A stretch of DNA of 64,000 nucleotides, taken from NCBI GenBank assembly GCA_958295735.1, contig OY282369.1:1348161-1412160 (forward strand), in the 5' to 3' direction. Position numbers and translations under genes: made by a program. The notes below the pieces were generated by a model. The model was not told where the DNA came from. It did no database searches and was given only the letters and a program-made list of their open reading frames with translations. Shown piece after piece: positions 1 through 64,000 of the stretch (positions are counted from its first letter, which is position 1; the number at the start of each line of letters is the position of its first letter). Source of the DNA: an uncultured Candidatus Cenarchaeum sp. GTDB taxonomy: Archaea > Thermoproteota > Nitrososphaeria > Nitrososphaerales > Nitrosopumilaceae.

Positions 1-309
1 CCCGTGGTCCTTCAGCGCCTCGAAGCCGATCCTCAGGGCGGCCTTCTCGAACGCGTCCGGCGGGGTCTCCGCGGCGAACTTTACGTACACGTCGATGTCT
101 GCCGACTCGGGCAGCCACGTTCCCTTTGCGTGCGAACCGCCCTCCTCGATGCCCACCACGCCGGGCTGCCCGTCCGCCGCGGCCGCTATGAGCTCCTTGG
201 CCTTCGCGGCGAGCTCGGCCTTTTGGCGCACCTGCGCGCCGGACGGGGACGCGCGCCGCCGCTCCCTGTCTATGATCTCCCGGACCCGGCCGGCCGGCGC
301 CGCGGTCAT
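1..309 (-). CDS. cca: CCA-adding enzyme (tRNA nucleotidyltransferase), N-terminal part
   Basis: This is the first 103 codons of an archaeal class I CCA-adding enzyme, which adds or repairs the 3' CCA of tRNA using CTP and ATP. The gene runs off the left window edge, so the C-terminal domains are not seen. The visible part has the nucleotidyltransferase signature GGSHAKGTWLPESADIDVYV, where the two aspartates of DID bind the catalytic metals. The ATG at 309 overlaps the thpR stop codon (ATGA), so the pair is translationally coupled. The thpR-cca neighbourhood is common in archaea and fits a tRNA-end processing operon. The call is secure despite truncation because motif and context agree. Confidence 0.93.
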   Translation of the reverse strand, partial: MTAAPAGRVREIIDRERRRASPSGAQVRQKAELAAKAKELIAAAADGQPGVVGIEEGGSHAKGTWLPESADIDVYVKFAAETPPDAFEKAALRIGFEALKDHG

Positions 310-869
310 GCCGCCCGCGCCCCCACCGACAGGACGTCCGTGTGGACCGCCCCCCCGGGCCCCGGCGCGCTCCTTCTGAGCTTGAACCTGCCGATCCTCT
401 GGGGGCCGAACCGCGCGCCGCGCAGGCCGCGCACGTACCCCGCCACGTCCCCGGCGCGCCGCGCGTCCCTGATCCTGTATATGGTGGCGTGCGGCCTGAA
501 CTCCCCCGCGGCCGGCCCCGCGGGGCCGAGGGCGCGCCCGACGTCCGCGGCCAGCGCGGCCAGGCGCCGCCCCCCGTCCTCGTCCACGCCGGCCCACACC
601 GCCCTGGGCCTGGACGCGCTGGGGAACGCGCCCACGCCGGCCAGATGCACCGCGAACGGCTCGAACCTGACCCCCTCCAGGGCCTTCCCCGCCGCGGCCG
701 CCTCCCCGCCGCCCACCTCCCCGATGAACTTCAGCGTGAAGTGGATCGACCCGCGGCCGGCCGCCCGCCCCGAGCCCTCCTCCCCCAAGTTTTCCAGCCC
801 CTCCTGCACGCGCCCTATGGCATCCAGCGCCTCCCCGCCGTCCACGTCCACCGCCACGAACGCCCTCAC
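306..869 (-). CDS. thpR: RNA 2',3'-cyclic phosphodiesterase (2'-5' RNA ligase family)
   Basis: A 187-residue 2H phosphoesterase of the LigT/ThpR family, which opens 2',3'-cyclic phosphates on RNA (it also shows 2'-5' ligase activity in vitro) and is usually linked to tRNA maturation. Both catalytic HxT motifs are present: HFT at residues 43-45 and HAT at 127-129, each in the usual hydrophobic strand. Length is normal. The start is GTG at 869; an AT-rich TATA box on the minus strand (888-897) lies about 26 bp upstream, so the message is probably leaderless. It overlaps cca by 4 bp downstream. A family-R inverted-repeat element begins 19 bp beyond the TATA box. Confidence 0.93.
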   Translation of the reverse strand: MRAFVAVDVDGGEALDAIGRVQEGLENLGEEGSGRAAGRGSIHFTLKFIGEVGGGEAAAAGKALEGVRFEPFAVHLAGVGAFPSASRPRAVWAGVDEDGGRRLAALAADVGRALGPAGPAAGEFRPHATIYRIRDARRAGDVAGYVRGLRGARFGPQRIGRFKLRRSAPGPGGAVHTDVLSVGARAA

Positions 870-1123
870 GCTTTACGCTGTACTTCTGTCTAATTAAATG
901 GCTCGCGCCCCCCGCCGGGCGGGCCCGCGCGCCCGCGAGCCGCGGGCGCGGAAGCGCGCCGGCCGATCCGGGCCCCCGCCCGCCCGGCAGGACGGCCGGC
1001 ATCGCGCCGTCCCGCCGCCGGCGCCCCCGCCCGCCCGGCAGGACGGCCAGCCCCCCCCCCGCCGCGCTCCGGCGCCGCGCCCCCGCCGGTAGCTTCATAG
1101 CGCCGCGCCCCCGCCGCGCCTGC
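870..1123. other. GC-rich divergent intergenic region
   Basis: Between divergent thpR and the UPF0200 gene. It holds the thpR TATA box (888-897), a family-R element copy from about 917, and two copies of CCGCCCGGCAGGACGGCC (about 980-997 and 1031-1048). A weak AT patch around 1095-1100 may be the promoter of the plus-strand gene. No coding sequence is supported. Confidence 0.6.
917..1005 (+). mobile_element. Family-R short inverted-repeat element, degenerate copy
   Basis: Aligned by eye to the 92-bp family-R elements at 7396 and 31306. It shares the GCGCGCCCG left arm, the GCCGCGGGCGCG block and the GCCGATCCGG core. The right half has decayed, so its end is approximate. Its left edge is 48 bp from the thpR start codon and 19 bp from the thpR TATA box, the same geometry as other copies. 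Confidence 0.5.
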
Positions 1124-1726
1124 ATGTCCGCGGGCCGGGGCGGCAGGAAGGTGATAGTCTGCCTCACCGGGATGCCGGGAGCCGGAAAGTCGACCATAGC
1201 CAGGGGGCTGGCGGCCAGGGGCCTCTGCGAGGCGTTCAACATGGGAGACGCCGTCAGGGCGGAGGCGGCCCGGCGGGGCCTGGACGCGACCGGCCCCGCG
1301 CTCGGGGAGCTCATGCTGGATCTCCGGCGGCGCGGCGGGCCGGATGCCGTGGCCGCCCTGGTGGCGCCCGGCATACGCGGCTCCGCCTCGGGGGCGGTGG
1401 TGGTCGACGGGGTGCGGTCCAACGAGGAGATCCGCTTTTTCGGGAAGATCGGCGAGGTGCGCATACTGTCCGTGCACGCCTCGGCGGGCACGCGCTTCGG
1501 GTTCCTTTCCTGCAGGGGCCGCTCTGACGATCCGCGCAGCCGTGCCGTGTTCGACGAGAGGGACGCGCGCGAGCTCGGGGTGGGCATAAGCGAGCCCATG
1601 GCGCTGGCCGACGAGTCGATCTCCAACAACGGCGCCACCGAGGAGGAACTGGTGGACGGGGCGGCCGCGATAATCCGCGCGTGGCTGGACGGGCCGGCGC
1701 GGCCCCCCGCCCGGGGGGGCGGCTAG
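1124..1726 (+). CDS. UPF0200-type nucleotide kinase family protein
   Basis: A 200-residue P-loop protein resembling the archaeal UPF0200 (dephospho-CoA-kinase/adenylate-kinase-like) family. The Walker A motif GMPGAGKST spans residues 16-24, followed by a basic LID-like stretch. The substrate of this family is not established to my knowledge, so a kinase role is only inferred. ATG at 1124 is used; an in-frame GTG at 1151 would give the compact N-terminus seen in many homologues, but the spacing to the weak AT patch near 1095-1100 favours 1124. The next gene, UPF0201, starts 3 bp after the stop, and UPF0200-UPF0201 adjacency supports both calls. Confidence 0.8.
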   Translation: MSAGRGGRKVIVCLTGMPGAGKSTIARGLAARGLCEAFNMGDAVRAEAARRGLDATGPALGELMLDLRRRGGPDAVAALVAPGIRGSASGAVVVDGVRSNEEIRFFGKIGEVRILSVHASAGTRFGFLSCRGRSDDPRSRAVFDERDARELGVGISEPMALADESISNNGATEEELVDGAAAIIRAWLDGPARPPARGGG

Positions 1727-1728
1727 CG

Positions 1729-2163
1729 GTGCGCGTCCCGGCCGCCCGGTGCGGCGTCACGGCCTCGTGCGACGTGCTGCCCACCGAGGACCCAGGCAGG
1801 GTGGGCGCCGCGCTGCTCAACGTGCTGCCCGGCTCGGACGTCCTGCTGGACGGCGGCCGGGCCTCCGCCTCGGCCGAGGGGCCCTCGTTCCTGGCGCCGC
1901 TGGCCGAGGCGATCCGCTCCCGCGGGACGGGGCGGGCGTACCTGCGCCGCATGCGGAAGAACATGGACGGCGCCGAGACCTGGTTCTACCTCAACAAGCA
2001 GGCCGCGTTCGCCGGGCGCGTGGCCCTGTGCTCCGAGGCGGACGAGTCGCCGCTCGGGCCCATAACGGTGACCCTCCGCTCCCCCCGCGTGGAGGAGATA
2101 GCGGAGTGGCTGGGGGGCGGGGCCGCTCAAGAAAATTCGAGTCGCGCGGTGCAAAAGTTTTAG
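1729..2163 (+). CDS. UPF0201 family protein
   Basis: A 144-residue protein with the UPF0201 (COG1325) hallmark near the N-terminus, VLPTEDPGRVGAALLNVLP, which in archaeal homologues reads similarly around a PTED core. The family has been suggested to bind RNA, but its function is not settled. The start is GTG at 1729, 2 nt after the UPF0200 stop, so the two genes form a coupled operon. The C-terminus is truncated-looking and polar but the reading frame is intact. No catalytic motif is visible. Confidence 0.8.
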   Translation: MRVPAARCGVTASCDVLPTEDPGRVGAALLNVLPGSDVLLDGGRASASAEGPSFLAPLAEAIRSRGTGRAYLRRMRKNMDGAETWFYLNKQAAFAGRVALCSEADESPLGPITVTLRSPRVEEIAEWLGGGAAQENSSRAVQKF

Positions 2164-2199
2164 CTTGGGGGTAAAAAGGCCGGGGCGCGACCGTATGGC

Positions 2200-2772
2200 A
2201 TGCTGAAACTGATCGTGGCGGTGGCCGCCGCGGCCGTCCTCGTAATGCTGTTCCTGCCCCAGACCTCCGCGCTGTTCCCGGGCGTCCCGCAAGTGGCAGA
2301 CTCGGTGGGGGCCGACGTGTCGGAGATCGGGGAGCAGGCCGCCGGGGCCGTGGGCAACGCCACCGGCGCGGCCGGGGACGGCCTCGGCGCGGCGGCCGGG
2401 GCCATAGGCAACGCCACCGGCGCGGCGGCCGGGGCCATAGGCAACGCCACCGGCGCGGCGGCCGGGGCCATAGGCAACGCCACCGGCGCGGCGGCCGGGG
2501 CCATAGGCAACGCCACCGGCGCGGCGGCCGGGGCCATAGGCAACGCCACCGGCGCGGCGGCCGGGGCCATAGGCAACGCCACCGGCGCGGCGGCCGGGGC
2601 CATAGGCAACGCCACCGGCGCGGCGGCCGGGGCCATAGGCAACGCCACCGGCGCGGCGGCCGGGGCCATAGGCAACGCCACCGGCGCGGCGGCCGGGGCC
2701 ATAGGCAACGCCACCGGCGCGGCCGGGGACGGCCTCGGCGCGGCGGCCGGGGCCCTGCTGCCCCGAGGCTAG
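2200..2772 (+). CDS. Secreted Gly/Ala repeat protein with tandem NAT sequons
   Basis: A 190-residue protein with an N-terminal hydrophobic segment (residues 1-28) that could be a signal peptide or membrane anchor. After a short linker it consists of an 11-residue repeat, GAAAGAIGNAT, ten times with the IGNAT form and once as VGNAT, bracketed by GDGLGAAAG blocks on both sides. Each repeat carries an N-A-T N-glycosylation sequon, so it may be a heavily glycosylated surface stalk; that is inference. ATG at 2200 sits 26 bp after the AT-rich GTAAAAAGG. Its stop overlaps the convergent sir2 stop by 2 bp. No homologue is recognised. Confidence 0.65.
   Translation: MLKLIVAVAAAAVLVMLFLPQTSALFPGVPQVADSVGADVSEIGEQAAGAVGNATGAAGDGLGAAAGAIGNATGAAAGAIGNATGAAAGAIGNATGAAAGAIGNATGAAAGAIGNATGAAAGAIGNATGAAAGAIGNATGAAAGAIGNATGAAAGAIGNATGAAAGAIGNATGAAGDGLGAAAGALLPRG
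2391..2727 (+). repeat. 33-bp coding tandem repeat array
   Basis: Units of 33 bp containing CCATAGGCAACGCCACCGG repeat with essentially no nucleotide divergence; I count ten units with ATAGGCAAC at a constant 33-bp spacing (2403 to 2700). Identity at silent positions implies recent expansion or gene-conversion homogenisation. Confidence 0.9.
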
Positions 2773-3530
2773 CCCGCCGCCCCCTTCAGGGACAGCGCGA
2801 GCTCGGCCAGCCGAGGCAGGGCGGCGCCCGCCGTGTCCCTGATGGACGCGTCCATCATGCCGGACATGGGGGTCTCCTCGGGGTTGACCTCGAGCAGCGC
2901 CGCCCCCGCGCTCTTCGCCATCTCCGGCAGCGTGTTGGCGGGCGACACGGCCAGCGACGTGCCGGCCACCACCATCGCGTCGCACGAGAGGGCGGCGCGG
3001 GTGGCCTCCTCCCAAACGCCGGCCGGCAGCGGCTCGCCGTACCACACCACGTCCGGCATCAGCATCCCGCCGCAGCGGCCGCACGTGGGCGGGAGGCCTC
3101 CCCAGCCGCCGGGCGGGGGGGACGGGGGGGACGGGGCGGGGCCGCACGCCCCGCATCTGATCCCGGTTATGTTCCCGTGCAGCTCCAGCACCCGCGTGCT
3201 GCCTGCCCTCTGGTGGAGGCCGTCCATGTTCTGCGTGAGCACCGCCACGTCGTCGTACGCGGCCTCCAGCCGCGCCACTGCCTCGTGGCCGGGGTTGGGG
3301 AGGGCCGCGAGCGCGCCGGCCCTCCTGTCCGTGTACCATTCCCACATCAGCCGCGGATCCTTCCGGAACGCCTCGGCGGTGTCCAGTTTCATGGGATCGC
3401 GCTTCCACCAGTGGCCGCCGCTCCCCCTGAACGTGGATATGCCGCTCTCCCGCGAGACGCCCGCCCCGGTGAGTACCGCCACGCGCCGGGCGCGCTTCAG
3501 CGCGGCCGCCGCCGCGTCCGGGACGGTCAC
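2769..3530 (-). CDS. Sir2 family NAD-dependent protein deacylase
   Basis: A 253-residue sirtuin that removes acyl groups from lysine using NAD+; in archaea a typical substrate is the chromatin protein Alba. Visible motifs are [14 protein letters not shown] (residues 22-35, NAD binding), [11 protein letters not shown], the catalytic histidine in ELHGN, a four-cysteine zinc site (CGAC and CGRC), and GTSLAVSPA near the C-terminus. The GTG start at 3530 overlaps the RNase Z stop (GTGA), so it is the second gene of an operon. The linker between the zinc cysteines is extended by a proline/glycine-rich insert of about 15 residues. It ends convergently with the repeat protein, the stops overlapping. 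Confidence 0.93.
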
Positions 3531-4438
3531 ATCTCCACGACCATCATGTCCTCGGCCGCCCTCACCGAGCCGTGTATCTTGGCTGCCTCCTCCGCGAGGG
3601 CCGCCGCGTCCGGGTACCTGGAGGAAAAGTGCGTCAGCACCAGGTTCTTGGCTCCCGCGTCCTTGGCCAGCCGCGCCGCCCCGGCGGCCGTCGTGTGGCC
3701 GGTCTCGGCGGCCCGCTCCGCCATCTCCTCGGCGAACGTGGAGTCGAACACCAGGAGGTCGCATCCCCTGAAAAAGGCCGCCAGCTCCGCCGTCGGCCTG
3801 GTGTCCCCCGACACGCCTATCCTCCTGCCCGGCCTCGGCGGCCCGGCCACCTCCCGGGGCCCGACCGACCTGCCGTCCTCCAGCGTCACCGCCGCCCCGG
3901 ACTGGAGCGCCTTCCACATGGGGCCCTTCGGCACCCCCAGCCGCGCGGCCCTCTCCGGGTAGAACCGCCCCGGCCTGTCTCGCTCTACGAACAGGTACGA
4001 GAGCGCCGGCACGGTGTGGTCCGCCGGGCGCGCCGACACCCAGTACCCGTCCCCCGCGCAGCAGCGGGACTCGCCCGCGCCGCCCACCTCGCCGACCTCG
4101 AGCGGGAACGGCGGCCTGTGGTTCAGCATGCGCGCGTTCTCGCCGACGAACTCGCGTATCCCCGCGGGGCCGCGCACCTCCACCGGCTCGGTCCTCCCCT
4201 GCAACCCCATCGTCTGCAACAGCCCGGCCAGCCCCAGGCAGTGGTCGCCGTGCATGTGCGTTATGAATACCCTCATCCTCTTGTTCCAGCCCAGGCCCGA
4301 CCTCAGGTACGCGAACTGCGCGCCCTCCCCCGCATCGAACACCAGGACGTCGCCGCCGTCGGTGACCAGGCACGCGCACGGCAGGCCGCGCCGCGCCGTG
4401 GGCCGCGCCCCCGCGGTGCCCAGGAACACGAGCCTCAT
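3527..4438 (-). CDS. rnz: Ribonuclease Z (tRNA 3' endonuclease)
   Basis: A 303-residue metallo-beta-lactamase enzyme that cuts pre-tRNA just 3' of the discriminator base. The histidine motif [11 protein letters not shown] gives H61, H63, D65 and H66; further metal ligands appear as FDST and the late TGHTT segment. Length matches short-form archaeal RNase Z. The ATG at 4438 lies about 25 bp downstream of a minus-strand CATAAACC box (4456-4463), so it is leaderless. The downstream sir2 overlaps by 4 bp; upstream is the PRPP synthetase gene on the same strand. Confidence 0.95.
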
Positions 4439-4463
4439 GGGGCCCGCCGGGCGCCCCGGTGGT

Positions 4464-5447
4464 TTATGCGTACGGATCGCCGCCCGCGCGCCGGTCGGGA
4501 TCGGCGGGGCGCCCGCGCCAGCGGCCCGCGGGCGCGCGGCCGCCCCACCACTCGATCTGCTTGGACAGCGCGCCGGACACGTCGACCTCCCGCATCCACC
4601 CCCCGCCTTTCCCCGGCCCGCCGACCGTGTTGCAGCACACCATCCTGCGCACCCCCGCCTCGGCGAGCTTCTCCCGCGCCCCGCCGACCAGCAACGGGTG
4701 CGTGCACGCCACCACGATCCTCCCGCACCCGCGCCCCGCCAAGAACCGGGCCGCCTCGGCGACGCTCCCCCCAGTGCTGACCATGTCGTCCACCAGCACG
4801 ACGTCCCTCCCCGCCGCGCCGGCCCCCCGCGCGCCGGCGATCCTGACGGATCCGGTGCTCTTGTCGCGCCGCTTGCTCAGCTCCGCCCAGTCCGTCCCGA
4901 GCTCGCTGGCGAAAAGGGCGGCCCTCGCGGCCCCCCCCGCGTCGGGGGAGACCACCACCGGCCTCTCCAGGTTCATCCTGCGGCAGCGCGCGGCCAGGAT
5001 CGGGACCGCGGTGACGCTGGTGGCCGGTATGGCGAACCTCTCCAAGGCCGCGCTGCTGTGTATGTCGACCACCAGCATGCGGGAGGCGCCGGCCGCCTCG
5101 AACAGGCGCGCCACCACGTCCATGGTCACTACCTCGCCGGGCAGGAACCGCCTGTCCTGCCTGGCGTATCCCATGTAGGGGACGGCGGCCGTCACGTGGT
5201 CGGAAAAGTGGCAGGCCTCATGCACCAGCGACAGCGCCTTGATCAAGTTGGAGTCCACGGGGGGCGGGGTCGACTGGACGACCACCACCCGGCCCCCCGC
5301 CCCGGGCCTGCGGTCCAGCGTGACCTTGCTCTCCCCGTCGGGGAACACCCGCACCCTGGCCTCCACGAGGCGGGCGCCCAGCCTGGCGGCCACCCTCCCC
5401 GCGAGGCCCTCCGGGCCGCCCTCGCCTATCACGGTCAGCCCCGCCAA
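4464..5447 (-). CDS. prs: Ribose-phosphate pyrophosphokinase (PRPP synthetase)
   Basis: A 327-residue enzyme making phosphoribosyl pyrophosphate from ribose 5-phosphate and ATP for nucleotide, histidine and tryptophan synthesis. Visible are FPDGESKV, the ATP-binding region around YARQDRRF, the metal-binding [12 protein letters not shown], and the PRPP loop [16 protein letters not shown] at 5447 is chosen because a CTTAAG box (5471-5476) lies about 26 bp upstream, giving a leaderless mRNA with N-terminus [11 protein letters not shown]; the next in-frame GTG is at 5432. The C-terminus carries an extra basic tail. Confidence 0.94.
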
Positions 5448-5524
5448 CGGATCGGCGGCGGGGGGCGGGCTCTTAAGTTTTGAGGGGAGCCCCCTCCCCG
5501 GGGAGGGCGCGGGGGCGGGCGCCG

Positions 5525-7258
5525 CTACTCGTCGTCGTCCCCGCTCGTCGCTATGTCGCCCACGCCGAACTCGTCCAGCAGCTTGCCGCGCTTCCCGTCG
5601 TGCCTGCCTATCTCCTCGGCCTCCCTCGCCTCGTCGCCTTGGTACACGGTCCTTATCGGCCAGGGGATCCGTATGTCGTACTCCTTGAACTCCTCGTACA
5701 TGATCATCCTCATGTCCGTCTTCACCTTGAACTGGTCGCCGTAGCTCCGCACGTAGACCCACACCGCAAAGTCGAGCGACGAGTCGTTGAACTTGTTGAA
5801 CCGGACTATCGGCTGGCTGATGTCCACGTGCAGCGAGGCGTCGCACCCGCAGCTGGGCTTGTTCTGCGCGCGGTACGGGCACTTTTTCTGCCGCACGAGG
5901 TGCCTGCCCTTGCTGTCGACGGCCTCGCGCATGGTGCGGTTCCCCACCTTGATGAGGATTGCCGCGACCTGCCTCGGGTTGTTCAGGTACGAGACGCCGA
6001 CGTCGACCACCGCCGGGACCATCTTGACGTCCTTGCTGTAGTTTATGATCTGCGTGTTGACCAGCTGCCGCGTGGGTATTATCGCGTACGACTCGCGCAT
6101 CCCGTGCCGCACGTAGGTGACCCTGGACGTGATCTTGTGTATGTACCCGTTGTAGCCGGTCTCCAGCTCGACCCTGTCGCCCTCGGCCACTATCTTGTCC
6201 TTCCGTATCATGATGTACGCGAACCAGTTCTGCATGGTCTCCTGCAGCGCCAGCCCGATCCCTATGGCCAGGCCGCCGGTGGCGGTGGCCAGCACTATGA
6301 GGTCGACGCCCCACCAGCTCACCACCCCGAGCGCCACTGCCAGGAAGATGCCGACCGGCATGATCTGCGCGGCGGACCTCGGTATGTCCCTCCTCTTCTT
6401 CGCGGCGTACCCCGGGGGCCGCGCGCCGGCCACGATGGGCTCGTGGCCGCCCCAGCGCTTCTCCTCCCTCCAGGTGTCTATCGGGTAGATCTCCCCGGGC
6501 CTCTGCCCCGGCCTCAGCCTCCGGCCGGACTCGTTGTTCCCCGTCGCGCACCTCTCGTAGTACTTCGCGTACTTTGCGCGCTCGGAGACCTTCCACTTCT
6601 CGAACGGGGCGCGCACCAGCTCCTCGTAGCTCCCTATGGGCGTCCCCCTGGTGGTCCGGAAGGCCTCCAGGTGCGCCCGCCCCTCCTCGGTCCCCTTGCG
6701 CTCCTCGAACTCCTCCGCCGGCATCTCCTCCGGGGCGGTCTGCGGGGGGACCCACCTGTACATGGCGTGGAAGAGGTCCCCCCCGTCGTCCGGAAAGCCC
6801 CTCATGGAGAACCACTCGTCAAAGTCCTCCTTTTCCAGCACGGACTTTTCGCGCTTCGTCACCGCTATGGGTATGAGGTGCGCCACGGCGTAGCCGATCA
6901 CCAGCGCGTTCATGGTGTTGAGCATCTTGGCGAACGTCTCGTCGGCCGCCGCCGCGGCCCCGTCCCCGAACAGCTCGAACGCCTGCACGTAGGCGTTTAT
7001 CGAGCTTATCAGGACCATGGCGAAGATCGGGAGCACCGCCACCCTGACGAACCTGGACACGTGGGGCCTCGTATAGCTGAACCTCTTGGAGAGCACCCAC
7101 CTCGACAGCAGCCTGTACGCCAGGACGGTGGCCGCTATCCCGGCGACCAGCACGGCCACGGCCACCTGGAGGACGGGGTGGGTGGCCAGCAGCTGCGAGA
7201 TCGCCTCGAACTGCCCCGCCTGCCCCGAGACCGCCCCTATGATCTCCTCGCCCGCCAT
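5525..7258 (-). CDS. MscS family mechanosensitive channel
   Basis: A 577-residue membrane protein of the small-conductance mechanosensitive channel family. Hydrophobic helices occur near residues 25-50, 70-95 and 115-140, then a charged insert of roughly 130 residues, then a further helix pair leading to the MscS pore and beta domain (TGGLAIGIGLALQETMQNW followed by a DRVEL strand region). The second half has a cytoplasmic domain with an unusual cysteine group, CPYRAQNKPSCGCD. ATG at 7258 is supported by an A-tract (TTTTTTT on the minus strand, 7284-7290) about 28 bp upstream. It probably protects against osmotic downshock; other gating cues cannot be excluded. Confidence 0.9.
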   Translation of the reverse strand: MAGEEIIGAVSGQAGQFEAISQLLATHPVLQVAVAVLVAGIAATVLAYRLLSRWVLSKRFSYTRPHVSRFVRVAVLPIFAMVLISSINAYVQAFELFGDGAAAAADETFAKMLNTMNALVIGYAVAHLIPIAVTKREKSVLEKEDFDEWFSMRGFPDDGGDLFHAMYRWVPPQTAPEEMPAEEFEERKGTEEGRAHLEAFRTTRGTPIGSYEELVRAPFEKWKVSERAKYAKYYERCATGNNESGRRLRPGQRPGEIYPIDTWREEKRWGGHEPIVAGARPPGYAAKKRRDIPRSAAQIMPVGIFLAVALGVVSWWGVDLIVLATATGGLAIGIGLALQETMQNWFAYIMIRKDKIVAEGDRVELETGYNGYIHKITSRVTYVRHGMRESYAIIPTRQLVNTQIINYSKDVKMVPAVVDVGVSYLNNPRQVAAILIKVGNRTMREAVDSKGRHLVRQKKCPYRAQNKPSCGCDASLHVDISQPIVRFNKFNDSSLDFAVWVYVRSYGDQFKVKTDMRMIMYEEFKEYDIRIPWPIRTVYQGDEAREAEEIGRHDGKRGKLLDEFGVGDIATSGDDDE

Positions 7259-7395
7259 CCGCGCCACCCCGCCCGGCCCCCAAAAAAAGCCGTTCGGTCG
7301 CGCGCCCGCCCGGGCGCCCGCCCGGGCGCCCCCTTCCCCGCCGCGCGCGCGAAAACGGCCCGCCCGGGCGCCCGCCCGGGCGCCCGCCCGGCCCC

Positions 7396-7487
7396 GCGCG
7401 GGGCCGCGCGCCCGTCGGCCGCGGGCGCGAAAACGGCCCCGCCGATCCGGGTTCGCGCCCGGGGGGCGGGGGCCGCCGACCTCGCGC
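7396..7487 (+). mobile_element. Family-R element, 92 bp
   Basis: Bounded by GCGCGGGGCCG and CGACCTCGCGC, an imperfect inverted repeat. It holds the GGGCGCGAA...TTCGCGCCC internal palindrome around GCCGATCCGG. Same length as the copies at 31306-31397 and 51503-51594. No clear target duplication flanks this copy. Confidence 0.65.
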
Positions 7488-7505
7488 CGGGCTCCTGCCG
7501 GGGGA

Positions 7506-7599
7506 GCGGCCCCCCGTGCGGGGAGCGGGCTGGGGGCCATGCAGGAGAGGAACGTGACCTTCGGCGGCGGCGGGCGCGGCCCCCCGTGCGGGGAGCGGG
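7506..7599 (+). repeat. 24-bp direct repeat pair, offset 70 bp
   Basis: GCGGCCCCCCGTGCGGGGAG plus GCGG occurs at 7506-7529 and 7576-7599 with no mismatch. The 46 bp between them contain the glnA fragment. Each copy also contains a short palindrome, CCCCCGTGCGGGG. Confidence 0.85.
7529..7564 (+). pseudogene. Remnant copy of the glnA 5' coding sequence
   Basis: These 36 bp match 9122-9157, inside codons 6-18 of glnA, at 34 of 36 positions and still spell AMQERNVTF against AMQEKNVTF. The flanking sequence is unrelated. It is bounded by two identical 24-bp direct repeats. It is too short to be functional. Confidence 0.75.
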
Positions 7600-7616
7600 G
7601 GCCGCCGACCCCGCGC
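7575..7616 (+). mobile_element. Family-R element, right end only
   Basis: GGGGAGCGGGGGCCGCCGA through CCCCGCGC matches the right arm of family R. Its edge is 15 bp upstream of the KamA TATA box and 47 bp upstream of the KamA start codon. Confidence 0.5.
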
Positions 7617-7662
7617 CGGGCGCTACCCCAACATTTAACAACAATCGCCGCCCCGCCGATGC

Positions 7663-9027
7663 ATGTCGCTTCAGGAGGCGGTGTGGGGCGAGGCCGAGTC
7701 GCCCCCGCTCGGCTCGTACACGCTGTCCAACTTCAGGCGGCTGCCGCAGATCGAGCGGCTCTCCGAGGAGACCCGCTTCGAGATGGAGGTGGTCGGCAAC
7801 GTGCTCCCGTTCAAGGCGAACAACTACGTGGTGGAGCAGCTCATCGACTGGGACGCCGTGCCCAACGATCCCATGTACGTCCTGACGTTCCCCCAGCGGG
7901 ACATGCTCCGGCCGGCGCACTTCGAGAAGATGGCCTCCAAGCTGCGGGCCGGCGCGGGAAGGAAGGAGATAGCCGAGACCGCGAACGAGATCCGCCTCCA
8001 GCTGAACCCGCACCCCGCCGGCCAGCTCGAGCTCAACGTGCCGTCCCTCTCCGACGGGACAAAACTGTACGGGATGCAGCACAAGTACAAGGAGACGTGC
8101 CTGTTCTTCCCCAGCCAGAGCCAGACGTGCCACGCGTACTGCAGCTTTTGCTTCCGCTGGCCCCAGTTCGTCGGCATGGACGACATGAAGTTCGCCATGC
8201 GGGAGGGCGAGCAGCTGGTGCAGTACCTGCGGGAGCACCCGGAGATCACCGACGTGCTGTTCACGGGCGGGGATCCCATGATCATGAAGGCCGGCATGTT
8301 CCGGAACTACGCGCGCGCCCTGATCGAGGCGCGCCTGCCGAACCTGCGCACGATCCGGGTGGGCACCAAGATGCTGGCGTACTGGCCGTACAAGGTCCTG
8401 ACCGACGGCGATGCCGAGGAGACCCTGGCGACCTTCAGGGAGATAACCGACAGCGGGCTGCACCTTGCCATAATGTCCCACTTCAACCACCCGGCCGAGA
8501 TGAAGACGGCCGCGGCCGCCGCGGCCATCGGGAAGGTCCGCGGGACGGGCGCCCAGATCCGCACCCAGTCCCCCCTCTTGGCGCACATAAACGACGACCC
8601 CGCCGCCTGGTCGTCCATGTGGACGGAGCAGGTGCGGCTCGGCTGCGTGCCGTACTACATGTTCGCCGTGCGCGACACGGGGGCGCAGCACTACTTTGGG
8701 GTCCCGCTGGTGCGGGCGCACGCCATATTCCGCGAGGCCTACATGCGGGTGAGCGGCCTGGGCCGCACCGTGAGGGGCCCGTCCATGTCGGCCACGCCGG
8801 GCAAGGTCCTGGTGGACGGGGCCCCCACCATAAGCGGCAGGAGGGTGATCTCGCTGCGCTTCCTGCAGGGGAGGAACCCCGAGTGGGTCAACCGGCCGTT
8901 CTACGCCGAGTACGACGACAAGGCGGTGTGGCTGGACGAGCTGAGGCCGGCGTTCGGGGACAAGTTCTTCTTCGAGGACGAGCTGGCCGCAAAGTACTCG
9001 GGCGCGCGCCGGCTGGCGCCCTCCTGA
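7663..9027 (+). CDS. KamA family radical SAM protein (lysine 2,3-aminomutase-like)
   Basis: A 454-residue radical SAM enzyme of the KamA group, which uses a 4Fe-4S cluster, S-adenosylmethionine and usually PLP to shift an amino group between alpha and beta carbons. The cluster cysteines are C156, C160 and C163 in CHAYCSFC, and FTGGDPM follows as the SAM-binding GGD motif. The usual PLP-lysine motif PGGGGK is not obvious; the best counterpart is TPGKVLVDG, so substrate and PLP use are uncertain. ATG at 7663 lies about 27 bp after CATTTAAC (7632-7639). Roles could be beta-lysine (compatible solute) or another aminomutase. Confidence 0.85.
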   Translation: MSLQEAVWGEAESPPLGSYTLSNFRRLPQIERLSEETRFEMEVVGNVLPFKANNYVVEQLIDWDAVPNDPMYVLTFPQRDMLRPAHFEKMASKLRAGAGRKEIAETANEIRLQLNPHPAGQLELNVPSLSDGTKLYGMQHKYKETCLFFPSQSQTCHAYCSFCFRWPQFVGMDDMKFAMREGEQLVQYLREHPEITDVLFTGGDPMIMKAGMFRNYARALIEARLPNLRTIRVGTKMLAYWPYKVLTDGDAEETLATFREITDSGLHLAIMSHFNHPAEMKTAAAAAAIGKVRGTGAQIRTQSPLLAHINDDPAAWSSMWTEQVRLGCVPYYMFAVRDTGAQHYFGVPLVRAHAIFREAYMRVSGLGRTVRGPSMSATPGKVLVDGAPTISGRRVISLRFLQGRNPEWVNRPFYAEYDDKAVWLDELRPAFGDKFFFEDELAAKYSGARRLAPS

Positions 9028-9104
9028 CGGCCAACTTTTGTTGACCGCCGGGGCGAAAACTCGCGACCCGACGGCACTAGTACCGGGGCGGCGAGAGGTA
9101 AGCG

Positions 9105-10550
9105 ATGGACGCGCAGGGCGTGCTGGAGGCCATGCAGGAGAAGAACGTGACCTTCGTCGACTTTTGGTTCGTCGACATCTTCGGCGAGCTGCGGCGGATG
9201 GGGATGCCCAGCTACGCCATAAGCGAGGGCAGCTTCAGGCACGGCCTCGAAAAGCTCGACGCCAGCTCCATAGTCGGGTTCAAGTCGGTCAACCGCTCCG
9301 ACATGCTGCTCAAGCCCGATCCGGAGACCTTCCGCATACTGCCCCCCGAGTACGACAACGGCAAGCGGACCAACGCGCGCATAATCTGCGACCTGTACGA
9401 GGGCAACGCGTCGTCCGAGTCGCGCTACGACAGGGACTCGCGCGGCATAGCGAAGAAGGCCTCCGAGCGGATCGCCGAGGCGGGGCTGACCCACACCAAC
9501 TGGGGGCCGGAGATCGAGTTCTTCGTGTTCGACTCCATAACCGTGTACCCGTCGCCGTACGCGGCCACCCACTCGCACGGCGGGTCGGGCTACTCCATCG
9601 AGTCCAAGGAGTCCCCGTGGGCCAAGGGCAACATAAGCACGGCCATCGACATAAGGGAGGGGTACTACCCGGCGCAGCCAAAGGACACGCTGGAGACCTT
9701 CCGCAAGGACATATGCGACGACCTGTACAGGTACTTCGGCATACGGATAGAGGCGGAGCACCACGAGGTGGCCACGTCGGGCCAGTGCGAGATCAACCTG
9801 GTGTACGACGAGATGATGGCAATGGCGGACAACGTGGTGGCCGCCAAGAACGTGGTGAAGGTGAAGGCCAAGCGGCGCAACAAGGTGGCCACGTTCATGC
9901 CCAAGCCCATCTACGGGGACAACGCCTCGGCGATGCACACGCACCAGAGCATCTGGGCCGGCGACACCAACGTCATGTACGACCCGGACGACCGCGTCGC
10001 GCAGCTCAGCCAGACCGGGCGGTACTACGTGGGGGGCATACTGGACCACGCAAAGGCGCTGTGCCCCATATCCAACCCGACCACCAACTCGTACAAGAGG
10101 CTGGTGCCGGGATTCGAGGCGCCGGTCAACGTCTGCTGGGGCATGGGGAACCGCTCCGCCGCCATACGCGTCCCCATGTACTACAGGGACCAGCAGAAGA
10201 GCAAGAGGATAGAGTACCGCGTGCCCGACCCGACGGCCAACGTGTACCTGCTGGAGGCCGCGCTCCTGCTCGCGGGGCTGGACGGCATAAAGAAAAAGCT
10301 CGACCCCGGCTCCCCCGTCAAGGAGAACGTCTACAAGCTCACCCCCGAAAAGAAGCGCGAGTACGGGATAGGCACCCTCCCCGTCTCCCTCAAGGGCGCG
10401 CTCGACTCGCTGAGCAGCGACGCCGGCTTCCTGGCGGGAGTCTTCACGGACGGCTTCCTGGACACGTACGCCGGGCTCAAGCACAAGGAGTACGTGGCGT
10501 TCGCCCAGACGCCGACCGCCTGGGAGGTCTCCATGTACGCCGACGCGTGA
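9105..10550 (+). CDS. glnA: Glutamine synthetase type I
   Basis: A 481-residue GS-I that condenses glutamate and ammonium with ATP, the main route of ammonia assimilation. The beta-grasp domain (residues 1-100) contains VTFVDFWFVD; the catalytic part has EIEFF, the metal-binding EAEHHEVATSGQCEINL, the ATP region MHTHQSIW, and NPTTNSYKRLVPGFEAPV. Full length. ATG at 9105 with a weak AT box (CACTAGTACC, about 9075-9084) 26 bp upstream. Its own gene neighbours are not nitrogen genes, but glnA fits ammonia-based metabolism. A 36-bp piece of its 5' end has been copied to 7529. Confidence 0.97.
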   Translation: MDAQGVLEAMQEKNVTFVDFWFVDIFGELRRMGMPSYAISEGSFRHGLEKLDASSIVGFKSVNRSDMLLKPDPETFRILPPEYDNGKRTNARIICDLYEGNASSESRYDRDSRGIAKKASERIAEAGLTHTNWGPEIEFFVFDSITVYPSPYAATHSHGGSGYSIESKESPWAKGNISTAIDIREGYYPAQPKDTLETFRKDICDDLYRYFGIRIEAEHHEVATSGQCEINLVYDEMMAMADNVVAAKNVVKVKAKRRNKVATFMPKPIYGDNASAMHTHQSIWAGDTNVMYDPDDRVAQLSQTGRYYVGGILDHAKALCPISNPTTNSYKRLVPGFEAPVNVCWGMGNRSAAIRVPMYYRDQQKSKRIEYRVPDPTANVYLLEAALLLAGLDGIKKKLDPGSPVKENVYKLTPEKKREYGIGTLPVSLKGALDSLSSDAGFLAGVFTDGFLDTYAGLKHKEYVAFAQTPTAWEVSMYADA

Positions 10551-11692
10551 GCGGGGCCCGCCCGCGCGCCGCGGGCAGCCCGCGGCGCCGGGGCGCGGCA
10601 CACCGCGGGCATGCCGGCCGCCGGGGCCTCCGGGGCGCGCCGCGACGCCGGCGCGGTGCCGAAAGTGCGGCAAGGCGCCCGGGGCGGAGGGTAGCCTGCC
10701 TGCCAGAACGGGGCTCGTTCGGCAGGAGCTTGGCGACCGCCGTGGCGGGGGGTAAGGGAGGACGACGTGCTGGCGGGCATAAGGGTTCGTTCGGCAGGAG
10801 CTTGGCGACCGCCGTGGCGGAGCTGCGCCCGCATCGGATGGCGTTCGCCGGAGTCGCGGGGGCCACGGAGCCGCTGTTCGGCTGCCCGCAACCAAATCCG
10901 CCGCGATCGGCGTGCTCGCGCGGGCCGGGGACGCCCTGGAACGGGAGGCGGAGGGCGCGATGGGCGAGATCTGCGCCTCGCCGGCGGCGGGAATCGGCGA
11001 GTCCGGCACGTCGCCGGGCGGGATCCGGGGCCGGATCCGCGCCGTCCAGTTGGGCCCCAACAAGTTCGCCGCGTACAACGGGAGCGGGGGCGGCGGGGCG
11101 ATCGACGCGCACATGGGCGGGTGCGGGGGCTGCGTTACCTCGGGCGGCCGCGCCCCGCACGGGGCGCTCGATCCCGGCGGGAAGCGCCGGGCCTGCCGGG
11201 CGCGCGGGCCGCGCGGCGTGCTTGCGGACATGGCGCATCCGGACGCGCGCCTCCCGCGCGGGGGCCCACCGCGCGCGTGTGCGGAGGCCCCGCGGACGCG
11301 CGACGACGGCGCCCCGCCGGCGCGGCCGCGCCGGGCCATGGAGGTGATGCGGGCGGGCACGCGGGATCGGGCGCCGCGCGGCTGGAAAAGCTGGCGGCCG
11401 GGATCGGGCGGGTCACGCCGGCCCCGCTCGCGTTCGTGCAATGCCCGGAGGCGGAGCCGACCAACGACTCCCCGGGGCGCGCCCCGCGCCGCGCCGCGGC
11501 GTTCCGCGAGACAAGCGGGCAGATCGAGGGCGCCCCGCGGCCACGCGGCGCGCCCCGCGGCCACGCGGCGCGCGTCATGACTTGGGGGGCGCACGGCAAG
11601 GGCGCGGCCGCGGAGTGGCGAAGATTATCTGCGCGGCCCCGCGCCCCGAACCGCGCGCGGGGGGGGGGGGCGCTGACCTCATGCGCGGCGCG
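10551..11692. other. Non-coding or decayed GC-rich region with possible coding remnants
   Basis: About 1.1 kb without an intact recognisable gene. A pair of 34-bp direct repeats lies at 10715-10748 and 10787-10820. In the plus frame from 10960 to about 11150 the codons are GC3-rich and read like protein (SPAAGIGESGTSPGG and LGPNKFAAYNGSGGGG, then a CGGC pair), and another frame near 11360-11520 gives AARLEKLAAGIGRVTPAPLA. These may be pieces of one frameshifted gene; no family is recognised and no TATA box precedes them. The region ends at inverted-repeat element M1. Confidence 0.45.
10715..10820 (+). repeat. 34-bp direct repeat pair, offset 72 bp
   Basis: A 34-bp sequence containing TTCGGCAGGAGCTTGGCGAC occurs at 10715-10748 and 10787-10820 without mismatch. 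The 38-bp filler can be read as VREDDVLAGIR, like a captured coding fragment. The architecture matches the pairs at 7506, 18466 and 41747. Confidence 0.85.
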
Positions 11693-11783
11693 GTGTAGAC
11701 TTACGTCCAAACCGAAACCACGCCTAGCAACGGCAACCGCTCCCCGATCTCACGCCTAGATCACAATGGACGTAAGTCTACAC
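11693..11783 (+). mobile_element. Family-M element (MITE-like), 91 bp, with 8-bp target duplication
   Basis: A perfect 17-bp terminal inverted repeat: GTGTAGACTTACGTCCA at 11693-11709 and its complement at 11767-11783. Both sides are flanked by GCGGCGCG (11685-11692 and 11784-11791), an 8-bp target duplication. There is no coding capacity. The right edge is 18 bp upstream of the TATA box TTTTTATC (11802-11809) and 49 bp upstream of the TTG start at 11832. Confidence 0.9.
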
Positions 11784-11831
11784 GCGGCGCGCCGTCCAAG
11801 GTTTTTATCGCCTCCGGGCCGCCGCGACGCG

Positions 11832-12521
11832 TTGGCCCCCGGAATGTTGCCCGCCATGGCCTTGGCCGCCGCGGCCGTTGCGGCCGCGGGGGCCGCCCCC
11901 GCCGCGCACGCGCACACGGTAGACGCGGTCGAACAGTACCGGCTGGAGATCGGGTGGATGAACGAGCCGGTGTTCAGCGGGGAGCCCAACGGCCTGGAGA
12001 TCTTCGTGGGCCTGCTGGCCGAGTGCCCCGGCATCGACGAGCCCATGGAATGCGCCATGTCGCAGGAGTTCGCCCGCGGGGTGGGCGGCCTGGAGGGCAG
12101 GGTGAAGGTGGAGATGGTGGCGGACGGCCGGAGGATCGTGCTGCCGCTGGTGGCCGACCACGATGTGCTGGGCAAGTACCACGCCTTCGTGGTCCCCACG
12201 AAGGCCGGCTACTACCAGGCCAACCTGCTGGGCCGCATAGGGGACACGCAGCTGAGCCTTTCCATGCATCCGCCCAAGGTGGACGAGAGGGAGTACATTG
12301 AATTTCCCGAGCCGGCGGACCTGACCGTGCGGCAGATCATCGACGGGCACACCGCGGTGATAGACGAGATCAGCGGGCTGCGGGCCGACGTGGACAGGAC
12401 GAGCGCGGGGCTGGAGGAGGCTGCCGCCGGCGCCGCCGGCGGGGCGGCGGCGGCGTACGCCGGGCTGGGGCTCGGCGCGGCCGCGCTGGCGGCCGCCGCG
12501 TACTGGCGGGGCCGCCGGTGA
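11832..12521 (+). CDS. Secreted, C-terminally anchored conserved protein
   Basis: A 229-residue protein with a signal peptide (hydrophobic Ala-rich stretch ending AHAHT, near residue 30), an extracellular domain starting VEQYRLEIGWMNEPVF, a short helical stalk, and a C-terminal membrane helix followed by WRGRR. The strand-rich domain resembles copper-resistance/YtkA-like immunoglobulin folds only loosely; no metal motif is evident. TTG at 11832 is chosen because TTTTTATC (11802-11809) lies 26 bp upstream; ATG at 11844 is the alternative. It is probably co-transcribed with the tiny membrane ORF that overlaps its stop. Family function is unknown to me. Confidence 0.75.
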   Translation: MAPGMLPAMALAAAAVAAAGAAPAAHAHTVDAVEQYRLEIGWMNEPVFSGEPNGLEIFVGLLAECPGIDEPMECAMSQEFARGVGGLEGRVKVEMVADGRRIVLPLVADHDVLGKYHAFVVPTKAGYYQANLLGRIGDTQLSLSMHPPKVDEREYIEFPEPADLTVRQIIDGHTAVIDEISGLRADVDRTSAGLEEAAAGAAGGAAAAYAGLGLGAAALAAAAYWRGRR

Positions 12522-12631
12522 CCCACTCGCTCTGGCTGGTGCTCGGCGCCGCCGCGGCGCTGGGCGCCGCCGCGGCGGTCTGGTACCGCCGCCGCGGGCC
12601 GCGGGCCGCCGTCAGCGGATCCGGTTCTTGA
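12518..12631 (+). CDS. Possible 37-residue single-pass membrane peptide
   Basis: GTG at 12518 overlaps the stop of the surface protein gene (GTGA), the same coupling used by other operons here. It encodes one hydrophobic helix (LWLVLGAAAALGAAAAVW) followed by a basic YRRR stop-transfer and a short tail. It overlaps the convergent HAD gene by 20 bp. Small size makes it uncertain; the coupling and topology are the only evidence. Confidence 0.4.
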   Translation: MTHSLWLVLGAAAALGAAAAVWYRRRGPRAAVSGSGS

Positions 12632-13439
12632 TCTCCGTTATGATGGTCCTGAGGACCAGGCGCAGGTCGCCCCCGGGCCTGTAGTCGGCCGAGTATATCC
12701 CGTAGTTGATCCTCCTCCCCCGGGCCAGCTCGTACGCCCTCCTGGGCTTCCTCTTGTTGATTATCCCTATGCAGTGCCCCCCGTTGCTCCGCACCGCGGA
12801 AAAGCACGGTATGTCGCTGGGGCCGTCCCCGATGTATACCATGTTCCCGAACGGGACGCGCCTCCTGCCGCGCGACACCGCGCTGTTCACCAGGTAGGGG
12901 CGGCTGCGCAGGCTCTTCTTGCCTATGCCCTTGTTTATGGCGTAGAGGAACTTGGTCTTCTCGGTGAACGTGACGGTAGACTTTATCGAGTCGTACCTGC
13001 CGTCCGCCCCCGTGGAATAATTGCATCCGAACGTGCCCGCGAACTGCCCCGCGAACGCGCACCCGCCCACGAGATCCTCTATCCCTGATGATATGACGTA
13101 CCCCTCCAGCCCCACCCCCGCCCCCGCGAACTCCGGGTCCCCGGCGATCCATTCCCGCAGCTCCGCGATGAACGTGGCGGCCCCCGGGTGGGGCCGGATC
13201 TTCCTGCCCAGCGCCCTCATCCTGCCCGGCGTGTCCTGCCTTATCTTCCCCTCCTTCATCAGCCTCAGCAGCTCGCCCAGGTAGGCCTGGGGCGGGTCCC
13301 ACCCCCTCCCCACAAAGTCCGAGCTGATGCGGTCCCAAAAGCCGTCCGCGTCGATCCCGTTGTGCTCCAGCAGGAAGTTCGTCGTGTTGGGCGCCAGGGT
13401 GTCGTCGCAGTCGCAGATTATGGCTATGGTGTGGCGCAC
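12612..13439 (-). CDS. HAD superfamily phosphatase
   Basis: A 275-residue haloacid-dehalogenase-type hydrolase. Motif I is DCDDTLAPN near residue 9 (nucleophile and general acid aspartates), motif II is VISSG, and motif IV is IGDGPSDIPCF. The middle (residues 60-170) forms a helical cap, suggesting a small phosphorylated substrate such as phosphoserine, but the substrate is unknown. GTG at 13439 is chosen because a T-tract (TTTTTTTAGG, 13460-13468 on the minus strand) lies 26 bp upstream. The 3' end overlaps the small plus-strand ORF. Confidence 0.85.
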   Translation of the reverse strand: MRHTIAIICDCDDTLAPNTTNFLLEHNGIDADGFWDRISSDFVGRGWDPPQAYLGELLRLMKEGKIRQDTPGRMRALGRKIRPHPGAATFIAELREWIAGDPEFAGAGVGLEGYVISSGIEDLVGGCAFAGQFAGTFGCNYSTGADGRYDSIKSTVTFTEKTKFLYAINKGIGKKSLRSRPYLVNSAVSRGRRRVPFGNMVYIGDGPSDIPCFSAVRSNGGHCIGIINKRKPRRAYELARGRRINYGIYSADYRPGGDLRLVLRTIITEIKNRIR

Positions 13440-13905
13440 GGGGTGGCCCGAGCGCGCGCCTAAAAAAACGATCGTCGCTCGCGGCGCATGCGCCTGCCTT
13501 CCCCCCCTTTTCCCCCGCGCCGGTTCCTCGCGCATGCGCGCCGTCTCTGATTCCGCCATGCCGGCGGCGCAAATCCGACACACTGCCAAGGGATCCCGCC
13601 GTCCGGCTGGGATTGCGCAGCGTGCGGGCCCGACAAGGCGGCTCCAAGTCACGGCGGGGGGGGGGGGGAGGCAAGCGTGCACCCCGCGGCCGGCAAGTCG
13701 GCGGAACGCGGCGCCGGGGGCGGCCGGGCGACTCGGGGCGGCGGGCCGGAGGATCCCCGCGCCCCCGCCCGGCGCGCGGGAACCGCCCGGCGCGCAACGG
13801 GCCGCGCCGGCGCGCGCCGCCGTGGCGCCCGGAGGCGCCGGCGCGGATCCGCGGCGATCGGGCGCGGATGGAAGGCCCATATACCGCGCTCCCGCGCCCC
13901 CCGCG
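13440..13905. other. GC-rich divergent intergenic region
   Basis: Contains the HAD promoter (13460-13468), a run of G (13651-13661), GC-only low-complexity sequence, and the TATA box CCATATACC (13877-13885) of the transposase-like gene. Peptide-like stretches around 13680-13870 have no consistent codon bias. I see no gene. Confidence 0.55.
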
Positions 13906-14493
13906 ATGCGAGAGGGGCCACCCTCCGGGGCGCCGCCCGGCGACCAGAAGCGGAAATGGGTCCGCTACGAGCGCGAGTATTCCAACTCGATGTGGCACGC
14001 GGCCTTCAGGCGGCTGCCCGACGGCGGGTGGCTCGTCTCGTACATGGACGACGCATCGCGCTTCATAACGGGATTCGGCGTCTATGGCGAGGCCACCGGG
14101 GACGGGGCCTTGGAGGTGCTCGGAAAGGCCGTCGAGAACCACGGCAAGCCCGCCTCGATCCTGACCGCCCACGGCAGCCCGTTCTACGCCGGCAAGGCCG
14201 AGCGCGGGAGGCGCGGCGGGGCCAAGTTCGAGACGGAGATGGTCCGGATGGGGATACGGCACCGCCTCGCCGGGGCGGGGCGCCCCCAGTCGCACGGCAA
14301 GATATCCAGGTACCACGGGGAGATCAAGGCCAAGCTCCGCCTGTTCTGCGGCATGGACGACTTTGTCGACTGGTGGAACAACATCAGGCCGCACATGTCG
14401 CTGGACTGGGACAGCCTGGAGACGCCGGCCCGGGCGTTCGCGCGCAAGATGCCAGGGGCCGGAGCCGTGGCAGCCGACGCGCGGGGCGGCTAG
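13906..14493 (+). CDS. Transposase-derived rve-domain protein lacking all DDE catalytic residues
   Basis: A 195-residue protein homologous to the integrase core of IS481/IS3-type transposases: WH...F followed by YMDDASRFI, LTAHGSPFYA, MGIRHRLAGAGRPQSHGK, then WWNNIRPHMSLDWDSLETP. In active relatives the acids lie in WHxD, TDHG and GKxER. Here they read WHAA (A33), TAHG (A88) and GKIS (S134), so the DDE triad is gone while the fold-defining residues remain. The N-terminal DNA-binding domain is absent. The frame is intact and a TATA box (CCATATACC) lies 26 bp before ATG 13906. It may be a domesticated DNA-binding protein or a dying IS remnant. Confidence 0.8.
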   Translation: MREGPPSGAPPGDQKRKWVRYEREYSNSMWHAAFRRLPDGGWLVSYMDDASRFITGFGVYGEATGDGALEVLGKAVENHGKPASILTAHGSPFYAGKAERGRRGGAKFETEMVRMGIRHRLAGAGRPQSHGKISRYHGEIKAKLRLFCGMDDFVDWWNNIRPHMSLDWDSLETPARAFARKMPGAGAVAADARGG

Positions 14494-14641
14494 GGATGCG
14501 GGGCCGCGGCGCCGTCCGGCGCGCGGGCGGCGGGAGGGAATGCGCGATCCCTTGGCGGGGCCGGTCCTGCCGGGGCGGGGCGCGAGAATGCCCCGCCGCG
14601 GCGCGCGCCCGGAACGGCGGCCGCGCGCGACACGGGGGACC

Positions 14642-17600
14642 CTACGCGCCGCGGTACTTTTTTTCGCATATTCCCTTGTAGTCGCAGGTCGTGCACTTGC
14701 CGTACTCGGGCGTGGCGCCGAACTCGCCGTTCCTGATGGCCCTGGCCTTTTCCAGTATGGCCGCCTCCTCCTTCCGCACCGAGCCGGCGTCGAGGTCGTT
14801 GTGCGGCTGGGCGCAGGTCTTGACGTAGAGATGCGAGACCCTTTTCGGGATCTTGCCGCGATCGCTCTCGATCGCCAGCGCGTACAGGTTCATCTGGACG
14901 TCGTCCGCGCTGAGGCGCGCCTTGGGCTTTCCCGTCTTGTAGTCGACCACCTCGATCCCGCCGTCCGGATCCTCCTCCATCCTGTCCATCTTGCCCTCGA
15001 ACCTCATGCCGTCCAGATCGAACCCGAACTTCCTCTCGACGTCTATGACCTTGTTGGCCCTCCCGGCGTCCCACCCGACGTACTTCCGGATCATCTCGGC
15101 GGCCTTGTCCTTGTACTCGCGGCTCTCGGTCGTGCTCTGGAACGCCTCGGGCTCCCAGTTGGCATCGAGCAGCTCGAGCGCCTCCTTTTCCCCCGCCTCC
15201 TCCCCCCTCATCCTGCGCCTGGCCGCCTTTTCCAGCACCGTGTGGACGGCGGTCCCCACGCTCGCCGGCGCCGCGGGCGCCGAGGGCGCGTGCAGGACGT
15301 AGCGGAACTTGAACTGCAGGGGGCATCTCCCGTACAGTTCTATCTTCGAGGCGCTGAACGCCACGGCCCGGCCGTCGAACAGCGGCGCGGGGGCCGCCCC
15401 GGCCAGCCTGCTGCCGAGATCCTCGCTCGGCCCCCCCACGTCCAGGACGGCCGCGGGATCGAGGCCGTCCAGGCTTCCTTTTTTCTCAAAGTGGGCGACC
15501 TCGGAAAGGTCGACTATGGCCCTGACGGCGGCGCTCAGGTCCATCCTGGTCACCGCGTCGGCCGCCCTGCCCTGCAGTTCGCGGCGTATGGCGCCGAACT
15601 TGCCGACCTCTCCCCGCCCGAGAGCCGGCCCCTCCTCCGCCCCGGTCCTCCCGACGTCTTCCACGCGGATCAGCGGGCTGTCCTCGTAGCGCATCTCGAT
15701 CAGGTACGGGGAGGGCTTCGCCTCCGTCTCCCCCGCGCCGTGCCTCTTGGCGCGCGTCATGTACAGGATGTCTTTGGCCCTGGTCATGGCCACGTACAGC
15801 AGCCTCCTCTCCTCCTCCCTGTGCTGCTCCTTCTCGTCGCCGTACTGCTCGCCCCTCCTGACTAGCTCGGGCGGCACGTGGAACTTTTTCTTCTTGTACC
15901 AGACGGGCAGCCGGCGGTCCGCGACGTCGGCCACGAACACCGCCCCGAACTCCCTCCCCTTGCTCTGGTGTATGGTGGTTATCTCCACCGCGTTCTCGGC
16001 GGGGTCGGGCTCCCTCCCCTCGTCGTCGATCTCGCCGGCGTGGTACAGGTGGTCTATGAAGTCCCCGAGCCGGCTGTCCCGGTAGATCTTTTCGTACTCG
16101 GTGGCGATCCTGTACACCTCGTTGAGCTGCCGCAGCCTCTTTCCGCCATCCGTCTCCGTCTCCGCCTCCGCCGCCTTCCTCGCCGCCTCGCCGTACAGCC
16201 CCGACACGGACATCATCGTCTCGTAGACGACCATGCCGACCGACTCCGCGCCGCCCCCGATCTCCCTGAGCCTCTCCAGCTTCCGCGCCAGCTCCCCGAG
16301 CTCGGCCTCCTGGGTGGTCTCCACCGCGCCCCTCGTGCAGACCGTCTCGTACACGCAGTCCCCCCCACCCGGCCCGCCCCCGTACCTCCTGTTCTTGGCC
16401 GCGCGGTTGATCCTGGAGATGTTCCTCTCGGATATCCCGTGCCTGCTCATGATCTGCGTTATCTCCGCCCCCGCGCCGGCCGGGTCGCGGGCGATCTTGA
16501 GGTAGGCCAGCAGGTCGCGCACGGCCGGCGCGTACAGCAGGTCCGTCGATCCCGAATACCTTGCCGGTATGCCCCGCTCCCTGAGGGCGTCCTCGAACTT
16601 TTCGCCGTCTATCCTCCTCCTGGACAGGATCGCGACGTCCTTGTACCGCAGGCGCCCTTCCCCCTCCTCCTCCCCCGCGATCTCCGCTATCTTGCCTGCC
16701 ACGTACTCCGCCTCGGCCCGCTCGTCGCCGCACTCGGCCACCGTTATCGCGCCGCCGCTCCCGCTCCCCTCCCTCGCCGATTCGGCCTCGGACCTCCCCT
16801 TCCAGCCGCCCGCCTTCCTCATCCAGCCGCCCGTCAGCCCCACGATGTTCGGCGTGCTGCGGTAGTTCCTGGCGAGGCCCACCCGGGCGGTCCCGGCGAA
16901 GCTCCGCTCAAAGTCCCCGAATATGTCGGTGTACGCCCCCTGGAACCTGTAGATGGACTGGTCGGGGTCGCCGACGGCCGTGACGTTTCCCGCCCCGGCC
17001 AGCATCTTCACGAGCTTGAACTGCGCGTAGTTGTTGTCCTGCAGCTCGTCCACCAGCACGTGCTTGTAGATCCGCCTGTACCTTTCCAGCACGGCAGGCC
17101 TGCCCTCGAGCAGGCGTATTGCCTCGTTTATCATGTCGTCGAAGTCGATCACGGCCATGCTCCTCTTGTGCTCCTGGTACATGCGGTACACCCTGTTCAG
17201 GTCCTCGAGCTTTGCGAGCGTGTCCTTCTCCTCCGCGTCCTTCTCCTTGCCCCTCCTCTCCTCTATGTATTCTGCCAGATCGTCCGTGCTCACCGTCTCC
17301 TTCCTCAGCGCGCTTATCCCCTCCATTATGGCGCCGATCACCCGCAGCGCGTTGTTCCCTATCTCGACGCTCTTCAGCCCGAACTCGTCGATGTGGCCCA
17401 TGGCCCACGCCCTGGCCATCGGCCTGTTTATCACCCCGCGCGAGACGTTCAGCCCGGTCTCCAGATCGTTCTCTCCGAGCATCTTCTTTGCGAACGCGTG
17501 GAAGGTGCACACGTCCATGTTCGAGGCGTCGAAGCGCCGCCCGAGGCGCCCGAGCATCTCGGCCGCCGCCTTTTCCGTGAACGTCAGGCAGAGTATCTCC

Positions 17601-17770
17601 TCCGGCTTGGCCCCCTCCCCGATCAGGTGGAGGACCCTGTTCGTCAGCACGCGCGTCTTCCCGCTGCCGGGCCCCGCCATTACCAGCAGCGGGCCCCCGC
17701 CGTGCGTCACGGCCCTCCTCTGCTCCTCGTCCAGCCCGTCCAGCTCGTACCTGTCGGTTCCCGCGCCCAT
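14642..17770 (-). CDS. UvrD/Rep-type helicase with C-terminal PD-(D/E)XK nuclease and Fe-S cysteines
   Basis: A 1042-residue SF1 DNA helicase. Walker A is AGPGSGKT (residues 32-39); later come DELQDNN (Walker B region) and VGDPDQSIYRFQGAY, then the second RecA domain with IHQSKGREF and VAMTRAKD. The last 250 residues contain a RecB-like nuclease with EVVDYKTGK and a cysteine set (GRCPLQF upstream, CTTCDYKGIC at the end) typical of AddB/Cas4-style 4Fe-4S nucleases. The single chain thus couples unwinding to cutting, as in AdnAB-like break processing. ATG at 17770 lies 26 bp after a TTTTTAGC box (about 17793-17800). It stands alone, with no partner subunit nearby. Confidence 0.92.
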   Translation of the reverse strand: MGAGTDRYELDGLDEEQRRAVTHGGGPLLVMAGPGSGKTRVLTNRVLHLIGEGAKPEEILCLTFTEKAAAEMLGRLGRRFDASNMDVCTFHAFAKKMLGENDLETGLNVSRGVINRPMARAWAMGHIDEFGLKSVEIGNNALRVIGAIMEGISALRKETVSTDDLAEYIEERRGKEKDAEEKDTLAKLEDLNRVYRMYQEHKRSMAVIDFDDMINEAIRLLEGRPAVLERYRRIYKHVLVDELQDNNYAQFKLVKMLAGAGNVTAVGDPDQSIYRFQGAYTDIFGDFERSFAGTARVGLARNYRSTPNIVGLTGGWMRKAGGWKGRSEAESAREGSGSGGAITVAECGDERAEAEYVAGKIAEIAGEEEGEGRLRYKDVAILSRRRIDGEKFEDALRERGIPARYSGSTDLLYAPAVRDLLAYLKIARDPAGAGAEITQIMSRHGISERNISRINRAAKNRRYGGGPGGGDCVYETVCTRGAVETTQEAELGELARKLERLREIGGGAESVGMVVYETMMSVSGLYGEAARKAAEAETETDGGKRLRQLNEVYRIATEYEKIYRDSRLGDFIDHLYHAGEIDDEGREPDPAENAVEITTIHQSKGREFGAVFVADVADRRLPVWYKKKKFHVPPELVRRGEQYGDEKEQHREEERRLLYVAMTRAKDILYMTRAKRHGAGETEAKPSPYLIEMRYEDSPLIRVEDVGRTGAEEGPALGRGEVGKFGAIRRELQGRAADAVTRMDLSAAVRAIVDLSEVAHFEKKGSLDGLDPAAVLDVGGPSEDLGSRLAGAAPAPLFDGRAVAFSASKIELYGRCPLQFKFRYVLHAPSAPAAPASVGTAVHTVLEKAARRRMRGEEAGEKEALELLDANWEPEAFQSTTESREYKDKAAEMIRKYVGWDAGRANKVIDVERKFGFDLDGMRFEGKMDRMEEDPDGGIEVVDYKTGKPKARLSADDVQMNLYALAIESDRGKIPKRVSHLYVKTCAQPHNDLDAGSVRKEEAAILEKARAIRNGEFGATPEYGKCTTCDYKGICEKKYRGA

Positions 17771-18195
17771 CGGGGGCAGCGGGCCCCCGCTCGCTAAAAA
17801 CGATTCGCGCCCGCTTTCCTCCGTCCGCCCCGGGGCCGGGATCCGATGCGGGCCGGCGGGGGTGCGTTTCCCTCCCCCCGCACGCGCCCGGCGGGGGGGG
17901 GGGGGGCGGCCCCGCGCGCCAGGCGCCGGCGCGGGCGCGCCCGGAGCCGCGGCGGGCAAAAACCAGCGTGCGGGGCCACGCGCCGGACGGGCCGCGAGAG
18001 CGGGGGCGCTTTCGCCGATCCGGGCTCGCGCCGGACGGGCCGCGAGAGCGGGCGGCCGACCGCACGCGGGCCGGCCGGCCGATCCCGCAGCTCCCGCGCG
18101 CGCATAACCGCGGCCGACCGCACGCGCGGCAAAAAATGCGCCCGCGCGCGGCGGCGCCGAGAACGCATAAAACGCCTTGTGGGCGCATCGGGGCG
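17771..18195. other. GC-rich divergent intergenic region
   Basis: Between the helicase and a small conserved gene. It holds the helicase promoter (17793-17800), a long G tract (17888-17898), a duplicated GGACGGGCCGCGAGAGCGGG (about 17985 and 18034) around a GCCGATCCGG core resembling family R, and the TATA box CATAAAAC (18166-18173). No gene seen. Confidence 0.55.
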
Positions 18196-18474
18196 ATGAA
18201 GCGAGCACAGCACGGATCCCGCCGCATGGCCGGATCTGGCGCCCCGCTCGGCGCCAAGGCGCCTGGCGCCCCGCTCGGCGCCGGAGCCCCCGCCACGCCG
18301 GGCCGCCGGACGGAGGTGGCCGTGATTGAGCGCAAGCATGCGAACTGGGCAGAGGACTCGCCGCAAATGGACGAGCGCCTCATCAGGCTGTTCCTGCAGC
18401 AGCATCCGGGCGTCAGGATAGTCACGGCGTTTCACTCGGGCGTGAAGCACCTGCTCATAATCTACGAGCCGTAG
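18196..18474 (+). CDS. Small conserved-looking protein, 92 residues
   Basis: The N-terminal 40 residues are low-complexity (APLGAKAPGAPLGAGAP), but the C-terminal half reads as a folded domain: VAVIERKHANWAEDSPQMDE, then a helix and LLIIYEP at the end. ATG at 18196 lies 26 bp after CATAAAAC (18166-18173), so it is expressed as its own unit. No known domain is recognised. The stop codon lies inside a 33-bp repeat that is duplicated 73 bp downstream. Confidence 0.6.
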   Translation: MKRAQHGSRRMAGSGAPLGAKAPGAPLGAGAPATPGRRTEVAVIERKHANWAEDSPQMDERLIRLFLQQHPGVRIVTAFHSGVKHLLIIYEP

Positions 18475-18571
18475 CGGCCGGGCATCCCGGCGCCCGCCAG
18501 GACTCCCTCGTCGGCTACAAAGTAGGCGCGGTCGCGGGGAGCCGTAGCGGCCGGGCATCCCGGCGCCCGCC
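18466..18571 (+). repeat. 33-bp direct repeat pair, offset 73 bp
   Basis: A 33-bp segment beginning GAGCCGTAGCGGCCGGGCAT occurs at 18466-18498, covering the upstream stop codon, and at 18539-18571, ending at the stop of the convergent surface-protein gene. The 40-bp filler reads in one frame as DSLVGYKVGAVAG, like a coding fragment. Confidence 0.85.
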
Positions 18572-20136
18572 TAGGCCCTGATGATCCCCTCGGACACCAG
18601 GTACTGTATGCCGCCCGCAAAGTCCCTGTCCGTGATCAGCCCCTCGGCCCACCATCCCGCGCTGCTCCTCACCCAGTCCGGTATGCGGCCCGCGCCTCCC
18701 GCGCCCGGCCCTTCGGGGAGCGGCACGAGGATCGTCCCCGCCTCCACCAGGTACTGTATGCCGCCCGCAAAGTCCCTGTCCGTGATCAGCCCCTCGGCCC
18801 ACCATCCCGCGCTGCTCCTCACCCAGTCGGGGATGGACACGGCTGCCGGCGCTACCCTGTCCACCACCACCGGCAGGGCCGCCCTGGCCAGCCTGCTCCC
18901 CCCCAGGTTCTCGAACAGGAGGACGGCCGCCCCGGCGGATCCTTCGGGCACGTCCGCCACGAGCACGCCGTGGGAGCGGCCCCCGTCCTTCCCGCCGCTC
19001 GTGCCCGACGACGAGGCGATCGTCCTGCCGTCCTGCACCAGCGACAGGTCGTACCGGACGGCCGCCGGCCTGTCCCGCAAAAACACGTCCGTTATGTTGA
19101 ACCGCACGGCGGCCTCCCCGCCGGATCTTATCCCGCCGGGCTCCAGCTCGGCCGACACGCGGAACTGCCCGTTCTCGGTGAGGGTGCTCAGCGGGGAGCC
19201 GGGCGCGGGGGAGATGGAGAACCTCATCCCTTCCCAGTCGCCGGCCCCCTCCTCGGCCATCCCGCGCAGGTCGCCCTGGAACAGCGACACGTGCACGGCC
19301 CTCTCGTCGCCCGCAAAGTCGTCTATGACGACCGCCCTGCCGTCCACCGCCGCCCCGTTCACCGCGACGTCGTATTCCGCGACCATGAGGTCGCCGAACC
19401 CCTTCGGGATCGTCACCTCCTCGTGCACGGTGGATATCTCGCCGATGTTGGCCTCGTCCCACTCGAACGGCATGCTGAACGCGATCTCCCTGCGGGCCGG
19501 GTCGTACGCGAACTCGGCTATCTCGTCGTAGTACGTGGTCACCCCTATGGTCTGCCTGCCGAAGTTGGGATCGTCCACCTCGTGCGACGTCCTGTCCGGG
19601 ACGGAGAGCCCCACCTCGTACGCCGCGGGGGGGTCCAGCGCGGCGGCGTACGAGCCGGCCGTGGAGATCTCCACGGAGAACCTGTACAGGCCTCCCGTGG
19701 CGAACGGGATCCCGCTGGCGTGGACGGCCCTCTGCTGGAGCCCCACCACCGACTCGAAGAATCCCCCGTGCGCCTCCTCGCGCAGCTCTATTCCCTCCCC
19801 CTCTCCCCCCTCCAGGACCAGCACGAATATGCCGTCGTCGGCCCTGAAGTCCAGCTCGAACAGGTGGGCGCCCCCCTTGCTCGCCGCGATCCGGTACGTC
19901 ACGTCCCTGACCGTCGCCGGCCCCCCGTCGCCCTCCAGCAGGGCGAACTGTATCTCCCTGTCGGGATTGTCGGGGTCCTCGTACTGCGAGGAGGTCACCT
20001 CCAGGGCGGCCGTCCCGCCGCCGATCCGGACGGGCGGCAGGAGCTCGTAGCCTATGCCGTGCCCGTGCGCGCCGGGGGCCGCCGCCAGCGCCAGCACCGC
20101 CGCTACCGCCGCGGCCGCCGCTACCGCCGCCGCCGT
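18571..20136 (-). CDS. Large secreted surface protein with two C-terminal WVRSSAGWWAEG domains
   Basis: About 521 residues: an Ala-rich signal peptide ending PGAHG, two or more beta-rich extracellular regions, and at the C-terminus two nearly identical 34-residue modules beginning IPDWVRSSAGWWAEGLITDR. This module is typical of thaumarchaeal extracellular proteins. The start is unclear: the first canonical codon is GTG at 20097, which would cut the signal peptide. The frame immediately upstream encodes a perfect signal peptide but offers only ACG (20136), overlapping the preceding gene's stop. It is the second gene of a pair with the lipoprotein-like 20121-21101. A cell-envelope role is inferred. 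Confidence 0.8.
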   Translation of the reverse strand, partial: TAAAVAAAAAVAAVLALAAAPGAHGHGIGYELLPPVRIGGGTAALEVTSSQYEDPDNPDREIQFALLEGDGGPATVRDVTYRIAASKGGAHLFELDFRADDGIFVLVLEGGEGEGIELREEAHGGFFESVVGLQQRAVHASGIPFATGGLYRFSVEISTAGSYAAALDPPAAYEVGLSVPDRTSHEVDDPNFGRQTIGVTTYYDEIAEFAYDPARREIAFSMPFEWDEANIGEISTVHEEVTIPKGFGDLMVAEYDVAVNGAAVDGRAVVIDDFAGDERAVHVSLFQGDLRGMAEEGAGDWEGMRFSISPAPGSPLSTLTENGQFRVSAELEPGGIRSGGEAAVRFNITDVFLRDRPAAVRYDLSLVQDGRTIASSSGTSGGKDGGRSHGVLVADVPEGSAGAAVLLFENLGGSRLARAALPVVVDRVAPAAVSIPDWVRSSAGWWAEGLITDRDFAGGIQYLVEAGTILVPLPEGPGAGGAGRIPDWVRSSAGWWAEGLITDRDFAGGIQYLVSEGIIRA

Positions 20137-21101
20137 CGCCCCCCCGCCCCCTTGCCCTTTCCCGCCCCCCGCCTCCTGATCGCCAGCGAGAGCAGGGCCC
20201 CCGCCGGGACGGCCGCTATGGTGCCCAGGCTGACGTACGGCGCTATGAAGAGGTCGCCCACCCAGATCCCGCCGTCCGCGGTCACCTCCATGAACGTCCT
20301 GGGCCTGAGCACCAGCACGACGGTCCTGGAGTCCTCCCTGCGCTCGCCCGCATCGTCCGTGTACGACACCATCACCTGGAACGGCACCCTGCGCTCCGCC
20401 TGGATCTCGCCAGGCGGGGTCGCTATCCTGGAGGCGATCTCCAGCGGCCGGCCCCCCTCCACGTACGAGAACGAGTGGAGGGTCTGGCCGCTGAACCCCG
20501 CGCCGTCCCCCGCCAGCAGCTCCACGGTGACGTCCCTGAGGCCGCCGTCCCCCGCCAGCAGCTCCACGGTGAACGGGAACTCGGCCTCGGGGAACACCGC
20601 CTCGGGGGCCGCCACGTGGATGCCCAGCCCCGGCCGCTCCCTCACCTCCAGCGCCACCGCGACGTTCTCGCGCGCCGCCTCCCTGGGCTCCAGGTTGTTC
20701 TCCAGGAGGACGTGGGAGTAGTTCAGGTTGATGAAGTGGGGGCCCGTCCTGGCCTCCGGGGACGTCCGGAACGCGACGGTCTCCCCGTACGAGCCGCCCG
20801 CCGCTATGCGGTCCACGCGTATCCCCTCCCAGCCCCGCGCGGGCCCCAGCGCCCCGCTGCCAGGGGAGAACAGCAGGGAGACCGGCCCCTTGTCCTCCCA
20901 CCCGTTGTTGCGTATCAGGAACGAGACGGCGAACTCGCGCCCCGCCGCCACCGAGTCGGGGTGGGTTATCTCCAGCTCCATCCCGCCCTCGGCTTGGTGC
21001 CTCGCCGTCTCTGCGTGCGCCTCCCAGGGCGGCCCCCCGCCGCAGGCGGCCGCGGCCAGGACGGCGACCGCCGCCGTTGCCGCCGCCGCGAGCGCCCCCA
21101 T
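20121..21101 (-). CDS. Secreted lipoprotein-like surface protein
   Basis: A 326-residue protein with a hydrophobic N-terminus ending LAAAACGGG, which could be a lipobox or a normal signal peptide, then CARDB-like beta domains (SVAAGREFAVSFLIRNNGWE) and a C-terminal membrane helix before a basic tail (RRRGAGKGKG). ATG at 21101 is chosen because GAATATGCAAA (about 21122-21132) lies 26 bp upstream; ATG 21128 falls inside that box. A tandem 14-residue duplication (TVELLAGDG twice) sits mid-protein, encoded by a 29-bp direct repeat. It overlaps the downstream surface protein and the two probably act together at the envelope. Confidence 0.75.
   Translation of the reverse strand: MGALAAAATAAVAVLAAAACGGGPPWEAHAETARHQAEGGMELEITHPDSVAAGREFAVSFLIRNNGWEDKGPVSLLFSPGSGALGPARGWEGIRVDRIAAGGSYGETVAFRTSPEARTGPHFINLNYSHVLLENNLEPREAARENVAVALEVRERPGLGIHVAAPEAVFPEAEFPFTVELLAGDGGLRDVTVELLAGDGAGFSGQTLHSFSYVEGGRPLEIASRIATPPGEIQAERRVPFQVMVSYTDDAGERREDSRTVVLVLRPRTFMEVTADGGIWVGDLFIAPYVSLGTIAAVPAGALLSLAIRRRGAGKGKGAGGRRRRR
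20502..20572 (-). repeat. In-frame 29-bp direct repeat
   Basis: A sequence containing CCCGCCAGCAGCTCCACGG occurs at 20502-20530 and 20544-20572, 42 bp apart, adding exactly 14 codons to the lipoprotein gene. Confidence 0.8.
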
Positions 21102-21854
21102 GCCCGCGCGGGGCCGCGGCCTTTGCATATTCCTTGCGCCCCCCTCCCGCCGCCCCGCCAGGGGCCGCGGGCCCGCCGGCCGAAAGCCGGTCCCGCCCGG
21201 GGATCGCGGGCGCCCGCGCCCGCGGGGCGGGGGGGGGGGGGCGCCGGCCGCGGCGGGGCCCGGCTTGGACGATCGGGGGCGGGGCCGCGTTCGGGGCGGC
21301 CCGGATCGCGCCCCGCGCGCCGGGGCGCGCGCATCGATCGCCGCGGGGCCCGCGCCGGGCGCGGATCCGCGGCGCCGGGCGGGCCGGCCGGGGCGCGGAT
21401 GCCGCGCCGCCCCGCCCCGCCGGGGCGGGCCGGCCGCGGACGGGCGGGGGAGGGGGGGGGGGGCGCCGCGGGGACGCCAGGTCCGGGCCGTCCCGTCCCG
21501 CGGCGGGGGGCGGCGGGCGGCCGGCGGGACCGCGGGGACGCGCGCGCTGCGGGACGGGACGGCCGGGGCGCCGGCCCGGATCCGCGCGCAGGGCCCGCGG
21601 CCGGAACGATCGCGCGGCAACGGGAGGCGCGGCACCGGCCCGGCCGGGGCGCCGGCGGCGGGACGGCGCGAAAGGCGGCGGGAGCGGCAGGCGCTCCAAG
21701 GCAGAACCGGCCCCGCGCGGGCCCGGATCCAAACCGAAGCCGCGCCCAGCGGTAGCAAACTCCACGATCTCGCGCCATGTTCACGACGGACGCGGGCCCG
21801 CATCCGGGCTTGGGGTTTAGACACATATAACCCTACGGCGGAAAGCGTGCACGT
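21102..21854. other. Long GC-rich divergent intergenic region
   Basis: About 750 bp between the lipoprotein gene and tfb. Apart from the promoter AT patch at 21122-21132, a degenerate family-M element at about 21717-21803 and the tfb TATA box ACATATAAC (21823-21831), it consists of low-complexity GC with two G tracts (about 21231 and 21448). No coding sequence is supported. Confidence 0.6.
21717..21803 (+). mobile_element. Family-M element, degenerate copy
   Basis: Retains the internal block TCCAAACCGAAGCCGCGCCC (21728-21747) and an inverted-repeat end GGACGCGGGCCCGC. The right edge is about 19 bp from the tfb TATA box and about 50 bp from the tfb start. No intact target duplication is seen. 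Confidence 0.6.
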
Positions 21855-22766
21855 ATGGCTAAGCAGTCGAGCCGCAAGGACGCGTGTCCGCGGTGCGCAA
21901 AAGGCAAGCTGGTGACCGACAACGAGTCGGGGGAGATGTTCTGCTCAAAGTGCGGGTTCGTCATATCCGAAAAACTCTCCGAGTCGGGCCCCGAGTGGCG
22001 CTCCTTCTCCCAGGACGAGCACGGCGACAGGGCCAGGGCCGGCGCGCCCACCTCCCTGACCATGCACGACATGGGGCTGGCCACCATAATCAACCCCCTC
22101 AACAAGGACGCCTCGGGCCGGCCCCTGACGGCCTCCATGAAGAGCACCATAGAGCGGCTCCGGACGTGGGACAGCAGGAGCCAGGTCCACGAGCCGGTCG
22201 ACCGCAACTTTAGGCAGGCCTTCAGCGAGCTGAACCGCCTCAAGGACAAACTGGCCATCTCGGATGCCGTCATAGAAAAGGCCGCCTACATATACAGGAA
22301 GGCCTTGGAGAAGGGGCTGGTCCGCGGCCGCTCGATCTCGGCCCTGATGGCCTCCGCCCTGTACGCGGCGTGCCGCGACACGGCCACCCCCCGCAACCTG
22401 AAAGACGTCGAGCAGGCGGCCAACATAAAGAGGAAGGACATCGCGCGGTGCTACCGCCTCCTGGTCAAGGAGCTTGACCTCCGCATGCCCATAACCGACT
22501 CCATACAGTGCGTGGCCCGCATAGCCAGCCGCATCGGGATAGCGGAGAAGACCAAGCGCTACGCCGTCAAGGTGCTCAAGGACGCCCAAAAGCACGAGGT
22601 CTCGGCCGGCAAGGACCCGATGGGCCTGGCCGCCGCGGCCCTGTACCTGTCCTGCGTCAAGAACGGCGAGGACAAGACCCAGCGGGACATAGCCGAGGCG
22701 GCCAACGTGACGGAGGTCACCATACGGAACCGCTACAAGGGCCTAAAGGACTCGCTCAACATATAG
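21855..22766 (+). CDS. tfb: Transcription initiation factor IIB (TFB)
   Basis: A 303-residue archaeal TFB that bridges TBP-bound promoter DNA and RNA polymerase. The N-terminal zinc ribbon has C11, C14, C30 and C33; the B-finger/linker follows around SGPEWRSFSQDE; two cyclin folds fill residues 110-205 and 210-303 (VIEKAAYIYRKA and LAAAALYLSC regions). Length is standard. ATG at 21855 lies 27 bp after ACATATAAC, so it is leaderless. The terminal codons AACATATAG also form a TATA-like sequence on the minus strand (see findings). Confidence 0.97.
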   Translation: MAKQSSRKDACPRCAKGKLVTDNESGEMFCSKCGFVISEKLSESGPEWRSFSQDEHGDRARAGAPTSLTMHDMGLATIINPLNKDASGRPLTASMKSTIERLRTWDSRSQVHEPVDRNFRQAFSELNRLKDKLAISDAVIEKAAYIYRKALEKGLVRGRSISALMASALYAACRDTATPRNLKDVEQAANIKRKDIARCYRLLVKELDLRMPITDSIQCVARIASRIGIAEKTKRYAVKVLKDAQKHEVSAGKDPMGLAAAALYLSCVKNGEDKTQRDIAEAANVTEVTIRNRYKGLKDSLNI

Positions 22767-22782
22767 CCCCGCGCCGGGGGCC

Positions 22783-22871
22783 GGCGGACTTCGTCCAAAC
22801 CGGAACCACGCCTGGCAACGGCGAGCCGCCCCACGATCTCACGCACAGATCGCGGTGGACGCAAGCCTGCG
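22783..22871 (+). mobile_element. Family-M element with 8-bp target duplication
   Basis: Ends GGCGGACTTCGTCCA (22783-22797) and TGGACGCAAGCCTGCG (22856-22871), with the family interior AACCGGAACCACGCCTGGC. Flanked by CGGGGGCC on both sides (22775-22782 and 22872-22879). A 27-bp tandem duplication follows at 22877-22933. The left edge is 16 bp from a minus-strand CTATATGT at the end of tfb. Confidence 0.8.
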
Positions 22872-22955
22872 CGGGGGCCGCCCTCCCCCGCGGACGATCG
22901 GGCGGCCGCCCTCCCCCGCGGACGATCGGGCGGCCGCGCGCCCGCGGGGCCCGCG

Positions 22956-24278
22956 TCAGGGGCCGTCCCCTTTCCCTTCCCTGACGAACCCCCCCTCGAC
23001 GGCCTCGGGCGGCGGGATCCTCTTCGCGGCGCCGAGGCCGGCCGTGGTGATCACCACCGAGGCGAGTATGATGAAGAACACCACCTGCGGGTACGCCTCC
23101 GCGTTGGGCAGCCCCAGGGTCAGGGGGAAGGTGGCTAGGACGGCGGCGGCCAGCCCCCGCGGGATCATCACCCGCGTCACCTTGGAGTCCAGCCTGGGGA
23201 ACCTGCCGCCCAGCGCCACCCTGACCGTCCCGATCCTCAGCGCGTATATGGCGACGGCGGCCACCACGCCCAGCGCGATGTACTCGGCCCTCCCGAAGGT
23301 GGCCAGCAGCCCCACGAACACGAAGAAGAAGGCCCGCACCAGGAACGCCAGCTGGTTGTGCGTCGGGTCGTCCGCGCCCACCTGCCTTATCTTGAACCGG
23401 AACGCCCTGGACAGGGCGTGCCTGTTCCCCAGCATGAGGCCGAAGACCAGCGCGGTGAGGGCCCCCGACTCGCCGAAGACGTTGGCCATGAAGTACAGCA
23501 CGAACAGCATTCCCAGCGTGAGCATGTAGGCGTGCGCCGCCCTGCCCAGCTTCGTGGTCACGTACATCCAGGGTATGCCGACCCCGAGCCCCAGCGCCAG
23601 CCCCACCGCCACGGCCGACCCCATCGTCTCGCCCACCGCGGCGAGGCTGAACTCGCCGGTCAGCACCGCCTGGAACATGATGAACGCCACTATCGTGGAG
23701 AGTATGTCGGTCACCGCCGACTCGAGGCTAAGCATGGATCTCGTCTTCTCGGACACCCTGATGTTCTTGACCAGCCCGAAGACGATGGCCGAGCTGCTTC
23801 CCCCCACTATGGAGCCGAGCAGCACGCTGTCCAGCGCCGCCCAGCCCAGCCCGTAGTGCGCCATGGCGGCCACCGCCGCGACCGAGCCGGCGAAGCTGAG
23901 CAGCGCCAGAAGCATGGCGTAGTGGGCGGACCGCGCCACGTGCCTCAGGTCTAGGTTCAGCCCGCCGTCGAACATGATTATGATCAGCGCCACGGCCGCA
24001 AAGTACGGGACTATCTCGATCACCGCGCCGTGGCTTATCACCCCCAGCACGGGCCCCAGGACGACCCCGAAGATCATGAGGAACGCCACGTCCGGTATGC
24101 CGGTCCTCTTGAAGAAGGCCTCCCCGGCCACCCCCATGAATATCACGCTGCCGGCGGCCAGGAGGAGCACGGGCGCCGAGGCCACCCCGCCGTCGGCCGC
24201 GGCGATCCCCGCGACGGCCGAGGCCACCTCGCGCAGGGGGCCGAGCAGCGCCTCCGTCCAGCCGGCGGCCTCCGTCAC
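22956..24278 (-). CDS. Cation/proton antiporter (CPA, Na+/H+ exchanger family)
   Basis: A 440-residue polytopic protein with about 12 membrane helices. The conserved FDGGLNL segment, the GGSSSAIVFGLV stretch and the acidic pair in ESAVTDILS correspond to the ion-binding core of NhaP/KefB-type exchangers. It exchanges Na+ or K+ for protons across the membrane; ion choice cannot be read. GTG at 24278 overlaps the stop of a 16-codon upstream ORF (GTGA), whose ATG sits 26 bp after the only TATA box, so translation of the antiporter appears coupled to the leader ORF. Soluble C-terminal regulatory domains are absent. Confidence 0.92.
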   Translation of the reverse strand: MTEAAGWTEALLGPLREVASAVAGIAAADGGVASAPVLLLAAGSVIFMGVAGEAFFKRTGIPDVAFLMIFGVVLGPVLGVISHGAVIEIVPYFAAVALIIIMFDGGLNLDLRHVARSAHYAMLLALLSFAGSVAAVAAMAHYGLGWAALDSVLLGSIVGGSSSAIVFGLVKNIRVSEKTRSMLSLESAVTDILSTIVAFIMFQAVLTGEFSLAAVGETMGSAVAVGLALGLGVGIPWMYVTTKLGRAAHAYMLTLGMLFVLYFMANVFGESGALTALVFGLMLGNRHALSRAFRFKIRQVGADDPTHNQLAFLVRAFFFVFVGLLATFGRAEYIALGVVAAVAIYALRIGTVRVALGGRFPRLDSKVTRVMIPRGLAAAVLATFPLTLGLPNAEAYPQVVFFIILASVVITTAGLGAAKRIPPPEAVEGGFVREGKGDGP

Positions 24279-24325
24279 GGCGCCGCCCCTCCGGCTCCCG
24301 CTGCGTGCGGCGGAACCGGGATCAT
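24275..24325 (-). CDS. 16-codon leader ORF coupled to the antiporter
   Basis: ATG at 24325 encodes MIPVPPHAAGAGGAAP and stops with TGA overlapping the antiporter GTG by 4 bp. The minus-strand TATA box CCTTAAATAA (24347-24356) is centred 26 bp upstream of this ATG, so the leader ORF, not the antiporter, is at the leaderless 5' end. It could set antiporter expression by coupling; the proline pair might make translation stall. This is inference. Confidence 0.5.
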   Translation of the reverse strand: MIPVPPHAAGAGGAAP

Positions 24326-24346
24326 CCGCGGCGGTCCCCGCCCCGG

Positions 24347-24398
24347 TTATTTAAGGTGCCCCGGCCCGGCCGCGCGCCCGCCGGCGGTCATCTTTAAA
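24347..24398. promoter_or_regulatory. Divergent promoter pair, antiporter leader and hemerythrin
   Basis: CCTTAAATAA on the minus strand (24347-24356) serves the antiporter leader ORF. CTTTAAACG on the plus strand (about 24391-24398) lies about 27 bp before the GTG of the hemerythrin gene at 24422. Both spacings fit leaderless archaeal initiation. Confidence 0.7.
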
Positions 24399-24421
24399 CG
24401 CCGGCCCCGCGGGGGGCGCGC

Positions 24422-24964
24422 GTGAGCGCCACCGGCATGCTGCGGAAGGACCACGAGCACGTGATGCGGCTGGAGCGGGTGATCACCAGGTGCTCCGAGG
24501 CGCTGTACGCCGGCGCCGCCGTCCCGCTGGAGGACGTCGAGAGGCTGGCCGCCGTCATATCCGAGTTCCTGGACTCCGTGCACTATTCGCGCGAGGAGGA
24601 CTCGTACTTTCCGTGCGCCGGCGCCTCGGGCGGCTTCGCGGCCGAGGTCCGCAAGTTCCTCGTGGAGCACCAGTTCGGCCGCAACGTCGCCCGGCAGATA
24701 GGCCGCCACCTGCGGGCGTGGAGGGAGGGGGGCGGGGCCGAGGCGGCCAGGGAGCCGGTGGCCCGGTTCCTCAGGGCGTACGCCGTGTACCTGCGCGACC
24801 ACGTCAGGAACGAGGACCGGTTCTTCGACGAGGCCGAGAAGGCCATGGACCCCGAGGAGGAGAGGGAGATGGCCGAGTACTTCATGGCGGTGATGGCGAC
24901 CACGGGCAGGGTGGAAAAGGCGCTGGCCGAGATAGACTACCTAGAGTCGCGGGCCTGGCGGTAG
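24422..24964 (+). CDS. Hemerythrin-like HHE domain protein
   Basis: A 180-residue four-helix-bundle protein of the hemerythrin/HHE cation-binding family, which binds a di-iron centre for O2 or redox sensing or storage. Candidate ligands are in DHEHVMRLE, HYSREEDSYF, HQFGRN and DHVRNEDRFF, in the right order and spacing. GTG at 24422 is about 27 bp after CTTTAAACG (24391-24398). Its 3' end overlaps the convergent gene 24941-26023 by 24 bp. Oxygen-linked functions make sense in an ammonia oxidiser, but the role is not known. Confidence 0.88.
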   Translation: MSATGMLRKDHEHVMRLERVITRCSEALYAGAAVPLEDVERLAAVISEFLDSVHYSREEDSYFPCAGASGGFAAEVRKFLVEHQFGRNVARQIGRHLRAWREGGGAEAAREPVARFLRAYAVYLRDHVRNEDRFFDEAEKAMDPEEEREMAEYFMAVMATTGRVEKALAEIDYLESRAWR

Positions 24965-26023
24965 CGGAGCCTTTCCCCCGCCGCCCTCCCGGCCCGCGGG
25001 GCCCTGCCCGGCGCCGGCCTGGTTGCGCTGGGGCAGATCCGGGCCCCAGCCGCCGGCCGCCCTCTCCAGGATCAGCGCGTCCGCCTCGGGCACCGTCCTC
25101 ACCCCCCTGAACAGGGTCTCGTAGTCCGCGAGCCCCTTCGAGACGCCCCACACCTCGACCACGTCGTCGGCGATCAGCAGCCCCTCCCTGTCCAGCTCGT
25201 CCAGCCATTCGGCCACGTCCTCCGAGTCCGGCTCGTAGTGGGCTATCACGTCGTCGGTCGCCGTGCCAAAGTCGCCGTACTGCGTGCCTATCCGAATCAT
25301 GTACGCGTCCCCGTGCAGGTGCTTTTCCACTTGGTTGATCCGGCCCTTGAAGTGCACGATGCTGCCGGCATGCGCCTCGCCTCCGGCCATCAGGGACTCG
25401 TACGGGATCGCGGCGGCGCCGCGCTTTATCTCGTCCGCGGAGAGCCCGCCGGCGTCCTCCGGGGGGCGCTCCCGCGCGTCCTCCGCGGAGGTCAGCAGCG
25501 CGAGGCCGACCACCGCCGCGATGCAGGCGGCCAGGAGGGCCGCTCCCAGAACGAGCGTCTTGCGCGCCCGCGGCGGATCCTTGTTCCTGAGGCACGCCCA
25601 CGCTATCGCGCCCCCCAGCAGCCACAGGAATATCGGCAGCAGGTACCACGCCATGCTGGATCTGGGCCGCGGCGGCCCGGGCGGCCCGCCGGCGCCCTGC
25701 CGCGGCGGCCCGCCGGCGCCCTGCCGCGGCGGCCCGCCGGCGCCCTGCCGCGGCGGCCCGCCGGCGCCCTGCCGCGGCGGCCCGGGCGGCCCGCCGGCGC
25801 CCTGCCGCGGCGGCCCGGGCGGCCCGCCCGCTCCGGCTCCGGCCGGGCTCTCCCGCCCCAGCCTGCGGAACTGCGCCTCCACGTACGCCCAGTCGCCGTC
25901 GTAGACGGTACCGCCGTCAGCCAGGCGGCGCCGCATCTCGGAAAGCCTCGCGGCATCTCCCTCCTCTATCACGAGCAGGGCGTCGATCATATCCAGCAGC
26001 GCGCCGCTGCCGCGTCCTGCCAC
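24941..26023 (-). CDS. Membrane protein with SHOCT-like N-terminus, Pro/Gly linker and two helices
   Basis: A 360-residue protein of unrecognised function. Residues 1-55 form a short helical oligomerisation-like domain (LVIEEGDAARLSEMRRRLADG). Residues 60-115 are a repeated GAGGPPRQ linker encoded by tandem 24-bp units. Two membrane helices follow (YLLPIFLWLLGGAIAWAC and a second near 150). The C-terminal 200 residues look soluble and strand-rich (VHFKGRINQVEKHLHGDAYM). GTG at 26023 is 26 bp after a minus-strand CTATTAGC box (about 26045-26052). An OB-like nucleic-acid or ligand-binding role for the C-terminus is possible but unproven. Confidence 0.7.
   Translation of the reverse strand: MAGRGSGALLDMIDALLVIEEGDAARLSEMRRRLADGGTVYDGDWAYVEAQFRRLGRESPAGAGAGGPPGPPRQGAGGPPGPPRQGAGGPPRQGAGGPPRQGAGGPPRQGAGGPPGPPRPRSSMAWYLLPIFLWLLGGAIAWACLRNKDPPRARKTLVLGAALLAACIAAVVGLALLTSAEDARERPPEDAGGLSADEIKRGAAAIPYESLMAGGEAHAGSIVHFKGRINQVEKHLHGDAYMIRIGTQYGDFGTATDDVIAHYEPDSEDVAEWLDELDREGLLIADDVVEVWGVSKGLADYETLFRGVRTVPEADALILERAAGGWGPDLPQRNQAGAGQGPAGREGGGGKAPLPPGPRL
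25675..25835 (-). repeat. Coding Pro/Gly tandem repeats (24-33 bp units)
   Basis: Units containing GCCGGCGCCCTGCCGCGG repeat about seven times with small insertions of GGCGGCCCG, forming the linker of the membrane protein. Confidence 0.85.
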
Positions 26024-26150
26024 GCATGTGGAGTCAAGCGCGTTCGCTAATAGCGTTGCGTCGTTTGCGCGGCCCGGGCGCCTCGGCCGTTCCGCGGGCG
26101 CCGGCCGCGCGCGGCCCTCGTTCGGGGGAAGGGCGGGAGGGCTGCGCCGA

Positions 26151-27170
26151 TCAGCCGAAGAACCCGTTTGTGTAGTCCCTGAGCAGGTGCGCCCAGCCCC
26201 TCTCGATCCGCTCGTACTCGCGCTCGCACGAATTCGCCCGCTCTTCCGGGAGCCACTCGAGGTCGATCAAGTCTTGGTTGTACTCGGGATCCGCCCCGTA
26301 CGCGTAGCACAGGAAGTTGTAGTGCCTCTGCTCGTCGATCCCGTGCGTGTCCCAGTAGGCGTACTCGTACTCTGCCATGTCGATGCTGGAATGCAGGTGG
26401 TTCAGCGCGATGTTGAAGAGCATCTCCTGGCCAAGGGCGTGGCCGACGGAATCGTCGTAGGTGTACGAGAGCATCAGGGCGGAGAACTGATCCGCCACGT
26501 TCTCTTCCAGCCCTGTTATGGGAAGATCGTACACGTCTATGATCGCGTGGCCCACCTCGTGGTAGAACGTCTCGTGCACGACGTCCTCCACGTATGTGTG
26601 GGCGTATTCCGGATCGTCCCCGTACTCGTCCCACAACTCGAACAGGTAATCCACATACTCGTAGCAGACGGTGATCTCGCGCGCGGAGGGGTCGTAGAAC
26701 GCGTTCGGCTCGCCGCACTCCCTGCCCGCTATGCCTACGTCGTGGGGAAGGCGGAAGTTCTCGTTCAGGAACCCCGCCTCCCATTCCATGAGGCCGGTAC
26801 TCTCCAGCCAGTCCCTCGTCCAGCCGTCGCCGTAGGCCGAGTCGGGGTTGGGCCAGTAGCGGACGAAAAAGTCGCCGCGGTCGGGAATCTTTGAGTCGAC
26901 AGCCGGGTACTGCGGTTCGCCGCCCGCCGCGGCCGGCGCCGCATCGACGGCAATCACTCCCGCGCCTATCAGGAACTCAATGGCATCTATCAGTTCGGCA
27001 TCCGATATGCTGCCGTCTACATAGTACGCAAAGATGCCCTTGATCCACGAGGGGACCTGATCGGATTCCGCGTGCGCCTGGCCGGGCAGCGAGGCCGTGA
27101 GCAATGCGAGCGCGGAAACTGCCAGCGCGCGGCCCGCCCGCACGCGTGCGATGCTACGTGCGCCGGGCAT
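26151..27170 (-). CDS. Secreted zinc metallopeptidase (DUF4344-like)
   Basis: A 339-residue secreted protein. The signal peptide (residues 1-34) ends GQAHAES. Next is a short module VPSWIKGIFAYYVDGSISD, a relative of the WVRSSAGWWAEG domain common on thaumarchaeal surface proteins. The catalytic domain has YHEVGHAIID (HExxH) and, 14 residues later, EENVADQ, the third zinc ligand pattern of DUF4344-type peptidases. Several acidic stretches and few basic residues suggest a marine extracellular setting. ATG at 27170 lies 26 bp after a minus-strand CTTAATAGTC box (27189-27198). It likely degrades or remodels extracellular protein. Confidence 0.85.
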   Translation of the reverse strand: MPGARSIARVRAGRALAVSALALLTASLPGQAHAESDQVPSWIKGIFAYYVDGSISDAELIDAIEFLIGAGVIAVDAAPAAAGGEPQYPAVDSKIPDRGDFFVRYWPNPDSAYGDGWTRDWLESTGLMEWEAGFLNENFRLPHDVGIAGRECGEPNAFYDPSAREITVCYEYVDYLFELWDEYGDDPEYAHTYVEDVVHETFYHEVGHAIIDVYDLPITGLEENVADQFSALMLSYTYDDSVGHALGQEMLFNIALNHLHSSIDMAEYEYAYWDTHGIDEQRHYNFLCYAYGADPEYNQDLIDLEWLPEERANSCEREYERIERGWAHLLRDYTNGFFG

Positions 27171-27416
27171 GGAGAAATCGGCCGGCCTGGACTATTAAGA
27201 GGCTACCGCGGCGCGGGGCCGCACGCCCGCGGGCGACAGCCGCGCGGTCCCGCGTAGCCGGTTCCTCCGGGCAAAACTCTCCGGCTTTTCGCTACCCGAA
27301 GCGCTGCCCGGTGCGCCCGCGCGCAGCGGGACTCGTGCAGGGAACGGCGGTCGGCTCCCGACTAGGCCGCCGGGGGCGGGACGGGGAGCGGGCCGGAGAG
27401 CGGCAGGGGTTGCGCG

Positions 27417-27566
27417 GCGGGGGCCGGGCGGCATCGCGCGGCGGCTGCCCGCGGCGGGGGCCGGGCGGCATCGCGCGGCGGCTGCCCGCGGCGGGGGCCG
27501 GGCGGCATCGCGCGGCGGCTGCCCGCGGCGGGGGCCGGGCGGCATCGCGCGGCGGCTGCCCGCGGC
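27417..27566 (+). repeat. 37-bp tandem repeat, four copies
   Basis: The GGCATCGCGCGGCGGCTGCC unit recurs at a constant 37-bp spacing (GCAT at 27431, 27468, 27505 and 27542) with no visible divergence and no spacers, so it is a simple tandem array rather than a CRISPR. Confidence 0.9.
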
Positions 27567-27626
27567 GGGGCAGCTCCTAAAAAATAGCTTTCTGCGGCCG
27601 AAAACCGGCAAGTTTTTAGCCAAAAT

Positions 27627-27636
27627 GTATAGTACG
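27627..27636 (-). promoter_or_regulatory. CGTACTNTAC box, distal copy upstream of the symporter
   Basis: GTATAGTACG on the plus strand, i.e. CGTACTATAC on the minus strand. Inverted relative to the second box 22 bp downstream. Confidence 0.6.
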
Positions 27637-27658
27637 AATCGTTTTCTGAATCATAAAA

Positions 27659-27668
27659 CGTACTTTAC
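27659..27668 (+). promoter_or_regulatory. CGTACTNTAC box, proximal copy upstream of the symporter
   Basis: CGTACTTTAC, ending 45 bp before the symporter start and about 14 bp before its TATA box. AACGTACTTTACT is shared with the ureohydrolase promoter at 34032-34044. Confidence 0.7.
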
Positions 27669-27712
27669 TGCAATTTTTCAATACTTAAATAATTTTTTGG
27701 CCGCACCCATGC

Positions 27713-29308
27713 GTGGCGGAGCTCAGCGACTTTGGCATAGCCATCGCGGCGTTCATAGCGCTGACGCTCGTGGTGGGCGTGCTCGCCGGGAAGCTGGTCA
27801 AGCAGAGCGGCAGGAGGCTGATCGTGGCGGGGAAGAGCCTGCCGCTGGCGATGGTGGGGACGATGCTCGCGGCCCAGGCGGTGGACGGCAACTCGACCCT
27901 CGGCAACGCGGCGCTCGTGTTCGAGTTCGGGTTCTGGGCCGGCGCCGTGGTGCCGATCGGCTTGGGGGTGTGCCTGCTGATAACGGCGGCGTTCTACGCC
28001 AAGCCGCTCAACAAGATGGTGATGATCACCCTGCCCGACTTTTACTTCAGGCGGTACGGCAACGGCGCGGAAGGCATCTCTGGCGTGCTCATGATCATCA
28101 GCTTCACGGTGCTCGTGGCGGGAAACCTGGCCGCCAGCGGGTTCATACTGGAGACCGTGTTCGGGATCGACTACTTTTGGGGGATCCTCTTCTCCGCCCT
28201 GGTGGTGGTGGCGTATACCATAGCGGGGGGGCTCTTCGCGTCCGCGTACACCAACCTGTTCCAGGTGTACCTGGCGATAGGGGCGTTCTGGGTGGGGTTC
28301 CTGTTCTTCGCCGGGGGCTTCGCGGGCGTTCCGTGGGACTCGATCTACAGCGCCGCCCCGCCCGGCTACCTGGACCTCTCGGGGCTGTTCGACATAGGCA
28401 ACGGGGCACTGATAAACTGGGCCGCCATACTCGCGCTGGGCCTGGGGGACATAGTGGCGCTGGACTTTATGGAGCGGGTCTTCGCGGCGAAGAACCCGAA
28501 GACCGCGCGGCGGGGCGCGCTCATGGGCGGCGCGCTGACCCTCTTCACGGTGGTGCCCACCAGCATGCTGGGGATAGTGGCCCTCTACTACCTGCCGGGG
28601 GACACCCTTCCCAACCTGACCCTGCCGCTGCTGGCGACGGAGCACCTGCCGTTCGCGATAGGCGCCGCCATCCTGATGGGCGTGATAGGCGCATCCATGT
28701 CGACGGCGAGCGGGGGGCTGCTGGCCATATCCAGCGTCGTGTCGCGGAACCTGGTCACCCGGATAATCCGGAGGCGGTGGATGGGGAGGCCGGGAACCAA
28801 CGACAGGACGCTTCTCGCCATGACCCGGGTGGTGATAATACCCATGATGATAGCGGGCACCGCGCTGGGGTACTTTGTGCCCGCCCCCGGCGTCTACCTA
28901 GTGCTGGCGTTCGACATCATGTTCGCCGGGGCCTTCGCGCCCCTGACCCTCGGCCTCTTCTGGAAGAAGGCCAACATGCCCGCCGCGATCGCCGCGCTGC
29001 TGATCGGATCGTCCCTGAGGCTGTCGTTCTTCTTCACGATGCCCGAGGAGTGGGCCGGGCTGGACACCATGATCCCGCCGGTGGTCTCGTTCGCCGTATT
29101 CATCGCGGTGGCGCTGGCGACGCAGGGAAGGTACCCCGGCAAGGCGCGGCACGACGTCAGGGACTACGTGCCGCCGGAGGAGGACCTCGTGTCGGGCGAG
29201 GATCTCAAGCACTTCCGCAGCGACTTCATGAGCTCGGGCTTCGACGTCGAGGATGCCGGCCGCGGCGGCGGCGGGGGGGACGCCCCCAAGAGCCCGATAG
29301 GGGCCTGA
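27713..29308 (+). CDS. Sodium:solute symporter (SSS family)
   Basis: A 531-residue transporter with about 13 membrane helices typical of the SSS family, which couples solute uptake to the Na+ gradient. Recognisable segments are AAQAVDGNSTLGNAALV in helix 2, YTIAGGLFASAYTNLFQ, and the sodium-site region GASMSTASGGLLAISSVVSR. The substrate is not readable; urea (DUR3-type), amino acids or polyamines are options. GTG at 27713 is 26 bp after ACTTAAATAA. Its promoter shares a CGTACTTTAC box with the ureohydrolase operon, which favours a nitrogenous solute. The C-terminus has a glycine-rich cytoplasmic tail. Confidence 0.9.
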   Translation: MAELSDFGIAIAAFIALTLVVGVLAGKLVKQSGRRLIVAGKSLPLAMVGTMLAAQAVDGNSTLGNAALVFEFGFWAGAVVPIGLGVCLLITAAFYAKPLNKMVMITLPDFYFRRYGNGAEGISGVLMIISFTVLVAGNLAASGFILETVFGIDYFWGILFSALVVVAYTIAGGLFASAYTNLFQVYLAIGAFWVGFLFFAGGFAGVPWDSIYSAAPPGYLDLSGLFDIGNGALINWAAILALGLGDIVALDFMERVFAAKNPKTARRGALMGGALTLFTVVPTSMLGIVALYYLPGDTLPNLTLPLLATEHLPFAIGAAILMGVIGASMSTASGGLLAISSVVSRNLVTRIIRRRWMGRPGTNDRTLLAMTRVVIIPMMIAGTALGYFVPAPGVYLVLAFDIMFAGAFAPLTLGLFWKKANMPAAIAALLIGSSLRLSFFFTMPEEWAGLDTMIPPVVSFAVFIAVALATQGRYPGKARHDVRDYVPPEEDLVSGEDLKHFRSDFMSSGFDVEDAGRGGGGGDAPKSPIGA

Positions 29309-29504
29309 CGCGCGCCGCGGCCCGCGCGATGCCGGCGCCCGCGGAAAACCCCGCCTCCCGCCGCGGGGTTGCGGCGGGAACGGCATCGCGCGGGGCGAAA
29401 CCTCCGGCGGCGGGGGACCCGCGCGCACGCGGGGCGCGGGAACGCCGCCGCGCCCGCGCCGGGAGCGATGCAACGCTTAAAAATTTCCGCCCGGGACCGG
29501 CGGC

Positions 29505-31187
29505 GTGAAATACCCCGACCTGTTCAACCCGGACCTCTCGCGGGTGGGCACGCGCGAGTCGCAGGCGTACAACATCGCCGCCGCGCGGCTCATGGCGGAG
29601 ACCGTAAAGACGTCGCTGGGGCCGCGGGGCATGGAAAAGATGCACGTGGACATACTCGGGGAGGAGACCATAACAAAGCACGGCGGGGCGTTCCTGCGCA
29701 AGGTGGACGTGGACCACCCGGCCGCCAAGGCGGTGGCGGAGGCGGTGAACGCGGTGGACACGCACGTCGGCGACGGGACCGTCTCCGCGGCCGTCCTCAT
29801 CGGCTCCATGCTGGGGCACTCCCAGGACCTGCTGAGGATGGGGCTGGCTACCGCCGCGATAATCCGGGGGTTCGAGGCGGCCATGGGCTTTGCGCTGGAG
29901 GCGCTGGAATCGGTCAGGATGGCCTCGGACCGCGCGGACCGCGCGCTGGCCCGCCAGCTGGTCGACACGTGCCTGGCGGGGAAGGCCGTGTTCGGCGCGC
30001 CGGCCGACAGGGCCGCGGTCAGGGACGCCATCGTGGAGTCGGCCCGCCTCGTCGCGGGCCCCGCGGGGGCGATCGACGTGGACGACGTCAAGATAGAGGA
30101 AAAGCAGGGCGTGTCCGCGATCCAGATGGTCATGGGAACCGTGATCGACAAGCCCATAGACGACGGCGCGATGCCCCGCGAGATCAGGAACGCGAAGGTG
30201 CTGCTGCTCAACGACTCGCTGGAGGCGGAGCGGACGAAGACGGAGTCCGAGATAGAGATAACGTCCCCGTCCCAGATGGGGGAGTTCGCCGCCCGGCAGG
30301 ATGCCGACGCGGCGGCGCTGGTGAAAAAGGTCGTGGACTCGGGCGCCGGCGTGGTGATATCCCGCAAGGGGATCGGCGATCTGGCCAGGGAGGGCCTCGC
30401 CCGCGCCGGCATCATCTCCATACGGAGGGTGAAATACAACGACCTCTGGTGGCTTGAAAAGGCGACGGGGGCCAGGACGTGCGAGTCCGTGGACGCGATC
30501 TCCGCCGGCGAGCTCGGCCTCGCATCCAGGGTGTGCGAGCGGGCGGTCGGGGGCGACCGGATGCTGTTCGTGGAGGCGGACGACCCGCGATCCGTCACCC
30601 TGCTCCTGCGCGCCGTCTCGAAGCGGCACCTCGACGAGTTCCACCGCACGGCAAAGAACGCGCTGTTCGTGCTGCGCAACTTCGCGCGCAGCCCGTTCGT
30701 GGTGTTCGGCGGCGGGGCGTGCGAGGCGGCGGTGGCGCGCGCCGTGCGGGAGAGGGCCGCCGAGCTGGAGGGCGCCGAGCAGCTCGCCGCGGGGCGGTTT
30801 GCGGACGCGCTGGAGGAGATACCGATGACGCTGGCCAGGAACGTGGGGATGAACACGCTGGATGCCCTGCCGATGCTGAGGTCCAGGTGCGCCGGCCCGG
30901 CCGGCCGCGCCGGCCGGTACGGCGTCAACTCGGATTCGCGGAAGATCGAGGACATGTCGTCCAGCGGGGTGGTGGAGACCTCCGCGGTGAAGGAGCAGGT
31001 AATCAAGACCGCCGCGGAGGCGGTCAACATGATACTGGGAGTCGACGACGTGTTCATGAAGGACCTCATAGACAACACGCACTGCCACATCGACGGGACG
31101 GTCCACGCGCACAAGGATCCGGGGAAGAACCACAACCACTGGGAGCAGGAAGGGCTGGAGCAGCGGCAGATGCACCACTACTACTGA
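29505..31187 (+). CDS. Group II chaperonin (thermosome) paralogue with altered ATPase residues
   Basis: A 560-residue TCP-1/thermosome homologue by its overall sequence: TVKTSLGPRGMEKM, VGDGTVSAAVLIG, FGGGACEAA, and the late GVNSDSRKIEDMSSSGVVE. Two key acids differ. The NDG motif reads TKHGG (H59 where Asp is expected), and the hydrolytic Asp of the usual DAL motif is Asn (KNALFV, N385). GDGTT is GDGTV. The C-terminal tail is histidine-rich (HCHIDGTVHAHKD, ending HHYY) in place of the usual Gly-Met tail. GTG at 29505 lies 26 bp after CTTAAAAATT (29476-29485). It may be a non-hydrolysing subunit or a specialised, possibly metal-binding, chaperonin. Confidence 0.9.
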   Translation: MKYPDLFNPDLSRVGTRESQAYNIAAARLMAETVKTSLGPRGMEKMHVDILGEETITKHGGAFLRKVDVDHPAAKAVAEAVNAVDTHVGDGTVSAAVLIGSMLGHSQDLLRMGLATAAIIRGFEAAMGFALEALESVRMASDRADRALARQLVDTCLAGKAVFGAPADRAAVRDAIVESARLVAGPAGAIDVDDVKIEEKQGVSAIQMVMGTVIDKPIDDGAMPREIRNAKVLLLNDSLEAERTKTESEIEITSPSQMGEFAARQDADAAALVKKVVDSGAGVVISRKGIGDLAREGLARAGIISIRRVKYNDLWWLEKATGARTCESVDAISAGELGLASRVCERAVGGDRMLFVEADDPRSVTLLLRAVSKRHLDEFHRTAKNALFVLRNFARSPFVVFGGGACEAAVARAVRERAAELEGAEQLAAGRFADALEEIPMTLARNVGMNTLDALPMLRSRCAGPAGRAGRYGVNSDSRKIEDMSSSGVVETSAVKEQVIKTAAEAVNMILGVDDVFMKDLIDNTHCHIDGTVHAHKDPGKNHNHWEQEGLEQRQMHHYY

Positions 31188-31217
31188 GCGGCGGCGCGCG
31201 GGCGGCGGGGGGCGCCC

Positions 31218-31300
31218 GTTCGTCCCGCACTCCCGGCGCGAACGCGGATCGGCGGATGCGGCTTCGCGCGCAGCCGGCGGGCGCGCGAACCCGCGCCGCG
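31218..31300 (-). mobile_element. Family-R element, degenerate inverted copy
   Basis: Reading the minus strand, it has CCGCCGATCCGCGTTCGCGCC in its core region, matching family R in reverse orientation next to the intact copy at 31306-31397. Edges are approximate. Confidence 0.45.
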
Positions 31301-31305
31301 CCCGC

Positions 31306-31397
31306 GCGCGGGGCCGCGCGCCCGTCGGCCGCAGCCGCGGGGACAATTCCGCCGATCCGGATTCGCGCCCGCGGGGAGGGGGCCGCCGGCCTCGCGC
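31306..31397 (+). mobile_element. Family-R element, 92 bp, with 8-bp target duplication
   Basis: Inverted-repeat ends GCGCGGGGCCG (31306-31316) and CGGCCTCGCGC (31387-31397). Flanked by GCGCCCGC on both sides (31298-31305 and 31398-31405). The right edge is 17 bp from the TATA box ACTTTTAC (31415-31422) and 48 bp from the GTG at 31445. Confidence 0.8.
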
Positions 31398-31444
31398 GCG
31401 CCCGCCCTTGCAAGACTTTTACGTGCTCCGCGCCCCGCGCGTGC

Positions 31445-31612
31445 GTGGACAAGCAGTTCGGCTTTGCTGTGATACTGCTGCTCGCGGGCTTTGCGCTGTT
31501 CCAGGCGGGAGGGGACGGGGACGTGTTCCTTGCGGGCCTGGGGTCCGGGACGATCGCGATCGCCTGCGTGTGGGTACTGATCAGGATAGTCAAGGACCTA
31601 AAGAGGCGCTGA
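31445..31612 (+). CDS. Small two-helix membrane protein, 55 residues
   Basis: VDKQFGFAVILLLAGFALF forms one helix and TIAIACVWVLIRIV a second, followed by a basic KDLKRR end. GTG at 31445 is 26 bp after ACTTTTAC (31415-31422), a good leaderless promoter. No family is recognised; small membrane proteins of this kind are common in thaumarchaeal genomes. Confidence 0.65.
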   Translation: MDKQFGFAVILLLAGFALFQAGGDGDVFLAGLGSGTIAIACVWVLIRIVKDLKRR

Positions 31613-31793
31613 GCCGGAGGCCGCCGCCGCGCCCGCGGCAAAGGCCTCCCGCCGCCCGCGCCGCCGCCGCCCCCCGCCCGCGCCGCGCGGGGCGGCATGC
31701 CCCGCCGCGCCCGCGATCGCGCCCCGACCGGCCTCCCGCCCCGCGCCGGGGCGCGCAATAAAACCATATAACTCACGGGACACCACGCGGATC

Positions 31794-32315
31794 ATGCCGG
31801 GCAAGGGGTACTCGACCATCGGCCTCAAGCCCAACGTGCTGTCCATGCTGCAGAACCTCACCGACATGTTCTACCCCGGCATGTTCCTGCCCAGCACGCT
31901 GATAATCCTGATGCACGAGGTGAGGCTGGAGCGCTACTCCGTGGAGATGCGCAGGATGAGGATCGACCTCTCCGGGAGGTACCACACCCTGACCATACGA
32001 TCCGACGTGAAGGAGTGGCTGAAGGAGAACCACGAGGGGCTCGCGGACGACTACAAGAAAAATTACAGCGTGAAATGCTTTTCCAACTTCGTGAGCTACT
32101 TTCTGGCCAACCTGCTGGAGTCCAAGATAGACTCGCAGAGGAACGTGATCAGGCTCAAAGAGTCGGACTTTAGCTGGCTGCAGGAGGAGTACGACCAGCG
32201 CAGGAAGAGCGCCGCGGCGGGCGCCGACGTCGGATCCTTCGAGCGGTTCGCCGACTCCTACATCAACGATCTGCTCAGGAAGATGAGGGAGGCCCGGGCG
32301 ATACTCGCGGTCTGA
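31794..32315 (+). CDS. Conserved hypothetical protein, 173 residues
   Basis: A soluble, mixed helix/strand protein with balanced charge: LSMLQNLTDMFYPGMFLPST near the start, then RIDLSGRYHTLTIRSDVKEW, a middle helix SNFVSYFLANLLESKID, and a charged C-terminal helix. The AT-skewed codons around KKNYSVKCF hint at conservation. ATG at 31794 is 26 bp after CATATAAC (31764-31771). I recognise no domain; the look is of a lineage-conserved thaumarchaeal protein, possibly a DNA- or protein-binding adaptor. Confidence 0.75.
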   Translation: MPGKGYSTIGLKPNVLSMLQNLTDMFYPGMFLPSTLIILMHEVRLERYSVEMRRMRIDLSGRYHTLTIRSDVKEWLKENHEGLADDYKKNYSVKCFSNFVSYFLANLLESKIDSQRNVIRLKESDFSWLQEEYDQRRKSAAAGADVGSFERFADSYINDLLRKMREARAILAV

Positions 32316-32395
32316 CCGCGGGGCGGGCGCGCGCCCGCGAGGGCGCCGCGCCCCGCAAAAGGATCGTGGACAGTCCGGCCGATCCGCAGACGCCG

Positions 32396-32647
32396 CTAGA
32401 GCGGAGTCATGGTATCGATCAGCCTCGCGTTGGTGACCCTGCCGCTTTTTTCCTGGATCTCGAGGTCCACGGTATGCTTTAGGCCGTCGAGCATGAAATT
32501 GACCTGCACGTCCCACGCCTCCCTCGGGCCCTTTTCGGGAATCTGGAAGGTCTCGTTCACCCTAAAGTCCGCGACCTCGCCGTACAGGGCGCCGACTACC
32601 CTCCTCGATTCCCTGTAGATGTCCTCCGTCGTAGTGACCAGCACCAT
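32396..32647 (-). CDS. Small conserved protein, 83 residues, in the CGTACTNTAC regulon
   Basis: Predicted alpha/beta fold: TTTEDIYRESRRVVGALYGE, then DFRVNETFQIPEKGPREAWD and two strands (VQVNFMLDGL and HTVDLEIQEKSG). No domain is recognised. ATG at 32647 is about 26 bp from a minus-strand TTTTTATATC box (32670-32679), and a CGTACTGTAC box lies 48 bp upstream of the start (32695-32704). That links its control to the symporter and the ureohydrolase operon. It might be a sensor or accessory subunit, but there is no direct evidence. Confidence 0.75.
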   Translation of the reverse strand: MVLVTTTEDIYRESRRVVGALYGEVADFRVNETFQIPEKGPREAWDVQVNFMLDGLKHTVDLEIQEKSGRVTNARLIDTMTPL

Positions 32648-32694
32648 GAGTTTCGGGGGGCGCCGCACGATATAAAAATTTTGCACCGCCCAAC

Positions 32695-32704
32695 GTACAG
32701 TACG
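32695..32704 (-). promoter_or_regulatory. CGTACTNTAC box upstream of the 83-residue protein gene
   Basis: CGTACTGTAC on the minus strand, part of the 11-bp palindrome CGTACAGTACG (32694-32704). It starts 48 bp upstream of the ATG at 32647. Confidence 0.65.
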
Positions 32705-32718
32705 AATTTCGGGCGCGC

Positions 32719-33951
32719 CTACCCGCCGGGCGCCCCGAAGCGCGGCTTTTTGCCGCGCCTGTCCAGCTTTTCCCGCACCCGCGACCTGTAGTATATGGCA
32801 GTCTGGTTGTCCGGCTCCTTTTCCAGCACCGAGTCGTAGCACGCGAGGGCCTCCTCGTGCCTTCCCAGCGACATGAGGATCTTTCCCTTGTAGCTGGCGG
32901 CGTACGCGTAGCCGGGATCCGCCTCCAGCGCCCTCTCGCAGTATTCCAGCGCCTCCGAGTACTTTCCGTCGTGCTCGAGTATCCAGGCCATGCTGCACAG
33001 CGCGCGGACGTTGGCCGGATCCAGGCGTATGGCGGTGTCGCACAGCGAGACGGCGGCGCCGCGCCGCTTGAGCGAAAAGAGCGACACCGCCTTGCTGTAC
33101 AGCGCGCGGACGTTGCGGGGATCCCCCTCCAGCACGCGGTCGAAGCACTCGACCGCCCTCCCGAACATGCCCGTCCTGTCGCAGACGAGGCCCTTCTCCA
33201 GCAGGGCCTCCGCGCATCCCGGCTCGATCTCCAGCGCCCTGTCGAACATCGCCATGGAGTCCTTGGCGGCGAACCCGGCCAGATCCAGCGTCCGGCCCTT
33301 GGCTACCAGGGCCCCGACGTTCTTGGGATCCAGCTCGAGCGCCTTGGAATAGCGCGCCATCGCCTCCTCGTGCCTGCCCTTCCCCGCCGCCTCCTTCCCC
33401 TCCTCGTAGAGCGCGCGCGACTGCCTCGCCTCCTCCTCGATCGCCCGGTCGAGGAAGGAGGCCGACTCGCGGTCCCGCCCCATCATGCCCAGGACCCGGC
33501 TCTTGCTGTACAGGGCCGCCGCGTTTCCGGGATGCTCCGCGAGCACCGCGTCCAGCATGCCCACCGCCTCCTCGTGCCTGCCCGTCTTGCCCTTGCAGAC
33601 CGCCATGTACGTGCGCGAGTCCGCGTGGCCGCCGTCGACGGCGAGCGCCCTGCCAAAGCACGCGATGGCCTCCTCGTGCCTGCCCAGCTTTTCCAGCGCG
33701 CGCCCCTTGTAGTGCGGGGCCTCGACGCTCTCCGGATCCGCCGCCGCGGCCGCGTCCATGCACTCCGCCGCCGCGGCGAACTCGCCCAAGTTGTACAGCG
33801 CCATCCCCCTGTGGGCGTGCGCCGCGGCGCACCCCGGATCCGCCGCCGCGGCCTTCCCGAAGCACGATGCCGCCTTTTTGAACTCGCCGTACTTTTCCCA
33901 GTACAGCCCCTCGCTTACCAGGGCGTCCCTGCCCCGCGGCTTGGTAAACAC
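32719..33951 (-). CDS. Tetratricopeptide (TPR) repeat protein
   Basis: A 410-residue protein made of about eleven 34-residue TPR units, e.g. EAIACFGRALAVDGG and YSKALELDPKNVGALVAKG, with the W/L-G-Y-A-P pattern positions conserved. TPR superhelices bind other proteins; there is no signal peptide or catalytic domain, so it is probably a cytoplasmic scaffold. The C-terminus is short and basic (RREKLDRRGKKPRFG). GTG at 33951 lies 26 bp after a minus-strand GATTATAAGC box (33972-33981). Partner unknown. Confidence 0.88.
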   Translation of the reverse strand: MFTKPRGRDALVSEGLYWEKYGEFKKAASCFGKAAAADPGCAAAHAHRGMALYNLGEFAAAAECMDAAAAADPESVEAPHYKGRALEKLGRHEEAIACFGRALAVDGGHADSRTYMAVCKGKTGRHEEAVGMLDAVLAEHPGNAAALYSKSRVLGMMGRDRESASFLDRAIEEEARQSRALYEEGKEAAGKGRHEEAMARYSKALELDPKNVGALVAKGRTLDLAGFAAKDSMAMFDRALEIEPGCAEALLEKGLVCDRTGMFGRAVECFDRVLEGDPRNVRALYSKAVSLFSLKRRGAAVSLCDTAIRLDPANVRALCSMAWILEHDGKYSEALEYCERALEADPGYAYAASYKGKILMSLGRHEEALACYDSVLEKEPDNQTAIYYRSRVREKLDRRGKKPRFGAPGG

Positions 33952-34033
33952 CGGGGCGGCCCCCGCGCGGCGCGCTTATAATCGGAATGCCGCCCGCGCG
34001 GCGCCTGCCGCCCCCGCGCGGGCGGCCGAAAAA

Positions 34034-34043
34034 CGTACTTTAC
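34034..34043 (+). promoter_or_regulatory. CGTACTNTAC box upstream of the ureohydrolase operon
   Basis: CGTACTTTAC, ending 46 bp before the ATG at 34089. The wider AACGTACTTTACT is identical to the symporter box. An AT-rich TATA region (about 34050-34067) lies between box and start. Confidence 0.7.
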
Positions 34044-34088
34044 TTAGAACGTTTATCTACAAAAAAACCGGACGGCGATCGACACGGC

Positions 34089-35204
34089 ATGGGGATGGAG
34101 TTCTACGGCGACGACTACCGCGGGGCCGACGTCGCGCCGTTCGTGGGAATCAACACGTTCCTCCACCTCCCGTGGGTGAGGACGCACAAGGAGCTGGTGG
34201 ATGCGAGGCCGGACGTGGCGATAATCGGCGAGCCGTTCGACTTTGGGACCACGATACGCCCCGGGGCCAGGTACGGGCCCCGCGCCCTCAGGGCCGCGTC
34301 CACCATACCGTCCCCGCCGTACGAGCGCTTCAACATAGAGACCGGGGCGGATCCCTTCGGCACCTTCCGGACGGTGGACTACGGGGACGTGCACGTCTCC
34401 CCCGGGGACGTCATAGAGTCGCACAAGAGGATGACGCACAAGGTCAAGGAGGTCCTGGAGCAGGACGGGATCCCCGTGATGCTGGGGGGCGACCACTCCA
34501 TCACGTACGCCAACGTGCGCGCCTTCGCCAAGAAGTACAAGAACATAGGCATGATCCACTTCGACACCCACGCCGACTGCGCGCCGCAGGGGCTGACCGG
34601 CTACAAGTACGACCACGGCGCGCACATACGGAGGATCATGGAGATCGGCTGCCTCAAGGGGCGGAACTATTCCCTCGTGGGGCCGCGGGGGTACTGGCCG
34701 GGGCCGGATCTGTACAAGTGGATGGCCGACCAGGACTTCCAGTGGTTTACGATGCTGGACGTGGAGGAGCTCGGCATAGACTACATCGCCAAGGAGATAG
34801 CCGACAGGGCCAACGACGGCACGGACGCCGTGTACCTGAGCTGGGACATAGACTCGTTCGATCCCGCGTACGCGCCGGGCACGGGCGAGCCGGAGCCGAA
34901 CGGGCTCACGTCGCGGGAAGGCATACGCATGATACGCCTGCTTTCGAAGTCGTTCGATCCGGACAGGTTCGCGATGGACCTGGTGGAGGTCGCCCCCGCG
35001 TACGACGTCAGCGACAACAGCTCGTACAACGGGGGGATCACGTCGGGGCTGGGGCAGAGGCTGGTGGTGGAGCTCCTGGCAGGCCTGTCGCTCACCAAGC
35101 GGGGGCTTGACGGGGGGAGCCCCGTGCGGCCCAACGACTACCGCGGGACGGGCCACACGTACAGCTTTGGCAGCCCGCGCGCGGAGATTCCCAGGAGGTT
35201 CTGA
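34089..35204 (+). CDS. Ureohydrolase (agmatinase/arginase family)
   Basis: A 371-residue binuclear-metal hydrolase that releases urea from a guanidino compound. Metal ligands are visible in GGDHS (H136), FDTHADC (D159, H161, D163) and SWDIDSFDP (two Asp). An N-terminal extension of about 45 residues precedes the usual start, and APGTGEPEPNGLTSRE forms the active-site rim. Substrate could be agmatine, guanidinobutyrate or guanidine. ATG at 34089 follows an AT-rich promoter with a CGTACTTTAC box. It overlaps the next gene (TGATG) and is followed by a urease-gamma-like gene and a nickel permease, so a nickel-dependent guanidine hydrolase is an attractive alternative to the Mn2+ agmatinase label. 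Confidence 0.9.
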   Translation: MGMEFYGDDYRGADVAPFVGINTFLHLPWVRTHKELVDARPDVAIIGEPFDFGTTIRPGARYGPRALRAASTIPSPPYERFNIETGADPFGTFRTVDYGDVHVSPGDVIESHKRMTHKVKEVLEQDGIPVMLGGDHSITYANVRAFAKKYKNIGMIHFDTHADCAPQGLTGYKYDHGAHIRRIMEIGCLKGRNYSLVGPRGYWPGPDLYKWMADQDFQWFTMLDVEELGIDYIAKEIADRANDGTDAVYLSWDIDSFDPAYAPGTGEPEPNGLTSREGIRMIRLLSKSFDPDRFAMDLVEVAPAYDVSDNSSYNGGITSGLGQRLVVELLAGLSLTKRGLDGGSPVRPNDYRGTGHTYSFGSPRAEIPRRF

Positions 35205-35578
35205 TGCGCATAAGGGTGACCGCGCGCGGTGACCCCGACGCGGCCCCGCTGGTCAGCGTGCTGGAGTTTCCCGGCCCCGACGACGACGTCTTCGTCGCGT
35301 CCGTGCGCCGCGTGCGGGACATGCTCCGGCGCAACCTGCGCATAAACATCAACGAGGCGATGCTGCTGTTCGCCGCGCACGCGGCGGCGTCCATGCGGGA
35401 CGGCGTGGCGGCGCGCGTGGCGCGCCGGCGCGCGCTGGATCTCCTCTCCGGGGATCAGGTGATGATCGGCGTCCCCGACATGATGCGCGCCGTGCGGATC
35501 GAGGTGGCGGCGGGCGGGGAGGCGCGCGCGGTGTCGCTGGAAAGGCCCATCGCGGCCGGCCCGCGCGCGGCTTCCTAG
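35204..35578 (+). CDS. Urease gamma subunit (UreA)-like protein
   Basis: A 124-residue protein. Residues 35-110 align with UreA: INEAMLLFAAHAAASMRDG resembles the UreA helix ending in ARDG, and DQVMIGVPDMM resembles DDVMEGVPEMI, followed by a strand and a terminal ERPI like the UreA HNPI end. The first 33 residues are a non-UreA strand domain. UreA has no catalytic residues and normally packs against UreB and UreC, neither of which is in this window. The ATG at 35204 overlaps the ureohydrolase stop, with AGGAGG 6 bp upstream. It may be a structural partner of the ureohydrolase or part of a split urease encoded elsewhere. Confidence 0.7.
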   Translation: MRIRVTARGDPDAAPLVSVLEFPGPDDDVFVASVRRVRDMLRRNLRININEAMLLFAAHAAASMRDGVAARVARRRALDLLSGDQVMIGVPDMMRAVRIEVAAGGEARAVSLERPIAAGPRAAS

Positions 35579-35580
35579 CC

Positions 35581-36357
35581 ATGGTGCTGGAAGGGGCGCT
35601 GGGGCAGGTCGGCGGCGGCCACCTCCTGCTCTTCTCGACGGGGCTGCTCTTGGGGGCGTACCACGCCCTCGAGCCGGACCACGTGGCGGCCATGCTCGCC
35701 CAGTCCGGGGGCCGCCGCGGCGCCCCCGCCGCCGCCGCGGCGCCCCGCCTCGCCGCCAGGATCCGCGCCGCCGGGGCCAGGAACTCCGTCCTCGGCGCGC
35801 TGTGGGGGCTCGGGCACACGTCGGCGATCCTCCTGGTGAGCCTGCTCGCGTTCGCGCTCTCCCTGGCCGTCCCCGCCTCCGTGTTCGAGGGATTCGAGGT
35901 GCTGGCCGGCCTGGTGCTGGTCGCGCTCGGCGCCGCCGCGTTCTCGGGCAGGGGGCTGCCGCGCGGGCGCGGCCACCGGCATCCGCACGCGCACGAGGAC
36001 GGCACGCTGCACACGCACCCGCACGGCCACGGGAAGGGCGGCCACGCGCACGGCCACAGGTCGTACCTGATCGGCTGCCTCCACGGCGTGGCCGGGAGCG
36101 GGGCCCTCGTCGCGCTGACCGCCTCGGCGCTGGACGGGATCCACTCGGTGCTCCTCTTCGTGCTGGTCTTCTGCGTGGGATCGGTCCTGAGCATGACGGC
36201 CGCCAGCGGGATGCTCTCCGTCCCGTTCGCGCTGGCCGGCGGGGCGAGGCGGCTGGGGGCGGCCGTGCGGGCGGCGGCGGGGGCCGCGGGCGTGGCGATC
36301 GGCGCGTACGTGGTCTGCGCGGTCCTGGCCGGCGCCGGCCCGCTCGGCCTTTCCTGA
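35581..36357 (+). CDS. UreH/NiCoT-type nickel permease
   Basis: A 258-residue membrane protein with about six helices. Helix 2 carries YHALEPDHVAA, the HX4DH nickel/cobalt motif, and LWGLGHTSAILLVSL and CLHGVAGSGALVAL are the second and third family signatures. A long histidine-rich loop (HRHPHAHEDG, HTHPHGHG) sits between helices and could bind metal. UreH-type proteins supply Ni2+ to urease. Here the gene starts 2 nt after the UreA-like stop, forming an operon with the ureohydrolase, which implies that the operon's enzyme needs nickel. Confidence 0.88.
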   Translation: MVLEGALGQVGGGHLLLFSTGLLLGAYHALEPDHVAAMLAQSGGRRGAPAAAAAPRLAARIRAAGARNSVLGALWGLGHTSAILLVSLLAFALSLAVPASVFEGFEVLAGLVLVALGAAAFSGRGLPRGRGHRHPHAHEDGTLHTHPHGHGKGGHAHGHRSYLIGCLHGVAGSGALVALTASALDGIHSVLLFVLVFCVGSVLSMTAASGMLSVPFALAGGARRLGAAVRAAAGAAGVAIGAYVVCAVLAGAGPLGLS

Positions 36358-36506
36358 CGCGGCCCCCGCCGGCGCCGGCCCGCCGCGTTCCTCGGATGCC
36401 GCTCCCCGAAAGCCTGGCGCCCGCCCCGGGGCCCGCCCCGGGGCCCGCCGCGGCCCGCGGGCCCCCCGGGAGGCGCCGGCGGGCGCGCGCCCGCCCCCGG
36501 CAGCGG

Positions 36507-37220
36507 TCAGGGCGCGCCGATCATCTTGTGCAGCTGCGGGACGATCCTGACCTCCGGGTACAGCGGGCGGACCAGATCGTACAGGCGCAGGAGCAGATCC
36601 AGGGGCGGCTCCGCGACGCCGTGCGTGGGCTGGATGACGAACCCCGAGACGGCGGCCGCCGGCGCCGTCCGGAACACCCCCTCGGCCAGCTCGCCAAAGC
36701 CGGCCGGCGCCGTCCGCGCGCTCACCACTATCTTGACGTACGTGGTCTTGCCCAGCCTGACGGACTCGGCCAGGCACTCCAGCGCGCTCTGGACGAGCCG
36801 GCCGTGGCTCTCCGGCCGCACGAACCCCGAGTCGATCGTCTTGAGCTCGATCTTCACGAAGTCCATGAGCGGGGCGACCGCGGCGAACCGCCCAGAGTCG
36901 TAGCACGAGGACTCGATGTACGTCGGCACGCCCGTAGACCTGACGAAGCGGGCCATCTCGGCCAGCGCCTCGTGCTGCGCCAGGGGATCGCCGCCGGTAA
37001 AGTTCACCTTGTACGTGTTGGGCTGCAGGCTCCTGCCTATCAGGCCGCACGCCTCGCCCACCTCGTACTCGGTCCCCGAGTCGAGCGGGAGGGAGTCCGG
37101 GGTGTCGCAGTAAAAGCACTCGAACGGGCAGCCGGCCATCCGGACGAACAGCGTCTTCGTCCCGCACAGCGTGCCCTCCCCCTCCACGGACGTGAACACC
37201 TCGGACAGCCGGACCTTCAA
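36507..37220 (-). CDS. queE: 7-carboxy-7-deazaguanine synthase (QueE)
   Basis: A 237-residue radical SAM enzyme that converts 6-carboxy-tetrahydropterin to 7-carboxy-7-deazaguanine on the way to preQ0 and archaeosine. The N-terminus MKVRLSEVFTSVEGEGT and the cluster motif CPFECFYC are diagnostic; NFTGGDPL is the SAM motif. TTG at 37220 is chosen: the minus-strand box AATAAATATG (37241-37250) lies 25 bp upstream, and the resulting N-terminus matches QueE. GTG 37253 would sit on top of the box. Pathway partners folE and queC lie at 42.7 and 43.7 kb. Confidence 0.95.
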   Translation of the reverse strand: MKVRLSEVFTSVEGEGTLCGTKTLFVRMAGCPFECFYCDTPDSLPLDSGTEYEVGEACGLIGRSLQPNTYKVNFTGGDPLAQHEALAEMARFVRSTGVPTYIESSCYDSGRFAAVAPLMDFVKIELKTIDSGFVRPESHGRLVQSALECLAESVRLGKTTYVKIVVSARTAPAGFGELAEGVFRTAPAAAVSGFVIQPTHGVAEPPLDLLLRLYDLVRPLYPEVRIVPQLHKMIGAP

Positions 37221-37281
37221 CGGGCCGCCGAGGCCCGGTTCATATTTATTCACTGGCGCCCCGCCCGCGGCGCGCGGGGCC

Positions 37282-37476
37282 TCAGCGCGCCACCGGCTCT
37301 TTCGCGTAGAACAGGCCGGCCACGAAGAACACGGCGCCCAGTATGCCTATCGTGCTTCCCACGGACTCGACCGTGCCCGCGAGATCCGCCTCCATCGGGG
37401 CCCACAGCAGCGCGATGAGCCCCCCCACCGCCATCATGGGGATCCCCACTCCCAGACAGATCGCCTTGGAGGCCAT
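37282..37476 (-). CDS. Small two-helix membrane protein, 64 residues
   Basis: Helix 1 is KAICLGVGIPMMAVGGLIAL, helix 2 TIGILGAVFFVAGLFYA, ending KEPVAR. ATG at 37476 is about 25 bp after a minus-strand CATATAATTT box (37494-37503). No domain is recognised. Confidence 0.65.
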   Translation of the reverse strand: MASKAICLGVGIPMMAVGGLIALLWAPMEADLAGTVESVGSTIGILGAVFFVAGLFYAKEPVAR

Positions 37477-38077
37477 GCGGTGGGCGGCCTTTGAAAATTA
37501 TATGTAGTTTGTGAGGCGCCCGGCGCGGGTCCGCGCCCCCGCCGGGAGCGGGAGCGCCGTTCCCGCGCCGCTCCGGCCGACCGGCTCCCCGCGGGGGCCG
37601 CCGGCCGGGGCCCCGCCGGGCGATCCGCGCCGCGGGGGTGGGGACCGGGAGCGGGACGGAGGGGCGCGGGGGGGCGGACGCCGGGCTTTTTTGGGGGCAT
37701 CGGCCCGCGGAAGGGGCCGGCGGGTTGCGCGGGGCCGCGCCCCGCCGCGGCGGGAAAAAAGGACGGGCCGGCGCGGCCGCGACGCGGGGCCGGCCGCTTC
37801 CCCGCGCCCGGCGCGAACCCGGATCGGCGCGGCGTCCCCGCATCCGCGGCCGGCGGGAGCGCGGCCCCGCGCCGGCCGGGCGGCGCCTGCGGGCGCGCCG
37901 GGGAACCGGCGCCCCCCGGCATTCTTCCCCGTCCCCGCGCGGGCGCCCCCGGCTTCTGCGCAACAGCCGCCGCGCGCGGGACCGGCGCTGCGCCGCGCGC
38001 GGCGGCGGTTTTGGGATCCCGCGGCGCGCCCCGCCCGGTCATGTTTAATAACGGCCGGTTTTGCACGAGACGCATCC
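37477..38077. other. GC-rich divergent intergenic region
   Basis: Contains the promoter of the small membrane protein (37494-37503), about 500 bp of GC low-complexity sequence with a degenerate inverted family-R copy (about 37780-37870, core GAACCCGGATCGGCG), and the TATA box GTTTAATAAC (38043-38052) of the coiled-coil gene. No gene seen. Confidence 0.55.
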
Positions 38078-38677
38078 ATGGCCGGGCTGTTTGATCGGTT
38101 CAAAAAGGAGGACGAAGGCGGCGTGGCGGGAGTAGAGCGGCCTTTGGCGGGAGCGGGAAGCGATGCGCCGGCGGGCGGCGGGAACTACGGCAGCAGCGCG
38201 GCGGCCCCTCCTCCTTATTCCCCCCCGCCTCCCCCCGCTTCCCCGCCGCCCGCGGCGGGCGGCGGCGCGGAGGCGGCGCTGCCTGCGGGCCCCGAGGCGG
38301 ACATCGGCATAGATGCCCTGATCAGCAAGCGCGTAAAGCTGGAGGAGGCCATCGACCACGTGGGCGTGGTGATAAGGGACCTGAAAGACAAGAGGACCAG
38401 GCTCGTCAAGGAGATAGAGGACGAGCTGGTGGACATCAAGAACCTGAGGGACAAGCTCGTGAAGGTCAGGGAGTACATAGACGAGGAGAACAGGGGAATA
38501 AAAGACCTGACCCAGCGGAGGACGCGGGTGGAGGAGGAGGCCGACGAGGTGGGCGGCATAATCGCCGATCTGAGGGCCAGGCTGGCGGGGATCGACGGCG
38601 TGATCACCGCGGAGGGCGACAAGATAAGGAGCCTCAAGGAGCGCGTGCCGGGGGCCGACCCCGGCCGGGCTACGTGA
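38078..38677 (+). CDS. Coiled-coil protein with Pro-rich N-terminal region
   Basis: A 199-residue protein. MAGLFDRFKKEDEGG is an amphipathic start, followed by a proline/glycine linker (residues 25-70) and a long heptad-rich coiled coil (about residues 80-185: RVKLEEAIDHVGVVIRDLKD and onward). Domain layout recalls cytoskeletal or membrane-linked division adaptors, and it ends convergently with a cdvB gene (8-bp overlap), but no CdvA PRC domain is seen. ATG at 38078 is about 28 bp after GTTTAATAAC. A role with Cdv proteins is only inferred from position. Confidence 0.75.
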   Translation: MAGLFDRFKKEDEGGVAGVERPLAGAGSDAPAGGGNYGSSAAAPPPYSPPPPPASPPPAAGGGAEAALPAGPEADIGIDALISKRVKLEEAIDHVGVVIRDLKDKRTRLVKEIEDELVDIKNLRDKLVKVREYIDEENRGIKDLTQRRTRVEEEADEVGGIIADLRARLAGIDGVITAEGDKIRSLKERVPGADPGRAT

Positions 38678-39329
38678 ACCTGCCCTGCGAGGATTCGCCC
38701 GCCTTCTGCTGCTCCCCCAAGTCGAGCGGGGTGGAGGGCAACTTGCCGTCCACGGCGCTCTCGGCCACGGCGGCGGCCTCCTGCAGTATGCTGTCCGCCT
38801 CCTCGCTGCCGCCCGTCTCGGCGCCGAACGCCGCGTCGCCGGAGAACGTCTCGGTGACCAGCCCGCCCAGCGTCTCGGTCATCCTGCTGATCTCCTGGTC
38901 GGCGCCCGGCATGAACTTCGTCAGCGACGACTGTATGCCCCGCATCAGCCCCACCATGGGCAGTATCGTCATGACGGTGTCGCCGATGTCGTTGCACGTG
39001 GACAGGCGCAGCTCGATCTGCTCCAGGGAGATCCTCATGTTGCCCAGCACCTTGGTGACCTTGCGTACCTCCGCCAGCTCGCCGGAGAGCACCCTGCTGG
39101 CGTGGGCGTCGTGCTGCTGGGTGGCGGCCACCACCTTCCTGAAGAGCTTTTCGTCCCTCTCGTGTAGCTTTTTCAGGAACGCGTCAAGGTGGGCCACCTG
39201 CTTGTTCACGGCGGTCAGGGTGGTGCGGATCCTCGGCTTGAGCGGGCCCTGCGGCCTTACTGTGTCGCCTATCTTCTCTGACAGCTTTGGCGCCGGCTGC
39301 CTCGACCAGGCGTCCTGGAGGTTCGTCAT
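38670..39329 (-). CDS. cdvB: CdvB-like ESCRT-III protein (paralogue 1)
   Basis: A 219-residue Snf7/ESCRT-III homologue. Such proteins polymerise on membrane at mid-cell and are remodelled by CdvC during thaumarchaeal division. Helix-rich core: RPQGPLKPRIRTTLTAVNKQ, then KLHERDEKLFRKVVAATQQH, SRVLSGELAEVRKVTKVLGN and a C-terminal acidic helix with TETLGGLVTETFSGD. The second paralogue in the window (56896-57549) is similar along the whole core. No wing-like or MIM2-type C-terminus is evident. ATG at 39329 lies 25 bp after a minus-strand GGGTTAACGC box (39350-39359). Confidence 0.92.
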   Translation of the reverse strand: MTNLQDAWSRQPAPKLSEKIGDTVRPQGPLKPRIRTTLTAVNKQVAHLDAFLKKLHERDEKLFRKVVAATQQHDAHASRVLSGELAEVRKVTKVLGNMRISLEQIELRLSTCNDIGDTVMTILPMVGLMRGIQSSLTKFMPGADQEISRMTETLGGLVTETFSGDAAFGAETGGSEEADSILQEAAAVAESAVDGKLPSTPLDLGEQQKAGESSQGRFT

Positions 39330-39461
39330 GCCTTCCTTTCGACGGACGAGGCGTTAACCCGCGGTGTGAGCTTTGTTTCACACGATAGCGAACATCTGCG
39401 ATGCGGGGGGCGCCTTCCCTTCCCGGGGAGCGCGGGCCGGCCAGGGCCGCGCCCGGCCGTG

Positions 39462-39553
39462 GCGCGGGTTGGGGCCGAGGCCGAAGCCGCGCCCGGCAGC
39501 GGCGGGCCGCCTCCCGATCCCGCCCCCTATGGTAGCGGACCGGGGCCTGCGCG
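39462..39553 (+). mobile_element. Family-M element, degenerate copy
   Basis: Retains GAGGCCGAAGCCGCGCCCGG in the left interior and inverted ends close to GCGCGGGTTGGGGCC and GGACCGGGGCCTGCGC. The right edge is about 17 bp from TTTAATTT (39571-39578) and about 47 bp from the GTG at 39600. Confidence 0.6.
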
Positions 39554-39599
39554 GGCGGGAGCGCTTAAGGTTTAATTTGCCCCGGGAGGCCGGCGGCGC

Positions 39600-40067
39600 G
39601 TGAGGAGGGCGGCTCTGGGCGCGATAGCCGCGGGGGTGGCCGTGGCAGTGTTGCTCGTGCTCAGGGCGGTGGCATCCGACACCACGGACGGGGGAGGCCA
39701 GGGCTTTGCGTTCCACGCTCGCTTGGCGGATCCGGCCATGTACGAGGAGGGCGGGGGAAGCTACGCGGAGACCTTCGAGCTGGCGACCGGCACGTACACG
39801 TTCGTGTTCATACCCAACGGGGACAGCCCGAGGACGCTGTCCATAGCCATGGAGGGCCGCCCGGCCGGGCCGGAGCCCCCGTTCTCCTTCCGCGAAGACT
39901 TTGAGCTGGAGGGCACCTCGCACAAGACGCCCATCTCGGAGTACTACACGTGGGACTATCTGGGCCAGAAGGAGTTCTCCCTGGACCGTGGGCAGGAGAT
40001 CGACGTCTCCATAGACCCCCACGGCAACGTGCTCGGCCCCGTCTCCGTGATGATCAAGCTGGTGTAG
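39600..40067 (+). CDS. Secreted or membrane-anchored protein, 155 residues
   Basis: The N-terminal hydrophobic stretch GAIAAGVAVAVLLVLRAVAS is a signal anchor. The rest is a strand-rich extracellular domain (FELATGTYTFVFIPNGD, RTLSIAMEG, EYYTWDYLGQKEFSLDRGQE) resembling emp24-like or pre-peptidase beta domains only in outline. No cysteine or metal motif. GTG at 39600 is 26 bp after TTTAATTT (39571-39578). A structured-RNA candidate begins 24 bp after its stop. Confidence 0.7.
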   Translation: MRRAALGAIAAGVAVAVLLVLRAVASDTTDGGGQGFAFHARLADPAMYEEGGGSYAETFELATGTYTFVFIPNGDSPRTLSIAMEGRPAGPEPPFSFREDFELEGTSHKTPISEYYTWDYLGQKEFSLDRGQEIDVSIDPHGNVLGPVSVMIKLV

Positions 40068-40090
40068 CGGCCGGCCGCGGGAATTTTGTT

Positions 40091-40210
40091 GGCGTGATCC
40101 CTCAACTGCGGGACATCGGGAGAACACCTCCCAGCCAAGCACCGCGTGCTTGTTACGCGCTTTGTCCCGCGGGATCACGCCGGGTCAGTCGATAAGTTTT
40201 GCAACTATCG
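40091..40210. ncRNA. Candidate structured RNA (three-way junction plus hairpin)
   Basis: Perfect pairings nest as follows: GGCGTGATCCC (40091-40101) with GGGATCACGCC (40171-40181); GCGGGAC (40108-40114) with GTCCCGC (40164-40170); hairpin GGGAG-CTCCC (40118-40132); hairpin AAGCAC-GTGCTT (40137-40151). A further hairpin CGATAAGTT-AACTATCG follows (40190-40210). Strand is undecided: a plus-strand transcript would be a 3' UTR of the preceding gene, whereas a minus-strand TATA (TTTTAAATA, 40237-40247) would start an RNA about 25 bp upstream of the structure. Function unknown; no known RNA family is recognised. Confidence 0.55.
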
Positions 40211-40540
40211 GCATCAACCAGTATAAGAAACAAGACTATTTAAAATTTTAGATCGTTTTTCGCAGAAAAACCAGCACTTTGCTGCAAATGCTTGATTTTG
40301 TCCCGGAATCCGCGCAATGCGGCCGGGGCGGGATGCGCCGGCCGCCCGGCAGGGGCCCGTTTTGGCGCCGGCCGCCCGGGAGCGGCGCCGGGCCTCGGCC
40401 CGGCGGGGGCGGGGACCGCCTGCCGGCGCGGGCGCCGTCCCGCCCCCTCCGGCGGCCGGGCCTCCGGCGGTGCCGCACGCGCGGCCCTGCCGGGAGCGGC
40501 CGGCCGGCCGGCCGCTTCCCGGATCCAAAAAACCCGGGGG

Positions 40541-40630
40541 TGCGGGCTCGGGCCCAAGCCGAAACCTCGCCCAGCTGCGGCAAACCGCCCCCCGATCCCG
40601 CGCCTAGATGGCAGCGGGCCCGTCCACGCG
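40541..40630 (+). mobile_element. Family-M element, diverged copy
   Basis: Left end TGCGGGCTCGGGCCCA, interior AGCCGAAACCTCGCCCAGC, and CGCGCCTAGATGGCAGC near the right end. The flanks CCCGGGGG and GCCGGGGG match at 7 of 8 positions. The right edge is 16 bp from AATTAATAC and 46 bp from the ATG at 40676. Confidence 0.65.
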
Positions 40631-40675
40631 CCGGGGGCCGTAAGGGAATTAATACGCCCGGCGCGGGCCGCGCGC

Positions 40676-40921
40676 ATGGCTGGAGATGGCGCGCCCGCCG
40701 GCGCGGGCCGCGGCGGCATGTCCAAGGCCGGCAAGGCGCGCCTGGTGCTGCTGCTCGCCTCGATATGGTTCGTCGTCACGCTGCCCCTCCCGTGGCTGGT
40801 CGGCAACCCCGACGTGTCCGAGTCGTCCCTGTACACGGTGCTCGGCATAATAGGCGTGATGTCGATCCCGTTCGTGGTGCTCGGCGCGGTCTGGATGCTA
40901 AAGCCGGAGCTCACCACATGA
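40676..40921 (+). CDS. Small two-helix membrane protein, 81 residues
   Basis: A basic N-terminus, then helix ARLVLLLASIWFVVTLPLP and helix LYTVLGIIGVMSIPFVVLG, ending VWMLKPELTT. ATG at 40676 is 25 bp after AATTAATAC. The stop overlaps the cysQ start (ATGA), so it heads the cysQ operon. The link between this membrane protein and 3'-phosphonucleotide recycling is unexplained. Confidence 0.7.
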   Translation: MAGDGAPAGAGRGGMSKAGKARLVLLLASIWFVVTLPLPWLVGNPDVSESSLYTVLGIIGVMSIPFVVLGAVWMLKPELTT

Positions 40922-41769
40922 AATGGGTCGCGCCGGCCGAGTCGTCCGCGATGGGCGCCGCGCTGAGGGCGGCGAAACTGGCGGGGGAGGCCGTGATGGG
41001 GGTGTACGCGGAAGGGGACCCCGAGGTGGAGACCAAGGACGACGGCTCGCCGGTCACCGCCGCCGATCGCGCCAGCAACGCGGCCATAAAGGGGGCCCTG
41101 GCGGTCACCGGCCGCCGCATCCTGTCCGAGGAGGGGGGGGACGCCGGGGCGGGCGAGGAGGGGGAGTACACGTGGGTGGTGGATCCGCTGGACGGGACGG
41201 CCGACTTTGTGGACCGGACGGGCGAGTTCACAGTGATGATCGCGCTGGTGCACGGCGGCAGGCCGGTGCTCGGCGTGGTCAACTGGCCCGCCGGCGGCAT
41301 CGTGTACGCGGCGGAGGCGGGCTGCGGGGCGTTCCTGCGGCGGGCGGCCAAGCCCTGGGAGCCGGTGGCCGCGCCTTGGGAGAGGATGACCGCGACGACG
41401 GGGAAGTCCGCCTCCGATCCGGCAACGTGCAGGGTGCTGGGGAGCAGGCACCACGCGTCGGACCGGGAGAGGAAGCTCGCGGGCCGGCTGGGGATCAGGA
41501 AGATCGCCGGCGTGGGCAGCTCGCTCAAGGCGTGCATGATAGGCGCGGGGGAGGCCGACGCGTGCTTTACCTACACGGACAAGATGCGCGAGTGGGACAC
41601 GGCCGCGTCCGACTGCATAGTCTCGGAGGCCGGCGGAAAAATGACCGACATGCGGGGCGCCGGGCTGGAGTACTGGTGCGACATGGCGGAGGGCACGAGT
41701 CACAGGAACGGCGTGCTGGTCACGAACGGGACGGCGTTGCACGAGAGGATACTAGAGAAGGCCTTTTGA
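40918..41769 (+). CDS. cysQ: 3'(2'),5'-bisphosphate nucleotidase / inositol monophosphatase family (CysQ)
   Basis: A 283-residue Mg2+-dependent phosphatase. Metal-binding motifs are LSEEGGD, WVVDPLDGTADFV and EWDTAASD. CysQ removes the 3' phosphate of PAP made in sulfate assimilation; inositol or fructose-bisphosphate activity is also possible in the family. Assignment as CysQ is favoured because the next gene is APS kinase and cysH-sat lies 10 kb away. Translationally coupled to the upstream membrane protein. Its last 10 codons lie in a 27-bp repeat duplicated 70 bp downstream. Confidence 0.85.
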   Translation: MKWVAPAESSAMGAALRAAKLAGEAVMGVYAEGDPEVETKDDGSPVTAADRASNAAIKGALAVTGRRILSEEGGDAGAGEEGEYTWVVDPLDGTADFVDRTGEFTVMIALVHGGRPVLGVVNWPAGGIVYAAEAGCGAFLRRAAKPWEPVAAPWERMTATTGKSASDPATCRVLGSRHHASDRERKLAGRLGIRKIAGVGSSLKACMIGAGEADACFTYTDKMREWDTAASDCIVSEAGGKMTDMRGAGLEYWCDMAEGTSHRNGVLVTNGTALHERILEKAF

Positions 41770-41843
41770 GCGCGGGCGCTCCCGCAATGCGCGCGGCGCC
41801 CGCGGCCGCACTGACGGGATACTAGAGAAGGCCTTTTGAGCGC
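41747..41843 (+). repeat. 27-bp direct repeat pair, offset 70 bp, joining cysQ and cysC 3' ends
   Basis: A 27-bp segment containing ACTAGAGAAGGCCTTTTGAG occurs at 41747-41773, covering the cysQ stop, and at 41817-41843, covering the cysC end on the other strand; the similarity extends about 10 bp further with two changes. The 43-bp filler lies between the convergent genes. Confidence 0.88.
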
Positions 41844-42337
41844 AGGTGCTCCCTTATGCGCCCGGCCGACTCGGGCGCATCCTCGCGCTCGGAGTCGATC
41901 GCGACGTCCGGCGCCTCCGGCTCCTCGTACGGATCGTCGATCCCCGTGAATCCCCTGATCTGGCCGGCCCGGGCCTTGGCGTACATGCCCTTGACGTCGC
42001 GCTTCTCGCACTCGGCCAGCGAGCACTTCACGTAGCATTCGAAGAACCGATCCCCGCAGTCCAGTATGCGCCTGGCGGACGCGCGGTTCTCCCTGTACGG
42101 GCTCACCAGCGAGACGCAGCTCGGGACGCCGTGGGCGAGGAGGAGCTTCGCCAGGTGGGCCACGCGCCGGTTGTGCTCGTCGCGGCCGGCCTTCGAAAAG
42201 TCCTTCGGCGAGAACCACTCGCGGAGCTCGTCGCCGTCAAGCATGGCCAGGTTGGGCACATCCTTCTGCAGCTCCCTGACTATGGTGGTCTTTCCGGAGC
42301 ACGGCAGGCCGGTCATCCAGAGCACGAACGGGATCAC
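41822..42337 (-). CDS. cysC: Adenylylsulfate (APS) kinase
   Basis: A 171-residue P-loop kinase that phosphorylates APS to PAPS. Walker A GLPCSGKTT, LDGDELREWF, RRVAHLAKLL and the C-terminal FTGIDDPYEEPEAPD (substrate loop) are typical. GTG at 42337 is chosen because the minus-strand box TTTAAAAG (42359-42366) lies 26 bp upstream and gives the N-terminus MIPFVLWMTGLPCSGKT; ATG 42358 would overlap the promoter. Convergent with cysQ, and together with cysH and sat at 51.7-53.6 kb it completes sulfate activation. Its 3' end is part of the duplicated 27-bp repeat. Confidence 0.93.
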   Translation of the reverse strand: MIPFVLWMTGLPCSGKTTIVRELQKDVPNLAMLDGDELREWFSPKDFSKAGRDEHNRRVAHLAKLLLAHGVPSCVSLVSPYRENRASARRILDCGDRFFECYVKCSLAECEKRDVKGMYAKARAGQIRGFTGIDDPYEEPEAPDVAIDSEREDAPESAGRIREHLRSKGLL

Positions 42338-42707
42338 GCGCAACCGGTTCCCGATCATCTTTTAAATCCTTGCCGGGCGCCGCGGCGCCCCGCCGGATCC
42401 TGCCGGCAGCCCGCCCGTCGCCCGTCCGGGGCCGAGATCCTTGCCGGCGGCAGGGATGCCGGGATCTCCCCCTCCGCGGCGGGCCGCCGGCGCCGCGCCG
42501 GGCACCCGCCGGCGGGGCCTGCGGGGCGGCCGGGAGGGGCCAGCCGCCCGCCCGCCCGGGGCCGCCGAGGGGGCGCGGCCGGGCGGCGTTTGCGGACGCG
42601 CCGGCCCCGGCCGGGCGGCGTTTGCGGACGCGCCGGCCCCGGCCGGGCGGCGTTTGCGGACGCGCCGGCCGACATACTTTCAAATACCGGCCCGCGACAA
42701 GGCGCGC
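42338..42707. other. GC-rich divergent intergenic region with 32-bp tandem repeats
   Basis: Holds the cysC promoter (42359-42366), GC-rich filler, three tandem 32-bp units (about 42577-42670), and the folE promoter box (CTTTCAAATACC, 42677-42688). No gene seen. Confidence 0.65.
42577..42670 (+). repeat. 32-bp tandem repeat, three copies
   Basis: The GGCCGGGCGGCGTTTGCGGA unit repeats at a constant 32-bp spacing (CGTTT at 42587, 42619 and 42651) without divergence. It ends just upstream of the folE promoter. Confidence 0.88.
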
Positions 42708-43292
42708 GTGGATCAGGAACGGGTAAAGCGCCTCGTGCGGGAACTCATCATAGAGCTGGGCGAGGACCCCACGCGGGAGGGGTTGCGGGGCACGCCCGCC
42801 AGGATCGCCAGCATGTACAAGGAGATATTCGGCGGGTACGACTCGGACTCGGAGCTGTCGGTGCAGTTCTCGGAGGACTCGGACGTGGTAGTCGCCAGGG
42901 ACATACAGTTCTATTCCATGTGCGAGCACCACATGCTGCCGTTCTTCGGAAGGGTGCACATCGCCTACTCGCCGGACGGCAGGGTGTTCGGCGTCTCAAA
43001 ACTGGTCCGGCTGGTGGAAAAGTACGCCAAGCGGCTGCAGATACAAGAGCGCCTGACGCGCAACATAGCCGACGAGCTCTATTCTAGGGGCGTCAGGGGC
43101 GTGGCCGTGGTGGCCGAGGCCGAGCACCTGTGCATGCGTATGAGGGGGGTCAAGAACGGCGCCAGGATGACCTCCAGCGCGTTCCGCGGGATATACCAGA
43201 AGGGAATAGAGCGGGAGGGCATCATGACCATGATAAGGATGCACTCCCCCTCCACCGTGCCGTTCCGCTCCCAGTCGGACCACGGCCTGTAG
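42708..43292 (+). CDS. folE: GTP cyclohydrolase I
   Basis: A 194-residue GTP cyclohydrolase of type I (FolE), which converts GTP to dihydroneopterin triphosphate. Zinc and active-site motifs: SMCEHHMLPFFG and HLCMRMRGVKNGA. Here it most likely feeds preQ0/archaeosine synthesis with QueE and QueC in the same window, although tetrahydropterin use is possible. GTG at 42708 is about 26 bp after CTTTCAAATACC (42677-42688). Length is normal. Confidence 0.95.
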   Translation: MDQERVKRLVRELIIELGEDPTREGLRGTPARIASMYKEIFGGYDSDSELSVQFSEDSDVVVARDIQFYSMCEHHMLPFFGRVHIAYSPDGRVFGVSKLVRLVEKYAKRLQIQERLTRNIADELYSRGVRGVAVVAEAEHLCMRMRGVKNGARMTSSAFRGIYQKGIEREGIMTMIRMHSPSTVPFRSQSDHGL

Positions 43293-43366
43293 GCAGGCGC
43301 GCCGCGGCCCCCCGCCGGGGGAAGGGCCCGCTCAAAAATTAAATAGCGCACCGCCCGCAACGCCGC

Positions 43367-43711
43367 ATGCCGGCACACGACAACGTGCACATACCGTCGG
43401 AGTCCTGGCCCAACTGGACCTGGTACGCGCTGGAGTTCGGCATAGTGCTGGCCGTGTCGTTCGTGGTGGGATGGAAAGCCTCCGACGGCATCCTGCCCGG
43501 CGTGGCCGCCGCGGTGGGGCACGGGGGCGCCCTGGAGTCTTGGGCGGGCGTGTCGGTGCACTCGCCCGAGTTCATGGCGCTGGCCGACGACGTGGAGGGG
43601 AAGATCGTGTCCATGTCGAACTGGATATTCTACGGCATCGTCGGCTCGGTGTTCGGCGGGTGGTACCTGGTCATCCGCGGGTTCGTGCTGAAGAAGCGGA
43701 TACTCCGCTAG
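43367..43711 (+). CDS. Membrane protein, 114 residues, two helices
   Basis: After a short polar start (PSESWPNWTWY), helix 1 is ALEFGIVLAVSFVVGW and helix 2 is IFYGIVGSVFGGWYLVI, separated by a soluble loop of about 45 residues; the end is basic (LKKRILR). ATG at 43367 is 26 bp after AAAAATTAAATAG (43334-43346). Its 3' end overlaps the convergent queC stop. No family is recognised. Confidence 0.68.
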   Translation: MPAHDNVHIPSESWPNWTWYALEFGIVLAVSFVVGWKASDGILPGVAAAVGHGGALESWAGVSVHSPEFMALADDVEGKIVSMSNWIFYGIVGSVFGGWYLVIRGFVLKKRILR

Positions 43712-44406
43712 GCCGCGTACCGCGTGAGATCCTCGATGCCCGCCTCGGCGAAGGCGCCCCTGCGGTTGTTGCACGATTCGCACCTGCCGCAGTGCGCCGC
43801 GCCCTCGCCGGCGCCGTAGCAGCTCCACGTCCGGAACAGGGCCCCGCCGATGGCCGCGTGCCCCTTCCTGAGCAGGTCCGCCTTGGAGAGCCCGTCCATG
43901 TACGGGCTCCACACCCTCAGCTCCTTCCGCACGCCGGCCCTTATCCCGTCTATCTCCCCCTCCCTCACCGCCCCCTCCATCATCTTGGCGAACTCCGGGC
44001 GGCAGTCGGGATAGCGCCCGTCGCCCGTGTGCGCGCCGTACGCCACGACCGAGGCGCCGAGGGTGTACGCCCAGGCCGAGGCCACCGCCAGAAAGACGGC
44101 GTTGCGCGCAGGGACCACTATGGAATAGTCGAATTTTTCCGGGATCGGCGCGCCGGGATGCGTCAGGACGCTGGCGCTGCCGTACAGCTCCCTCATGAAC
44201 CCGATGTCGACCACGCGGTGCTCCTCGAGCCCGACCGCGCCCGCCAGCCCCCTCGCGGCGGCCACCTCGGCTCCCGCGCGCTGCCCGTACGCGAACGTTA
44301 TCCCGTGCAGCCTGTGCGCGCCGCGCAGCATGGCGGCGGCGCACGCCGAGTCCGTCCCCCCGCTGAACACCACGACGGCCGGCAGCTTTTCCGCGTCCCC
44401 GCTCAC
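43708..44406 (-). CDS. queC: 7-cyano-7-deazaguanine synthase (QueC)
   Basis: A 232-residue ATP-dependent enzyme that turns 7-carboxy-7-deazaguanine into preQ0. The PP-loop is FSGGTDSACAA; zinc cysteines lie in WSCYGAGEGAAHCGRCESC. The GTG start at 44406 overlaps the homoserine kinase stop (GTGA), so queC is the third gene of a GPN GTPase - thrB - queC operon. In an archaeon preQ0 is normally used for archaeosine in tRNA. Confidence 0.95.
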   Translation of the reverse strand: MSGDAEKLPAVVVFSGGTDSACAAAMLRGAHRLHGITFAYGQRAGAEVAAARGLAGAVGLEEHRVVDIGFMRELYGSASVLTHPGAPIPEKFDYSIVVPARNAVFLAVASAWAYTLGASVVAYGAHTGDGRYPDCRPEFAKMMEGAVREGEIDGIRAGVRKELRVWSPYMDGLSKADLLRKGHAAIGGALFRTWSCYGAGEGAAHCGRCESCNNRRGAFAEAGIEDLTRYAA

Positions 44407-45344
44407 GCCCTGCGCCTCCGGGCGCCGGCGGCGGCGGGCCCGCACCGCACCGTCCTGCATCGCACGCCGGCCCCCGCGAACCCCCGCTCCATGGCGCGGC
44501 CTATGGCGGGGAGGTTCCCCCTTCCCGCCGCGAAGGCTATCATCGACGGGCCCGCCCCGCTTATGGCCACCCCGAGGGCGCCGGCGCCCAGCGCCTCTCG
44601 CCTCACCCCGTCGTAGCCCGGTATGGCCCGGCGCCGCGCGGGCTCCACTATCGCGTCGGCCGCGGCGCCGCACGCCAGCGCGGCGTCCCCCGAGGCGAAG
44701 CCGGCCGCCATGGCCGCGGCGTTGGCCACGTTGCTGGTGCAGTCGGCCATCCTGGCCCTGGCGGGCACCGCGCCCCTGGCCGCCCTGGTCTTGGCCGCGG
44801 GCACCCTCACGTCGGGGATGGCCACGCACGCGGCCAGGCCGCGCGGGGGCTCCAGCCTGGTCACGGAGGGCGGGTCGCCCCTCACTATGACGAAGCCGCC
44901 GGCCACCGAAGCCGCCGCGTTGTCGTAGTGCACGGCGCCGGCGGCGGCCCTCTCCCCCTCGCCCGCCAGGCGCACCAGGTCGTCCAGCCCGAGGCGGAGG
45001 CCGAACAGCCGGTCGACGGCGACGGCCGCCGCGGCCGCCGAGGCCGCGCTGCTTCCCAGGCCGAGCCCGACCGGCACGCCCTTCTGCACCGTCACCTCCA
45101 GCCGGCCGCCCAGGCCGAACTCGCCGGCCATCCTCGCGGCGACGACCCCGGCGGTGTTCCTGGAGGCGCCGGCCGGCGCGCCGCCCTCCCCCCCGGGGGC
45201 GACCCTTACCGAGACCCCCCTCCCCGGCCCACTCCTGACGGCGACGCGGTCCGAAAAGGCGTCCAGGGCGAGGCCGAAGACGTCGAACCCCGGCCCCAAG
45301 TTGGCCGTCGAGCACGGGGCCCTGGCTGCCGCCTCCTCAGCCGT
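44403..45344 (-). CDS. thrB: Homoserine kinase (GHMP family)
   Basis: A GHMP kinase phosphorylating homoserine in threonine synthesis; the call rests on STANLGPGFDVFGLALD at the N-terminus, the ATP loop PVGLGLGSSAASAAAA, and AISGAGPSM near the end. The first canonical start, TTG 45299, would fall inside the conserved N-terminal strand, losing ARAPCSTAN. In-frame coding continues upstream to an ACG (45344) that overlaps the GPN-GTPase stop and follows AGGAGGT by 8 nt, giving 313 residues. I give that longer extent and flag the unusual start. Flanked by the GTPase upstream and queC downstream, both overlapping. Confidence 0.85.
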   Translation of the reverse strand, partial: TAEEAAARAPCSTANLGPGFDVFGLALDAFSDRVAVRSGPGRGVSVRVAPGGEGGAPAGASRNTAGVVAARMAGEFGLGGRLEVTVQKGVPVGLGLGSSAASAAAAAVAVDRLFGLRLGLDDLVRLAGEGERAAAGAVHYDNAAASVAGGFVIVRGDPPSVTRLEPPRGLAACVAIPDVRVPAAKTRAARGAVPARARMADCTSNVANAAAMAAGFASGDAALACGAAADAIVEPARRRAIPGYDGVRREALGAGALGVAISGAGPSMIAFAAGRGNLPAIGRAMERGFAGAGVRCRTVRCGPAAAGARRRRA

Positions 45345-46104
45345 AGTCCTCGACCTCCTCGCCCCTGTCCAGCATCCGGGAGAGCGCCCCCCTGAGCCCG
45401 TCCATCCCCTCCCCCGTCACGTTGGACACGGGCACGAGCCCGTGCGAGAACCCGCCCAGGTCCAGCCCCCTGAGCATTCCCGTGGCCAGCGTGTAGGTCT
45501 CGCCGTCGGCCTCGGCCGCTATGGCCGCCTCCAGCGCGGCCTCGCTGGCCGACCACCCGAGTATCCTGGACACCCCCTCGCTGCCTATCACGTCCGTCTT
45601 GGTGAGCGCGTCCACGGACGGCAGCCCGAGCCGGAGCCTGATGGAGGCGGCCAGCAGCGCCACGGACACGAAGTTGACCGCGCTGCTGGCCAGCGCCCCG
45701 TCGAACAGGAAGACGCCGGCCCTGTCCTCCCCCGCGAGGCTCTCCACGATGTACGGGCCGCTAGACCTGTGCGCGAACAGCTCCACCTGCCCCGGCGTGT
45801 CCACGATGAGGTAGTCGGGATTGGCCCTGTCCACCTGCTCCCTTATCTGGCCGACCTTGGCCGCGGCCATGTCGGCCGCCATGACCAGCGCGCCGTTGGG
45901 GCCCAGCCCGTACCGGCCCATCACCTCGGCGATGTCGACGTGGTCGCGCACGTCCACCTCGCACGCGTACGGCAGGCTGTCGGCTCCCGGGTCCAGGTTC
46001 AGCACCGCGGCGAACGCCCCGTTGCTGGTGTAGTGCTCGCTGATCTTGGATGCCAGGAGCGACTTGCCCGCGCCGGCCGTGCCGGTGATGAATAATGACC
46101 TCAA
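45337..46104 (-). CDS. GPN-loop GTPase
   Basis: A 255-residue GTPase of the GPN/XAB1 family, dimeric proteins with an invariant Gly-Pro-Asn loop; eukaryotic relatives aid RNA polymerase assembly and the archaeal role is unclear. Motifs: GTAGAGKS (P-loop), LDPGADSLPY, the GPNGA loop, VDTPGQVELF and TKTDVI. TTG at 46104 gives MRSLFITGTAGAGKS and lies 26 bp from the centre of a TATA box (46124-46137) shared with the divergent flippase-like gene. It heads an operon with thrB and queC. Confidence 0.93.
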   Translation of the reverse strand: MRSLFITGTAGAGKSLLASKISEHYTSNGAFAAVLNLDPGADSLPYACEVDVRDHVDIAEVMGRYGLGPNGALVMAADMAAAKVGQIREQVDRANPDYLIVDTPGQVELFAHRSSGPYIVESLAGEDRAGVFLFDGALASSAVNFVSVALLAASIRLRLGLPSVDALTKTDVIGSEGVSRILGWSASEAALEAAIAAEADGETYTLATGMLRGLDLGGFSHGLVPVSNVTGEGMDGLRGALSRMLDRGEEVEDYG

Positions 46105-46123
46105 CCCCGGGCGCCGGCATCAT

Positions 46124-46137
46124 TCGCTTATATTTGA
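46124..46137. promoter_or_regulatory. Single TATA box shared by two divergent genes
   Basis: GCTTATATTTGAAC read forward serves ATG 46157, and GTTCAAATATAAGC read in reverse serves TTG 46104. Both start codons lie about 26.5 bp from the centre of the box, an exact mirror arrangement. Confidence 0.7.
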
Positions 46138-46156
46138 ACCCATGATACCGCGCAGG

Positions 46157-47194
46157 ATGAACTGGAGGCTGGCGGCCGTCCCGGCCAGCATGATCCCCAT
46201 GGCCGTGATAGTGGTGCAGTTCGACGTGGGCCCGGAGGACGTGCTGGCCGTCGGCGCGGTCCCGTTCGCCGCGGCGATCCTGCTGATGATGGCGAAGCTC
46301 GGCGTGCAGGGCGCCAAGTTCACGTACATCGCGCGGCACTACCTCGGGCCGATCGACTCGGCGTGGCGCATGTCCGGGGTGCGCGTGGGCAGCGAGTTCG
46401 TAAAGTTCACCACGCCCATGTTCGTCGGCGCCGAGTTCGTCGTGATATACTGGATGCACAAGAAGGGCGTCCCGCCCGCCAAGGCCATGTGGGTGGCCAT
46501 ACTGGACATAGTCACGGAGGTGCTCGCCGGCGGCATCCTCTCCATGGCCGCGGGGGTGGTGGCGCTGGCCGCCGGCGCGTACGTGGTGGCCGCCGTCATA
46601 CTGTGCACCAGCGTGGGGGTCACCTCGCTGTGGGTCGCCCTGTTCTTCCTCTCCTCCAAGCGCACCTTCCGGACGCCCCGGGCGGTGGCCCGGCTGGTGT
46701 CCCGCGCGGGCGGGAAAAAGGGCGCCGGCTACGTGGGGAAGACCGATGCGTGGATGGCCGAGGTGTGCGCCATCAGCAGGGACAACATGCGCACCCCCGA
46801 CTCCAAGAAGGTCTTCGCCGCCAGCCTGGCCATGTCCACGGCCTCGTGGCTCTTCTACGGCGTGTCCTTCCTGGTCATAGCTGCAGGCATCGGCTATTCC
46901 GTGGGCGCCTTCGACTCGGTGATGGCCGTCATGGGGGCCAACGCCATAGGCAACCTGCCCGTGACGGTGGGCGGCTCGGGCCTGGCCGAGTTCGGCATCG
47001 TCGCGTACCTGAACGGCCTGGACCCGTTCGATTTCGCGGCCCCCGCGGGGGCGCTGGAGTGGGACGCGGTGATCGCCTGGCGGATAGCCACCTACTACGT
47101 CCCCATAGCGGTCACGTGGCTGCTGCTGGTGCGGCTGGCCCTGAGCCGCTACGCCGGGGCCCCCGCCGCCGCGGAGGGGGGCGGGGGGCGGTGA
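46157..47194 (+). CDS. Flippase-like / lysylphosphatidylglycerol synthase transmembrane family protein
   Basis: A 345-residue integral membrane protein with about eight helices of the UPF0104/LPG synthase transmembrane (AglD-associated flippase) type. Typical stretches: VGSEFVKFTTPMFVGAEF, LDIVTEVLAGG and GNLPVTVGGSGLAEFGI. Such proteins accompany lipid-linked sugar pathways. ATG at 46157 (MNWRLAAV) is preferred over 46142 because of the shared TATA box. The stop overlaps the SDR start (TGATG), forming an operon. Confidence 0.85.
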   Translation: MNWRLAAVPASMIPMAVIVVQFDVGPEDVLAVGAVPFAAAILLMMAKLGVQGAKFTYIARHYLGPIDSAWRMSGVRVGSEFVKFTTPMFVGAEFVVIYWMHKKGVPPAKAMWVAILDIVTEVLAGGILSMAAGVVALAAGAYVVAAVILCTSVGVTSLWVALFFLSSKRTFRTPRAVARLVSRAGGKKGAGYVGKTDAWMAEVCAISRDNMRTPDSKKVFAASLAMSTASWLFYGVSFLVIAAGIGYSVGAFDSVMAVMGANAIGNLPVTVGGSGLAEFGIVAYLNGLDPFDFAAPAGALEWDAVIAWRIATYYVPIAVTWLLLVRLALSRYAGAPAAAEGGGGR

Positions 47195-48033
47195 TGGGGC
47201 GCGGGAGGGCCGGGGGCTGGGCCGGCAAGGCGGTAGTCGTGACGGGCGCCTCCGCCGGGATCGGGGCGGCCGCGGCGGCCCGCTTTTCGGCCGCCGGCGC
47301 CAGCACGGTCCTGCTGGCCAGGGGCGCCGAGAGGCTGGAGGCCGCCAGGAGGGGCCTCGGGGAGGCCGCGGAGCGGGAGGGGCGCACCATGTCCGTGCGG
47401 TGCGACGTCTCCGACGCGCGGGCCGCGGGGAACGCGTGCCGCGCGGCGCTGGAGAGGTTCGGGAAAGTCGACGTGCTGGTCAACAACGCCGGCTTCGCCG
47501 TGTACGGCCGCGTGGCGGACCTCTCCGTGTCCGAGATAGGCTCGCAGATGGGCACCAACTACATGGGGATGGTCCACTGCACGAAGGCCCTGCTGCCGTC
47601 CATGCTGGAGCGCGGCGAGGGCCACATAGTCAACGTGGCGTCCCTGGCGGCCAGCGCGGGGCTGCCGGGGCTGGCCGCCTACTGCGCGTCAAAGCACGCG
47701 ATGCTCGGCTTTTCGGAGGGGCTCAAGCACGAGCTGCGGGGGACGGGGGTCGGCGTCACCGTGGTGAGCCCCATCATGGTCAGGACGGGGTTCTTCGACC
47801 ACCCGTCGTTCCGGGCCACGCCGTGGGGCCGCGCGGGGAGGGGGAGGCGCCCCCGCCTCATGCCGTCCCTGGGCCCCGACGCGGTGGCCGCCGCCGTGCT
47901 CAGGGCGGCCCGCTCCCCGCGGCTGGAGATAGCGGTCCCCGCGGCGGCCCGCGGGGCCGTGTGGGCGAAGCAGACCTTCCCGTACCTGGTGGGCCCGGCG
48001 CTGGCCGCCTCGTTCCGGGTGCGGCGGGACTAG
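47194..48033 (+). CDS. Short-chain dehydrogenase/reductase
   Basis: A 279-residue classical SDR with the NAD(P) motif TGASAGIG, structural NNAG, the active-site Ser in VASLAASAG and YCASK (YxxxK). LARGAERL after beta-2 suggests NADP. The substrate is unknown; position behind a flippase-like protein hints at lipid or isoprenoid chemistry. Start ATG 47194 overlaps the previous stop by 1 nt. Confidence 0.9.
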   Translation: MGRGRAGGWAGKAVVVTGASAGIGAAAAARFSAAGASTVLLARGAERLEAARRGLGEAAEREGRTMSVRCDVSDARAAGNACRAALERFGKVDVLVNNAGFAVYGRVADLSVSEIGSQMGTNYMGMVHCTKALLPSMLERGEGHIVNVASLAASAGLPGLAAYCASKHAMLGFSEGLKHELRGTGVGVTVVSPIMVRTGFFDHPSFRATPWGRAGRGRRPRLMPSLGPDAVAAAVLRAARSPRLEIAVPAAARGAVWAKQTFPYLVGPALAASFRVRRD

Positions 48034-48063
48034 CGCGGCGGGCGGGCCCCGGCACGCGGCAGG

Positions 48064-48363
48064 TCACTTTTCTTTCTTGCTCTTGGACCACCATTCTTGG
48101 TACTCGAACTGGCGGTCCTCCTTTGTCTTTTCCCTGCGGTTAAGCTTCGCGCGTATGTCGCCTATCTGCTCCCTGGTGGCGTACAGCCCGCACCTCTTGC
48201 ATATGAAGTGCTTCGTCCTGGGGTCGATCTTCATGGGCACCTCCACCTCGTCGAGCAGCTTGAACAGCTCGTCCCTGTCCCTCTCCTCCTCGGGGGTCCC
48301 GGCCTCGTACATGTCCTGTATCCTCTTCCTCTCCCTTGCGACGCACTCCGGGCAACTGGGCAA
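48064..48363 (-). CDS. Zinc-ribbon-like small protein, 99 residues
   Basis: CPEC at residues 4-7 and CKRC in the middle (FICKRCGLYATREQ) form a likely zinc site. A charged helical C-terminus follows (RREKTKEDRQFEYQEWWSKS). TTG at 48363 is chosen: the minus-strand box TTTTAAATAAAA (48381-48392) lies 23 bp upstream, and longer versions would read through the promoter and a mobile element. Possible RNA- or DNA-binding adaptor; no named family recognised. Confidence 0.75.
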   Translation of the reverse strand: MPSCPECVARERKRIQDMYEAGTPEEERDRDELFKLLDEVEVPMKIDPRTKHFICKRCGLYATREQIGDIRAKLNRREKTKEDRQFEYQEWWSKSKKEK

Positions 48364-48411
48364 CGCCCATCCGCCCGGATTTTTATTTAAAAGCGTTCCC
48401 ACGCCGCGCGC

Positions 48412-48503
48412 GTGTAGGCTTACGTCCAAACCGAAACCACGCCTAGCGGCAGCAAACCACCCCCCGATCCCGCGCCCAGATCACAATGGACGCAAGTCTG
48501 CAC
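48412..48503 (+). mobile_element. Family-M element, 92 bp, with 8-bp target duplication
   Basis: Inverted ends GTGTAGGCTTACGTCCA (48412-48428) and TGGACGCAAGTCTGCAC (48487-48503), 14 of 17 complementary. Perfect flanking duplication CCGCGCGC (48404-48411 and 48504-48511). The left edge is 49 bp from the TTG at 48363 and 19 bp from its TATA box. A family-R copy abuts its right side. Confidence 0.88.
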
Positions 48504-48507
48504 CCGC

Positions 48508-48595
48508 GCGCGGCACGAGTCCGCGCGCCTGCCGGCCGCGGGGGCAAAAACGCCCCCGATCCGGACCCGCGCCTGCCGGCCGAGGAGTCGCCCGC
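48508..48595 (+). mobile_element. Family-R element, diverged copy abutting a family-M element
   Basis: GCCGGCCGCGGGGGCAAAAA and CCCGATCCGGACCCGCGCC match the family-R interior. The left end has been overrun by the family-M target site, suggesting M inserted at its edge. Confidence 0.5.
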
Positions 48596-48850
48596 CCGCC
48601 CGCTCCCCCACGCCGGGCCGCCCCGGCCGACGGCGGCCCGCTGCCCGCCCTTCTCCGCCGCCCCCGCCCGCCGCGCGGAACCGCGCCGCAGCGCCCGCCC
48701 GGCCGCCGCCCGCAAACGCGCAGCGCCCGCCCGCGCGCGGCGGATCGGCTGCGAAGGATCCGGCGCGCGGATTAAATCTTCATCCCTTGCGGTCAGTTCG
48801 CCCATCGAAACTACCGCGCGCCAGATGCCCCCGCGCCCCGGCCGGCGGTA

Positions 48851-50104
48851 TTATCTCTTTTCCAGCATCTCGGCAGCCGCCCCGGCCGCCGCCGCGGCGC
48901 CCCCCCCGTCGAAGTGCTTGGAAAAGTCGGCGAGCCCCTCCTCGAACCTGCCGTAGTCCCCCCTGATCTCGGCCACGGCCCCCGCTATCTGCCGCGGGCT
49001 GCCGGCCAGCACGCCCAGGCTCCTTTCCTCGGCCCACCTGATCTGGTTGGTGTGCTCGTCGTACACCGGGACGCCCACTATCGGCTTCGCCATGGCGCCC
49101 ATCACCTCGCCCATCACGGTGTGCGAGCCGTTGACCACCGCGTACTTGCAGCCGCCCATCACCGCGCCCTTTTCCTCCTCCGTGAGGAACCCCACGTCTA
49201 TCTGGATCCAGTCTATGCCCTTCTCTAGCGCCTCCCGCACCGCGTACCTGCGGCCGTCCGTTCCCGTCACCGCGTCTATCGCGGGATCCCTCCTCGCGTG
49301 GGAGACGACCCTCTTCTCCCGCCGCATCTCCTCGCGCCGGAAGGCCTCCTCGTACCTCCTGCCGGTGCCCTCGTTCGTGGACGCGTTCCCCGTGCGCATC
49401 CAGTAGCCATAGTCCGCCCCCTCCACGAGCCTCGCGAGATCCGACCTGCCGCCCCCCGCGGCCCCGGCCCTCCCCCCCGCAAAGTGCCCCACGAACGCGA
49501 CCTTGTCCATGAGCCCCCCGGGAAAGTTGAGGTTGTACTCGCACATGGTGTACGGCGGCGGCGAGTCGGCCACGATGATCCTGTCCGCTTTCGCTATCTG
49601 CCCGGCGACGAACCGCATGAGCGGGTAAAAGTACGCCCTCGACCTCCACAGCCTGGGCATGAACTGGTTGGTCACGAACAGGCTGGGGATCCCCCTGTTG
49701 CGCGCCAGCACGTTGGAGCCCATGTCCCCGTCGTTTATCACCAAGTCGAACCCCTCCGAGTCGTATATCTTCCGCTCCTCCCTGAGGTATCCCGCTATCT
49801 GGGAGACCAGCGGCGCCCTTCCCGACACGGGCAGCAGGACGTTGAGCAGGGATCGGGAGACGCTGGGCCCGAGGCGGCCGTCTATGGGGGTGGGCATGCG
49901 CACCTCGTGCACGCTGTACTTGGCGGCCCCGCCCCCCCGCCCGTACCGCTCCAGCAGGCGGCCGTGTATGGGGGGCCCGCTCGCCACGTGTGCCTCCAGC
50001 GCCCCGCCCCCCCGCCCGCACCGCGCCTCCAGCGCCTCGTTGAGCCTCACCATCCTGGTATAGTGGCCGCTTCCCCACGGGTAGACGAACTCGCCTACCT
50101 TCAC
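48851..50104 (-). CDS. Glycosyltransferase, GT28/MJ1255-like
   Basis: A 417-residue glycosyltransferase of the GT-B type (UDP-GlcNAc transferase-like). The N-terminus VGEFVYPWGSGHYTRMVRL holds the acceptor-side GxGH motif; FDLVINDGD and RRYAVREAL occur mid-protein; KYAVVNGSHTVMGEVMGAMAKPIVGVP is the donor nucleotide-sugar region. It probably adds a sugar to a lipid or protein in the surface glycan pathway. GTG 50104 overlaps the upstream THUMP gene stop (GTGA), so both are co-translated. Confidence 0.8.
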   Translation of the reverse strand: MKVGEFVYPWGSGHYTRMVRLNEALEARCGRGGGALEAHVASGPPIHGRLLERYGRGGGAAKYSVHEVRMPTPIDGRLGPSVSRSLLNVLLPVSGRAPLVSQIAGYLREERKIYDSEGFDLVINDGDMGSNVLARNRGIPSLFVTNQFMPRLWRSRAYFYPLMRFVAGQIAKADRIIVADSPPPYTMCEYNLNFPGGLMDKVAFVGHFAGGRAGAAGGGRSDLARLVEGADYGYWMRTGNASTNEGTGRRYEEAFRREEMRREKRVVSHARRDPAIDAVTGTDGRRYAVREALEKGIDWIQIDVGFLTEEEKGAVMGGCKYAVVNGSHTVMGEVMGAMAKPIVGVPVYDEHTNQIRWAEERSLGVLAGSPRQIAGAVAEIRGDYGRFEEGLADFSKHFDGGGAAAAAGAAAEMLEKR

Positions 50105-51279
50105 GTCCTGCGCTCCTTGCTGCCGCGCCCCCGCCGCCGCCCCCCGCCGAGCACCCCGTCCAGCAAGTCGTGCACGGCGTTGGGCCCGCCGCCCACCGTG
50201 GCGCGGACGGAGCCGCCCGGCGCCTCCGCCCTCCGCGGCCCGGAAAAGTCGGCCCCCGCCAGCGCCTCTATGCGCGGCAGGAACTTTCCCAGGCCGATCT
50301 CCCCCGCCGCCCTGAATATCTCCCCCTCCAGCGCGCCCAGCGGGACGTGCGCGCGGGCCCCCGCCTCGGCGACCTCGGCGACCGCGGCGTCGATCTCCTC
50401 CGGCGGGTGTATGAGCGGGGTGAGCGGGAGGGCCACGTGGCCTATCCCGTCCCTGCGCGCCACGGCGGCGGATATCGCGCACGCCGCGCGCAGGCGCGAC
50501 GGGTAGGACGATGCGGCCCTCGAGGCCGGGCCGGTCCTGAAGAACTCCGCCTCCACCCCGCCGCCCTCCTCCCCGGCGCGGGCCGTCCGGGGGGCGATCG
50601 CGGCCAGCATCCTCGCGACGTCGGCCAGATCCCGCTCCGACCCGTACGCCGCGGCGATCCTCACGTCGAACCCCTGCCTCACGGTCTCCAGGCACGACAC
50701 GGCGGAGAGCTCGTCGAACACGCAGCACAGGACGGTCCTGCGCTGGGCGCCGGCGGGCAGGCCTCCGAGGCCCTCGTCGGCGAATATGCAGGCGTACGAG
50801 CTGGACCTGGTAAGGAACGCGCGCAGGAGCCTGTTGCTGTCCGCCTCCGCCGCGGGCCGGGCGCCGAGCCCCCCGTGCCTCTCTATTATGAGCGAGGTGG
50901 CCGCCGTCTCCAGATCCCCGGGGACGAACCCCCTGGACTCGCCCTCCACCTTCACGTGGAACCGGTCGCCCCTCAGGAGCGCGCTGCCGGCGGCGGCGGC
51001 GATCCCGCCGGCCGCCTCCTCGAAGCCGCTTCCCGCCCGCCTCGCGATCGCCACCATCCTGGCGCCGAACAGGAGGCCGGCGGCCGAGGAGGCGAAGACC
51101 GGATCCTCGGCATCCACGACTATGAGCGGCCCGTCCCTCTTCACCGACCTGAACCTCTGGCCGCGCGCCCCGAGGACCTTCCTCACGTTGGCGGCCAGCA
51201 GGGGCACCATGCCCCTCCTGCGGGTGAACTCGGTGGGAACCACCACTACCGACACGCGGCCCCCTCCGCCCTCCTCCAC
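50101..51279 (-). CDS. ThiI-like THUMP-domain protein with a degenerate PP-loop
   Basis: A 392-residue protein. The first 160 residues resemble the ThiI ferredoxin-like plus THUMP RNA-binding region (RSVKRDGPLIVVDAED and RFHVKVEGESRGFVPGDLE). The following Rossmann-like part lines up with a ThiI sulfurtransferase domain, but the SGGIDS-type ATP loop reads VFDELSAVSCLE, so adenylation activity is doubtful. tRNA 4-thiouridine synthesis is therefore not assured; it may only bind tRNA. GTG at 51279 is chosen from a minus-strand AATTATAAGC box (51301-51310) 26 bp upstream; GTG 51255 is the alternative. A truncated family-M element lies 17 bp beyond the box. Confidence 0.7.
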   Translation of the reverse strand: MEEGGGGRVSVVVVPTEFTRRRGMVPLLAANVRKVLGARGQRFRSVKRDGPLIVVDAEDPVFASSAAGLLFGARMVAIARRAGSGFEEAAGGIAAAAGSALLRGDRFHVKVEGESRGFVPGDLETAATSLIIERHGGLGARPAAEADSNRLLRAFLTRSSSYACIFADEGLGGLPAGAQRRTVLCCVFDELSAVSCLETVRQGFDVRIAAAYGSERDLADVARMLAAIAPRTARAGEEGGGVEAEFFRTGPASRAASSYPSRLRAACAISAAVARRDGIGHVALPLTPLIHPPEEIDAAVAEVAEAGARAHVPLGALEGEIFRAAGEIGLGKFLPRIEALAGADFSGPRRAEAPGGSVRATVGGGPNAVHDLLDGVLGGGRRRGRGSKERRT

Positions 51280-51327
51280 GGCCGCCCCCTCCCCCCCCCC
51301 GCTTATAATTGGGGGCGCGGGATCGCG

Positions 51328-51372
51328 GCGCGGGCGCGGGTCCGAACCGAAACCGCGCCCGGCGGCGGCGGG
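51328..51372 (+). mobile_element. Family-M element, left end only
   Basis: GCGCGGGCGCGGGTCCG at the edge, then AACCGAAACCGCGCCCGGCG. It is 17 bp from the minus-strand TATA box and 49 bp from GTG 51279. Confidence 0.6.
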
Positions 51373-51502
51373 CCCGAGTCCGCGAACCGCGCCGCCCGCG
51401 CCCGGAAGCGGGCCGCGCCCCCGGGAAAGGCCGCGGAGCCCGGGGCGGCGGCGGCCCGCCCGGATTTCGGGCGCGAAAAACCGCGCCGCCGCGGCCCGCC
51501 CC

Positions 51503-51594
51503 GCGCGAGGCCGGCAACCCCCGCTCCCCGGGCGCGAATCCGGATCAGCGAAGCGGTTTCCGCGCCCGCGGCCGGCGAGTGCGCGCCCCCGCGC
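51503..51594 (-). mobile_element. Family-R element, 92 bp, inverted
   Basis: Ends GCGCGAGGCCGG at 51503 and GCGCGCCCCCGCGC at 51594, with the GAATCCGGATCAGCG core. A family-M element begins 1 bp beyond its outer edge. Confidence 0.65.
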
Positions 51595-51595
51595 C

Positions 51596-51687
51596 GCGCA
51601 GGCTTGCGCCCGCCGCGATCCGGGCGCGGGATCGCGGAGCGGACTGCTGCCGCCGGGCGCGGTTTCGGTTTGGGCGCAAGCCCGCAC
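51596..51687 (-). mobile_element. Family-M element, 92 bp, inverted, with 8-bp target duplication
   Basis: Ends GCGCAGGCTTGCGCCCG (51596-51612) and TGGGCGCAAGCCCGCAC (51671-51687). Perfect flanks CCCGCGCC (51588-51595 and 51688-51695). The edge is 17 bp from the cysH TATA box and 49 bp from its TTG start. Confidence 0.88.
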
Positions 51688-51735
51688 CCCGCGCCCGCGG
51701 CAACATTATAAAACAACCCGCGCCCACCGCCCCCG

Positions 51736-52479
51736 TTGAAGTTCACCGCGGAGGAGGTCGACGGGCTCAATTCCGAGATGCGCACGCCGGAGGAGGCGCT
51801 CCGGTGGGCCTCGGACAGCCTCCACCCCGCGGTGGCCAAGGCCTCCAGCTTCGGCGCGGAGGACGCGGCGCTCACGGACATGATGGCGAAGATAAACCCC
51901 GAGTTCAGGTTCTTCACGCTGGACACGGGCCGCCTCCCGCAGGAGACGCACGACGCGATGGACGCGGTAAGGAAGAGGTACGGGATATCCCTCGAGGTGC
52001 TGCTCCCCGATGCCGCGGAAGTGGAGGAGATGGTCCGCTCCAAGGGCCCCAACCTGTTCTACGAGAGCGTCGAGAACAGGATGCTGTGCTGCGATGTGAG
52101 GAAGGTGCGCCCGTCCGCCCGCATACTGGGCACGCTGGACGGCTGGATCACCGGCCTGCGCCGCGGCCAGAGCGCCGGCAGGTCGGGCGCGCGCATGTTC
52201 GAGCTCGACGGGCGGCACGCCGGCCTGCTGAAGATAAACCCGATCATAGACTGGACGCTGGAGGACGTCTGGGACTACATCAGGCGCAACGCCGTGCCGT
52301 ACAACGGGCTGCTGGACCGCGGCTTTCCCAGCATAGGCTGCCAGCCGTGCACCCGGGCGGTCGGGCCCGGGGAGGACGGCAGGGCGGGGCGCTGGTGGTG
52401 GGAGGGGAGCGGCGGCGGCCGCAAGGAGTGCGGGCTGCACCTGGCCGCCGGCCCCGATGCGGGGGGGCGGCGGGGATGA
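51736..52479 (+). CDS. cysH: APS/PAPS reductase
   Basis: A 247-residue sulfonucleotide reductase giving sulfite. [11 protein letters not shown] (PP-loop-like), [10 protein letters not shown], the cysteine pair in MLCCDVRKV and CQPC, which together with the pair bind a 4Fe-4S cluster, mark it as an APS-type reductase; KECGLH carries the catalytic cysteine. TTG at 51736 is 27 bp after ATTATAAA. The sat gene overlaps its stop (ATGA), making a cysH-sat operon. Confidence 0.93.
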
Positions 52480-53633
52480 GCGGGGGCGGCGGCGGCGCGC
52501 CGGCGGGGATCCGGCCCCACGGCGGCAGGCTGGTCGACAGGCACTCGGGCGCCGACCCCTCCGGCCTGGAAAGGGTGGAGATTCCGGACGATCTGGCCAA
52601 CGACATGGAGAACATAGCCGACGGCATCTTCAGCCCGCTGGAGGGCCCCCTGGCGCGGGACGACTTTGAGAGCGTCGTGTCCTCCGGCCGGCTGGCCGAC
52701 GGCACGGCGTGGACGGTGCCCGTGATGCTGGACGTGGACCGGGAGACGGCCGGCCGCGTAAAGGCGGCGGGGGACGTCCTGCTCGCGCGCGCCGGCGGCG
52801 CCGGCGAGGCGGTCCTGCACGCGGAGGAGGCCTACGGGTTCGACAAGAAAAAGGCCGCGGAGGGCGTGTACGGGACGTCGGACGCCGCCCACCCCGGGGT
52901 GGCGCGGATGCTGTCCGCGAACGACGTGCTGGTGGGCGGCCGGATAGACTACCTGCGTCGGCCCGCCGATGCGCCCGCGCGCCGCCTCAGGATGACTCCC
53001 GCGCAGACCCGCGCCGCGTTCTCCGGGGCCGGGTGGCGCACCGTGGTGGCGTTCCAGACGAGGAACCCGCCGCACGTGGCGCACGAGATGCTCCAAAAGG
53101 CATCCATCACGGACCGGGACGGCGTGTTCGTCAACCCGCTGGTGGGCAGGAAAAAGCCGGGCGACTTCGTGGACGACGTCATCGTGAGGTGCTACGAGGC
53201 CGTCATAAGGCACTACTACCCGCCGGACAGGTGCAGGCTGGCCACCCTCCACACCGAGATGCGCTACGCGGGGCCCCGGGAGGCCATACACCACGCCATA
53301 ATGCGGCAGAACTTCGGCTGCACGCACATAATCATAGGCAGGGACCACGCCGGCGTGGGGAGCTACTACGACCCGTTCGCCGCGCACCGCGCGTTCGACG
53401 ACTATCCCGATCTGGAGATAACCCCCGTGTTCTTTCCGGCGTTCTTCTACTGCTCGCGGTGCCTCGCGTACACCAACCCCCGGGCGTGCCCCCACGCCGA
53501 GGGGGACCGCGAGCAGATAAGCGGCACGGGGCTGCGCCGGATGGTGCGGGAGGGGCGGCCGCCCAGCAAGTTCATCCTGCGGCCGGAGGTCTCGCGGATA
53601 ATACTGGACCACCCCGCGCCGTTCGTCGAATAG
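52476..53633 (+). CDS. sat: Sulfate adenylyltransferase
   Basis: A 385-residue ATP sulfurylase forming APS from sulfate and [15 protein letters not shown] (QxRNxxHxxH), [14 protein letters not shown] and the zinc-like CSRCLAY...CPH segment match archaeal Sat. The ATG at 52476 overlaps the cysH stop by 4 bp. The direction in vivo is assimilatory, since there are no dissimilatory apr genes here and cysC and cysQ are present. Confidence 0.96.
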
Positions 53634-53785
53634 CCGGCCCCCCGGCACGCGCTTGCCTCCACCCCGCCGCCGCCCGCCGCGCCCCCGGATCGGCCCGCGC
53701 GATCGCGGCCGGGGCGGGGATCCGCCGGCGGATGCCGGCCCCGCCGCCGCCATAGATATTTATCCGCAGCGGGCCGATCGGCCGC

Positions 53786-54508
53786 GTGGGTACCGCACGG
53801 CCGCGCCGCCCGTCGCCGCTGCTCGCCCTCGCGCCGCTGCTCGCCCTCGCGCCGCTGCTCGCCCTCGCCCTGGAGCCCCCGCCCGCCGCCGCGGCGCAGG
53901 AGGCGAAGAACCCGTCCGTGTTCGTGGAGACGGCCGAGGTCGGGGCGCAGGAGCTCAACCGCGTGGCGCGGGACGCGCAGGCCGTGGGGCTGGCCCGCGT
54001 CCACGCCGTCAGCTGGCAGGTCACCATAGACAACGGCCTGATGTACGGCAACCCGGGCGGCAGCGCGGCGCTGCGGCTGCACGACGGGGCCGTCGAGGGC
54101 AAGTTCATAGAGATCGGCATGGGGGCGCCCCCGGACAGGAGGTTCTGGGTCGCCGCGCAGATACCCGGCGAGGAGGGCTACGTCATGGTGCACAACAAGG
54201 CGGAGCGCGGGTGGCATCCCGCCTCCAAGACCATCGTCTCGTACACGGACAGGGCCGGGATGACCGTGAACAACGGGGAGCGCATAGTGGTGTCCAACCT
54301 GGACGTCGGGGAGTTCGCCGTCGCCTCGTACTCGGCGTTCGGGATGGAGGCCTCGTCGGACCCGCCCGCCGCCGCCTCGGGGACGGTGCTGGTCGAGTTC
54401 CTCTCGGGCAACCCCGGGGAGAACGCGTTCGCGTTCTTCCCGTTCTACGTGACGGCCGCCGTCGGGGCGGTGGCGGGCGTCCTGTACCTGTCCAAGAAGC
54501 GCGGCTAG
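53786..54508 (+). CDS. Secreted protein with C-terminal membrane anchor, 240 residues
   Basis: The signal peptide contains LLALAPLLALAPLLALAL, encoded by three near-identical 18-bp repeats (53820-53870). The mature part is a beta-rich domain (RVHAVSWQVTIDNGLMYGN, EEGYVMVHNKAERGW) and ends with a membrane helix and KKRG. GTG at 53786 is about 26 bp after AGATATTTATC (53754-53764). No known domain; a thaumarchaeal envelope protein. Confidence 0.7.
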   Translation: MGTARPRRPSPLLALAPLLALAPLLALALEPPPAAAAQEAKNPSVFVETAEVGAQELNRVARDAQAVGLARVHAVSWQVTIDNGLMYGNPGGSAALRLHDGAVEGKFIEIGMGAPPDRRFWVAAQIPGEEGYVMVHNKAERGWHPASKTIVSYTDRAGMTVNNGERIVVSNLDVGEFAVASYSAFGMEASSDPPAAASGTVLVEFLSGNPGENAFAFFPFYVTAAVGAVAGVLYLSKKRG

Positions 54509-54705
54509 CCGCCCGCCCGGCGATCCGGCCCGCGGCGTCCGCGGCGATCCGGCCCCGCGGCCGCCCGGCGGCCCCGCGCCCTCCCCCGCCCGGCCCGTCC
54601 CACGACTCGGATCTCGGGCGCGAAAAACCGCCCCGCCGCGGCCGCGGTTGCGGGGCGGGCTGCCCCCGCCGCAGGAGTTACATACGGCCGCCGCCGGGCC
54701 GCGCC

Positions 54706-55479
54706 GTGGGGGCGCGGCCAGGCGCGCTGGCCGCCCTGAACCGCCGCATAGTACGGTGCACGGCGTGCCCGCGGCTGTCGGCGCACGTCAGGGAGGTGGC
54801 GCGGACCAAGGTGAGGAGGCACTCGGGCGAGGAGTACTGGGGCAGGCCGGTCCCCGGGTTCGGCGACGCGCGCGCGGGGCTGCTGGTGGTGGGGCTGGCG
54901 CCGGCCGCCCACGGCGGCAACAGGACTGGGCGCATGTTCACGGGGGACGGCTCGGGCGACTGGCTGGCCAGGGCGATGCACGAGCACGGCTTCGCCTCGC
55001 AGCCCACGAGCGAGCGCGCGGGCGACGGGCTGGTCCTGCGCGGCGCGTACGTGACGGCGGCCGTCCGCTGCGCCCCGCCCGGCAACAGGCCCTCCCCGGA
55101 GGAATTCGCCAACTGCCTGCCGTACCTCGAGGCGGAGCTGGCCGCGCTGCGCGAGGTGAGGGCCGTCGCGTGCCTGGGGCACATGGCGTACGCCGCCGCG
55201 TGCGGGGCGCTCGGGCTGCGCCGCGGGGAGCGCCCCCGCTTCGCACACGGCGCGCACTTTGACCCGGGCGGGGGCCGCCCGGCCGTCGTGTGCTCGTACC
55301 ACCCGAGCCGGCAGAACACGCAGACCGGCCGGCTCTCCTGGGAGCAGTGGAGCGCCGTCTTCGCCCTGGCGAGGCGGCTCCTCGGCGGGGAGCGGGCCCC
55401 CGCCGCCGGGGCGGCGGGCGGGATGCCGCGGCGGGCCGGCGGCGGCGCCGCCGCCGCCCCGCCGGCATCCGCCGCATGA
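54706..55479 (+). CDS. Uracil-DNA glycosylase, family 5 (UDGb)
   Basis: A 257-residue base-excision repair enzyme. GLAPAAHGGNRTGR is the family-5 active-site motif (polar Asp absent, as in UDGb), and CSYHPSRQNTQTGRL is the DNA-binding loop. Four cysteines suit a 4Fe-4S cluster (CTACPR near the N-terminus, RCAPP and ANC mid-protein). Family 5 removes uracil and other deaminated bases, valuable in a genome this rich in cytosine. GTG 54706 is 26 bp after GTTACATAC (54677-54685). The C-terminus is Ala/Gly-rich. Confidence 0.92.
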   Translation: MGARPGALAALNRRIVRCTACPRLSAHVREVARTKVRRHSGEEYWGRPVPGFGDARAGLLVVGLAPAAHGGNRTGRMFTGDGSGDWLARAMHEHGFASQPTSERAGDGLVLRGAYVTAAVRCAPPGNRPSPEEFANCLPYLEAELAALREVRAVACLGHMAYAAACGALGLRRGERPRFAHGAHFDPGGGRPAVVCSYHPSRQNTQTGRLSWEQWSAVFALARRLLGGERAPAAGAAGGMPRRAGGGAAAAPPASAA

Positions 55480-55565
55480 CGTCGCGTGCACGTCCGTCAC
55501 GGGCGTGAAAACGCCTTCGCCGATCCGGATTCGCGCCCGGGGAGCGGGGGCTGCTGGCCGCATAC
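55474..55565 (+). mobile_element. Family-R element, diverged copy
   Basis: GGGCGTGAAAACGCC, GCCGATCCGGATTCGCGCCC and GGGGAGCGGGGGCTGC match the family. The right edge (about 55565) is 48 bp from ATG 55613 and about 15 bp from its TATA box (AACTAATAAC, 55580-55589). It overlaps the last codons of the glycosylase gene. Confidence 0.6.
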
Positions 55566-55612
55566 CGCCCGCCACCCAAAACTAATAACCCTACGCGGGG
55601 AGGCACGGCCGG

Positions 55613-56788
55613 ATGAGCGCCGAGCGGGGGAGCGGGGGTCCCCCCGTGCAGGTATCGATACTGGTGCCCACGTACAACGAGTCGCAGAACATAGTCGGCC
55701 TGCTGAGGTCGCTGGCCGAGAGCATCCCGCGCAGCATCAGGGCCCAGACCATCGTCATAGACGACAACTCCCCCGACGGCACGGGCAGGCTCGCGGACGA
55801 CTACGCCAGGGGCGCGCGGGAGATCGCCGGCCACACGGTCGACGTGATACACCGCCGGGCAAAGCAGGGGCTCGGCTCGGCAATCATGAGCGGCGTGCAG
55901 CAGGCGGCGGGCAGCACCATAGTGGTGATGGACAGCGACTTTTCCCACCCCCCCAGCGTCATACCCGAGATGATCGAGGCCGTAAAGCAGTCCCGCTGCG
56001 ACATAGCCGTGGCCTCGCGGTACGTGGCGGGGGGGGCCGTCAGGGGGTGGCCCCTCAGGAGGAGGGTGCTCAGCAGGCTGGCCACCGGGATAGCCAAGAG
56101 GGGGCTGGGCGTGGAGCAGCACGACCCCATGTCCGGGTTCTTCGCCTTCCGCCGCAACCTGCTGGACGGCCTGAAGTTTGACGGCATCGGGTACAAGATG
56201 CTGCTGGAGATACTGGTCAAGACGCGGGGGGCCCGCGTCAAGGAGATACCCTACACCTTCACGGACCGGCGGCGCGGGGCCAGCAAGCTCGGGGCCGGCA
56301 CGGCGCTGGCCTACTGCCGCTCCGTGTGGCGGCTGTACCGGCACGGCCGCGCGGCGGCCAGGGGCGGCCCCGGGCGCGCGTCGGCTAGGTTCCTCTCCAA
56401 GGCGGCGCGGTTCTACACCGTGGGCGCCTCGGGGCTGGGCGTCAACTACCTGCTCTCGCTCCTGCTGGCCGCCGGGTTCGGCGGCGTGTGGTACCTGCAC
56501 GCCAACCTGCTGGGGATAGCCGCCTCGATGACCACCAACTTCGCGCTCAACAAGTACTGGACCTTCGAGGACCGCGACTTTTCGCCGAGGCGGACGGCCG
56601 TCCAGTACGGCAAGTTCGTCGCGTTCAGCTCCGCGGGGGCCCTGGTCCAGCTCGGCATGGTGTACACGCTGGTCGAGTCGCACTCGCTGGGGTACCCCGA
56701 GTCGCTGGTGCTGGCGGTGATGGCCGCCGCGTTCGGCAACTTCGTGCTGAACAAAAAGTGGACGTTCCGGGAAGGGCTCTGGCCCTGA
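55613..56788 (+). CDS. Dolichol-phosphate mannosyltransferase-like GT2 fused to GtrA-like domain
   Basis: A 391-residue two-domain protein. Residues 12-240 are a GT2 (VSILVPTYNESQNI, DDNSPDGT, DSDFSHPP with the DxD metal motif), as in polyprenyl-phosphate mannose synthases. Residues 260-390 are a four-helix GtrA-type membrane domain (SGLGVNYLLSLLLAAGF, NKYWTFEDRDF, FVLNKKWTF). It would charge a lipid carrier with sugar and help flip or anchor it for surface glycosylation. ATG 55613 is 28 bp after AACTAATAAC. Confidence 0.92.
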   Translation: MSAERGSGGPPVQVSILVPTYNESQNIVGLLRSLAESIPRSIRAQTIVIDDNSPDGTGRLADDYARGAREIAGHTVDVIHRRAKQGLGSAIMSGVQQAAGSTIVVMDSDFSHPPSVIPEMIEAVKQSRCDIAVASRYVAGGAVRGWPLRRRVLSRLATGIAKRGLGVEQHDPMSGFFAFRRNLLDGLKFDGIGYKMLLEILVKTRGARVKEIPYTFTDRRRGASKLGAGTALAYCRSVWRLYRHGRAAARGGPGRASARFLSKAARFYTVGASGLGVNYLLSLLLAAGFGGVWYLHANLLGIAASMTTNFALNKYWTFEDRDFSPRRTAVQYGKFVAFSSAGALVQLGMVYTLVESHSLGYPESLVLAVMAAAFGNFVLNKKWTFREGLWP

Positions 56789-56895
56789 CCGCCGGGGCGG
56801 CCCGCGCCGCGGGCTGAGGCGGGAAGGGCGCCCGCCCGATCCGGCGGCCCGCGCCGTGGATTAAAACAAAAAGGGCGTTAGCCCGATCCGGCGAC

Positions 56896-57549
56896 TCACT
56901 CGTAGGACGTCGTGGTCGTCGTATCGGGCGAAGGCCCGGTGGGTGTGGGGACTGACGGGAACCTGTCCCCTATCTGCTGCTCCGCTACCGCCGAGGCCTC
57001 CTGCAGGATCTTGTCGGTCTCCTCGTTGGATACCTCCGAGTCCACGCTGAACGAGTCCCCCGCGAGGGACTCCATCATCAGGCTGTTCAGCGTCTGCGTC
57101 ATGGAGTTCATCTCCGTGTCCGCCTCCGGCATGAACTTGCCCAGCGACGTCTTGAGCCCCTTCATGGTAGACATGGCGGGCCCTATGGCCACCATCGCGT
57201 CTCCCAGGTCGTGGATGGTAGTCAGCCTGAGCTGCACCTGCTCCAGGGACATCCTGGCGTTTCCCAGCATCTTGGTGACCTTGCGGATCTCCGCCAGCTC
57301 GTTGGAGAGGACCCTGCTGGCGTTCGTGTCGTGCTGCTGCATGGCGGCGACTATCCTCTGGAACAGCCGCCTGTCCCTCTCGCGCAGCTTGGTCTGCATG
57401 GCATCCATCTTGGAGATCTGCACCTGCAGGCTGTTCACGGCGCTCTGTATGCGGGGCTTCAGCGCGCCCTGCGGCTTTATGGCGTCGTGGAACCTGCTGG
57501 TCACGCCCGGCCCCTCTTGGCGGGACCAGGCCTTGTCAAAGCTCGTCAT
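56896..57549 (-). CDS. cdvB: CdvB-like ESCRT-III protein (paralogue 2)
   Basis: A 217-residue Snf7-type protein closely similar to the one at 38670-39329: KPQGALKPRIQSAVNSLQ, KLRERDRRLFQRIVAAMQQH, SRVLSNELAEIRKVTKMLGN and a C-terminal acidic helix. The tail (TGPSPDTTTTTSYE) is threonine-rich and differs from paralogue 1. Multiple CdvB copies are normal in thaumarchaea. ATG 57549 is about 25 bp from a minus-strand CGTTAAGAG box (57570-57578). Confidence 0.92.
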   Translation of the reverse strand: MTSFDKAWSRQEGPGVTSRFHDAIKPQGALKPRIQSAVNSLQVQISKMDAMQTKLRERDRRLFQRIVAAMQQHDTNASRVLSNELAEIRKVTKMLGNARMSLEQVQLRLTTIHDLGDAMVAIGPAMSTMKGLKTSLGKFMPEADTEMNSMTQTLNSLMMESLAGDSFSVDSEVSNEETDKILQEASAVAEQQIGDRFPSVPTPTGPSPDTTTTTSYE

Positions 57550-57635
57550 GCCCTACGCTCTACGCCGCGGCTCTTAACGGGGCGTGTGCATTTTGATCAA
57601 CAATGGGCTAAATTTAGCTAACCTGCGGGGGCCGC

Positions 57636-58409
57636 GTGGCCCGCGTAGCCGTGTTCGACTCGGGGCTGGGCTCCCTCTCTATACTGGGGCCCCTGCGCAG
57701 GGCCGCCCCGGGGCACGATCTGGCGTACCTGGCCGACTCCGCCAGCTTTCCCTACGGGGACAAGCCCCTCCCGGCCCTGCGCCGCGCCGTCCTGGGCGCC
57801 GCGCGGGCCCTGCGGGAGCGGTTCGGCCCCGACCTCACGGTGGTCGGCTCCAACACGCCCAGCCTGCTGCTCCCCGACGTGGTGCGGGGCCCCGGGATGA
57901 TGGGGGTGCTGCCCCCGCTGGAGCGGGCCGCCGCCGCCTCGCCGTCGGGGGCGGTGGCGGTGCTCGCATCCTCGTCGGTGGCGCGGGGCCCCGAGCTGCG
58001 CCGGCTGGCCGCCGGCCTGCCGCTCCGCCCCGGGACGCGCATCGTCCCCGTGGACGCCTCGCCGCTCATCGGGGCCGTCGAGTCCGGCGCCTTCCTGGAC
58101 GATCAGGCCGGTTGCGCGCGGCTGATCCGCCGCGTGCTGGAAGGCCCGCTGCGCCGCTCCGGCGCGGGCGCGGCGGCCCTCTCCAGCACGCACCTGCCGC
58201 TGCTGGCCGGCCAGATAGCGCGCCAGTTTCCCGCCCTGCGCCTGGTGGATCCCGGGGAGGACGTCGCCCGCGCCGCCGCCGCCCGCCTCGGCCCCGCTCC
58301 CCCCGGGGCGCGGGCGCGGCTCTCCGTGTACACCACCGGGGACCCCGGGGCGCTGGCCGCCCGCCTCCGGCGGCTGGGCATCAGCTCGCCGGCGGAACGG
58401 CTTCGCTGA
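57636..58409 (+). CDS. Glutamate racemase (MurI)-like protein with both catalytic cysteines replaced by serine
   Basis: A 257-residue Asp/Glu racemase family protein: FDSGLGSLSILGPL at the N-terminus and ADSASFPYGDKP as in MurI. The catalytic cysteine motifs read VVGSNTPSL (normally ACNT) and LSSTHLPLL (normally GCTHYPL), so both Cys are Ser. Archaea lack peptidoglycan and the pair is probably not an active glutamate racemase; another chiral or acyl substrate, or a regulatory role, is possible. GTG at 57636 is about 26 bp after CTAAATTTAG (57608-57617). Confidence 0.8.
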   Translation: MARVAVFDSGLGSLSILGPLRRAAPGHDLAYLADSASFPYGDKPLPALRRAVLGAARALRERFGPDLTVVGSNTPSLLLPDVVRGPGMMGVLPPLERAAAASPSGAVAVLASSSVARGPELRRLAAGLPLRPGTRIVPVDASPLIGAVESGAFLDDQAGCARLIRRVLEGPLRRSGAGAAALSSTHLPLLAGQIARQFPALRLVDPGEDVARAAAARLGPAPPGARARLSVYTTGDPGALAARLRRLGISSPAERLR

Positions 58410-58459
58410 TCCGGCGCCTCGGGCGCGGCGCGCGGCCCCGCCGAACCGGGGCGGGACGG

Positions 58460-59314
58460 CTACGCCGATCCGCCGCCGCCGCCGGGCGCGGTTCCCGCCC
58501 GGGCCCGGGCGCCGCCGCGCCGATCCGCCGGCCGCTGCCCCCCGCGCGCCTTCCTGTACCCGTGGCCGAACGAGGCGTCGTACAGGCGCGAGAACTCGTA
58601 CGATTCGGGCCTCACCGCGTCGCCGATTATCACGACGGCGGTCCTCGTTATCCCCTCCGCCCTGGCCTTGGAGGCGATGTCGCGCAGCGTCCCGGCGACG
58701 ATCTTCTGGTCCGGCCAGCTCGCCCTGTACACGACGGCGGCCGGGGTGGACTCGTCGTACCCGCCCTCCACCGCCTGCCTCGCTATCCCGGCCAGCAGGT
58801 GGACGCTGAGGTAGAAGACCATGGTGGCCCCGTGCCTGGCGAGCCCGGCCACGCCCTCGCGCTCGGGCACGGCCGTCCTGGACTGGGCCCTGGTGAGTAT
58901 GATGGTCTGCGTGACCCCCGGCAGCGTCAGTTGCGTGCCGAGCGCGCAGGCGGCAGCCAGGAACGCGGTCACGCCCGGCACCACGACGCACCTCACGCCG
59001 GCCCCCTCCAGCGCGTCGATCTGCTCCCTTATGGCGCCGTATATCGTGGGGTCGCCGTCGTGCAGCCGCACCACGGTCCCCCCACCGGCCGCCCCCAGCC
59101 TGAGCGCCTCGGTTATCTCCTCGCGGACCATCCCCGAGGCGTCGTGCATGGCGGCCCCGCCGCGGCACATGCCGAGTATGGCGGGGGGTATGAGCGAGCC
59201 CGAGTACACCACCACGGAGGCCTCCCCCACCAGGTCGCGCGCCCTGACCGTGATCAGGCCCGGATCCCCGGGCCCGCATCCCACGAAGTGAACCGTCCCC
59301 CCGCCCTCAGGCAC
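58460..59314 (-). CDS. cbiF: Cobalt-precorrin-4 (C11) methyltransferase
   Basis: A 284-residue SAM-dependent tetrapyrrole methylase: VHFVGCGPGDPGLITVRA (substrate/SAM loop), RLHDGDPTIYGA and the late VVIIGDAV, matching CbiF/CobM. It acts in corrin-ring synthesis. GTG 59314 overlaps the cbiL gene end by 8 bp, so the two are an operon. A glycine/arginine-rich tail of about 35 residues follows the enzyme domain. Confidence 0.92.
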   Translation of the reverse strand: MPEGGGTVHFVGCGPGDPGLITVRARDLVGEASVVVYSGSLIPPAILGMCRGGAAMHDASGMVREEITEALRLGAAGGGTVVRLHDGDPTIYGAIREQIDALEGAGVRCVVVPGVTAFLAAACALGTQLTLPGVTQTIILTRAQSRTAVPEREGVAGLARHGATMVFYLSVHLLAGIARQAVEGGYDESTPAAVVYRASWPDQKIVAGTLRDIASKARAEGITRTAVVIIGDAVRPESYEFSRLYDASFGHGYRKARGGQRPADRRGGARARAGTAPGGGGGSA

Positions 59315-60038
59315 GCTTTACCACCAGTATGGAAAAGTACTTGGTGGCCAGCGAGCGGCCGTCCGCCGCCTCGCCCAGGGTCATCCTGCGCACCACCTCC
59401 GCGTCCGTCCCGAGGTCCTGCCCGACGGCGAAGACCGAGTCGTCGGGGAACCCAGACCGGCGCAGCAGGCCGATCACCTGGTCAAAGTAGCGGCCGTCCT
59501 TGAGGAACACCAGCGACTCGGCGCGGCGCGCCAACTCCTCCACCGAGGACAGGTCGTAGCAGGAGGGTATTATGGCCACCTTCTCGGCGCCCTCCGCTAT
59601 GCTCACGCCCACCTTGGCGGCGAAGGTGAACGCGGAGACTATCCCGGGTATGGCGCTCACGGCCATCCCTGGATGGCTGCGGCGTATGTGCCTCTGCATG
59701 TAGATCCACGTGCTGTACAGGTGCGGGTCGCCGACCGTCAGGTACGCCACCCTCCTGCCCTCCGCGACCTTCGCGGCCATCGCCTCCGCGTTCCTCTCCC
59801 ACGCCGCCTCCAGCGCCCCCCTGTCCTTCGTCATGGGGAACACGAGCTTCACGATCTCCTGGCCGGCCGACCCGTCCATCACGGGGGCGGCCACGGACAG
59901 GGCGATGCTCGGCCTGTCCTCGGCGGAGGCCGGGCACATTATGGTGTCGGCCGCGCGGATGGCCTTCACCGCCTTCACGGTGAGCAGGTCGGGATCGCCG
60001 GGGCCCACGCCTATCCCGACCAGCTCCCCCGCCGCCAT
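59307..60038 (-). CDS. cbiL: Precorrin-2 / cobalt-factor II C20 methyltransferase
   Basis: A 243-residue methylase: GIGVGPGDPDLLTVKAVKAI, AYLTVGDPHLYSTWIYM and AIPGIVSAFTFAA are CbiL/CobI features. It works just before CbiF-type steps in cobalamin synthesis, a pathway typical of ammonia-oxidising archaea. ATG 60038 is about 26 bp after a minus-strand GCTTTTAACC box (60061-60070). Confidence 0.94.
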   Translation of the reverse strand: MAAGELVGIGVGPGDPDLLTVKAVKAIRAADTIMCPASAEDRPSIALSVAAPVMDGSAGQEIVKLVFPMTKDRGALEAAWERNAEAMAAKVAEGRRVAYLTVGDPHLYSTWIYMQRHIRRSHPGMAVSAIPGIVSAFTFAAKVGVSIAEGAEKVAIIPSCYDLSSVEELARRAESLVFLKDGRYFDQVIGLLRRSGFPDDSVFAVGQDLGTDAEVVRRMTLGEAADGRSLATKYFSILVVKRA

Positions 60039-60727
60039 GCGGCGCGGTCTTCCGCGCCCCGGTTAAAAGCTAGGCGGTGCCGCTCCCGGGCCCGGGGCCC
60101 GCCGCCGCGCGGCCGGCGCTCCCGGGCCTCGCGGGATCCGCCTTCCCCGAGAGCGCGGCCGCCGCGCGCCCGTTCCCCCGATCTCCGCCGCCGCGCGCCG
60201 CGATCCTGGGGGGGGGGGCCGCGGGCGCCGCCGCCGCCCCGCCGTCCGCGGGGCCGGATGCGGAAGCTCCAAACATGTCGACAAAAACCGCCCGGCGGGG
60301 CGGCCGGAAAAAACCGCCCCCGACGCGCCGCCGCGGAATGCCCGGCGGATCCGCATCGGGGGCGCGGATCCCCGCGGGCGGCCGCGGAAGGGTTCCGCGC
60401 CAAGCCGATCGCGGCGGGCGGGCCGGGCCGGGCCGCGTAGTGGTTCCGGGAGGCGGGGAGCGCGGCCGGCCGCCGCGGCCCGTCCGCGAGGGGGCCGCAC
60501 TCCGCGCCGGCTGCGGCGGGAATGCGGCCCGCCGCCTTGCTCCCACGCCCGCGCCTCCGCCCGCAATCCAGCGCGCGCGCGGCGCCGCAAGGCCGCGCGG
60601 CGCGGGATCCGGGAGCTGCGGCCGCTGTCTTGCCCGGCCGCGCCCCGCAACCGGCCCGTCTTGTGCCGCGCAAAGGGATCCGCGCGGCGCCCGACCGCGA
60701 TCGCGTCTATTGCGCGCGGGCTCCCGG
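60039..60727. other. GC-rich intergenic region
   Basis: About 690 bp between cbiL and the 3' end of the giant surface gene. Beyond the cbiL promoter (60061-60070) it is GC-rich with a G tract (60209-60218) and scattered GATCCG motifs. No coding bias and no TATA box; no gene supported. Confidence 0.55.

Positions 60728-64000
<3,273 letters not shown>

Follow-up and report, generated by a model that had tools for sequence, protein, structure and literature searches.

An arginase-family ureohydrolase (UREO), a protein with the fold of a urease gamma subunit (UREAL) and a NiCoT-like nickel/cobalt permease are encoded together in ammonia-oxidizing archaea (AOA), and this cassette is the core of a larger conserved locus that is apparently undescribed, as no account of it was found in the open-access literature. 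The locus is read here, with a probability of about one half, as a dedicated AOA system that takes up and hydrolyzes guanidine or some similar small guanidino compound, in which UREAL would be the assembly or metallation partner of the hydrolase. In the window, which is the whole stretch of 64,000 nucleotides that was analyzed and comes from a genome of 3.17 Mb in a single contig, very probably that of an ammonia oxidizer, the three genes lie head to tail on the forward strand at positions 34089-36357. They are UREO (371 aa, 34089..35204, +), identified by PF00491, an orthologue alignment, solved relatives and a tree, UREAL (124 aa, 35204..35578, +), identified by PF00547, a family profile, an AF2 model and Foldseek, and the permease (258 aa, 35581..36357, +). 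The ATG of UREAL and the TGA of UREO overlap by one base, which implies translational coupling, and the permease starts 2 nt past the UREAL stop. A first-pass annotation had proposed three coupled genes at this site with the same two junctions; both junctions were confirmed, and the arrangement is recurrent across AOA.

What that annotation overlooked is an SSF-family sodium:solute symporter, a thermosome with a His-rich tail and the conservation of the locus throughout the lineage. ORF clustering across loci revealed syntenic extras, all present in the window: the symporter, a probable substrate importer (27713..29308, +; PF00474, synteny), the thermosome (group II chaperonin) paralogue with its His-rich C-terminal tail (29505..31187, +; PF00118, tail alignment), a 173-aa protein that lacks a Pfam match (31794..32315, +; clustered in 28 loci), an 83-aa protein with a non-significant JAB/Mov34-like Pfam match, E=0.066 (32396..32647, −; 31 loci), and a TPR protein, identified by TPR Pfam matches and divergent from UREO (32719..33951, −; 32 compared loci). 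Neither a guanidine riboswitch nor any other Rfam match was found between 24 and 40 kb in the window, a match to RyhB being sub-threshold. The window also contains two perfect GC-rich tandem repeats, at 25680-25784 (24 bp x 4.4) and 27413-27570 (37 bp x 4.3).

The distribution of the locus was determined in 300 genomes of the AOA order, using raw counts and co-occurrence P values that ignore shared ancestry. UREO is present in 73 of the 300, about a quarter, a 74th match (G098) being left out of the count as a distant relative (38%). UREAL is found in 62, every one of which also encodes UREO, and with the same profile its matches score at least 99 bits while those of true UreA reach at most 68, a clean separation. 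Urease alpha is present in 61 of the 73 UREO genomes compared with 44 of the other 227. The neighborhoods of UREAL in 20 related genomes repeat the order UREO-UREAL, mostly with the permease next, and the adjacency of UREO and UREAL, with or without the permease, extends to Nitrosopumilaceae-like genomes, Nitrososphaeraceae-like genomes and a third family. Recurrence of the cassette in over 60 genomes indicates that the arrangement is not due to chance. UREAL is undetected in 11 of the 73 UREO genomes, in some because of contig ends and in others because it is truly absent; at one such locus (L077) the permease directly follows UREO, and at another (L069) a transposase-like remnant does so. 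The permease is itself absent beside UREO in several orthologous loci, hence neither it nor UREAL is strictly needed. For relatives from beyond the order the sampling covered plasmids, where haloarchaeal UREO orthologues have neither UREAL nor the permease next door and no UREAL match was detected. A search of genome contigs yielded one UREAL relative, interrupted by masked bases, and no viral relatives of UREO were found when these were looked for.

This pattern bears on the idea, which we consider quite unlikely, that UREAL belongs to the UREO oligomer as a stable structural subunit, making UREO a hetero-oligomeric ureohydrolase. The start/stop overlap, the compact, well-predicted fold and the fact that UREAL never occurs without UREO would all suit such a subunit, and metformin hydrolase does have two subunits, though both are ureohydrolases (PMC11399263). 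However, UREAL is fast-evolving, with a mean pairwise identity of 36% compared with 85% for UREO, which would be unusual for a tight stoichiometric interface, and the UREO genomes that truly lack UREAL argue in the same direction.

Most members of the arginase family use Mn2+. UREO is assigned to the family by PF00491 (273 bits, cut-off 22, E=3.6e-81), and its orthologues, which are 75-95% identical to the window copy (mean column identity 89%), keep the start MGMEFYG. The dimetal ligands H136, D159, H161, D163, D253 and D255, checked through the motifs GGDH, DxHxD and DxD, are intact and invariant in 30 orthologues. An AF2 model of UREO reached a pLDDT of 57, the alignment being too uniform, and was left out of the analysis. 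Precedents are the nickel-dependent guanidinase GdmH of Synechocystis and the comammox guanidinase of Nitrospira inopinata, with which UREO shares the arginase family, the signature Thr and His and the GTGxPEP active-site loop. To be called a guanidinase in published work, an enzyme must have Thr105, His222 and Trp313 in N. inopinata numbering (PMC11410670). The first two of these correspond to T55 and H176 of UREO, whereas the Trp position is occupied by E267, a Glu that is invariant in 30 AOA orthologues and is also found in 3 haloarchaeal ones; among the solved relatives compared, guanidinobutyrase, guanidinopropionase and proclavaminate amidinohydrolase have Thr at this position. In the tree, AOA UREO and the haloarchaeal plasmid orthologues (49-51% identical to UREO) form one clade (support 100/99) and the guanidinase clade stands apart (100/100). 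The Glu for Trp and the separate clade thus place UREO outside the described guanidinase clade.

These two features, together with a guanidinobutyrase (3nio) as the best single PDB match of UREO, would also agree with a possible though unlikely alternative, in which UREO acts with Mn2+ on another guanidino substrate (4-guanidinobutyrate, 3-guanidinopropionate, methylguanidine or agmatine) and the nickel permease supplies urease alone, urease being a nickel enzyme with which UREO co-occurs. One point against it is that an agmatinase-like paralogue is encoded separately, by another arginase-family gene, which is located at 3.10 Mb and is closest to 3pzl, annotated as an agmatine ureohydrolase; this makes an agmatinase role less likely for UREO, and that UREO is the core agmatinase was judged unlikely. 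In a 2024 survey for which the guanidinase Trp was mandatory, no guanidine-degradation genes were reported in AOA (PMC11410670) and the trait was scored as missing in archaea; according to one study, most AOA have 2-3 copies of speB (PMC10753782). The UREO-type copies of AOA have likely been filed as agmatinase.

Further indications of the substrate come from the symporter, which matches PF00474 with E=2.5e-27 and is found in loci around UREO. It is 38-39% identical to symporters encoded beside ureohydrolases in haloarchaea and Rubrobacter, and the haloarchaeal and Rubrobacter symporters are 57% identical to each other. Close relatives of the Rubrobacter symporter came from seven plasmid records only, with a ureohydrolase alongside in all seven. 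The enzyme by the symporter is of the Glu type in Haloarcula, Halalkalicoccus and Natronorubrum (where the symporter is a fragment a few kb away) and of the Trp type, that is, of the guanidinase clade, in Rubrobacter indicoceani and Nonomuraea, the Rubrobacter enzyme matching the N. inopinata guanidinase with E=1.9e-160. The Rubrobacter cluster also includes formamidase and urease genes, and a urease operon adjoins the symporter-ureohydrolase loci of both Rubrobacter and Natronorubrum. That one symporter subfamily is common to Glu-type and guanidinase-clade loci favors guanidine or a close analogue, by association only, and speaks against a Mn2+ enzyme for some other guanidino substrate. Judged from sequence, guanidine is a plausible substrate of UREO. 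The earlier suggestion that the organism feeds on guanidine or agmatine is retained as plausible for guanidine, through the shared transporter subfamily and two of the three signature residues, while agmatine is the less likely of the two given the separate agmatinase-like gene. In Haloarcula marismortui, plasmid pNG700 (L085, 2881-5803) carries a formamidase and a divergent TCP-1 chaperonin whose tail contains His (GEHDHAHAA) near the symporter and the Glu-type ureohydrolase, and a formamidase likewise adjoins the Trp-type enzyme in Rubrobacter (L086).

The link to nickel rests in part on the permease, which was assigned from a family alignment together with weak NicO and RcnA matches. Its score against PF03824 NicO is 12.3 bits, below the cut-off of 27.7, and its orthologues (21.1-21.5 bits) are also below. 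Within an HX4DH motif at residues 28-34, H28, D33 and H34 are invariant in 17 aligned family members, as are the histidines of a His-rich loop at about residues 130-160, so that the original call of a nickel permease is upheld by motif and loop, though not by the Pfam gathering cut-off. The location of this gene in the apparent UREO/UREAL operon, and not with ureABC, argues against a permease that serves urease only. Bacterial Ni-dependent ureohydrolases are accompanied by HypA/HypB-like chaperones and sometimes by a HupE permease (PMC11399263, PMC12186494), and the genes of the Ni-dependent metformin hydrolase are followed by a HupE-type nickel permease too (PMC11399263), while the N. inopinata guanidinase is without a known HypA/HypB-like chaperone. 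Of the genome search for ureABC and hypAB that had been recommended, the part for ureABC recovered a complete set, and the part for HypA gave no match over the cut-off in the window genome or in 11 others. The AOA locus resembles the metformin/dimethylguanidine hydrolase operon (HypA, HypB, two ureohydrolases and HupE) in combining a ureohydrolase with a nickel permease of its own in one operon and in its link to urea metabolism, and it differs in having one ureohydrolase gene, a urease-gamma-like second protein and no HypA that could be found. The GdmH and N. inopinata systems, taken together, involve HypAB-like chaperones, ABC/APC transporters and a guanidine riboswitch, in contrast to UREAL, the NiCoT-like permease and the His-tailed thermosome of AOA.

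The thermosome paralogue (414 bits against PF00118, E=1.1e-123) is one of three thermosomes in the genome and the only one with a His-rich tail, whose motif THxHxDGTxHxH...HDH...HHYY is conserved among the 19 copies that were aligned. In the window copy the ATPase motifs deviate, with TKHGGA in place of TNDGAT and KNA in place of HDA, and N stands for the Asp at the catalytic position, an Asp that several Nitrososphaeraceae-like copies retain. A profile of the tailed thermosome matches 69 of the 300 genomes, and 67 of the 69 have UREO. The tailed chaperonin therefore tracks UREO and not urease alone, a further point against a Mn2+-dependent UREO. Metal-binding His-tailed chaperonins are described for bacteria, namely the GroES protein HspA of Helicobacter pylori, which binds nickel and serves nickel enzymes, and mycobacterial GroEL1, which binds copper. 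The AOA protein likewise belongs to a chaperonin family and has a His-rich C-terminus of the metal-binding type. It differs in being an archaeal group II chaperonin that is tied to a ureohydrolase locus, and its metal binding is putative. Of the nickel-dependent, guanidinase-like enzyme proposed at first, the nickel part is thus favored by the NiCoT-type permease, the His-tailed chaperonin and the lack of HypA matches, while the guanidinase part is weakened by the invariant Glu at the Trp position and the separate archaeal clade.

UREAL scores 34.1 bits against PF00547 Urease_gamma (cut-off 23.9, E=3.7e-8), and its family profile matches PDB urease gamma with E=1.7e-18. The structure prediction called for at the outset gave, for UREAL alone, a confident urease-gamma fold (AF2, pLDDT 93.5, pTM 0.87), and every one of the 18 best Foldseek matches of the model is a urease gamma chain or domain (4fur, TMt 0.80, E 1.9e-6). 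The UreA hallmarks MRDG, VMIGVPDMM and ERPI that had been noted are all there, except that ERPI, followed by 8 residues, is not strictly terminal. UREAL shares with UreA the fold, the C-terminal two thirds of the sequence and a VMIGVPE-type loop, and it differs by an extra N-terminal beta-hairpin (the alignment to UreA begins at the first helix), a divergent sequence, a ureohydrolase partner gene and the absence of UreB and UreC from the operon. The most conserved positions of the UREAL family are N48, E51, V86, G89-V90, P91, the acidic position 92 and P115, and the family alignment contains no conserved His or Cys, which suits a protein-protein adaptor but hardly a classical metal-carrying chaperone. 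The idea first put forward, a nickel ureohydrolase helped by a UreA-like protein, is the preferred one; as judged from its sequence, UREAL would more probably be a partner in assembly than a carrier of metal, and the candidate metal-binding capacity of the locus would lie in the loop of the permease and the tail of the chaperonin.

The absence of UreB and UreC beside UREAL, as reported at first, was confirmed, and a complete urease cluster, in which UreC, UreA, UreB, UreD, UreF and UreG are encoded together at about 1.288-1.296 Mb, lies ~93 kb from the UREO cassette on the same contig. A urease missing only its gamma subunit was looked for, and the urease found is complete, with its own UreA (141 bits), so that the UREAL locus is not a stray part of urease and the proposal that UREAL replaces a missing gamma subunit was rejected. 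A transposase-like ORF that looks like IS66 lies between ureA and ureF (L006 11022-12210; about 1291021-1292209 of G000:C1). It is highly improbable that UREAL instead serves the cell's urease as an alternative gamma subunit and is not a partner of UREO. Its homology and fold are clearly those of urease gamma, and the cassette is often close to the ure cluster in related genomes. However, all UREAL are in UREO genomes and adjacent to UREO wherever the locus was read, 44 urease-bearing genomes are without both UREO and UREAL, and the intact UreA remains 61-76% identical where UREAL relatives are 20-38% identical to the window copy. UreC is undetected in twelve UREAL genomes, a weak point, since several are incomplete and two still have UreD. 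In genus g60 (G196, G209, G239, G259 and G261), UREO and UREAL were found with no urease alpha detected, UreD being present in 2 of the 5 and assembly gaps being possible. An argument that urease-less UREO genomes prove the direct release of NH3 from guanidine was dropped, as several are incomplete MAGs and two have UreD. Sequence comparison supports UREAL as a urease-gamma paralogue and not the missing subunit of urease. In the third family, an intermediate UREAL (L075, 4504-4797) is 37% identical to UreA and 27% to the window UREAL, and a homologue closer to UreA is consistent with an origin of UREAL by duplication of urease gamma.

In the proposed system, the SSF symporter would import the substrate and the NiCoT-like permease, judged by its motif and family, would import nickel. 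UREO, putatively nickel-dependent, would hydrolyze the substrate to urea and an amine, or to urea and ammonia if the substrate is guanidine, and the separate urease of the cell would split the urea to ammonia, which would be oxidized. UREAL, detached from urease, would have been recruited to the assembly or metallation of UREO, taking the place of a HypA/HypB-type chaperone, while the His-tailed thermosome probably holds nickel near UREO, folds UREO, or both. It is proposed tentatively that AOA load a ureohydrolase with nickel independently of HypA, by means of UREAL and a His-tailed, ATPase-altered chaperonin, such that ammonia derived from guanidine is oxidized. If the roles proposed for UREAL and the thermosome are true, the locus would provide clear cases of a urease subunit taken over by a different enzyme system and of an archaeal chaperonin that handles metal. 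If the activity is real, it would mean a wider nitrogen diet for major nitrifiers, since about a quarter of the sampled genomes of the AOA order carry the locus.
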